Of a stretch of 30,793 nucleotides of DNA, positions 1 through 30,793 are shown piece by piece; the first letter of the stretch is position 1; each line of letters begins with the position of its first letter. A program made the translations under genes and the position numbers. The notes beneath the pieces are model-generated. The model ran no database searches. It saw only the letters and a list, made by a program, of their open reading frames with translations, and had not been told where the DNA came from. Location of the stretch: the IMG/VR virus record IMGVR_UViG_3300042564_002251, positions 1-30,793 of that record, one strand, 5' to 3'. The stretch is from a virus.

Positions 1-119
1 AAAACGTCGCTACGCTCACCATAACACACGATAAGCAAAATAATTAAGGCTTAGATTATCCGTTAAATTCAATTTTTGGGAAATCTTTAACATCAATTCT
101 CTCACTTCTACATCTTTTT
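1..119. repeat. 119-bp direct repeat identical to 30675-30793 (circular closure)
   Basis: Bases 1-119 are repeated exactly at 30675-30793. This means the contig closes on itself and the unique genome is 30,674 bp. An exact repeat that stops abruptly at the contig end is what an assembler leaves on a circular or circularly permuted template; a true terminal repeat cannot be excluded from the sequence alone. Confidence 0.95.
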
Positions 120-286
120 ATGTCTTTAATATCAAAACCATACCTCTTTGAATCATTTAACAAATCTGAATATTCACTTCTAAGTAACACTAATGATGAT
201 GTGCTTTTGAAATCTATAATTACTACATCTATTTTCATCTTTTCTATTTTTAATTTTCTACTCGCCTTAATTTATTCGCTTATCGT
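28..286. repeat. 23-bp inverted repeats (28-50 and 264-286) flanking a small gene
   Basis: The arm at 28-50 begins ACGATAAGC and ends TTAAGGC. The reverse complement of 264-286 begins and ends with the same bases, and 20 of 23 positions agree. The arms enclose the 60-codon gene at 56-238. No convincing target-site duplication is visible outside the arms. This could be a small MITE-like or cassette-like insertion, or a pair of regulatory hairpins. Confidence 0.6.
56..238 (-). CDS. Hypothetical 60-aa protein between inverted repeats
   Basis: No family is recognised. The protein is charged, with a hydrophobic beta-strand-like N-terminus (MKIDVVIIDFKS) and a basic middle (DIKDIKRCRSERIDVKDF). 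The start codon follows an A-rich stretch (AAAAATAGAAAAG), the usual Bacteroidota-type initiation context. It lies between 23-bp inverted repeats and is followed across the circular join by a GC-richer palindrome, so it may have arrived as a small accessory insert. It is probably transcribed with the small genes upstream. Confidence 0.55.
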   Translation of the reverse strand: MKIDVVIIDFKSTSSLVLLRSEYSDLLNDSKRYGFDIKDIKRCRSERIDVKDFPKIEFNG

Positions 287-292
287 CGTACG

Positions 293-496
293 TTAGCGGC
301 AAGCTGCCACCTCAATACTATTATCAGCCTTTGGTCTAACTTTCAGATGCTTACTTGCGTGTGAAGTATTTATTTTTAATTCATGACTGTCTTCATCAAA
401 TAAAATCGTGAAATCTCCTATCGTGTAAAGAAAGCCAGCCGCTAACACATTATTTGCGTCAGTGCGGGTTTCGTGCTTTTTTGAATCTTTCTGCAT
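293..496 (-). CDS. Hypothetical 67-aa protein
   Basis: No family is recognised. The product is basic at its N-terminus and has a compact beta-rich middle (GFLYTIGDFTILFDED). Its last codons (VAACR) run into a GC-rich palindromic stretch (around 283-306) that is unlike the A/T-rich phage background, and an imperfect hairpin (535-571) lies upstream. The flanks therefore suggest a recently acquired accessory gene. The ATG is preceded by an A/T-rich region without a Shine-Dalgarno sequence. Confidence 0.5.
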   Translation of the reverse strand: MQKDSKKHETRTDANNVLAAGFLYTIGDFTILFDEDSHELKINTSHASKHLKVRPKADNSIEVAACR

Positions 497-534
497 ATTT
501 TAAAATTTTGTGCTTTTAATAATCTTTTGTAGTG

Positions 535-571
535 TAACGCCCCACCGAACGCAAATAATCGGAACGTTATA
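535..571. repeat. GC-richer imperfect hairpin in the 497-581 gap
   Basis: Reading the plus strand, TAACG near 535 pairs with CGTTA near 570, and an inner CCGA pairs with TCGG. The block (GCCCCACCGAACGC) is much richer in G and C than its surroundings. It lacks a T-run, so it is a poor intrinsic terminator. It does not fit the integron attC core consensus well. No gene was found in the gap. Confidence 0.4.
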
Positions 572-581
572 AAACAGTTTG

Positions 582-830
582 CTATAATTCTTTATCACAA
601 CTTAAACATTTACCAAATCCAATATCTAATCCTGTACTTGGTACTTTACAGTTTTCGCAAACCGCCACTTCGTTTTTCATAACATCAGCTACACGCAATT
701 GTTTTAACTCAGATTCAAAATAGTCAAAAACTTTATCTATAACCTCATTAAAATTAGTATCTCTATCTTTACCTAATACACAATGACAATCTCTTGATAA
801 TGCCATTTTCTTTACTTCTTCTCTTTTCAT
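582..830 (-). CDS. Small protein with C-terminal zinc ribbon (82 aa)
   Basis: The C-terminal third carries CENC (residues 58-61) and CLSC (75-78), a four-cysteine zinc-ribbon arrangement. The N-terminal part is helical and charged (FNEVIDKVFDYFESELKQLR). Such proteins usually bind nucleic acid or a protein partner, but no specific function can be given. An internal Met at residue 9 (MALSRDCHC) is an alternative start. It follows the 37-aa gene at 838-951 by 7 bases and is probably in the same transcript. Confidence 0.7.
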   Translation of the reverse strand: MKREEVKKMALSRDCHCVLGKDRDTNFNEVIDKVFDYFESELKQLRVADVMKNEVAVCENCKVPSTGLDIGFGKCLSCDKEL

Positions 831-837
831 TTTATCT

Positions 838-951
838 TTATTTAATCGTTAAAAAATCTTCGTGTAGCTGTGTTCCGTTATAACTTCCCATCAACCTAAC
901 CAAATCCTCCCTATAAGCTTTTTTAGTGTAATACTCGCTTAACTCTTTCAT
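838..951 (-). CDS. 37-aa coupled small protein
   Basis: This short gene starts with an ATG that overlaps the stop of the upstream gene as ATGA (bases 948-951), a typical translational-coupling junction, and ends just before the next gene. The product begins MKELSEYYTKKAYRED and is charged and soluble. No family is recognised. The tight packing on both sides is the main reason to call it real. Confidence 0.6.
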   Translation of the reverse strand: MKELSEYYTKKAYREDLVRLMGSYNGTQLHEDFLTIK

Positions 952-1214
952 TGTATTGATTGGTAATAAATTGCTTTATAATCTTCATCGAGATTAAACT
1001 TATTGTAAAATGCTTTTTGTGTTTGCTCAAAGTTCAATTCTTCAAGTGATTTAATGAATGGCAAATCCCATGTTGTTGTTATAATTGTGTGTCTATAACC
1101 ATTCACTTCAACATTACAATACACTCTATAACTTCCGTGACCTACTTTGGAGTAATGAAATAGTAAATCTAATTCTATCCTATCCCCATTGATATTTTCT
1201 AAAACTTCTTTCAT
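948..1214 (-). CDS. Hypothetical 88-aa protein, promoter-proximal
   Basis: No family is recognised. The sequence alternates short beta-type segments (GSYRVYCNVEVNGYRHTIITTTW) with a helical, acidic end. A TAGATTTG promoter element lies 4 bases before the ATG, which would give a leaderless or nearly leaderless mRNA. It is the first gene of a small-gene unit (88, 37, 82, 67 and 60 aa). Confidence 0.65.
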   Translation of the reverse strand: MKEVLENINGDRIELDLLFHYSKVGHGSYRVYCNVEVNGYRHTIITTTWDLPFIKSLEELNFEQTQKAFYNKFNLDEDYKAIYYQSIQ

Positions 1215-1218
1215 AATA

Positions 1219-1226
1219 CAAATCTA
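1219..1226 (-). promoter_or_regulatory. Candidate TAnnTTTG promoter (-7) for 948-1214
   Basis: On the minus strand the sequence is TAGATTTG, a match to the Bacteroidota -7 consensus. No clear TTG element is seen at the usual upstream distance, so this is weaker than the promoters at 5616 and 30388. The start codon follows after four bases. Confidence 0.4.
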
Positions 1227-1286
1227 CTAAATAATGCAATCACTTGAATGAAAATGTGATAAACGGGGATATAGGTTTATGAGTGG

Positions 1287-1817
1287 TTAGAAGAGTTTAA
1301 ATATCTCATTTACTTTCTGCTGGAAATCTTCAAATGATCGTGTTAAAATGTATTTCCTGAATGATTGCTTATTTGCCATTTCCTGAAATTCAATCTGTGA
1401 ATCCAATTGCTTTTCATATTTCTTTTTCGTTTCAACACAAAGTTCAAAAGTATCGTATTGAGCAGTAATATCAGCTCTACCCCTATCAACTTTATTTTGT
1501 AAGTAACGCCCGTTAATCATTCGCCCTGTTGTATTTGTTATGCTGCACTTCAAAGTGGGTGTAAACAATTGCAAATATGCTACAATCAATTTATTAAACT
1601 CATTTGTATCGAATGATTCTGTTTTACTTAATACTTCTCTTTCAATGTAAGGAATACCATTATCATCTGACTTAGTAGTTACCTTTACTTTACTCTTTGT
1701 TTTGACTAATGAAAATCCTTTTACTTTATGAACGTGAATGTGTTTTAACATATCTCGCTTATGTGTAATGTAGATTTCGTTAAACTCCTTTAGAGTGTAT
1801 ATTTTTGTTGCTTTCAT
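1287..1817 (-). CDS. PD-(D/E)XK nuclease, VRR-NUC-like
   Basis: The C-terminal half has the metal-nuclease pattern: Gly-Arg-Ala-Asp with D116 (DRGRADITAQY), then E129-x-K131 on the next strand (CVETKKK), then Q141 in a helix (DSQIEFQ). This matches VRR-NUC or resolvase-like nucleases, which cut branched or flapped DNA. The N-terminal 90 residues show no clear family. Its ATG overlaps the stop of the upstream gene (ATGA, 1814-1817). Placed after primase-helicase and HNH genes, it is likely the junction-processing nuclease of the replication module. The exact substrate is inferred. Confidence 0.72.
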   Translation of the reverse strand: MKATKIYTLKEFNEIYITHKRDMLKHIHVHKVKGFSLVKTKSKVKVTTKSDDNGIPYIEREVLSKTESFDTNEFNKLIVAYLQLFTPTLKCSITNTTGRMINGRYLQNKVDRGRADITAQYDTFELCVETKKKYEKQLDSQIEFQEMANKQSFRKYILTRSFEDFQQKVNEIFKLF

Positions 1818-2140
1818 GGTTTTAATGTTAATTCTTCTCCTGTTAGTGAAAAATAAAGGTTTTGGAGTTGGTGTACTTTGTAATTCTCAAAACTAAAAAC
1901 ACCATTAGGAGTAAATACAATTACATTTGATGACTTATAAATTTGTACTCTCATTTTATTCTCATAAGAAATCTCTATAAAATCAAATTTAAAATCAAAA
2001 TAATCTGATAATTTTATAGGTTTATAATGTTTTTCAATATCAACACTAAAACAACTTGCTTGTATTGTTGTATAAATACCTTTTTTACTTTGGATAATTT
2101 CAACTAAATTCCCTATTCTCAATTCATTTACTAATTTCAT
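1814..2140 (-). CDS. Conserved hypothetical protein of Bacteroidota phages (108 aa)
   Basis: The N-terminus (MKLVNELRIGNLVEI) and the C-terminus (VHQLQNLYFSLTGEELTL) resemble a small protein of unknown function that is common in Bacteroidota phages and prophages. The middle is beta-rich. It overlaps both neighbours by ATGA junctions (2137-2140 and 1814-1817), so it is translated as part of the replication operon. No function is proposed. Confidence 0.75.
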   Translation of the reverse strand: MKLVNELRIGNLVEIIQSKKGIYTTIQASCFSVDIEKHYKPIKLSDYFDFKFDFIEISYENKMRVQIYKSSNVIVFTPNGVFSFENYKVHQLQNLYFSLTGEELTLKP

Positions 2141-2274
2141 ACCTCACTAAATTTAAAAGTTCCTATTCTATGCGTTAACCTTAACGTCTTTGCGTACCAT
2201 TTAGCAATACTCATCGTTTGTTTGTAGTGCGTTTCAATGGTGCGACCTTTGATTTGATATTCTATTTTAATCAT
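2137..2274 (-). CDS. 45-aa basic coupled small protein
   Basis: This gene fills the gap between the HNH gene and the 108-aa gene and overlaps both by ATGA (2271-2274 and 2137-2140). The product is strongly basic (IKGRTIETHYKQTMSIAKW and KTLRLTHRIG), so a nucleic-acid or nuclease-partner role is possible. No family is recognised. Confidence 0.65.
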   Translation of the reverse strand: MIKIEYQIKGRTIETHYKQTMSIAKWYAKTLRLTHRIGTFKFSEV

Positions 2275-2789
2275 TTGTTAGATTGAATTATATTCTTAAA
2301 ATAATAATAATAAGTTATTTCATTTATTTTATCAAAACCATGATTACTAATTGTTTTAAACTCATTTATTAGGACTTCTTGTAAATTATTTATTTTAATT
2401 GCCTTTGAAAAAAATGAAAAACCCTCTTTTTGTTTAAAAATAACAAGTGCTTTTCTTATTTTATAAGTATCATAAACAGAGAATGGAATATAATTTGACT
2501 TTATCCAATCCCAAATATCATTTTTATTTGATATGTTTGGAGCTTCTTTATGACAATCTTTGCATAATAAAACATAATTACTAGCCACATCTAAACCCCC
2601 TAATGAATGAGGTATTATATGACATCTTTCTAATTTTACACCTTTGCTTGTTTCTTTATTATCACCACAATTCCAACAATTAGTGTTTGAATCAATCCAA
2701 TCAAAATTTAATACAGTTTCACAAATATTATTATTTTTAATCCAATATTCGGATATTTTTTTTATACTTGTTTTTATTTCTCTGTTCAT
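2271..2789 (-). CDS. HNH endonuclease
   Basis: A zinc-stabilised HNH domain is clear: C38 and C41 (CWNC), the catalytic CHIIPHS with H57, N71 (ASNYVLLC), and C76-x-x-C79-H80 (CKDCH). The C-terminal 90 residues are helical and Lys-rich with no recognised domain. HNH enzymes in phages act in packaging, as homing endonucleases or in DNA degradation. This one sits downstream of the primase-helicase and far from the terminase, so a homing or recombination role is more likely than a packaging role. The start follows the primase stop by 36 bases. Confidence 0.88.
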   Translation of the reverse strand: MNREIKTSIKKISEYWIKNNNICETVLNFDWIDSNTNCWNCGDNKETSKGVKLERCHIIPHSLGGLDVASNYVLLCKDCHKEAPNISNKNDIWDWIKSNYIPFSVYDTYKIRKALVIFKQKEGFSFFSKAIKINNLQEVLINEFKTISNHGFDKINEITYYYYFKNIIQSNK

Positions 2790-2825
2790 CCCCTTAATTT
2801 TAATCGTTCGTTTAATAATTCATTC

Positions 2826-5105
2826 TCATTTTTCAACTTCTATTTCTTTAATCCATCTGAAAATAGTCCGTTTGCTGACCTCTAATAATTCACTTGCAAC
2901 TGTTCTATTAAAATCTTTATCTAAGTCGTACATAGCTTTAAATTTATCAAATGGAGTATCTGCACCCTTACTAACTTTTTTCAAATCGTTAACCTCTTTA
3001 GTATCAATTTTAATTCTCTTAGCATTAGAAATAAAATAATTACTTATCTTTTCCGCTTTTAAAATTGATTCTACTGAAACCTCTAAGTAGTGTTTATTTC
3101 CACTCACAATACTATCAAATGTATTTATCAATAATGCAAATCTTGGAATATAACTTTTTTGTTTTGGGTACATACTTTTTAAATACTCATTTTCTTCATC
3201 ATTATTTTGATAAGATGTTATTGTATTAAAAATTCTAATCCATTCTTTTTTAGCATCAGTAGAAAATTTAACTCGTACTGGCACAATATCCCCATCATCA
3301 TTTCGAGTTGTATTTTGTTGAAAGAAATCGTAAAACTTTTTTATCATTTCACTATACCATAAAATAGTTTGATAGTCTAATTCTTTCTCATTATACTCTT
3401 CTACTGTTGCAATTGGAAAAGATAAAAGCATTCTATCCATGAATCCGTTTTCCTTGTTTTCTTCAGTTGATAAGTTGTTTAAAATAGCTGGTTGAATACC
3501 ACCTAAAACACTTATAAAAGGTTTTTCAACAAATGTACTACTTACCGAACGTCTATTCATTGAAACACTTTTACCACTCCAACAACTTAGCCAAAATTCT
3601 AAGTCAGAACCTGCACGATATTTATTCATATCTTTTAACCAACCTGCTAACTCATCTTTAAAAACCCCTATTGCGTTATCACTTTCTTGGTGCAATTCAA
3701 CCAATGCTTCTAAAGTAATATCGTTTGCAATAAATTGTGTTTTCTTTGGCTTGTTTACTTCGGGATATTCCTCTTTTTCCTTTTTTGTTAATCCTGAGTA
3801 GTAATTAAACTCTTCCATTTTTTGAATAAACTTCTTGATTTCTTTTGAGTTTAATTTCATTAATGGAAAAATAATATTGTTGATACTTGGAGTTTTACCT
3901 ATACCAGCTTTTCCTACTACTGCAATCCATAACACCCCGTTTTCATTCCAACCTCTTTTAACTTCAATCTCAAAACAATTCCCAATACAAACAGAAATTA
4001 ACCAAAGTAATGAAACACCCATGTAATCAATATTTGAATCTAATTTATCTGCACACTCTTTTATGTAGAATTGCATTTCACTTGGAAACACATCAATAGG
4101 AAAATCAACATTTGAAACCTCTATTTTTTTAGGTATGGTTGGTTTTATTTCGTCTATTTTCTTTTTTAACCTACTCCCAAAGCCTTGCTCATATAAAGAC
4201 TTAGTAGCTTCTTTAAAATCCCCACTATGGTATTTGTGAGCATAAGCAACAAACGGACTAATTAACTTTTCAGCTGGGTATGTTGTACCCGTTGAAAATA
4301 AATACATACATCCACTATCCTTAAAAACATACCCACTATGTGCAGCAGTACTACCATGTCTTTTTATTAAATAATGTTTGTTTTTTTGTCCACTTGGTGG
4401 AATAAAAAAGTCATCACAAATAACATCCCAAATATCTGTTTGATTATTAAAATCATCCCATGGAGTTATTTCGTTTTCTGCATAGATTTTAGGCTCTTTC
4501 TTTGGTGCTTCGGGTGTTTCTTCAATATGATTATAAGACTTACTTATGTGCCATAAAATATCCCTATCTTCATCACTAATAAACTGAATCTCAAAATAGG
4601 ATAAATCACAATATCTATTCTCAGGATATAGGAAAATATAACCAAATGCTCCACGTGTTTCAATGATAGCTTCTTTATGACCTTTTAACTTTGCTATCTT
4701 TGTATTTCCTTGAATTCTTTTAGATTTATAAATGATATGAAAACCGCCTGACTTAGTTTGATATACTGCAAATTTCTTTTTAAAATCTACTATGTTATCC
4801 TGCAAAGTTTGAAAGTACTCATTCCAAAACTCATCCTTTTCATGTTGTGTGCTGAACACCTTTGTATCAACATCTATACATTCAAGGAAATCATATCCCG
4901 TAACTATTCCAATTCCTTTTGTTGGAGGTATTTCTTCACCATCTGTTTTTTTTATACCACCATTGTATCGTAAATTCTTTAAAAATTGATCCTGAGAAAG
5001 TTTTTCGTTTTGTTGTTCCTTCCACGGAAAATTAGGTACTTTGTCTTTTCCAATCGTAATAACTGAAAAATATTCATAAAACTTTAATGCTTTGTTTTCT
5101 TCCAT
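2826..5105 (-). CDS. PrimPol-DUF3987 primase-helicase fusion (replication protein)
   Basis: At 759 aa this is the main replication protein. The N-terminus looks like a primase-polymerase: D78-x-D80 (ECIDVDTK), the SGGFHIIYKSK strand with H123, and a following IETRGAFGYIF segment. A linker (about 205-330) holds a small PrimPol-associated region. The C-terminal half is a DUF3987-type P-loop helicase: Walker A GKAGIGKT (398-405), Walker B VFKDELAG (481-488) and an arginine-bearing FMDRMLL (555-561). The last 35 residues form a helix-turn-helix (TVASELLEVSKRTIFRWIKE), a plausible origin-binding module. No DNA polymerase gene was seen, so the host enzyme probably extends its primers. It sits about 560 bp from the repeat cluster at 5664-5910. 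Confidence 0.9.
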   Translation of the reverse strand: MEENKALKFYEYFSVITIGKDKVPNFPWKEQQNEKLSQDQFLKNLRYNGGIKKTDGEEIPPTKGIGIVTGYDFLECIDVDTKVFSTQHEKDEFWNEYFQTLQDNIVDFKKKFAVYQTKSGGFHIIYKSKRIQGNTKIAKLKGHKEAIIETRGAFGYIFLYPENRYCDLSYFEIQFISDEDRDILWHISKSYNHIEETPEAPKKEPKIYAENEITPWDDFNNQTDIWDVICDDFFIPPSGQKNKHYLIKRHGSTAAHSGYVFKDSGCMYLFSTGTTYPAEKLISPFVAYAHKYHSGDFKEATKSLYEQGFGSRLKKKIDEIKPTIPKKIEVSNVDFPIDVFPSEMQFYIKECADKLDSNIDYMGVSLLWLISVCIGNCFEIEVKRGWNENGVLWIAVVGKAGIGKTPSINNIIFPLMKLNSKEIKKFIQKMEEFNYYSGLTKKEKEEYPEVNKPKKTQFIANDITLEALVELHQESDNAIGVFKDELAGWLKDMNKYRAGSDLEFWLSCWSGKSVSMNRRSVSSTFVEKPFISVLGGIQPAILNNLSTEENKENGFMDRMLLSFPIATVEEYNEKELDYQTILWYSEMIKKFYDFFQQNTTRNDDGDIVPVRVKFSTDAKKEWIRIFNTITSYQNNDEENEYLKSMYPKQKSYIPRFALLINTFDSIVSGNKHYLEVSVESILKAEKISNYFISNAKRIKIDTKEVNDLKKVSKGADTPFDKFKAMYDLDKDFNRTVASELLEVSKRTIFRWIKEIEVEK

Positions 5106-5108
5106 GGT

Positions 5109-5510
5109 TTAAAATTTTAGGCTCATTCGTTTAATTGAAACATCATACGGGTTTGGAATTTCAATAAACCCTAACTTATACCAAAACTTTTCAGTTTCTT
5201 TAATTGGTTCAATTTGAATTTCATTAATACCATTTTCAATACAATTTTGTTTTATCTCTAAGAACTTTTTTAATCCTCTTCCTTGACCTCGTTTTTTTGG
5301 TGTAAAATACAAGTCAGAAATGTAAAGATATGGTAAACTTTTACAATGAAATGGAGTAATTGATATTATTGAAATTGAATCAATATTACAAATTAAATCC
5401 GTGTCTGCAAATTTTTGAATGATTTGTTTTTCAATTAATCCTTTTTTCCTAAAACTAATTAATTCTTCCATTTGATTGCAGTACTTTGCGTAATTAAATT
5501 CTTTATACAT
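5109..5510 (-). CDS. GNAT-family N-acetyltransferase
   Basis: The acetyl-CoA pyrophosphate-binding motif is visible as KKRGQGRGLKKFLE (about residues 71-85; R/QxxGxG), after the strand YISDLYFTP, and the final GNAT strand-helix pair is KFWYKLGFIEI. At 133 aa it is a single-domain enzyme. It is the first gene after the structured leader and is separated from the primase-helicase by 3 bases. The substrate is unknown; in a phage it could acetylate a host protein, a toxin or a small molecule. Confidence 0.85.
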   Translation of the reverse strand: MYKEFNYAKYCNQMEELISFRKKGLIEKQIIQKFADTDLICNIDSISIISITPFHCKSLPYLYISDLYFTPKKRGQGRGLKKFLEIKQNCIENGINEIQIEPIKETEKFWYKLGFIEIPNPYDVSIKRMSLKF

Positions 5511-5609
5511 AATTTTATAAAATGCGAAAAGCCTATCTAAAAAGGTGCGTAGGATGACCTTTTTTCGATAAGCTTTTCAATTAAAATTTCTTGAAGTTCC
5601 TACGCTTCT
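5511..5609 (-). promoter_or_regulatory. Structured 5' leader RNA with loop-to-5'-end complementarity
   Basis: The transcript from the 5616-5623 promoter should start near 5609. A long hairpin forms from 5567-5578 with 5526-5537 (12 bp, one G-U) and from 5557-5564 with 5539-5546 (8 bp). Its 10-base loop contains 5547-5554 (GCGTAGGA, plus strand), complementary to 5598-5605 (TCCTACGC) near the 5' end. This allows a pseudoknot or kissing interaction. The upper stem ends ACCTTTTT, like an intrinsic terminator, so the leader could attenuate the primase operon. Confidence 0.65.
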
Positions 5610-5615
5610 GTTTTG

Positions 5616-5623
5616 CAAATATA
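5616..5623 (-). promoter_or_regulatory. Strong Bacteroidota-type promoter (TATATTTG) for the replication operon
   Basis: On the minus strand TATATTTG is preceded by TTG with an 18-base spacer, a good fit to the Bacteroidota sigma-factor consensus (TTG, about 19 bases, TAnnTTTG). It drives the GNAT and primase-helicase genes through a structured leader. Confidence 0.75.
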
Positions 5624-5663
5624 CAAATAATTTTGAATATACAACAAAATAATTAAATATTTT

Positions 5664-5910
5664 TATAGTGACAAAGAGTGACACGTGTCACACCAATGTC
5701 ACACCAAATGTCACACCTATTTCTTAGTGTTTATAAGGGTTACAGAGCAAGAGTGACACGTGTCACCTTTAAAAAAAAATAAGTAAAAAAATAAATTTAA
5801 TTTTTAATTTAATTAGGGGTGACACAAAATGTCACACTATGACTATAATACTGATTATTAGCTGTTTATATTAATTTATAGTGACACGTGTCACACCATG
5901 TCACACTAAA
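5664..5910. other. Probable replication origin: GTGACAC palindromes and half-sites around an A/T block
   Basis: The 14-bp palindrome GTGACACGTGTCAC occurs three times (5678-5691, 5753-5766, 5881-5894). A spaced version, GTGACA-5 bases-TGTCAC, lies at 5819-5835. Extra half-sites are at 5668-5673, 5697-5705, 5709-5717 and 5899-5906. Bases 5768-5815 are almost pure A/T. Iterons beside an A/T unwinding block next to a primase-helicase gene are the hallmark of an iteron-type origin. A repressor-operator cluster controlling the nearby promoter is the main alternative. Confidence 0.72.
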
Positions 5911-5913
5911 AAC

Positions 5914-5940
5914 AAAAAAAGCACCCCTTTTGGAGTGCTT
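5914..5940 (-). terminator. Intrinsic terminator closing the early operon
   Basis: A 9-bp stem (5919-5927 with 5932-5940, one G-U pair) and a TTTT loop are followed on the minus strand by a run of seven Ts. It ends the transcript of the recombination and methylation operon before the origin region. Confidence 0.85.
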
Positions 5941-5967
5941 ACCAATTTCCTAACGTCGGGAATATGG

Positions 5968-6030
5968 TTAATACTTCGGTGGATTTACTAATTCAATCCA
6001 TGCTCTAAGGCATTCTAGTTTACGTTTCAT
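5968..6030 (-). CDS. Possible 20-aa peptide coupled to the upstream gene
   Basis: The ATG overlaps the stop of the 91-aa gene as ATGA (6027-6030), the junction type used throughout this operon, and the frame (MKRKLECLRAWIELVNPPKY) stops before the terminator. It is very short, and no other support is available, so it may be chance. Confidence 0.3.
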   Translation of the reverse strand: MKRKLECLRAWIELVNPPKY

Positions 6031-6302
6031 AACTCTATTTTAATTGTTTCACCTAATTTATCAAACTCATTCACTATGTCGATGTAATTCTGTGCCTGTT
6101 CTACATCAACACCGCCTAGCATCTTATCAATGTCGATTTCGTGCATTGTAAGGATATTTCGCAAGGTTTCTAGTAGTAAGTTTAACTCCTGCTTTTTTCG
6201 TTGCTTAAAAGCGTTTTTTATTTCAATCTTATCTAAACTATGTAAAGCTGATTGAATCTTAAATGTTGCGATTAATATTGCTTCTGTTGTTTGCTTTTCC
6301 AT
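6027..6302 (-). CDS. Hypothetical 91-aa helical protein
   Basis: The product appears all-helical with Leu-rich amphipathic segments (KKQELNLLLETLRNILTM) and an acidic end. No family is recognised. Its ATG overlaps the stop of the methyltransferase gene (TAATG), so the two are translationally coupled. It could be a partner of the methyltransferase, but only the position suggests this. Confidence 0.65.
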   Translation of the reverse strand: MEKQTTEAILIATFKIQSALHSLDKIEIKNAFKQRKKQELNLLLETLRNILTMHEIDIDKMLGGVDVEQAQNYIDIVNEFDKLGETIKIEL

Positions 6303-6946
6303 TAGAATAGTTTTTGTTGTGCTACATGGTTGTTAATTCTTTGCATTGCCTTATCGAAATACTCTTTATCAAGTTCGCAAGCAGTTAAATCAAACCCGTA
6401 ATCGTGGCAAGCTATTGCAATTGAGCCACTGCCTAAGTGAGTGTCTAAAATCTTATCGCCTTCTTTAGCATAATTCATTAAAAGCCATTCGTATAATTGT
6501 ATTGGTTTTTCAGTTGGGTGTATTCTTGGTGTTCCATTATTTGCGTGCGCACCTAACCAAAATTTTGTAAAAATCCTTGCATTTCCATCAATATTTGTTA
6601 AAGCTAACTCGCAATCAGCATAACTATTATCGCCTGTTTTTTTATCCCAAACAATATAACATCTTGCAGGTTCTAATAAATTAGTAAAATAGTTACCGCC
6701 CCAAATAATGTAATTTTTTGATACTCTTTTTAATTCTGTAAAATAATCTTTATTTGGTGCAATATCCCAATCATTATCCCTATAAAATTTCTCAGCATTT
6801 TTATTAGCGGTATTTCTGTTTATAAACTTTTTACTTCCTGCACCTATTCCATAAGGCGGGTCAACAATCGCTAAATCAAAATAGTTATCAGGATAGCGTG
6901 CCATGAGTTGCATATTATCTTCGTTTGTTATTTTTAGTTTTTCCAT
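6302..6946 (-). CDS. DNA methyltransferase, beta-class N6-adenine/N4-cytosine
   Basis: The catalytic motif IV DPPYGIG is at residues 29-35. The conserved HPTEKP segment (143-148) and the SAM-binding motif I (DTHLGSGS, 168-175) follow it. This order is that of the permuted beta class. His replaces the more usual Phe, Cys or Pro in motif I. At 214 aa it is a compact orphan enzyme with a short recognition domain and no restriction partner nearby. Modification of its own DNA against host restriction is the likely role. Target sequence cannot be read from the protein. Confidence 0.92.
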   Translation of the reverse strand: MEKLKITNEDNMQLMARYPDNYFDLAIVDPPYGIGAGSKKFINRNTANKNAEKFYRDNDWDIAPNKDYFTELKRVSKNYIIWGGNYFTNLLEPARCYIVWDKKTGDNSYADCELALTNIDGNARIFTKFWLGAHANNGTPRIHPTEKPIQLYEWLLMNYAKEGDKILDTHLGSGSIAIACHDYGFDLTACELDKEYFDKAMQRINNHVAQQKLF

Positions 6947-7209
6947 AAATCTAATTCAGTTTTGCTCATTTGTACTTTGTTAACGTCATATCCGTTTATC
7001 ATTTCTGTTTCTGTAAAATAAGGTTCGTTTTTAAAACCCATTCCAATAGTACCTAATTGTTTATCAAAGTAAGTAAAATTAAGATAATAGCTATCACTTA
7101 TTTCGCCCTCGGAAGATTTTAGGATTTTTGATAGTTGTTTGATTGTGACACCTGATTGAACGCTTAGATGTACTTTTCTATGCCATTGATAATTTTCCCT
7201 ACCAAACAT
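6934..7209 (-). CDS. Hypothetical 91-aa protein
   Basis: No family is recognised. The frame is open eight codons further upstream, but the ATG at 7209 (MFGRENYQWHRK) overlaps the end of the preceding gene by only 11 bases and removes an unlikely hydrophobic extension, so it is preferred. The C-terminal residues overlap the methyltransferase start by 13 bases. The sequence TIKQLSKILKSSEGEIS could form a short helix-turn-helix-like unit, but this is weak. Confidence 0.65.
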   Translation of the reverse strand: MFGRENYQWHRKVHLSVQSGVTIKQLSKILKSSEGEISDSYYLNFTYFDKQLGTIGMGFKNEPYFTETEMINGYDVNKVQMSKTELDLWKN

Positions 7210-7405
7210 AAGCAAAAGCACTAAAAACAACAATCCAAAACAATACAGTTACAATGGAAGCAACTATTGCCATTCTACGTTCTACATTACTGTGTGGATA
7301 GCGCTGCGTTGATTTGTAGTAAGTCACTTCATAACCTTGTTCATCTATTTTCGATATAACACCCCATCCGAGGTGATTATCGTAGTGTTTATCGTTTAAT
7401 TTCAT
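7199..7405 (-). CDS. Small membrane protein, C-terminal anchor (68 aa)
   Basis: A soluble N-terminus of about 45 residues (HLGWGVISKIDEQGYEVTYY, an SH3-like beta pattern) is followed by one membrane segment (MAIVASIVTVLFWIVVFSAF) at residues 45-64 that ends at the C-terminus. The basic stretch before it (NVERR) suggests that the N-terminus faces the cytoplasm. Function is unknown; it lies among tightly packed early genes. Confidence 0.7.
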   Translation of the reverse strand: MKLNDKHYDNHLGWGVISKIDEQGYEVTYYKSTQRYPHSNVERRMAIVASIVTVLFWIVVFSAFAYVW

Positions 7406-7637
7406 AGCTTCTTAAAAATTGCGTTAATGGTTTAATGTAGTGAAATCTTCCTATTGGGCATTCTTTCCAGTAGTATTCGACAACTGGAACACCTAACATT
7501 TGTGATTGACTTACTTCGATTACTTCCACTATTTGCAATCGTGTAACGTTGCTCCATTTACTTTTTCGGATTTCTTTTACGTCAACAGGGATATTATACC
7601 TATCCTTTTCTTTTTTCCATTTTAAACTATTAGTCAT
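7389..7637 (-). CDS. Hypothetical 82-aa basic protein
   Basis: No family is recognised. It is basic at both ends (LKWKKEKDRYNIPVDVKEIR and FLRSYEIKR) with a beta-rich centre (RLQIVEVIEVSQSQ). It overlaps the next gene by 17 bases and the previous one by 8 bases, which supports translation as part of the operon. Confidence 0.65.
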   Translation of the reverse strand: MTNSLKWKKEKDRYNIPVDVKEIRKSKWSNVTRLQIVEVIEVSQSQMLGVPVVEYYWKECPIGRFHYIKPLTQFLRSYEIKR

Positions 7638-7887
7638 TTTGTTTTATTTTAAGTGAATAATTTCCGTAGATTACTTGGTTTAGTTTCTCAATCCTTACAT
7701 TGTACTTTTGTGATAGTTCTATAAACAGCTCAGTTGATAAAATGTAATTTCGTTGCCTTAAGGCTTTGAGTAATGAACTTTTACGCTTTGACTTAGGAAA
7801 AGTATTATTTACGTATCTATATCTACTCATTGGTTTGTTTCTGTGGTTGAACTCTGCAACCGCTTGTTCAATTCTTTCTGCTATCAT
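7630..7887 (-). CDS. Hypothetical 85-aa basic protein
   Basis: No family is recognised. The start is placed at the ATG at 7887 (MIAERIEQAVAEF), because it overlaps the stop of the 26-aa membrane peptide as TAATG. An in-frame TTG at 7905 would add six residues and run over that peptide. The protein is rich in Lys and Arg (FPKSKRKSSLLKALRQRN), so a nucleic-acid role is possible. Confidence 0.65.
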   Translation of the reverse strand: MIAERIEQAVAEFNHRNKPMSRYRYVNNTFPKSKRKSSLLKALRQRNYILSTELFIELSQKYNVRIEKLNQVIYGNYSLKIKQND

Positions 7888-7967
7888 TACCTTGTATTTT
7901 GCCAAATTAATAAAATTAGTGATACTCCTGATAGTAGGAGTATCACCGCTAATTGTCTTGATGTCAT
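7887..7967 (-). CDS. 26-aa single-pass membrane peptide
   Basis: A short gene begins MTSRQ and then runs as an uninterrupted hydrophobic stretch (LAVILLLSGVSLILLIW) to a short basic tail. It overlaps the upstream stop (ATGA, 7964-7967) and the downstream start (TAATG, 7885-7889). The hydrophobic codons lie in an 11-bp perfect inverted repeat (7919-7946). It could be a membrane-active peptide or a tiny accessory membrane protein. Confidence 0.5.
   Translation of the reverse strand: MTSRQLAVILLLSGVSLILLIWQNTR
7919..7946. repeat. 11-bp perfect inverted repeat inside a small membrane gene
   Basis: GTGATACTCCT at 7919-7929 pairs with AGGAGTATCAC at 7936-7946 around a six-base loop. On the minus strand it is followed by TAATTTTATT rather than a true T-run. 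It lies inside the 26-aa coding frame, so it may be a pausing or translation-control hairpin rather than a terminator. Confidence 0.7.
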
Positions 7968-8125
7968 TCTGTTTCGTTGTTTTTAGTTACTATGAATGTT
8001 ATGTCACTTGCTTCGCTGTAAGTTGCAGTCATAGGTTTATAATGCTTGCTATTTTTAATCACATTCTTAGCAATGATTAATCTTCTGCGTGCTATGTGCT
8101 TTTCAATTACTGTTATTGTTTTCAT
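7964..8125 (-). CDS. Hypothetical 53-aa basic protein
   Basis: The product (MKTITVIEKHIARRRLIIAK at its start) has a basic helix followed by a beta-type C-terminus (DITFIVTKNNE). It overlaps the 26-aa gene by ATGA. No family is recognised. The clean frame and coupling to neighbours support it. Confidence 0.6.
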   Translation of the reverse strand: MKTITVIEKHIARRRLIIAKNVIKNSKHYKPMTATYSEASDITFIVTKNNETE

Positions 8126-8142
8126 TATTTTACGATTTTAAA

Positions 8143-8616
8143 TTAATATATCCATCTTAAAAACCTTCTAATCAAACCAACTTTTTGTAAGTTTTTTTGT
8201 AATGGCTTTCTGCCTGCTCCAACTCTTTTACTGCCTTTTGAAAACTTTTCAATTTTAGTTTTATCTACTATTGGAAGAGCTAGTTTTACTGGTTTAACTT
8301 GTTTAATTTTTGCACTATTATTTTGGTAAGCATCTCTTAGCCTAAAAACTTCTTTAAAAATTGTTGAAACTAACTTATGGCTAACTGGTATGTTTTCTTT
8401 CCACCTTTGAATATAAAATTCATCGTAGTAAGTTATATTTAAATTATTTATCGCAGTCGCATAAATACCACCTTTAAAACCGTTATTATTTAAAAAAATC
8501 CTAACGCTATTTTTTCGGTTATTAAAATCTCCATTGTCGCATTTTTCTTTAACAGTTAATAAAACTTCATAAAGATTTAATGCTCTTTGTTTTTTTTGTT
8601 CAGCAGTTAATTTCAT
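8143..8616 (-). CDS. Hypothetical 157-aa protein with AT-hook-like C-terminus
   Basis: The N-terminal two thirds are helical and basic with no recognised family. Near the C-terminus there is an AT-hook-like GAGRKP core flanked by basic residues (KGSKRVGAGRKPLQKN), which could bind the minor groove of A/T-rich DNA. It starts right after the stop of the preceding gene and lies in the recombination operon, so a DNA-binding accessory role is plausible. Confidence 0.6.
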   Translation of the reverse strand: MKLTAEQKKQRALNLYEVLLTVKEKCDNGDFNNRKNSVRIFLNNNGFKGGIYATAINNLNITYYDEFYIQRWKENIPVSHKLVSTIFKEVFRLRDAYQNNSAKIKQVKPVKLALPIVDKTKIEKFSKGSKRVGAGRKPLQKNLQKVGLIRRFLRWIY

Positions 8617-8617
8617 A

Positions 8618-9169
8618 TTATTTTACGATTAAAGATGATTTATTATATTTTACTGTTGGTAGCTGCAATACTTCGCCATCGTTACTTACTGACATAATGC
8701 CCTGCTCGTTATTGAAATAAGCTAGTTTATATTTTTCCTTAGCTTGTTTTAGTTGGTTTTCTAATTGCTCAATTTCTGCAATACCTGAGAAATCAAAACT
8801 TTTAGCACCATCACGCATCTCGAATTTAATACCAGCTTTTGTAAAAGATTTTGTACCTACCTTTTCAGCTTCTGCGATTGCTTCTGATTCGATTACTCCC
8901 TTTGTTTTGTCAAACATTTTGCCCATCTTTTTAATGGTTGCGAATGCTTCTAAAGGGTCTAACTCATTGCCTTCCATTACTGCCCATTCTATAAAGTCTA
9001 AATACTTTTGTAGTGTTGGCAAAGTTGAATCTTTCATCACTTGGATGTCTAACTGCATTTCGTTCATTTCTTCCATTGGGTCTTTGCTATACTCACTCAT
9101 TGTGTTTTGTTTTTGATTGTTAATTAATTCTGTTTCTTGGTCTAAAATAAATGCTCCCATTTTACTCAT
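8618..9169 (-). CDS. Recombination-module protein of unknown function (183 aa)
   Basis: An acidic, helical protein. The segment KSFTKAGIKFEMRDGAKSFDFSG (about 107-129, shown in part as GIKFEMRDGAKSFDF) followed by a coiled-coil helix (EQLENQLKQAKEKYKLAYF) resembles small proteins often found beside ERF or RecT annealing genes in phages. Function is not established. A second Met at residue 24 is an alternative start. It overlaps the upstream 55-aa gene by ATGA (9166-9169). Confidence 0.6.
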   Translation of the reverse strand: MSKMGAFILDQETELINNQKQNTMSEYSKDPMEEMNEMQLDIQVMKDSTLPTLQKYLDFIEWAVMEGNELDPLEAFATIKKMGKMFDKTKGVIESEAIAEAEKVGTKSFTKAGIKFEMRDGAKSFDFSGIAEIEQLENQLKQAKEKYKLAYFNNEQGIMSVSNDGEVLQLPTVKYNKSSLIVK

Positions 9170-9333
9170 AATTGTTTCAATTTTTCTGATGCTTCATAAA
9201 CGGATAACCTTCCATCATAGTAAGCTATTAGTAATTGTATTTCGTGTGCTATTTCTACTTTAGTAAGATTTTCAATGTATTTTAAAGTTTCTAAAATATC
9301 ATCTGTTTTTATTCTTTTTTCGTATAATCTCAT
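9166..9333 (-). CDS. Hypothetical 55-aa helical protein
   Basis: This gene fills the gap after the ERF gene. The ATG lies one base after the ERF stop and the stop overlaps the next start. The product is helical (ILETLKYIENLTKVEIAHE, then YDGRLSVYEASEKLKQL) with a pattern that could fold as a small helical bundle. No family is recognised. Confidence 0.6.
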   Translation of the reverse strand: MRLYEKRIKTDDILETLKYIENLTKVEIAHEIQLLIAYYDGRLSVYEASEKLKQL

Positions 9334-9334
9334 C

Positions 9335-9835
9335 TTAGTACTTATTAATGTAAATAAATTGATCTTCTGTTAAATCGTAGCTATCAATAAAGAATTGCTT
9401 TGTTTTCTGCTTTGTTTTAATCAACTCCACCGCAGCATCTAACTTGTCAGCTGGCAAAGGTTTTTTAACTATTGGTTGTGGCTTGCTTGCCATTTGCCCA
9501 TCATCGTCATCAGCTTGCAAACAAATAAGGCTTTGTAAAGTGTAACGACGAAAGTAAGTTATTTGGCTTCCGAGTGCCTGACTTGTTAAGTTTGGAGTTA
9601 AATCAATACTACTTGCAATCTGTTCACCCGTTTCAATATCTATTATCAAAGTGCTTACTTTTGCGTTTTCGATAGGTTGTAACAAGATTAAACCTTTACT
9701 TAATAGGATTGGTTCAACTGCATCAATTAAAGCGTTTAAATCCGCATACGTGTTTTTGAAGTGTGGGTTCTTAGCGTTTTTCTTAACTACTCCTATTTCC
9801 TGCTTTGCTTCGTGTATTTTAGCGTAAATTTTCAT
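9335..9835 (-). CDS. erf: ERF-family single-strand DNA annealing protein
   Basis: The ERF domain signatures are present: KNAKNPHFKNTYADLNALID (residues 19-38) and the core GSQITYFRRYTLQSLICLQ (89-107), followed by an acidic DDDDG. ERF proteins anneal complementary single strands during phage recombination and help to circularise or concatenate the genome. The C-terminal tail (about 120-166) is short and helical. It is followed by the 55-aa gene and preceded by two tiny coupled genes behind the 10095 promoter. Confidence 0.92.
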   Translation of the reverse strand: MKIYAKIHEAKQEIGVVKKNAKNPHFKNTYADLNALIDAVEPILLSKGLILLQPIENAKVSTLIIDIETGEQIASSIDLTPNLTSQALGSQITYFRRYTLQSLICLQADDDDGQMASKPQPIVKKPLPADKLDAAVELIKTKQKTKQFFIDSYDLTEDQFIYINKY

Positions 9836-9963
9836 AACTGTGCTTTTAAATAATTAATATAAAGTTGCTTATTAAATCTCATTCCGTTAGCTATTGCTTT
9901 ACGTTCTGCTTTGTTAGCTTTGATGTAAATGATGTCATCATTGTACGTGTTTTCTTTTTTCAT
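9832..9963 (-). CDS. 43-aa basic small protein
   Basis: The ATG lies within the end of the 45-aa gene in another frame, and the stop overlaps the ERF start as ATGA (9832-9835). The product is basic and helical (IKANKAERKAIANGMRFNKQ). No family is recognised; coupling to the ERF gene supports expression. Confidence 0.55.
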   Translation of the reverse strand: MKKENTYNDDIIYIKANKAERKAIANGMRFNKQLYINYLKAQL

Positions 9964-10075
9964 AAGTTCTTAATGTTTTTGCAAATTGTTTTAACTCGTT
10001 TACTTTGTCTTTTGGAATAGTAACTTTTACTATTACTCCGTTTTTTACTTTTGGTCTGCCTGCATTGTTTTTCAT
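9938..10075 (-). CDS. 45-aa protein with GRP motif, ribbon-helix-helix-like
   Basis: The first gene of the early operon, 19 bases after its promoter. It has an AT-hook-like NAGRPKVKNG, then a strand (VIVKVTIPKDK) and a helix (VNELKQFAKTLR). The strand-helix order resembles the start of ribbon-helix-helix regulators, but it is short for that family. It may autoregulate the early promoter; that is inference from position. Confidence 0.55.
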   Translation of the reverse strand: MKNNAGRPKVKNGVIVKVTIPKDKVNELKQFAKTLRTYEKRKHVQ

Positions 10076-10094
10076 TTTAAAATTATTTATGGGA

Positions 10095-10102
10095 CAAATA
10101 TA
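10095..10102 (-). promoter_or_regulatory. TATATTTG promoter for the early recombination operon
   Basis: On the minus strand TATATTTG lies 19 bases before the first ATG of the operon (10075). No clean TTG is seen at the expected distance. The terminator at 10172-10201 isolates it from the lysis genes. Confidence 0.6.
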
Positions 10103-10164
10103 ATATGAAAGTTTTAATTTAAGGCACTTTTATTAAAAATAATCCTTAATTTATAATCATTCTA

Positions 10165-10201
10165 AATAAAAAAAGCCTTAACAAATTAATGCTAAGGCTT
10201 T
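10165..10201 (-). terminator. Intrinsic terminator after the lysis genes
   Basis: A perfect 9-bp stem (AAAGCCTTA at 10172-10180 with TAAGGCTTT at 10193-10201) and a 12-base loop are followed on the minus strand by a T-run. It lies 20 bases after the endolysin stop and ends the late transcript. Confidence 0.88.
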
Positions 10202-10220
10202 ATAATGCTGTGATTTATTA

Positions 10221-10712
10221 CTATTTCGGATAAACGAACCCCATTAATCGCAACCCATCTCTAGCTTCGAATTTATCTTTTGTTAAATGTCTGTGACGAA
10301 TGGCTACACAAATTCCTTCTCTCCCTCCTTTGTCTGTTGTGTTGCCCTCAACTGTGCTGTAATTAGTCCCATCAACATCGGTAACGATTCCAATGTGTCC
10401 CGTGCTTAATGGTTTATCGGAACGAAACGAACGCCATACTACCAACGCACCTACTACGGGTTTAGCTTCCCATTTATGTTCTTGCATTTGTAGATTTAAA
10501 GCAGTTCGCCAAGCACTACCATTCATAAGGCTTACATCTTGCCCACCTTCTCGCCAAACTAGTTTAGTAAAGAAAGCACACCAAGGAGCACCTTTGTAAA
10601 ATCCTTGTTGCTTCATTTTCATCTCGAAAACAGGGTCTACAAAACCGCTATTATTTTTCGTTTCTAATTGTCCAATATATGAACTTGCTATGTCTGCTAT
10701 TTTTTTACTCAT
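10221..10712 (-). CDS. CHAP-type endolysin (peptidoglycan hydrolase)
   Basis: The catalytic Cys is C45 in GAPWCAFFTKLVW and the His is H106 in STGHIGIVTDVDG; VEGNT (121-125) carries the third polar residue. These are the CHAP/NlpC-like amidase-endopeptidase hallmarks. At 163 aa it is a single catalytic domain without a separate wall-binding domain, which is usual for phages of Gram-negative hosts. No signal peptide is seen, so release depends on a holin; two candidates lie just upstream and overlap or abut it. Confidence 0.88.
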   Translation of the reverse strand: MSKKIADIASSYIGQLETKNNSGFVDPVFEMKMKQQGFYKGAPWCAFFTKLVWREGGQDVSLMNGSAWRTALNLQMQEHKWEAKPVVGALVVWRSFRSDKPLSTGHIGIVTDVDGTNYSTVEGNTTDKGGREGICVAIRHRHLTKDKFEARDGLRLMGFVYPK

Positions 10713-10963
10713 TTCGATTTCTCTTTAACGTATTCGTATATTTTTTCAATGGCATAATGTAGCTTTGTATCTTCTTCATCTTGACACTCGTCTAAACGCT
10801 TTTCAAGGCTATCAATTCGAGCGTTAAAGTATTGCTTCATTTCCTTGTTTTGGTCTGAAAAAGCACCCCACATAATCCATAAAGCAAGTGCCAACATTCC
10901 AGCAATTGAACCACCCTTTGCAAGTCCTATCAATGATTTTTCAGTACTCTCACTCATTTTCAT
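10709..10963 (-). CDS. Holin-like membrane protein with coiled-coil tail (84 aa)
   Basis: One membrane segment (GSIAGMLALALWIMWGAF, about 18-35) is followed by a charged coiled coil (YFNARIDSLEKRLDECQDEE). The topology resembles XhlA-like holin-associated or class III holin proteins. The stop overlaps the endolysin start as ATGA (10709-10712). An in-frame Met at residue 3 could give a dual start (MKM), as in phages that tune lysis timing. Function is inferred from context. Confidence 0.68.
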   Translation of the reverse strand: MKMSESTEKSLIGLAKGGSIAGMLALALWIMWGAFSDQNKEMKQYFNARIDSLEKRLDECQDEEDTKLHYAIEKIYEYVKEKSK

Positions 10964-11189
10964 CTACTTTGTCACTTACTGTTAATTTACTAACCGCTGC
11001 GCCAACTGCTCCAACTGTAACCATATAACCGCTAATGGTTAATAAATAAGCTGGTAATAAAATACCACCGCTTGCAATTGTAAGGATAGCCCCACCTATT
11101 GCACCGATTGTAAGACACCCGTTAGTTATGTTTCTAAAAAGTTTCGGGCTTTTTGCCTTAAATCTTTCTTTTAATGTTAAATCTTCCAT
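10950..11189 (-). CDS. Candidate holin with two membrane segments (79 aa)
   Basis: A basic N-terminus (ERFKAKSPKLFRN) precedes two hydrophobic, Gly-rich segments (CLTIGAIGGAILTIASGG and LPAYLLTISGYMVTVGAVGA), ending in an acidic tail. Size and topology fit a class II holin. It overlaps the next lysis gene by 14 bases. A TATATTTG element sits only four bases before the ATG, so the lysis transcript may be almost leaderless. Confidence 0.7.
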   Translation of the reverse strand: MEDLTLKERFKAKSPKLFRNITNGCLTIGAIGGAILTIASGGILLPAYLLTISGYMVTVGAVGAAVSKLTVSDKVDENE

Positions 11190-11193
11190 TTTG

Positions 11194-11201
11194 CAAATAT
11201 A
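11194..11201 (-). promoter_or_regulatory. TATATTTG promoter directly before the lysis genes
   Basis: The minus strand reads TATATTTGCAAAATG, which puts the -7 element four bases before the holin start codon. It allows separate timing of lysis relative to structural genes. Confidence 0.55.
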
Positions 11202-11363
11202 TTAAATTATTTCTTCAATTGGTTCAATTGGTTCATCATTTTGGTAATAAATGTATTCAATGCCATTGCATACACTTGATGTTACTGTTAATTGTTCTTC
11301 ACTTGTTAGCTCTTTTTCAGGTCTAATTTTCAAGTCCTCTATTATTGCATTAATTACTATCAT
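11202..11363 (-). CDS. Hypothetical 53-aa acidic protein
   Basis: The ATG overlaps the upstream stop as ATGA (11360-11363). The product is acidic (YYQNDEPIEPIEEII at its end) with no recognised family. It lies between the structural and lysis genes and could be a small virion or assembly factor. The lysis promoter lies within a few bases of its stop. Confidence 0.6.
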   Translation of the reverse strand: MIVINAIIEDLKIRPEKELTSEEQLTVTSSVCNGIEYIYYQNDEPIEPIEEII

Positions 11364-11866
11364 CTATTTATGTTTGATGTTATACCGTTTATAGTTATAG
11401 TATCAGTTCCTACTGCTAATTGACCGCTAATAATAAAATATTGGTCAACTGCAAAGTTTATTGATAGCGTGGCCTGTGTTCCACCAGTTGCTGTTTCATC
11501 CGTTGCTGTATTTAACGCTGTCCCGAGAAGTGTTTTTTGAGAACTTATTGAATTTACAAAAAACATATTTCTAATGACAGGCTGTGTAACAACGTTAGTT
11601 AATTGCCTTTGAGCTACCTGTGTAGCTCCAATCAAGGTTGCTGATGTATTAAAATAAAATCTTAGAGTCTTAACGTTAGTATTTCCTGTTGCGTTAATTG
11701 AAGCTACCCATCTAAACCAATCATTCGCCTGAAACGTATTAGCTGGAATTAAAATAGATGTTATTAAGGTTTCGGCTGTTGTACCAGTAAGTGCTGATGT
11801 AGTGTTTTGTTTGAATGGAGCGAAGGAAGGAACTTGAATTAATCCGTTAAATATATCAAAACTCAT
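11360..11866 (-). CDS. Beta-rich putative virion protein (168 aa)
   Basis: Rich in Thr, Ala, Asn and Ser with alternating beta-type segments (TTSALTGTTAETLITSILI, then FRWVASINATGNTNVKTLRF). Similar jelly-roll-like domains occur in Bacteroidota phage virion proteins, often tail fibers or surface proteins. It follows the connector gene with an ATGA overlap. A head decoration or receptor-contacting role is possible; the sequence alone does not decide. Confidence 0.55.
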   Translation of the reverse strand: MSFDIFNGLIQVPSFAPFKQNTTSALTGTTAETLITSILIPANTFQANDWFRWVASINATGNTNVKTLRFYFNTSATLIGATQVAQRQLTNVVTQPVIRNMFFVNSISSQKTLLGTALNTATDETATGGTQATLSINFAVDQYFIISGQLAVGTDTITINGITSNINR

Positions 11867-12369
11867 ATAACAAAGAATGAACCGTTAGACGTTTCTGCTG
11901 GTGTTGTTGGCTTCATATTAGAATCCTTATTTAACTCACTTGTGTAAGCTGTAAATAAGTCTTTATTAATATCTAAGAAGTTAACTAGGCGATTGATATA
12001 AAAGTCTTTCTTTTGTGCGTAATGGTCTGTATAGAATGTTATTTCTCTAAAGTCCGCACTATTGGAATAATCCCCGTTTTGCGATTGTAAACCTTTATTT
12101 TTTAATTGCCTTGATAATCCTATTACTGCATCTGAACACGTTTGCCACGCTACGCAAGGCTGTATCATTTCAACTAATAACTCTTCATCGCCTGACAATG
12201 TTTGAGCATTGTATTTAGTAAGTAGGTCATTATAGAAATACGTTCCTAAAATCGGTTGTACACTCATGTCACTCGCAGTCTTAACGAATGGCACTAAATC
12301 AGTAACATCAACATTCGCAGTGATGGTAGTGTTTAGTTTGAGGTAATTCTCTGTAATAAAGTAAATCAT
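11863..12369 (-). CDS. Head-tail connector protein, DUF6712-like
   Basis: A helical protein of 168 aa that matches the head-completion adaptor type found after portal genes in Bacteroidota phages: an early segment (TDLVPFVKTASDMSVQPILG), central helices (LLVEMIQPCVAWQTCSDAVI) and a C-terminal helix. The adaptor would sit under the portal and link head to tail. The start overlaps the portal stop as ATGA (12366-12369). Confidence 0.65.
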   Translation of the reverse strand: MIYFITENYLKLNTTITANVDVTDLVPFVKTASDMSVQPILGTYFYNDLLTKYNAQTLSGDEELLVEMIQPCVAWQTCSDAVIGLSRQLKNKGLQSQNGDYSNSADFREITFYTDHYAQKKDFYINRLVNFLDINKDLFTAYTSELNKDSNMKPTTPAETSNGSFFVI

Positions 12370-13691
12370 TTCTCTACGTTAAAAGTTGGTTGTACATCTG
12401 TTGTTCCTTGTTGCTTAACTTCATCACCACCCTTTAATGGTTTTAATCCTGCTAAGGCTCTAATCTCATTAGGTGTCAATGATTCAAGTACTTTATTAGC
12501 TACTAATGGACTCATTCCATTAAGTGCCTCACTCGTTTTGTTTGCTGAACTATCAACTGATTCAATAATCGTTTCGTTTATAATTTGGTAATCGTTTATT
12601 TTGAAAGTACCATCTAATCCAATAGTGTTAAGCATATCATTCACAACATACTCAATATCATTTCTTAAAGGCATTACAGTATTTTTCTCCCAAATAATAT
12701 AACTTTGTTTAATATCCGAACCACCGCCTAACTTACCACTAACACGCACACCCATAAGCATCGGGTCAATAGTATGTGCTTGACAAATCTTTAAATTAAT
12801 TTGTTCATCAGTTTCTAAAAATAGTTTATCGTTTTGGTTTGTTGGAATAGGTACTAACTCAGGTAATTGCTCTTTACCATTTGCAGAAAACACAACCACT
12901 TTACCAGCTTCTGAACTACCTTTAGCTTTCTCAATCGTTTGTTGTACTGCTCTTTTCTCTTCATCCGTTGTGAACTTCTTAGGGAACATTAAAGCGAAGG
13001 AAGGAAATATACTATTTTGAATGTTACTCTTATGTAAGTAACTCATGTCACCATCTAAGAAAATCCAATTCAAAGCACTTGAATACGATGGCAAAGGGTA
13101 CACATCTTGACCTACTGAATACATTTCGTAAGTGTAAAGTGTTTCTTTATCCTTGCACCCGAATTTATAAGGCTTTATTGTTCTTATATCCTGTTGTCTG
13201 CTCCAATCATGGCAAATGTAATAAAGGCTCTTATCCGCATCGGTACGCACTTTCTCAGGTGCAACCCTTACAAATGTCTTTTTGTCTTTATTAAAGATGA
13301 AATAACAACGCTTATGCATTATTAAATCAGTTGCTATTATATTAAGCGACTTGCTTAATTTAATTCTTTGCTCAAAAGTAAAATAGTCAACTTTATCCTT
13401 TGCAGTTTTGCCCGTTGTGTTCATCTCGTAACCACCACCCACAACCGCAGAAGATGTAAAGTTTACAATTGATGAATGCAATGGACTTGTATAGTAAAGT
13501 TGGTTAAGTATTTGAGGATATAGGTTATCGTTTCCAAAACGCACATATCCACTACCGCCTGTATATTGGTCATTAATGTAAGGTAATGATAAATTACCAT
13601 TGCCTAACTTACCAAATGGAGTGCTAAACGTTTGATAATTATCAACACTAACATCAATCTTTTTATCTTTTACTAATCCAAACCAACTCAT
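12366..13691 (-). CDS. Portal protein
   Basis: At 441 aa this is within the portal range. The N-terminal core YVRFGNDNLYPQILNQLYYT followed by SPLHSSIVNFTSSAVVGGGY matches the portal family of Bacteroidota siphophages. A central wing region and the C-terminal SGKLGGGSDIKQSYIIWEK segment with long helices fit the stem and crown. Portals form the dodecameric DNA channel at one capsid vertex. It lies after the capsid and tube genes, which is not the usual order. TAGTAT precedes the ATG. Confidence 0.85.
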   Translation of the reverse strand: MSWFGLVKDKKIDVSVDNYQTFSTPFGKLGNGNLSLPYINDQYTGGSGYVRFGNDNLYPQILNQLYYTSPLHSSIVNFTSSAVVGGGYEMNTTGKTAKDKVDYFTFEQRIKLSKSLNIIATDLIMHKRCYFIFNKDKKTFVRVAPEKVRTDADKSLYYICHDWSRQQDIRTIKPYKFGCKDKETLYTYEMYSVGQDVYPLPSYSSALNWIFLDGDMSYLHKSNIQNSIFPSFALMFPKKFTTDEEKRAVQQTIEKAKGSSEAGKVVVFSANGKEQLPELVPIPTNQNDKLFLETDEQINLKICQAHTIDPMLMGVRVSGKLGGGSDIKQSYIIWEKNTVMPLRNDIEYVVNDMLNTIGLDGTFKINDYQIINETIIESVDSSANKTSEALNGMSPLVANKVLESLTPNEIRALAGLKPLKGGDEVKQQGTTDVQPTFNVEK

Positions 13692-13999
13692 AAATATATA
13701 CTATTAATTTCGCTATCTAATTCAACCACCATACGACCTTCTTCAATCACAACGTCATCAACTTTTACAACGTATGAATATTGACCTGCTATCAATTCTA
13801 AATCAACAGGCTCATTCAATTCAAACAAGTTAAAACGTTCTGTGTATTGGCTCAAATCGGTAGGTTGCCACGTGATAGGGGTGGCATTTACATTGAACTC
13901 ATTTAAAAACTCAAACACATAAACAGGTGTGCCGACCTCTACACTCTCAGCGAGGGTCAAACACACCGTGTTAATGCTATTTTTTACGATATAAATCAC
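13688..13999 (-). CDS. Beta-rich hypothetical structural protein (103 aa)
   Basis: Mostly beta (GTPVYVFEFLNEFNVN, later GQYSYVVKVDDVVIEEGRMV), similar in pattern to Ig-like virion domains. It overlaps the tail-tube candidate upstream and the portal downstream by four bases each. It may be a head-tail or tail accessory protein. No named family is recognised. Confidence 0.6.
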   Translation of the reverse strand: MIYIVKNSINTVCLTLAESVEVGTPVYVFEFLNEFNVNATPITWQPTDLSQYTERFNLFELNEPVDLELIAGQYSYVVKVDDVVIEEGRMVVELDSEINSIYL

Positions 14000-14508
14000 A
14001 CCGTTAGTAATCCTGCGATTATAGTAGGGTCAACTGTATACGCAAACTGCTCATTCTCCGCTAAGAAAGTAACTGCGTATTTAGACCCATCCGCTTTTGC
14101 AGTTCCTGACCCCTCGCCGCTTGCAGTAAGTTGGCAATATGGGAAGTACCAATACTTACCATTACCATCCTTTAAAATAATAGCAAGGTATCTGTTGCCC
14201 TCAGCTAAGATTTTCAACGCTTTTGATTTTGCTCCATCTCTTCGGTGCAAGTTCAATGTGATAGTAGCAGTTACTACTTGAGAACCATTCTCATTTGAAC
14301 TAACTAAGTCCTCAACATAGTTACCTACGTAACGTTTAAACTCGATTTCGTTAAATGCAATAGTCTTAGTTATTGCAGTAATTTCCCAATCTGCTGAATC
14401 GACAGTCGTAGTCAATACGTTATCTTGGTCGGTAACTAACATTTCATAGATACCTCCGTTATTATTTTCACAATCCTTTACGATTGATGCTATTGTTGTA
14501 CAAGCCAT
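13996..14508 (-). CDS. Candidate major tail tube protein (170 aa)
   Basis: Size and pattern fit a tail tube: an N-terminal helix (ASIVKDCENNNGGIYEMLV), beta strands, a Gly-rich loop (TASGEGSGTAKADGSKYAV) and a beta C-terminus (VTFLAENEQFAY). Proteins of this type follow the capsid gene in several Bacteroidota siphophages. It starts 22 bases after a strong terminator, so its level depends on read-through or a weak promoter in the gap. Adaptor or stopper protein is an alternative. Confidence 0.6.
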   Translation of the reverse strand: MACTTIASIVKDCENNNGGIYEMLVTDQDNVLTTTVDSADWEITAITKTIAFNEIEFKRYVGNYVEDLVSSNENGSQVVTATITLNLHRRDGAKSKALKILAEGNRYLAIILKDGNGKYWYFPYCQLTASGEGSGTAKADGSKYAVTFLAENEQFAYTVDPTIIAGLLTV

Positions 14509-14528
14509 AATATTTTTTATTTTAAGTT

Positions 14529-14558
14529 AAAAAAAAAGGTGGTGTTTATTGCACCACC
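14529..14558 (-). terminator. Strong terminator after the major capsid gene
   Basis: Stem CACCACC/GGTGGTG (14552-14558 with 14538-14544, 7 bp) with a seven-base loop, then a T-run of nine on the minus strand. It would make capsid mRNA more abundant than the genes downstream. Confidence 0.88.
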
Positions 14559-14579
14559 CCTTTTAAGTTATAATTAATT

Positions 14580-15494
14580 CTAAGAATATAAAACGATTTC
14601 TGCTCCGTTAGTATGGAAGAAACCAACTTTTAAGTTAGCTCTTGTTCTTAACTTAGGCTCAGCAACTGAATCCTCAAGGTTAACCGCTTTCAATGCTTTA
14701 GAATCACCCTCAGCATCAAATGCGTAGATAAGGTTATTTTTCAAAGTCAATACCGCAGTATCTGCTGGCAATCCTTCACACGCTACCATAGTGATACCGA
14801 TGAATTTCAACGCTAATGCTTCTGTTACATACGCTTGTGTGTTACCTGTTGCTGCTGCAATTTCGTAATTTTGTGCGATGTTAGAAGAAACGTATAATCT
14901 AAGGTCTGATTTCTTACCTTTGATTACTGCAGGCATTGCTTGAACAACTTTTGTTAATTCTGCAATTACGTTAGCAACTGTTGATGGAGTGTTAGCCACA
15001 TCTACTACTGTTGCATCAGCTAACAATTTTTTCAAGTGTCCATCACAAAGAGCCAAGATAGGGTCTAATGAATCTGTATCACCTTGCCATCTGATAAGCT
15101 CGATTTCTTCTCCAATCGTAGCAGACATTTGTTCCCAGTAGTAAGCCATGAATGATACTACATTCCAGTTACCATTAGAACCTCCTGCCATTTGCATAGA
15201 TAAGAATGATTGCTCAATATCAAACTGGCAAACCTCAGCCATTGCAGACAAAGGACATACGTTGATGTCAATTGCATCTAAGTCAGAGTTTGATGCAGTA
15301 AAGTCACAACCACTTGGTTTAAGCAACGCATCGAAAACAACGTTAGCTAATTTAGTAGCTGTTTTAATACCCGGCAATGCTCTAAAGTTTTCAGCAACCA
15401 TTGGGGTGATATACGCTTTTGCGTAGAATTCTTGTGGATTAGGACAAAGCAAAGCATTTGTTTCCACGTTTAAGTCAAATTTTAATTCTTTCAT
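14580..15494 (-). CDS. Major capsid protein
   Basis: A 304-aa protein with an HK97-like outline: an N-terminal arm, a long alpha-beta middle (VANVIAELTKVVQAMPAVIKG), a P/A-domain-like segment (DLRLYVSSNIAQNYEIAAAT) and a beta C-terminus (RANLKVGFFHTNGAEIVLYS). It directly follows the protease-scaffold gene with a four-base overlap and is followed by the strongest terminator, both expected for an abundant capsid protein. Cys residues (C17, C63, C80, C89) are more numerous than usual. Confidence 0.85.
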   Translation of the reverse strand: MKELKFDLNVETNALLCPNPQEFYAKAYITPMVAENFRALPGIKTATKLANVVFDALLKPSGCDFTASNSDLDAIDINVCPLSAMAEVCQFDIEQSFLSMQMAGGSNGNWNVVSFMAYYWEQMSATIGEEIELIRWQGDTDSLDPILALCDGHLKKLLADATVVDVANTPSTVANVIAELTKVVQAMPAVIKGKKSDLRLYVSSNIAQNYEIAAATGNTQAYVTEALALKFIGITMVACEGLPADTAVLTLKNNLIYAFDAEGDSKALKAVNLEDSVAEPKLRTRANLKVGFFHTNGAEIVLYS

Positions 15495-16432
15495 TTGTTT
15501 TGTTTGTTAAAGTTCATAAATGATTTAAGTCGGTCATGAGCTGACATTTTACTCATTTCCACCTCAGCTTCTTCCTCAGTTTCTTCTGTTGGTATCATAC
15601 CTTTAACCTCTGCGATTAAGGCAATCAACTCATCAAGTTTAGGTTGTACAATCGCAAGTATTTGTTCTTCAGTTATAGCAGGAGTTTCTTCCGCCATTTC
15701 CTCTTCTTTTACTTCCTCTTCTACAACTTCCTCTTCCATTGCAACTTCTTCCTCCTCTTTTTCAGGCTCTTCTGTTGCTTCTACTTTGTCTTTGATTTCG
15801 ATAACTTCACCGCCTTTTACAACGTAGATTTTATCTTCAATCAAATGCTCTCCGTCTGGTAATTGCATACTATTTTGATTTAATTTTGTTACTTCTTTCA
15901 TCCCTAAAAACCCCTCAATAGAAAAGCCTACTGCATCCTTATCAACTAACTCCTTGTAGTATTTACTATCTGTTAATTGTGCAACTCCCATAAGTGTACC
16001 CTTTGGCACTTCAATCCCATAGGTGCTATATGCTTTGTCTTTTTTCGGGTCATCAACTATCCACGCTTCTAATAAGAATGCAGGGACTTTATTTTCTGCA
16101 TTGTGTTCTAAGTTGAATAAATTTTGTTGGCTAAGATTAGACATCATTTTTACGTGCAAATCTTCTATTACCTGCTCCGAAAATTCCACCTCGTACTCGT
16201 AACCATCTTCTTTATCCTTACGATATATTTGCATTGGAATCAACATCGGTGCAACTATTCTCATCTTAACGTCATCCTTGAAATACAAAGGTTTAACGTG
16301 AGAATTAAAGGCTACTCCCTTAACGATAATAGCTGGATTTGATGTAAATGCAATCATCTCAATACCTAAGTCTTTGTCATCCTCAGCATATTGTGGGTCA
16401 ATTGTTATTTGATATCTTGGTAATTTAGCCAT
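15491..16432 (-). CDS. Prohead protease fused to an acidic scaffold-like tail (XkdF-like)
   Basis: The first 180 residues match an XkdF-type serine protease (Peptidase_S78 relatives): MRIVAPMLIPMQIYRKD (57-73), H110 in FNLEHNAENK, the conserved EAWIVDDPKKDKA (122-134) and S171 in VGFSIEGFLG. Residues about 215-260 are almost continuous Glu (EEPEKEEEEVAMEEEVVEEE), followed by a helical region and a basic end (RLKSFMNFNKQNK). One protein may thus supply both maturation protease and internal scaffold, with the basic end binding capsid. It directly precedes the capsid gene. Confidence 0.85.
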   Translation of the reverse strand: MAKLPRYQITIDPQYAEDDKDLGIEMIAFTSNPAIIVKGVAFNSHVKPLYFKDDVKMRIVAPMLIPMQIYRKDKEDGYEYEVEFSEQVIEDLHVKMMSNLSQQNLFNLEHNAENKVPAFLLEAWIVDDPKKDKAYSTYGIEVPKGTLMGVAQLTDSKYYKELVDKDAVGFSIEGFLGMKEVTKLNQNSMQLPDGEHLIEDKIYVVKGGEVIEIKDKVEATEEPEKEEEEVAMEEEVVEEEVKEEEMAEETPAITEEQILAIVQPKLDELIALIAEVKGMIPTEETEEEAEVEMSKMSAHDRLKSFMNFNKQNK

Positions 16433-16453
16433 TACTTAATACTATTTTTTTTT

Positions 16454-16461
16454 TATCTTTG
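16454..16461 (+). promoter_or_regulatory. TATCTTTG promoter for the plus-strand pair
   Basis: A match to TAnnTTTG on the plus strand, 16 bases before the ATG at 16478, in the 45-bp gap between divergent genes. It follows a ten-T run. No clear TTG lies upstream. Confidence 0.5.
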
Positions 16462-16477
16462 TACAAAAATTTAAGTT

Positions 16478-17017
16478 ATGATTTTAATTGATGGTAAAGA
16501 AGTATTTAACAAAGCAAGTGAAATGACACTTAAGCAGTATGAAGATGTTAACGTAATTCTAAACAACAAACACACCGATAGCACAGAGAAGTATATCAAA
16601 GTGTTTAAGTATTTCGGAGTAGATGAAGAGTACTTGGACAACCTAGACTTTAAAGAGTTTGCGGATTTCGTTAAAGCATTCTCACAATCTGAGAAAGTGG
16701 AAATTGAGAAGATAAAAGAGTTTGAATTAAACGGATATACTTACAAATCATTTGATGATGAGTTTAAGATTTCAGTTAAGGACTTAAAGGAAATTGAAAA
16801 GGCATTCTCTAATGAAAGACATATTTGTCAATTGATGGCTATCTTTTTTAAGCGTACCGATTTAAGTAACAAAGAGCATTACACTCCTGCACACATTAAA
16901 GAAAAAGCAAAGTTATTTAGATCACTTAATGCAGAATTTTGTGTGCCTTATTTATTCGAGTTAGGTAAAATGTTTGCTAAACAATTAGAAGATGCAAAGA
17001 CCGAAATCGTGGAATGA
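16478..17017 (+). CDS. Putative tail assembly chaperone 1 (179 aa)
   Basis: An acidic, helical protein of the kind that precedes tail genes in Bacteroidota siphophages. Segments (MTLKQYEDVNVIL, FKEFADFVKAF, EFKISVKDLKEIEKAF, then HICQLMAIFFKRTD) have counterparts in the next gene, so the two look like relatives. Tail assembly chaperones bind the tape measure and tube subunits and usually come as an overlapping pair. It overlaps the second gene by 26 bases in a +1 frame. Only these two genes use the plus strand. Confidence 0.55.
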   Translation: MILIDGKEVFNKASEMTLKQYEDVNVILNNKHTDSTEKYIKVFKYFGVDEEYLDNLDFKEFADFVKAFSQSEKVEIEKIKEFELNGYTYKSFDDEFKISVKDLKEIEKAFSNERHICQLMAIFFKRTDLSNKEHYTPAHIKEKAKLFRSLNAEFCVPYLFELGKMFAKQLEDAKTEIVE

Positions 17018-17621
17018 TGTTAAGCTAAGGCAGTTTTTAGATTTGGGTAGTTTGGATTTGTCTGACTACCCTAATTTAATGGATTACAATATTGACTTAG
17101 TTTCAATCCTTTGCGATGTTGATATTGAAGAAATAGAATCACTAAGCTATCAGGACTTTCAAACCTTAGAGAAAGACCTACGATGGGCAAAGATACCACC
17201 AAAAGGATACGATGAGCAGTTAGTAGATTTTAATAAAATAAGTTTAGGAAAGTTTATAGATGTTGAACACTACATAACTGACAAAGAAAATATACCTTTA
17301 ATATTAGAGTTGTTAACGGGTATTGATTGTTTAGATTTGCCCTGCTCAGAAGTTGCGGACATCGTACCTAAATACATTGACTTTAGAGAACGAATAATAA
17401 AAGCATACCCTAATATCTTTGCACCTCAATTTGAAGATGAAGAGGACATAAGCGAATACACCGCAGAGGAATTAAAGGAAATAGAGGATGAAAAAAAAGC
17501 GTCCGCACATAGTTGGGAACGCTTTATATTGAATCTTTGTAACAACGATATAACCAAGTTTGATGCTGTTACAGATATGGGTTTAATATTGGTGTTTAAT
17601 CTGTTTAGTGCTAAAACGTAA
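16992..17621 (+). CDS. Putative tail assembly chaperone 2 (209 aa)
   Basis: Begins with PKSWNDVKLRQFLDL, a typical opening of Bacteroidota phage chaperone-like proteins, and contains LSYQDFQTLEKDLRW and KISLGKFIDVEHYI, which align with segments of the preceding protein. An acidic stretch (FEDEEDISEYTAEELKEIED) precedes the C-terminus. The ATG is inside the end of gene 1, so it is expressed by overlapping initiation or a +1 frameshift; no clear slippery site is seen. The 3' end overlaps the convergent gene at 17611-18018 by 11 bases. Confidence 0.55.
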   Translation: MQRPKSWNDVKLRQFLDLGSLDLSDYPNLMDYNIDLVSILCDVDIEEIESLSYQDFQTLEKDLRWAKIPPKGYDEQLVDFNKISLGKFIDVEHYITDKENIPLILELLTGIDCLDLPCSEVADIVPKYIDFRERIIKAYPNIFAPQFEDEEDISEYTAEELKEIEDEKKASAHSWERFILNLCNNDITKFDAVTDMGLILVFNLFSAKT

Positions 17622-18018
17622 TGCCTTCAAATTGAATATCGATACTAGACAACTCAGTTTCAAGTTTATCAAAGTTTAATATTGGGTAAGTTTGTCTAAG
17701 GTAATTAAAATAGTCTTTAGCTATTTGAGCCATTGCATTCTGCACCTTACTATTGTTTAACCAATTTCGAGTGATTGGATACCCTGGTGATTGCCTGCTT
17801 CCTACTGTTGTACTTTTAAAACTATCTGACATTGAATCCAAATATCTATAATATTCCATTGCAAAAATAGTTATCCTTAATTGACCACTTCTAAGCACCT
17901 CAAATTTCAACCTAACACTTTCAATCATGTCATAGGTATCAATCAAATCTAACCGCCTAATCTCCTGCTGAAGTTCACGGGTCATCATTGTCATTAAACT
18001 ACCTTTAGGAGTAAACAT
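17611..18018 (-). CDS. Putative tail completion or adaptor protein (135 aa)
   Basis: Helical and basic N-terminus (RELQQEIRRLDLIDTYDMIE), followed by LKFEVLRSGQLRITIFAMEY and a helical end. The size and pattern are reminiscent of HK97 gp10-like or neck proteins but weak. Met at residues 9, 11 or 12 could be the true start, though the first ATG overlaps the preceding stop as TAATG. It lies convergent to the plus-strand pair. Confidence 0.5.
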   Translation of the reverse strand: MFTPKGSLMTMMTRELQQEIRRLDLIDTYDMIESVRLKFEVLRSGQLRITIFAMEYYRYLDSMSDSFKSTTVGSRQSPGYPITRNWLNNSKVQNAMAQIAKDYFNYLRQTYPILNFDKLETELSSIDIQFEGITF

Positions 18019-18329
18019 TATATTGACTCTATTTGATTAGTTTTTATATCAAAGGCACTAGCCATTTCTATTTTCATTGCATTATAAAACACTTCCTTAG
18101 CAACCTCAATAGATGTGATAGGTGTTGTTAATAGTTCGTCTGCTTGCTCAGTAGTGAACTCTGTAACACCGCTAAGAATAGGAGTACCATCTTCTTTTTG
18201 ATATTCCCAATTTACACGAACTTGTGGGAACATTACAACTACTAATAACTCTCCTAAAACTTTCCCCGTGTAAGGTTGTACTTTTCCAGCCTCGGAACAA
18301 GTTACATCTACTTTTGTTTTTAATTTCAT
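18018..18329 (-). CDS. Hypothetical structural protein (103 aa)
   Basis: Beta-rich centre (KVLGELLVVVMFPQVRVNWE) and a helical C-terminus. No family is recognised. It lies directly after the fiber gene and is coupled by TAATG to the next gene. TAGTAT precedes its ATG. A small tail or fiber accessory role is likely from position. Confidence 0.6.
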   Translation of the reverse strand: MKLKTKVDVTCSEAGKVQPYTGKVLGELLVVVMFPQVRVNWEYQKEDGTPILSGVTEFTTEQADELLTTPITSIEVAKEVFYNAMKIEMASAFDIKTNQIESI

Positions 18330-18330
18330 C

Positions 18331-19350
18331 TTATACTATTTTTAAAGTTCCATTATGATTCCATACATCTCCTGCGCTTAATCCTGCTGCTGACGTTGGT
18401 ATCAATGGCATTGATACCTTACCATTCTCTGTTACATTAAAGCAAACAAGGGTATTATTAAAATTTTTAATCCTAAAATTTGCAGTTGTAGCGGTCTGTA
18501 ACCTTACCTCTGTTTCTCTTTGAAATATAGAACGTCTATTATGGTTCATCTCTCCAAGTCCTTCAAGGTCATAAGTCATTAAAGCTATTGCATCATTTCT
18601 TGTATTCCAAAAATTAGCTCTCACATATGACATTTCAACACCATTTGGAGCATTAAAAACAGCATCGCCGTTACCTTTGATTTGAACTAAATTAGCCGTA
18701 TCAGTATTATTTCTAACTGCAAACGCTGTGTCTAATGCTGATGCGGAAGGAGATAATACATTAGTTGGTTTATAAATTTTAAAAAATCCATCACCTCCAA
18801 AATTCCATGTTACCAAGTTCACGGTACTTGCGGCATCATTCCATGTGTTTGTCCGTAAAAAATTAACTTGAACCCCCGTGTCGTAATTTAAGTCACAAAA
18901 ACCCCCAACACCTAAAACACTACCGTTTCCGCTAACATAAAAATTATAGGTTGTATCATCAAAGTCACGAACACCAAATGTAATATCTCCAGCTGCCGCA
19001 CTAGCAGGAATTAAATTTGTTTTACTTCCTAAAAAGGTAAGTGTATTATCATTAAAAGTAACAACTCTATTGCCTGTTAGTGTTCCGTTTGCAACGTTAT
19101 CAAATGAAATAGTAGTAAATTCTAAACCATCTTCTGTAAGTGCAACCATAACATATTTACCACCATCTCCTGTGTAGTCTGTTGGTACATCTTGCAAGTC
19201 TATAAAGTCTGTATTATCCTGAACCAAATCAACTATCTGCTGACCTGTAACATTCGTTGCATTTGCATCGCCACTCTTATCAATCATAAATAAGTCAGTA
19301 ACAGTAAGCACCGCTTTATTTAATAATTCGTATATTCTTTTCTTAGCCAT
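18331..19350 (-). CDS. Tail fiber-like protein
   Basis: At 339 aa, the protein opens with a conserved fiber start (KKRIYELLNKAVLTVTDLFM), continues as Asn/Thr/Gly-rich beta repeats (about 90-280), and ends in MPLIPTSAAGLSAGDVWNH, a C-terminus common to phage tail fibers. Such trimeric proteins recognise the host surface. It lies downstream of the tail completion gene with an eight-base overlap. Confidence 0.7.
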   Translation of the reverse strand: MAKKRIYELLNKAVLTVTDLFMIDKSGDANATNVTGQQIVDLVQDNTDFIDLQDVPTDYTGDGGKYVMVALTEDGLEFTTISFDNVANGTLTGNRVVTFNDNTLTFLGSKTNLIPASAAAGDITFGVRDFDDTTYNFYVSGNGSVLGVGGFCDLNYDTGVQVNFLRTNTWNDAASTVNLVTWNFGGDGFFKIYKPTNVLSPSASALDTAFAVRNNTDTANLVQIKGNGDAVFNAPNGVEMSYVRANFWNTRNDAIALMTYDLEGLGEMNHNRRSIFQRETEVRLQTATTANFRIKNFNNTLVCFNVTENGKVSMPLIPTSAAGLSAGDVWNHNGTLKIV

Positions 19351-19855
19351 AAATTAATAAATTTCCATTTCCTGTTAGTATATCATTTATACCATCCCAA
19401 ATACCCGTTTCGTTTTCCTCTTCTAATGGTAACTCACATAATGATTGCGTTTCAACTTCTATGCTTAAAGTCATTACATTTCCAGCTAAGTAATCACAAA
19501 ACGCATTATTTAGCGGTGCGTAATTAGCTGATGAGTTAACGTATATCGAAGTGTCATCACCATCTTTTAAATACCTATAAAGGTCTTGTAAGATTAGTTG
19601 TGTATCACTTACAATGTTGTTAATATTTGCCCTATCTTTTTGAATGACATCTAAACAATGCAGTTGTATTGTGAACTCCGCTAAGTAATCGGTTGTACTT
19701 GAAGAATCCAACGACATAAATACCATTGGATATTTCTCATTTTGCCCTGAATAGTTATCAAACTGCTCAAGGAAATCACACTCAAAACGCTGCACAAACA
19801 TATTACTCTCAAAGAAAGTCCGTAGCTTGTTAATTAACTGAATGTATGATGTCAT
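19343..19855 (-). CDS. Tail completion or terminator-like protein (170 aa)
   Basis: Contains DVIQKDRANINNIVSDTQLI followed by LQDLYRYLKDGDDTSIYV, segments seen in a family of tail-module proteins of Bacteroidota phages. The fold pattern (strand-rich start, central helices, a C-terminal strand TLSIEVETQSLCELP) fits tail terminator proteins that cap the tube. It follows the tape measure gene by 11 bases. TAGTAT precedes its ATG. Confidence 0.6.
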   Translation of the reverse strand: MTSYIQLINKLRTFFESNMFVQRFECDFLEQFDNYSGQNEKYPMVFMSLDSSSTTDYLAEFTIQLHCLDVIQKDRANINNIVSDTQLILQDLYRYLKDGDDTSIYVNSSANYAPLNNAFCDYLAGNVMTLSIEVETQSLCELPLEEENETGIWDGINDILTGNGNLLIYG

Positions 19856-19866
19856 AATATATACTA

Positions 19867-21996
19867 CTATAAAGATGCAAGTTGTTCAAATCTATTTATC
19901 CTATTCTGTGAATTAGTTATCTCAGTTTCTGAAACAACCGCCTTAATCACTTGACCACCTTGAACGGATTGTTGACCACCTACGTTGTTAAATTGATTAG
20001 CCCCACCGAATAAATTAACCTGAGGAGTGGCACTTTGTACAGGTGTTTGTGTTTGTGTTGTACCACCGCTTGCAGTTGCACCACCACCGCCTGCACTAGC
20101 ACTTCCACCGCTTAAAATAGCTTTAGCCTTAGCAACGTTTGTAAGTATCTGAACTATTCCTGTTGCGTATTGTGCTATCCCTGCTAAACCACCCGTTACT
20201 GCATTCGCTGGATTAGCTGATGAGTTAGCTATTAAGGCACTAATTGCCTTTGCGGTATCAATACCGATTTGAACCAATGCACTAGCTTTGTTTAGCTTTT
20301 CAAGTTTCTTTTGGTCCTTAATAAATATTTGTCCAAGTGCTGCAATACCATCAAAAACAGATTGTGTAATTTGTTTCTTTGTCTCCTGCGTTTTGGCGTA
20401 GTCCTGCAAATCTTCAGCTTGTTGTTTTTTATTAATCTCAGCTAGCTCGAAATTTTTAGCTTTTTCAATTTCAACTAACGCCTCAGCATTTCCTATTGCA
20501 GACTCCTCTAATAAAAAGTATTTATCATTTACTGCTTGTATTTCTCTTTCTCTTTCTGTTAAAGTTCTTTGAAAATTAGACTCTGTTATTTCATCAATTG
20601 TATTTTGTAAATCATTTGCCCTTGCTATTTCGTTTTGCTTAACTATTTCATTTGCTTCATTTTTTTTATTTTCTATTTCTTTTTGCCTTAATTCTTCAGC
20701 ATCAACAATCTTTTTATCTTCAGCAGCTGCTAAATCAGTATAAAGTTTAGTTTGTTTTTTCTTTTCGTCATAAGTTAATTTAGCATTTCTTTCAATATCA
20801 AACAATTGTCTTTTAAGTTGCTCCTCTACTTTAGCACGTTCTTTCATAAAGCCATCATCCATCAATGACAACTCTAAATCTTTTGCTAACCTTTGAGCAT
20901 CTAGCCTATCTTTTGCGTATTGATTTGCCCTTTCTCTTTGTGCCTTAGCGTTTTCTTTAGCCTTTGCATTAGCTTGCTCCTCTTTCTGTTTTTGTTCCGC
21001 TTCCTGTTCCGCTTGAAATACCCTTAAATCACTTTTCGCTTGTAATAATACTTCCTTACTTTCTTTGTAATTCTTTTTTAATGTCTTTATTTCCTCCTCT
21101 GAAAGTGTTTTTAAGAACTTAGCATTGTTAATCTTGAAGTTGTTAGCATCAAATTCCATTTGTGCGGTCTTTAGAATAGCTTTTTGCTTCTCTAATTCCA
21201 ATGCTTCGGTATCTTTTCCGTTGGCTTTACGTATCTTTATCTCTTCATCTAATCCACGTATCAATGATGTGTGTGCATCTTTACGCTTTTCGTTTAACAT
21301 ATCTAATCTCGCAGCTTCTTTCTTCGCCATCTCCTCACCAGCATAATCGGTTAAACCAATCATATCAAGGAAGTCCTTTATACTCTGAATAACTGCATCG
21401 ATAGCATCACCAATCAAACCAAACACCCACCCAATACCATCTAATACAGGTTGTAAAATTCCTAGCTTATTCATAACAACTGCTATGATACCAACTAGGG
21501 CAACTATTGCAGCAGTAATTAAAAATATAGGATTAGCCATTAAACTAACACCGAATGAAAAGAATGCTTTAGCCATTGCACCAACGTTCTTAATAAGTCC
21601 ACCGATAGCCATACCGCCTGCCTTACCTAAATGTGTGAAGGTAGTTGTTAAGCCTTGCATCTGTTCGGTAATCTCAGCAGGGTTAATTGATGCTATATTG
21701 GTAGCTAATAACCTTGCGCTTTCTCCTGCTCCTGCGAAATCTAATGAACGTAATTTACCACCAATATCACCTAAGTTATTCGATACTTTCTCAAAGCCCG
21801 AACCACCTGCAAAGATATTAACCTGCTCATTCGCATCTCTAATACTATCCGTTAACTCCCCTGCTCTTTTAGCAAGTCGTTCCATTTCAACAGGGTCTGT
21901 GCTATTTATTATCTGTGCTTTTAACTCCTTTAATTCTCTTTTAAAGTTGTTTATCCCACTAATTTTTATAGGTATCTCTATCGGTTGCTCTGCCAT
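19867..21996 (-). CDS. Tape measure protein
   Basis: At 709 aa it has an N-terminal PIEIPIKISGINNFKRELKE start, two membrane-type hydrophobic stretches in the first third (FLITAAIVALVGIIAVVM about 160-177, and VFGLIGDAIDAVIQSI), a long coiled coil (about 230-530, with runs such as EEQANAKAKENAKAQRERA) and a Gly/Gln-rich C-terminus. This is the tape measure layout. Length predicts a tail near 100 nm. The start overlaps the stop of the minor tail gene. Confidence 0.88.
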   Translation of the reverse strand: MAEQPIEIPIKISGINNFKRELKELKAQIINSTDPVEMERLAKRAGELTDSIRDANEQVNIFAGGSGFEKVSNNLGDIGGKLRSLDFAGAGESARLLATNIASINPAEITEQMQGLTTTFTHLGKAGGMAIGGLIKNVGAMAKAFFSFGVSLMANPIFLITAAIVALVGIIAVVMNKLGILQPVLDGIGWVFGLIGDAIDAVIQSIKDFLDMIGLTDYAGEEMAKKEAARLDMLNEKRKDAHTSLIRGLDEEIKIRKANGKDTEALELEKQKAILKTAQMEFDANNFKINNAKFLKTLSEEEIKTLKKNYKESKEVLLQAKSDLRVFQAEQEAEQKQKEEQANAKAKENAKAQRERANQYAKDRLDAQRLAKDLELSLMDDGFMKERAKVEEQLKRQLFDIERNAKLTYDEKKKQTKLYTDLAAAEDKKIVDAEELRQKEIENKKNEANEIVKQNEIARANDLQNTIDEITESNFQRTLTEREREIQAVNDKYFLLEESAIGNAEALVEIEKAKNFELAEINKKQQAEDLQDYAKTQETKKQITQSVFDGIAALGQIFIKDQKKLEKLNKASALVQIGIDTAKAISALIANSSANPANAVTGGLAGIAQYATGIVQILTNVAKAKAILSGGSASAGGGGATASGGTTQTQTPVQSATPQVNLFGGANQFNNVGGQQSVQGGQVIKAVVSETEITNSQNRINRFEQLASL

Positions 21997-24900
21997 TACT
22001 TAATAATATTTATTGTTGATTTCCAATCTATTGTGCTTCCTGTTCTTCCTTTTACTCTTACTCGAATATCTGTTCCATCTGTGTCTAAAATAGCGGTTAC
22101 GGATGCAGGAAAATTACTCTTTCTGTCTAATGATGTTGAGCTTATTTGAGTAACCACTCCTGCAATCACTTTAAACCCTGCATAAGCATTGATTGTAATT
22201 GAATCACCTGTTGCACTCTCAAACCCTGTTATCTTTGCTTCTAAGATGTAAACCCCATTAATGGGTGTGAACGTATGTAAGTCTGTTGTTGTGTTGTTGG
22301 TAGTGGTTACTAATCGTATTGCATCCCTGTAACTATCCGCTTGGTATGTTGTATTATCGTATAAAGCAGTAAGGTTATTTGTACCCAACATAACAACATA
22401 ATTAAATGATGATATTGTGTTATCTTTACCGCCTATAATAGACGAATATAATGAATCTCTAATGATATTATCTTGACCTCCTACAATAGAACTATATTCA
22501 CTTAACGCATCAATAGAGTTACCACCAAATGAACTATAAAATGAATTGTTTGCAGTTGATACCCAAAACGAACTGCCTATAATAGATGAAACAGGAACAT
22601 CATTAATAGCATCGACATACAAGGCATTTGATTGTGTAGCGGTATAATTATCGCCAAGTATCATTACATTAGGTAGGCTTTCATTAACTACATTGTCATT
22701 ACCTAAGATTAAAGCATTTGATAAGGATTGATTTCTATTACCTTGAATAATACCACCGCCTTGGTTGTTGTTGCCATTGCCTATTATTACTCCTGTGTTG
22801 CCTTGTTGATTTCCGTTACCTTGAATTATTCCACCGCCTGCATTTGATGTGTAGATAGGTGGTAATTGTGGATTGGTTTGTGTTGGTGTAGTTTCTAAGA
22901 ATGGAATCAATGAACTTTCTTCATCAACTGATATTAATTCAACCCTTGTTAACTCCCTGCTATTAGCATCATAGTCAATAATTCTGTTAATGTTCCATAC
23001 TGTGTTACCGATATAAATCCTATCACTTAAATTGATTTGATTAATGTCAACCTCACTAAGATTAAATAAGGCACTTAATAGCTTACCTTTGTTTATTTGT
23101 CCTAATGTCCTTCTCCAATAAAGGTTATAAAGATTGTTGTTTGTTAATCCAACGTTCTGTAAAAAATAGAAATCACAAATAGCAAAATTAATGTCATAAG
23201 TTGGTAGATTAGGGTTGTTAAAATGTGAAATAGATGGGTAGGTATTTACCACAGTTCCATCAATGGTATAATCACCACAACTAAACACACCGCCATCAAA
23301 TAAGATACGGAAGTTTAATTTAGGTGCTGGATATGAAATGTAAGGTACAACTGCCCCGAATGTAGTTTGTCCAATCGGAGTAGGTGAGAATATCAACTCA
23401 TTGGTTTGTGTATCCTTTACGAACTCACTATCAAAAGTATATTCTATTTGTCCGTAAATCTCATTTACATTCTTTTGGTAAATCTCATTATATTGGTCTT
23501 TATCTTGCTTGTAAGTTAGTAAGTACTTCTTAGATGTAACATCGCTAAGGAATGATAATTGTTGCTCCCTATCCTTAGCTATCTTTAAAGTCCAATCTTT
23601 GCTCACTCCATCATCGTAATACTTATCTCTTGTTTTGATAATCAAGTTACGTGAATTGAATTTATCCGTGTCAATAAATAGATTAAACATCTGAGCAATA
23701 GATTTGATAAAATCCGATTGCTTTAATTTTATAGGTAGTAAGCTATTTGCGTTAACTGTCGCCCCTTGCACAGCAACCGTTACGTTAGGAATAAAAGAAA
23801 CATCTATTGATGTAATGTTTACAACTGCATTTACTGATTTAGGGTTTTCAGCTGGAGTGTCATCAACCCATATAGAACCCTGCTCACTTCTTATACCTAT
23901 TCTAGTTTTTAATAATGTTCCCGAAAGTAATTGATTTAAAGGTATTGTAGCGTTTAATTGTCCTGTGGTTAATAAAACACTTGAAGTAAATGAATATCCA
24001 ACCTCTAACTGAATAGGTGATGCTTCAACGAATCCTAATAATGGAGTTAAATTACCTATTGCAAAAATAGGTTTAATAACTATAGGGTCTGTTGCACCTT
24101 GTAAAACTTCTCCATAAATAGCTGTCCCTATTGTTGTTAACGATAATTCATAAGTCATTGACACATTAACATTCAAACTATCTGACCCTTGTATATTGTA
24201 TGGAGTAGTATAAACACCTGTTATTGGGTTGTAATTTCCGTTAACATCTATTATCTCGTTATCTAAAATTATAGGTTCAGTAAATGTTTGAATAAGCCCT
24301 ATTGTTGGTTGTGAGTATGCAGTTGAATAGGGTGTTAAACGATTTGCTTGTACTAATTCATCAGTATTATCAACAACATTTACACCATCACCAACATAAG
24401 GTAAAAGCAATTTATCAAAGCCTATCGTGGTCAGTTCGTCAAAATCGTAAGTATACCCTGCCCTTTGGAATAACCTATCCCAAATAGTCTTAACGAACAA
24501 ACATGGCATAGTTTGATTGATGTTGTATGCATTCGTTTCATTCGCACCTAAACCATATTTGTAACCTTCCGTATTACTAAATGATGCTATGATATTAGTT
24601 GCGTTTACAACGTGGTTTAAATCCGTAAAATCTAAGTCTGTAATCTCTAATCCTGCAATCGTTTGAAAGAAGTCGCTTGATGTATCTTTGATTGACACTT
24701 CATAACTTACAAGGTTTTTATTAATCTTAACATTAAGTAACTGCAAAATACAATTATCTAAGATAGTAACTCCATCCTGCAATATTATACAGGGTTGTTT
24801 CTTAGATACATTAAACTCACCGCTTACAATATTTACTTCAAAGTAGTTATTAAGTAGCTTATTATTATTCTTTGTTCCTGCTAATGTGATTGTCTTAGAG

Positions 24901-25022
24901 TATGCACCTTTCTTTTTAGATAAGTCCCTAATCTCAGAAACACTAAAATTTAAAGGTACAACGCTATTATCGTCAACATCTAAGTAACCCTCATTAAATT
25001 CTATTAATTGTATTTTAACCAT
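21996..25022 (-). CDS. Minor tail protein with YadA-like adhesin repeats (1008 aa)
   Basis: The first 720 residues are a beta-rich tail or baseplate domain (DLSKKKGAYSKTITLAG near 33-50). From about 724 to 880 there are repeats of a trimeric-adhesin head type: GGIIQGNGNQQGNTGVIIGN, ALILGNDNVV, YSSIVGGQDNIIRDSLYSS, IIGGKDNTISSF. Such repeats form a left-handed beta roll in YadA-type adhesins. The last 120 residues are a separate beta domain. The protein probably forms the tail tip and contacts the host. The start overlaps the upstream gene by 8 bases. Confidence 0.75.
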   Translation of the reverse strand: MVKIQLIEFNEGYLDVDDNSVVPLNFSVSEIRDLSKKKGAYSKTITLAGTKNNNKLLNNYFEVNIVSGEFNVSKKQPCIILQDGVTILDNCILQLLNVKINKNLVSYEVSIKDTSSDFFQTIAGLEITDLDFTDLNHVVNATNIIASFSNTEGYKYGLGANETNAYNINQTMPCLFVKTIWDRLFQRAGYTYDFDELTTIGFDKLLLPYVGDGVNVVDNTDELVQANRLTPYSTAYSQPTIGLIQTFTEPIILDNEIIDVNGNYNPITGVYTTPYNIQGSDSLNVNVSMTYELSLTTIGTAIYGEVLQGATDPIVIKPIFAIGNLTPLLGFVEASPIQLEVGYSFTSSVLLTTGQLNATIPLNQLLSGTLLKTRIGIRSEQGSIWVDDTPAENPKSVNAVVNITSIDVSFIPNVTVAVQGATVNANSLLPIKLKQSDFIKSIAQMFNLFIDTDKFNSRNLIIKTRDKYYDDGVSKDWTLKIAKDREQQLSFLSDVTSKKYLLTYKQDKDQYNEIYQKNVNEIYGQIEYTFDSEFVKDTQTNELIFSPTPIGQTTFGAVVPYISYPAPKLNFRILFDGGVFSCGDYTIDGTVVNTYPSISHFNNPNLPTYDINFAICDFYFLQNVGLTNNNLYNLYWRRTLGQINKGKLLSALFNLSEVDINQINLSDRIYIGNTVWNINRIIDYDANSRELTRVELISVDEESSLIPFLETTPTQTNPQLPPIYTSNAGGGIIQGNGNQQGNTGVIIGNGNNNQGGGIIQGNRNQSLSNALILGNDNVVNESLPNVMILGDNYTATQSNALYVDAINDVPVSSIIGSSFWVSTANNSFYSSFGGNSIDALSEYSSIVGGQDNIIRDSLYSSIIGGKDNTISSFNYVVMLGTNNLTALYDNTTYQADSYRDAIRLVTTTNNTTTDLHTFTPINGVYILEAKITGFESATGDSITINAYAGFKVIAGVVTQISSTSLDRKSNFPASVTAILDTDGTDIRVRVKGRTGSTIDWKSTINIIK

Positions 25023-26445
25023 TTATCGGAGTGTCATTTGATAATCTTACATTGATAGTTCGTCTAATCAATCGTTTGTTTACGTTTCTATTCTTATCTA
25101 CATCAGTAGTCAGTACATCACAACCATAGTAAACACCACCTATCTTAATAAATGTTTTAGGAGATGAAATCAGCTGCTCAAAGTATTCTAATTCAACATC
25201 GTTTAAAACTCGTGTTGTAAGCGTTAAATCCTCATTCGCTTCTATATTGTATGTTTCAATCCCTACGTTGTCTAATTCGTAAGTAAAACCGCTAATATCA
25301 ACCGTCCCAAGTTCCTGCTCGTATGACTTCTTAGATACCTTTAGACTACCTTGTGACTTCAAAGGGAATGCAAACGAACCCCACGAACCTAATCGGTCAT
25401 AAAATAACACCTCAAAATCCTCTATTGCACATGAATGGTCAATGTCAAATGTGTGAGTTGGCATTATAGTAACACCTGCTAATGTTTGAAACGTTACTAC
25501 TATCTTTGTTGTTGTCGGCTTAACCACAGGCAAAGCACCCGTTAAAACTGTTATACCTGTAAACTCTCCTGCTACTCTTAATAGTTGCCCTAAGTTAGTT
25601 GCATCTGCTACATATCTAAATGTCCCTTCTGCACTTGCACCTGCAAATGAAGTGATAGTAACTCTAAATTGTGTACCTGTTAATCCATTCGCATAGCACC
25701 ACAAAAATATATCCTGCGTTGGATTGATTTTAAATCCTGTTTGTGGTATGTTTGAGAATGGTAACTTTATCAATCCATTAGCTAAAATGTAATCAGTTGG
25801 GTCGTAGGATTGAAAGTCTTTAAATGAAAATGCACTATCGTATAAATTAATTGTTTCATCAAATTGGTCTAAGAATTGTGTTTTACGTCCATCGACATAA
25901 GTAACACTCCCTGCAACAACTGAGGGTATAATATCTGCCCATAGAACATTGATAGTTACATCGTTACCACTAACTGAAACTACAGTAAATAAACCTTGTA
26001 GTTGTGGCATAGATAAACCGCCATCAACTTGGTTAATATTGATTTGGTCACCTGCTATAAATGTCGTTGTTGTTGTACCTACTAATTCAACATACAAACC
26101 ATTCTGTTGTGGTTGTGAATATGTGTAAGCCACTTGGTACTCCTCACCAATAAGAAAACGAAATATACCATATTGTGGCTCAACCCCATCTTGAAACAAT
26201 GCAACGTTTATAGGGTTGTAATATCCAAGCTGTGATTGAATAACCTTACTCACATCTGCGTAACCTATGCCATCACCTAAACGTGGAGGTATTGAATAAC
26301 GTGCTATCTCATTCGCTGAATTATCCTCAACTCTAAGGATATAACGAAATCCTTTTTCTAGCTTCTCATCACTATCAAAAGTTAATATACAATGATTGTG
26401 TGCTGGTTGTAATGATGAGGGTATATTGAATGTTGTTATTGCCAT
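25015..26445 (-). CDS. Minor tail or baseplate protein (476 aa)
   Basis: A beta-rich protein with no catalytic motifs. The N-terminus (NHCILTFDSDEKLEKGFRYI) and C-terminus (VNKRLIRRTINVRLSNDTP) match a Bacteroidota tail-protein type found next to the large tip protein. An intermediate Gly/Thr/Val-rich segment is likely an insert. It may be the distal tail or hub component. It is the first gene after the terminase terminator; TAGTAT lies five bases before its ATG. Confidence 0.62.
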   Translation of the reverse strand: MAITTFNIPSSLQPAHNHCILTFDSDEKLEKGFRYILRVEDNSANEIARYSIPPRLGDGIGYADVSKVIQSQLGYYNPINVALFQDGVEPQYGIFRFLIGEEYQVAYTYSQPQQNGLYVELVGTTTTTFIAGDQININQVDGGLSMPQLQGLFTVVSVSGNDVTINVLWADIIPSVVAGSVTYVDGRKTQFLDQFDETINLYDSAFSFKDFQSYDPTDYILANGLIKLPFSNIPQTGFKINPTQDIFLWCYANGLTGTQFRVTITSFAGASAEGTFRYVADATNLGQLLRVAGEFTGITVLTGALPVVKPTTTKIVVTFQTLAGVTIMPTHTFDIDHSCAIEDFEVLFYDRLGSWGSFAFPLKSQGSLKVSKKSYEQELGTVDISGFTYELDNVGIETYNIEANEDLTLTTRVLNDVELEYFEQLISSPKTFIKIGGVYYGCDVLTTDVDKNRNVNKRLIRRTINVRLSNDTPING

Positions 26446-26494
26446 ATTTAATACTACTTAAAAAGCCTGATATGTATTATTTAAAAATAATTAT

Positions 26495-26502
26495 TATATT
26501 TG
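26495..26502 (+). promoter_or_regulatory. Orphan plus-strand TATATTTG promoter-like element
   Basis: TATATTTG on the plus strand, with no gene downstream before the hairpin at 26551-26580. If active it would make an RNA of about 70-75 bases. No clear TTG element lies upstream. Confidence 0.35.
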
Positions 26503-26550
26503 TACTATTATTGTATTGAACTCACGATAATTAATGTTAGTTAGGTAAGA

Positions 26551-26580
26551 CAAAAGACTCGTATTTTTACGAGTCTTTTG
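26551..26580. terminator. Perfect 13-bp hairpin terminator after terL
   Basis: CAAAAGACTCGTA (26551-26563) pairs perfectly with TACGAGTCTTTTG (26568-26580) around TTTT. The stem begins with A and ends with T runs, so it can work in both directions. It separates the packaging and tail units. Confidence 0.88.
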
Positions 26581-26584
26581 TGAT

Positions 26585-27733
26585 TTAAAACGCTTGATAT
26601 GTATTATTAGAATTTATGTTTGTGCAAATGTGGTGGTTAGCGTAACGAATAGCATCCATAGCATCGTCGAATAATTTAACAGGCTCATCGAGTATTGTGT
26701 CCTGTTTCTTTTTCCACTTGTAATTCTCGTATTCTCTATTGATATTCTCACCACTATAATACACTATCTTAGACTTAACTAAATCAATCCCTTTCTTAAC
26801 CTCTTTATTTGCATTTAAACAATTGAAACCTGAATTTTGTATTTCTCGAATTATCTCGGGTCTTGAATAATCAGCCATTATTTCATTAACATTATCAACA
26901 TTAATCAACTTCATTTTTTCTATTAAGTCCGTTGTTGTTAAATAGCTTTCATAAATGATTTCCTCTAAATAAATTTCATTCTCAAAGTACCATACTTTAA
27001 TCAATGCAGTAGGGTGATTATAACCAAAGTCTAAACCATAGATGTAATCTTTAAACCTCTCGGGTCTTTGGTCTATTTTTGTCCAATTATTGAATATGTT
27101 TGATTTACTTATTGACCTCTCACCCAGTGCATAGATTTGATACAATGCTTCATCTGTAAACTTCAATTGTTCTATTTGTTTCTTAATAGATTTGTCTAAG
27201 AATGGATTGTCTAAGTAAGTGGATTTAATTAGTATCATGTCATCAGGTGGTAAGACGTAAAGCCAAGATTGAGAATCCGAGGGGTTGTAGTCAAAGAACA
27301 TCTTTGTAGCAGTACGCATATTCAATTGAATGAAATCGTCGTGGAATAACTCGTTAGCTTCATTGCACCAACAAATGTCACGTTTACGACCTCTCACCTT
27401 CTGCTCATCGTCCACACTAAAAAATTCCACCATTGCACCATTATCAAACGTGTAAATCTGTTCCGTTCTGTTGTGCTTAGAAATATCGTATAAATCCATT
27501 GACCTAAGTACTTCGATGAAATCCCTTAGAACTGTTGACCGTAAAGCTGGGAATGTTTTACGCACTACTGAAATAACTATGTTAGGGTGTTGTAAAGCGT
27601 GTAAGATAAACATCTGACAAAGTGAGAAAGTCTTTGATGAACGTGAGCCTCCTTGATTAACCACAAAACGCACCTCATTATTTTGAAGTGCGTCATAGTT
27701 CTTTTCAAATACAGGAGTAGCTTTAATCTTCAT
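26585..27733 (-). CDS. terL: Terminase large subunit
   Basis: ATPase: Walker A-like GGSRSSKT (28-35), Walker B DICWCNEAN with E125 (119-127), and the DYNPSD coupling region (148-153). Nuclease: D235 in LDFGYNHP, D288 in MADYSRPE, and D356, D357 and D360 in DDAMDAIRYA. The arrangement is that of PBSX/XtmB-type large terminases. At 382 aa it is slightly short. It pumps DNA through the portal and cuts the concatemer. It overlaps the small subunit by 11 bases. Confidence 0.95.
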   Translation of the reverse strand: MKIKATPVFEKNYDALQNNEVRFVVNQGGSRSSKTFSLCQMFILHALQHPNIVISVVRKTFPALRSTVLRDFIEVLRSMDLYDISKHNRTEQIYTFDNGAMVEFFSVDDEQKVRGRKRDICWCNEANELFHDDFIQLNMRTATKMFFDYNPSDSQSWLYVLPPDDMILIKSTYLDNPFLDKSIKKQIEQLKFTDEALYQIYALGERSISKSNIFNNWTKIDQRPERFKDYIYGLDFGYNHPTALIKVWYFENEIYLEEIIYESYLTTTDLIEKMKLINVDNVNEIMADYSRPEIIREIQNSGFNCLNANKEVKKGIDLVKSKIVYYSGENINREYENYKWKKKQDTILDEPVKLFDDAMDAIRYANHHICTNINSNNTYQAF

Positions 27734-27983
27734 TCCTTACAATTTCTACTTGAATGGATTGATTTATCTTTTCTCCTGCCGTTGTAATATCTGTTTGTTG
27801 TTTAGGCTTACCATACATATACTCAAAATACATCTTAATAGCCCAATCTTTACCATCCTCAATAGCTTCTAATAACTTTGAGTGTGCTAAGTCCTCTAAT
27901 GGAGAAAGTTTCTTAATTAAGGTTTGCTCTTCATCCTTAGATTTACGACCTGCATTTTCCCTATAACCGCCTCTCTTTTCCAT
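27723..27983 (-). CDS. terS: Terminase small subunit
   Basis: The N-terminal GGYRENAGRKSKDEEQ is characteristic of small terminases in Bacteroidota phages, followed by a helical dimerisation region (KLSPLEDLAHSKLLEAIED). At 86 aa it is short but complete with DNA-binding and oligomerisation parts. The stop lies within the large-subunit gene, consistent with coupled translation. It recognises the phage DNA for packaging. Confidence 0.85.
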   Translation of the reverse strand: MEKRGGYRENAGRKSKDEEQTLIKKLSPLEDLAHSKLLEAIEDGKDWAIKMYFEYMYGKPKQQTDITTAGEKINQSIQVEIVRNED

Positions 27984-27987
27984 TTGA

Positions 27988-28287
27988 TTACTTTTGATTA
28001 ATCAATTCTATTAAATCCACTTTCTTAATATTCTTAGCAAATTCTAAACCTTTTGCAATAGCTTGTTCTTTAAGTTCTGCATAGGTTAAATCACTAAGGC
28101 TATCCACTTCAACACTTACCTTCTTTGATGTTGTTTCAAAGATGTCACTAAAACCGATGTCATAGTACGCTTGGTATTTATTAGGGTCTAATTTCGATGT
28201 ATCGATTTTAATCCTTGCTCCTGACTTTGCTGATTTACGTTCTAATATTTTGTTCGTAAATTCTGCTTTTAATTTTAAATTGCTCAT
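27988..28287 (-). CDS. Small protein with HeH/SAP-like C-terminus (99 aa)
   Basis: The C-terminal 35 residues (LTYAELKEQAIAKGLEF, then KKVDLIELI) form the helix-extended-helix pattern of HeH/SAP-type DNA-binding or Rho-N-like modules. The N-terminus is basic and beta-rich. It is located before the small terminase, where HeH domains occur in head-module proteins. Function is not certain. Confidence 0.6.
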   Translation of the reverse strand: MSNLKLKAEFTNKILERKSAKSGARIKIDTSKLDPNKYQAYYDIGFSDIFETTSKKVSVEVDSLSDLTYAELKEQAIAKGLEFAKNIKKVDLIELINQK

Positions 28288-28774
28288 TTATATCTTTTTT
28301 AAGTTGTTTAATTAATTCGTGTGCTGAGGGGTGGCTAATATTAAAATGTGCTGCCATCCCTCGAACTGTTGTTATTTGTTTTGTAAAGAATACATCATAG
28401 ATAATCTTCTTACATTGGTCTTTCTCGTTTGAATAAACCTGCTCGATTGCTTGGTGTTTAATTTCCTGCTCAATGTTGTAATCTTCATTTACTAATTCAA
28501 TCCCTTCTAACTGATTCCGTTCCTTTATTTGCTCCTCAGTTGTTGTTTTATTTTTCCATTTACAATGACATTTGATAAAGTTTATTGTGTATGGTTCAAT
28601 GTCTGTTTCTTTAATACTACTAATTTTTTCGGTTATGTTTAAATAAGCGTGAGAAATAAGTGCATCAACTTCAATGAATTTTACTTTGCGTTGTGATAGG
28701 TAGTAAGTAGCTAGGCTCTTTAACTTATCGTGGTTTGTGGAAAAGTAATCATTTATTTGTTGTTGTTGTACCAT
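28235..28774 (-). CDS. Sigma-like / helix-turn-helix protein (179 aa)
   Basis: The N-terminal helices (LATYYLSQRKVKFIEVDALI, then SHAYLNITEKIS) recall sigma region 2, and the C-terminal part (TTVRGMAAHFNISHPSAHEL, then IKQLKKDI) is a helix-turn-helix like sigma region 4. A charged linker joins them. It could be a late-gene activator for the packaging and structural genes. It overlaps the next gene by 53 bases, and the preceding one by 22 bases. The match is by pattern only. Confidence 0.55.
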   Translation of the reverse strand: MVQQQQINDYFSTNHDKLKSLATYYLSQRKVKFIEVDALISHAYLNITEKISSIKETDIEPYTINFIKCHCKWKNKTTTEEQIKERNQLEGIELVNEDYNIEQEIKHQAIEQVYSNEKDQCKKIIYDVFFTKQITTVRGMAAHFNISHPSAHELIKQLKKDINEQFKIKSRIYEQNIRT

Positions 28775-28944
28775 TCATCAAATACTTTTCTAAATATCTT
28801 ACAACGTAAAGACGTACATAAACAACAGTTGTAAGGCTTAACGTTATATTTATCGTAAATCTTTTTTAATTGCAGTAAATCTACCTTTGCGGTGGTAAAT
28901 TCGTACTTTTCAATTACTTCTCTATCAGCTTGCTCAATAACCAT
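28753..28944 (-). CDS. Conserved small Cys-containing protein (63 aa)
   Basis: A helical N-terminus (FTTAKVDLLQLKKIYDKYN) is followed by CCLCTSLRC, a cluster of four cysteines, then a basic helical end. Similar small proteins precede terminase genes in Bacteroidota phages. The cysteines may bind a metal. It overlaps the membrane protein gene by 31 bases and the sigma-like gene by 22. Confidence 0.65.
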   Translation of the reverse strand: MVIEQADREVIEKYEFTTAKVDLLQLKKIYDKYNVKPYNCCLCTSLRCKIFRKVFDEWYNNNK

Positions 28945-29192
28945 GCAACAAAGCTACAAAAAAAAGCTGAATAAATATCAAAAGTAATTATTAATGTCAA
29001 CCAAAGTGATAAACACTTCCAGCAAGATAGTATGTTGAATAAGAAATGAATGCGATATTTTGAAAAGAACTTAATAAATAAACCCTGCAATGGCTCAAAG
29101 TGTACAATAAACCAAGATAGCAGGAACGCAAAAAGGGAGTCGTTAAACTCCCCTAATGATAACCGATTTAAAAAAATGCAAAACACGTGCAA
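28914..29192 (-). CDS. Membrane protein, DUF1360-like (start uncertain, up to 92 aa)
   Basis: Two or three hydrophobic segments and a C-x-x-C element (ILSCWKCLSLWLTLIITF) match a small membrane protein common in phages, including the FAFLLSWFIVHFEPLQ entry segment. There is no ATG in frame: TTG at 29192 lies inside the promoter, and GTG at 29186 is the next candidate, so the mRNA may be leaderless. A terminator-like hairpin (29134-29151) lies inside the frame. Length and start are uncertain; role unknown. Confidence 0.6.
   Translation of the reverse strand: MHVFCIFLNRLSLGEFNDSLFAFLLSWFIVHFEPLQGLFIKFFSKYRIHFLFNILSCWKCLSLWLTLIITFDIYSAFFCSFVAWLLSKLIEK
29129..29151 (-). terminator. Terminator-like hairpin inside the membrane protein frame
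   Basis: On the minus strand GGGAGT, a six-base loop and ACTCCC are followed by TTTTT, about 50 bases after the promoter at 29190. It overlaps the reading frame, so it may act as an attenuator of the packaging operon. Confidence 0.55.
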
Positions 29193-29197
29193 ATATA
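29190..29197 (-). promoter_or_regulatory. TATATTTG promoter for the packaging operon
   Basis: Minus-strand TATATTTG with a TAG (one mismatch to TTG) 19 bases upstream. Downstream lie the membrane protein, sigma-like protein and terminase genes, ending at the 26551-26580 hairpin. Confidence 0.6.
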
Positions 29198-29241
29198 GTA
29201 AAATTATTTTAATACACTAAATAATTTTTTACTACCCACAA

Positions 29242-29271
29242 ACGAAACCAAGTATAATAACTCGGTTTCGT
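29242..29271 (-). terminator. Hairpin terminator of the accessory unit
   Basis: ACGAAACC (29242-29249) pairs with GGTTTCGT (29264-29271), extended by AGT/ACT after one mismatch. The T content after the stem is modest. It ends the lipoprotein to 63-aa gene transcript. Confidence 0.6.
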
Positions 29272-29288
29272 AATGTACAATGACTTTC

Positions 29289-29480
29289 TTATTCTTGTAT
29301 TTCATTCTCAACAACATTAGATTCAATTTCAAACCCTCGCAAAGTTTCTGTTTCTCGGATTACTTTCTCAATATCCGTTGCAGCCTGTTCTGCGATTACA
29401 TTAACTCCATACTTTTCAACTCCGTACCATTTTGAATACACTGATTCAGGAATGGTAATTTTGATTTCTATTGCTTTCAT
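29289..29480 (-). CDS. Hypothetical 63-aa protein
   Basis: The start is placed at the ATG at 29480 (MKAIEIKITIPESVYSKWYG), just after the stop of the upstream gene; the 17 codons upstream overlap that gene and are unlikely. A beta strand then helices (AEQAATDIEKVIRETETL) and an acidic tail are seen. The pattern recalls small antitoxin-like or regulator folds, but no family is recognised. Confidence 0.65.
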   Translation of the reverse strand: MKAIEIKITIPESVYSKWYGVEKYGVNVIAEQAATDIEKVIRETETLRGFEIESNVVENEIQE

Positions 29481-29481
29481 A

Positions 29482-29805
29482 TTACCATGGTAAATCGTTA
29501 CTTGATTGTGTAGGTTGTGGAGTACTAACATTCAATCGGTCAATTTTCCACGCAGACAAAGTGTTGAAATACTTTACTTCGCCTTGTGGTGATGTCCAAC
29601 TCCTCCCTTCAATATTGATTGAAACCGCTAACTCATCACCTAAGTTAATGCCATCTAAAAGACTGCATTTATCTTGTTTCAATTGCAACTCTATTGTTTG
29701 AGGGTAGGTGTCGGAAGTTTCAACGACAAAATGTCTTTTACTGAACTTCTCACTTACTACAATCGTTTCACCTTTAACGATTAATTTTCCTTTAATTTCA
29801 CTCAT
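29482..29805 (-). CDS. DUF3127-like single-strand-binding-type protein
   Basis: An OB-fold-like protein of 107 aa: KGKLIVKGETIVVSEKFSKR, then FVVETSDTYPQTIELQLKQD and LLDGINLGDELAVSINIEGR with TLSAWKIDRL match DUF3127 proteins of Bacteroidota. The C-terminus ends SSNDLPW, similar to the acidic DDLPF tip of SSB used to recruit repair proteins. It likely binds single-strand DNA during replication or recombination. It lies directly after the 32-aa peptide gene, in the accessory unit rather than with ERF. Confidence 0.85.
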   Translation of the reverse strand: MSEIKGKLIVKGETIVVSEKFSKRHFVVETSDTYPQTIELQLKQDKCSLLDGINLGDELAVSINIEGRSWTSPQGEVKYFNTLSAWKIDRLNVSTPQPTQSSNDLPW

Positions 29806-29806
29806 C

Positions 29807-29905
29807 TTAATCTTTTTTAAAATATTCTCTAATTATAACTGCTACTGTAAAATATAGGATTACCACAATTGGTAACCCTATTAAAATAAAAATTGTTGCT
29901 TTCAT
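29807..29905 (-). CDS. 32-aa single-pass membrane peptide
   Basis: One hydrophobic helix (ATIFILIGLPIVVILYFTVA) is followed by a charged end (IREYFKKD). The ATG overlaps the lipoprotein stop as ATGA (29902-29905) and the stop lies just before the DUF3127 gene. The coupling to an outer-membrane-type lipoprotein is notable. It may be a partner of the lipoprotein or a small membrane toxin; no family is recognised. Confidence 0.65.
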   Translation of the reverse strand: MKATIFILIGLPIVVILYFTVAVIIREYFKKD

Positions 29906-30303
29906 TTTCTTTCAATTATGGGTAATCCTGCTTCAGTTGGAATATAAACTGTTTTTCCATGGTTGTACATTCCATCAACCATAATATATTTAATGTAATC
30001 AGGATTGTTTTGAATAGCATCTGAAACAATCTTTATTGCTTTAGATTTAGCAAGTGCTTCAATTTGCTTAGCCTTTGAATCAGCTTCTGCTCTAACTTGC
30101 TTTGTTTGTGCTTCTAATTTTGCACTTTCGTAGTTAGCTTTTGCCTCTTCAATCCTTGCTTGTTTCTCGTATCTCGCTTTCATCAAAATACCTTTACCAT
30201 CATTTTCACGGTCTAGTCTTTCTTGCTGACGATTAAAGTCATAACAACTTGTTAAACTTCCAATTGCTAAAATCAAAGCAACCATTTTAAATTTCTTTTC
30301 CAT
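29902..30303 (-). CDS. Lipoprotein with coiled coil and band-7-like C-terminus (133 aa)
   Basis: A lipoprotein signal peptide (MEKKFKMVALILAIGSLTSC; lipobox L17-T-S-C20) is followed by a charged helical coiled coil (about 28-95) and an end that resembles the tail of SPFH/band-7 proteins (AIQNNPDYIKYIMVDGMYN, then YIPTEAGLPIIE). It is the first gene behind the strong 30388 promoter. Superinfection exclusion is a plausible role for an early phage lipoprotein. A lysis (spanin-like) role is less likely, because it lies far from the lysis genes. Confidence 0.7.
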   Translation of the reverse strand: MEKKFKMVALILAIGSLTSCYDFNRQQERLDRENDGKGILMKARYEKQARIEEAKANYESAKLEAQTKQVRAEADSKAKQIEALAKSKAIKIVSDAIQNNPDYIKYIMVDGMYNHGKTVYIPTEAGLPIIERK

Positions 30304-30382
30304 TCTCTTATAAATTAAAAATCCCCAAACTCGACCTGCAAACGAATAAGGGGATTTATTAAACTCTTAAATCTTGCAGGAT
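30304..30382 (-). promoter_or_regulatory. Structured 5' leader RNA, interleaved stems
   Basis: In the transcript from the 30388 promoter, AAATCCCC (30350-30357 in complement) pairs with GGGGATTT (30319-30326) and is followed by T-rich sequence, a terminator-like stem. Its loop contains TTGCAGG (30335-30341), complementary to CCTGCAA (30374-30380) at the very 5' end. The pairs are interleaved, as in a pseudoknot or attenuator switch. The ATG of the lipoprotein follows within 20 bases. Confidence 0.65.
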
Positions 30383-30387
30383 TTTTG

Positions 30388-30395
30388 CAAATATA
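30388..30395 (-). promoter_or_regulatory. Strong TATATTTG promoter for the lipoprotein unit
   Basis: Minus-strand TATATTTG with TTG 19 bases upstream, the best Bacteroidota-type promoter in the genome. It directly precedes the structured leader. Confidence 0.78.
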
Positions 30396-30404
30396 GTAAT
30401 TATT

Positions 30405-30629
30405 TTAAAACGGACAAGTAACATTGACTATTTTTATTAAATTATTTCTAAGTGCTTTCTTTGACTTAAATTTCCCGTTTATACAATAACCAACTGTGTA
30501 ACCTATAACCGTTTCTTTTATCTCTTTACCACGCAACACGTTGAAGCATTTACCGCACTTTGTAAACTGATAATTTGGTGCAAAATCTAACTGCCATTTT
30601 AAATCGTATTTGTTAGTAATTTCAATCAT
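30405..30629 (-). CDS. Small protein, NUMOD4-like or zinc-binding (74 aa)
   Basis: The pattern YQFTKCGKCFNVLRGKEIKE followed by GYTVGYCINGKFKSKKALRN resembles the NUMOD4-type start of phage HNH proteins (a Y-x-V-S-x-x-G-x-V-x-x core) without any nuclease part. C24, C27 and C72 could also bind metal. Many Bacteroidota phages carry such stand-alone fragments. It follows the circular join. Confidence 0.6.
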   Translation of the reverse strand: MIEITNKYDLKWQLDFAPNYQFTKCGKCFNVLRGKEIKETVIGYTVGYCINGKFKSKKALRNNLIKIVNVTCPF

Positions 30630-30661
30630 TTTTAATTAAGTTTTGTGATTCTTAGTAAGTA

Positions 30662-30699
30662 GTTATGGTGCATTAAAACGTCGCTACGCTCACCATAAC
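30662..30699. repeat. 9-bp inverted repeat across the circular join
   Basis: GTTATGGTG (30662-30670) pairs with CACCATAAC (30691-30699, same bases as 17-25). The loop (AAAACGTCGCTACGCT) is richer in G and C than the background. It lies between the 60-aa gene and the 74-aa gene. No T-run follows, so a terminator role is doubtful. Confidence 0.55.
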
Positions 30700-30793
30700 A
30701 CACGATAAGCAAAATAATTAAGGCTTAGATTATCCGTTAAATTCAATTTTTGGGAAATCTTTAACATCAATTCTCTCACTTCTACATCTTTTT
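30675..30793. repeat. Second copy of the 119-bp overlap (same as 1-119)
   Basis: Identical to bases 1-119; it should be removed when the genome is closed to 30,674 bp. Confidence 0.95.

Follow-up and report, generated by a model that had tools for sequence, protein, structure and literature searches.

Predicted kissing-hairpin leader RNAs head DNA-replication operons in tailed phages of Bacteroidota

Introduction

The guanidine-II (mini-ykkC) riboswitch places two hairpins with kissing loops in a 5'-UTR, and its loops are short and fixed in sequence. In the ColE1 RNA I/RNA II system, a loop-loop helix of ~7 bp takes its specificity from complementarity, the pairing being intermolecular and located at the replication origin; Rom recognizes such kissing loops by shape and independently of their sequence. 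The leader of T4 gene 32, a pseudoknotted 5' leader before phage SSB/replication genes, forms a compact H-type pseudoknot that lies well ahead of the start codon, and gp32 autoregulates via this pseudoknot in its own leader. Terminator attenuators (trp, pT181 repC and the P4/P1 c4 type) are built as a promoter, a leader, a GC-rich hairpin with a U-tract, and the gene. The ligand reported for the guanidine-II riboswitch is guanidinium (PMC9300104). The putL and putR RNAs of HK022 are phage-only leaders of ~70 nt that fold into two hairpins and head early transcripts; the paper on their structure mentions no kissing loops or pseudoknot (PMC9378689).

Here, we describe a leader RNA in a window of 30,793 nt, the whole of the IMG/VR virus record IMGVR_UViG_3300042564_002251. 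The window is the genome of a Bacteroidota-type siphovirus and carries a 119-bp exact direct terminal repeat (1-119 = 30675-30793), which makes it likely that the contig is a whole genome, either terminally redundant or circularly mapping. The leader precedes a lipoprotein-like gene and a DUF3127 single-strand DNA-binding protein (SSB) gene, and comparison with other phages identifies it as a predicted member of a class of 5' leader RNAs carried by tailed phages of Bacteroidota, of which many are virulent.

Results

The SSB/lipoprotein leader is ~70 nt long and is read from the minus strand as the promoter TATATTTG followed by CAAAAATCCTGCAAGATTTAAGAGTTTAATAAATCCCCTTATTCGTTTGCAGGTCGAGTTTGGGGATTTTTAATTTATAAGAGA-ATG (Table 1); the leader geometry is constant relative to the promoter -7 box. 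A first-pass annotation had proposed two interleaved pairings in this leader, the second followed by Ts. Both pairings are exact and the U-run is present. The same annotation had placed the first segment at the 5' end with its partner in the loop of the last hairpin. The partner does lie in that loop, but the first segment is not a free tail: S1a sits in the loop of a 5' hairpin, P1, and the leader consists of two hairpins with complementary (kissing) loops. The S1a/S1b helix has 6 bp if it is strictly loop-loop and 7-8 bp if the closing pair of P1 is opened. P3 (AUUCG-UUUGCAGGU-CGAGU) is carried by P2 (AAAUCCCC/GGGGAUUU) with a UU/UU internal loop between them. The terminator-like hairpin has a computed energy of -16.4 kcal/mol, and the ATG of gene 1, at 30303, lies 15 nt past P2.

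Table 1. Features of the two leaders and their operons in the window (all on the minus strand)
Feature	Position	Strand	Sequence or product	Basis
Promoter of SSB/lipoprotein unit	30388-30395	-	TATATTTG; Bacteroidota-type -7 box, TTG ~19 nt upstream	sequence and pattern scan
P1, 5' hairpin	stem 30380-30384 / 30369-30373	-	AAAUC-CUGCAA-GAUUU; loop holds 5' kissing strand	sequence
S1a, 5' strand of loop-loop helix	30374-30380	-	CCUGCAA	exact complement of 30335-30341
P2 5' arm, terminator-like hairpin	30350-30357	-	AAAUCCCC	exact complement of 30319-30326
P3 5' arm, inner stem	30343-30347	-	AUUCG	pairs with 30329-30333
S1b, 3' strand of loop-loop helix, within P3 loop	30335-30341	-	UUGCAGG	sequence
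P3 3' arm	30329-30333	-	CGAGU	folding
P2 3' arm	30319-30326	-	GGGGAUUU	sequence
U-tract, directly 3' of GC-rich part of P2	30317-30321	-		sequence; U enrichment in relatives
Gene 1	29902-30303	-	small lipoprotein-like protein	ORF; PHROG 11227 / 200
Gene 2	29482-29805	-	DUF3127 single-strand DNA-binding protein	PF11325 E 4.8e-25; phrog_4932 E 8.2e-32
Promoter of primase operon	5616-5623	-	TATATTTG	sequence and pattern scan
Second kissing-hairpin leader	5526-5608	-		fold, shuffles, covariance model
Primase leader P1	GAAG/CUUC 5605-5608/5593-5596	-	GAAG-CGUAGGAA-CUUC	
Primase leader S1	5598-5605 with 5547-5554	-		
Primase leader P2	5567-5578 with 5526-5537	-	GAAAAGCUUAUC/GAUAGGCUUUUC	
Primase leader P3	5557-5563 with 5540-5546	-	AAAAGGU-CAUCCUACGC-ACCUUUU	
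Genes behind primase leader	2826-5510	-	GNAT-like protein, then Prim-Pol/DUF3987 primase-helicase	

The region 5616-5511 (-) at the head of the primase operon has the same arrangement in unrelated letters, with a terminator-like hairpin of -21.5 kcal/mol (computed) and a weak U-tract (UUUUCGCAUUUU); there is no cross-complementarity between the two leaders. A search for orthologues of the GNAT-like protein found no relatives. Directly upstream of the primase-operon promoter, a repeated, iteron-like palindrome (GTGACACGTGTCAC, 5660-5912) marks a candidate replication origin, and ACACACGG/CCGTGTGT repeats occupy the equivalent place in L009. A further TATATTTG promoter (29143-29197, minus strand) is followed after ~35 nt by a GGGAGU/ACUCCC hairpin and U5; it lacks a kissing partner and resembles a promoter-proximal terminator or a small RNA.

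The fold was scored in both leaders against dinucleotide shuffles. P1 and P3, the enclosing stems absent from the first-pass annotation, were added to the full-fold score, which 0 of 4000 shuffles reached for either leader. With the tail-in-loop descriptor alone the values were p ~0.01-0.02 for the SSB/lipoprotein leader and ~0.005-0.01 for the primase leader. Plain minimum free energy (MFE) folding of the SSB/lipoprotein leader gave z of only -1.7, because it cannot represent a loop-loop helix. A covariance model (R2, the second that we built) trained on leaders of other phages, with no window sequences, ranked the primase leader first in the window (E 1.3e-4) and the SSB/lipoprotein leader second (E 0.15, weak alone). 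The shared topology with unrelated sequence, as first annotated, stood up in both window leaders.

The annotation had named the leader after the lipoprotein unit, a label that turned out to be incidental. In the IMG/VR contig L006 (5538-5650) a near-identical leader lies directly before a DUF3127 SSB gene, the adjoining gene having changed; the homologues in L001-L005 lack such a leader, and the best structure before the lipoprotein gene of phage PJN03 is within the shuffle range. The lipoprotein gene was therefore rejected as the defining neighbor.

Sequence comparison across phages supports the fold in 41 sequence-distinct clusters, which hold 38 different S1 sequences. The stems P1 and P3 were not used to detect these clusters, and both are strongly enriched: P1 stems around S1a gave z -9.2 and P3 stems around S1b z -8.3, with 0/500 shuffled flanks as strong in each case. 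When only clusters not fetched by a U-run were counted, the U fraction in the 8 nt after P2 was 0.64 vs 0.30 in other leaders at equal ATG distance (p 6e-11), and in a family not selected for a U-tract, U reached 0.66-0.97 over the 9 positions right after P2, followed by A-rich sequence. The tract is weak in the L314 type (GGGCAUUAACUUUUU), as it is in the window primase leader.

Loop complementarity was examined blind in leaders fetched by promoter and P1 stem alone (TATATTTGCA-N0-8-GTAGAG-N6-CTAC). A perfect complement of the P1 loop, 7-8 nt long, was found 33-52 nt downstream in 56 of the 58 distinct leaders; the two failures have one unrelated sequence in common, and swapping loops between leaders yielded 7-mers in 0.1%. 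Leaders with compensated loop differences are up to 98% identical outside the loops. In the alignment of this GUAG-type family, pairing in the kissing helix is 100% and 5/7 of its pairs show two-sided changes; the pairing percentage is partly built in by the 7-nt complement required of members (56/58 is the unbiased figure). P3 is 98.8% paired (two-sided changes at 3/3) and P2 87.5% (4/5). The overall covariation score was 0.519 vs 0.151 for shuffled alignments (0/500) and no more than 0.10 for slid ones. A family covariance model built without the kissing pairs matched further leaders beyond its training set, and all sense-strand matches outside that set with E < 0.005 have a 7-8 nt loop-loop match. 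Antisense matches at the same places lack the loop complement, and an antisense reading was rejected. Diversifying selection on the loops was not supported either: the same loop can be found in leaders that are unrelated (GUCGUCG in 17/58 blind-test leaders, from many different phages), while P2 varies more. On the sequence evidence, the kissing-hairpin structure is almost certainly real.

Two further features recur among the leaders. In leaders that are otherwise unrelated, the linker between P1 and P2 (alignment A2) has a loose common composition, AAAAAUAUUAUNAAA, which is possibly a protein or pause signal. The internal loop between P2 and P3 is often AGUA/GAA, like the sarcin-ricin/loop E motif, or tandem G-A (UGAU/UGAU); these forms were seen in leaders L300, L406, L271, L514, L282 and L286, and L365, L351 and L411, which suggests recurrent 3D motifs.

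How widely the fold occurs was estimated from three samples of strong Bacteroidota-type promoters, TTTG-N18-20-TATATTTGCAAA or ...CATT, picked regardless of leader. The descriptor search against shuffles envisaged in the first-pass annotation found the fold (E <= -26) in 7/126 leaders of phage contigs vs 0.64 expected, and in 4/55 leaders of a second phage sample vs 0.03 expected; cellular promoters from GTDB genomes gave 0/114 vs 0.68 expected. The class thus makes up ~6% of the strong phage promoter leaders sampled. A sample selected for a U-run before the ATG gave 21/55 vs 0.17 expected. Searching with one BT4734/VapE-type primase returned 43 phage loci, and the fold was present in 41/41 primase-family leaders inspected. 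These comprise at least four types without shared sequence, with S1 of ACCGCCAA/ACCCGCCA, GUUGCGG, GUUGCGC and AGGGACG, before proteins that are 65-100% identical. The first genes after leaders encode BT4734/VapE/PriCT primases, ResIII/DEAD helicases, DUF3127 SSB, DUF6291, DUF3987, a DnaD-like loader and NUMOD4/HNH endonucleases; primase, helicase, SSB, replication initiators and HNH endonucleases are the recurring neighbors. No leader passed the scan in phages P12024S, phi46:1, 1/32 and PJN03. A pattern search for P1 of the GUAG subtype, the one subtype covered, found the leader in 0/399 genomes of one Bacteroidota host family; five pattern matches there lack the loop complement and look like chance.

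Among cultured phages, the kissing-hairpin architecture is carried by the virulent Flavobacterium phages mumin, filifjonk and morran. The mumin primase leader is matched by 46 database records (including RefSeq duplicates) from phages of Flavobacterium sp. LMO6/LMO9, an isolate set described as 38 virulent phages (PMC7077304). Three compensated natural alleles of the loops occur: GUGGAACG/CGUUCCAC in mumin, GUGAGACG/CGUCUCAC in filifjonk and GUGAGAAG/CUUCUCAC in morran. Both mumin9-1 and tooticki6-1 carry a pair of leaders, one ahead of an HNH+SSB unit and one ahead of the primase operon, and the window parallels them with one leader for its SSB-containing operon and one for the primase operon. 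A block of promoter, kissing leader and NUMOD4-HNH gene that is present in mumin/tooticki (L296, NC_048837, 11630-12244) is absent from filifjonk9-1 (L535, NC_048831, 13408-13419), where the flanking genes are contiguous; leader and promoter therefore appear to be mobile together, and the leader is not bound to any one gene. In morran9-1 (L602, MN812219.1, 14157-14300), the leader is spanned by an annotated small hypothetical CDS, gp042, which is unlikely to be a genuine gene.

The whole window gave no match to Rfam 15 at the gathering threshold, and at relaxed thresholds the SSB/lipoprotein leader had no sub-threshold match near a gathering score. A literature search of incomplete coverage found no description of a kissing-hairpin leader class.

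Discussion

The first-pass annotation had suggested a functional RNA class defined by fold and not by sequence, placed behind strong promoters. The distinct clusters, the blind loop test, covariation and cross-detection bear this out, and at the level of sequence they establish the fold, its recurrence, its place between promoter and gene, the U-tract, the association with replication and HNH genes, and its absence from our sample of cellular promoters. We take this to be a previously unrecognized leader RNA, probably acting in cis, whose fold forms a separate class. Its nearest known relatives are the HK022 putRNA in form and place, guanidine-II in having two kissing hairpins, and the terminator attenuators. 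It lacks the defining features of the guanidine-II family: the loops are 8-10 nt, freely variable (38 S1 sequences in the 41 clusters) and covarying, and Rfam gives no match. It also lacks those of classical attenuators, having kissing loops in place of an overlapping alternative antiterminator and no leader peptide that we noted. The interleaved pairing recalls T4 gene 32, but here it takes the form of a loop-loop helix accompanied by a terminator-like hairpin and a U-tract; in contrast to ColE1 RNA I/RNA II, both loops lie in one leader.

What would such a leader do? The reading that we favor, with roughly even confidence, is that the class controls transcription elongation into replication operons in an attenuator-like manner. 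The transcript would start a few nucleotides before the weak 5' hairpin P1, after which an A/U-rich linker of ~15-30 nt would lead to the stronger hairpin made of P2, the internal loop and P3; together with the U-tract, the latter resembles an intrinsic terminator, the start codon usually following 8-20 nt further on. The P1 and P3 loops, complementary over 6-8 bp, would form an intramolecular kissing complex. We infer a cis effect of the leader on RNA polymerase: S1b, once emerged, could pair with the P1 loop before the 3' arm of P2 is finished, and the kissing state could set the speed or efficiency with which the terminator-like hairpin closes, and thereby fix the level or the timing of read-through into the replication operon. 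Computed energies are -0.4 to -1.7 kcal/mol for P1 alone and -6 to -10 for the loop-loop duplex; with P1 marginal by itself and the loop-loop helix strong, kissing should govern P1 and bias the closing of P3/P2. Loops differ in all phages seen with two leaders, including the window and mumin, which fits action in cis. As in an intrinsic terminator, a stable hairpin and a U-tract lie between promoter and first gene, the tract being weak in the window primase leader, and its position at the hairpin base argues for an effect on transcription elongation. Several observations count against the attenuator-like reading. The kissing strands and P2 do not overlap in the leaders examined, including both in the window, and so form no classical, mutually exclusive antiterminator; the U-tract is weak in some members, such as the window primase leader and the L314 type; the covariance-model score of the SSB/lipoprotein leader is weak when taken alone; and the U-tract also coincides with the expected place of a ribosome-binding aid. 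Our confidence in this reading and in its rivals overlaps somewhat.

The last of these observations leads to the first rival, which we consider possible though rather unlikely, namely that the folded UTR shields the 5' end of the mRNA and offers a U-rich, then A-rich landing site for the ribosome. Comparable protective leaders are those of ompA and T7 gene 10. P1 begins within a few nucleotides of the expected 5' end, the fold fills the UTR to ~8-20 nt before the ATG in most members, a U-run lies 8-12 nt before the ATG ahead of A-rich sequence, and a fold kept without its sequence would fit a purely mechanical role. A single stable hairpin would, however, suffice to guard a 5' end, without the 7-bp kissing interaction that covariation shows to be conserved; the U-tract starts at the base of the hairpin, in terminator fashion, and cellular genes behind the same promoter lack the fold.

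More doubtful is a scheme in which virulent Bacteroidota phages would begin every replication operon with a kissing-hairpin terminator. A factor encoded by phage or host, reading the loop-loop shape and not the sequence, would release all of these terminators together and so time replication; leader and promoter would be passed on as one cassette, with homing endonucleases as well.

We regard as improbable an antiterminator acting in cis like the HK022 putRNAs, a two-hairpin RNA that would bind the elongating polymerase so that downstream terminators are ignored. The leaders do resemble putRNAs in having two stem-loops in ~70 nt at the head of an early transcript, with putL just downstream of an early promoter (PMC9378689), and they head multi-gene operons. 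But put RNAs share sequence and make specific contacts with the polymerase via defined bases (PMC9378689), whereas sequence is not conserved between the leaders, and none of the known put elements has a U-tract at its end immediately ahead of a start codon.

Slightly less probable again is an operator bound by protein, in which a phage replication protein (e.g., the DUF3127 SSB) or a Rom-like protein would read the kissing shape or the A/U-rich linker and autoregulate the operon. The leaders precede SSB, primase and helicase operons and their linker has the loose common composition described above, but they also head HNH-endonuclease units without SSB. A superinfection-immunity RNA of the P4 CI / P1 c4 kind, a terminated leader that would target, in trans, the corresponding leader of a phage entering the cell, is very improbable: a primase-operon leader, a terminator-like hairpin, loop complementarity and loops that diverge between close relatives would suit it, but such RNAs belong to temperate phages or satellites and a prophage state, the carriers here include phages isolated as virulent (PMC7077304), the GUAG type is missing from the 399 host-family genomes, and the recurrence of one loop in different phages with a more variable P2 is the opposite of diversifying loops.

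The function of these leaders is directly testable, because they occur in virulent phages in culture whose laboratory hosts are known (Flavobacterium sp. LMO6/LMO9), with three compensated alleles among them. Searches for structured RNA start from sequence similarity, so that a class whose conservation lies almost entirely in its topology would escape them. This one heads DNA-replication operons in phages that infect a major bacterial phylum, and gene regulation in the phages of that phylum has been little studied.
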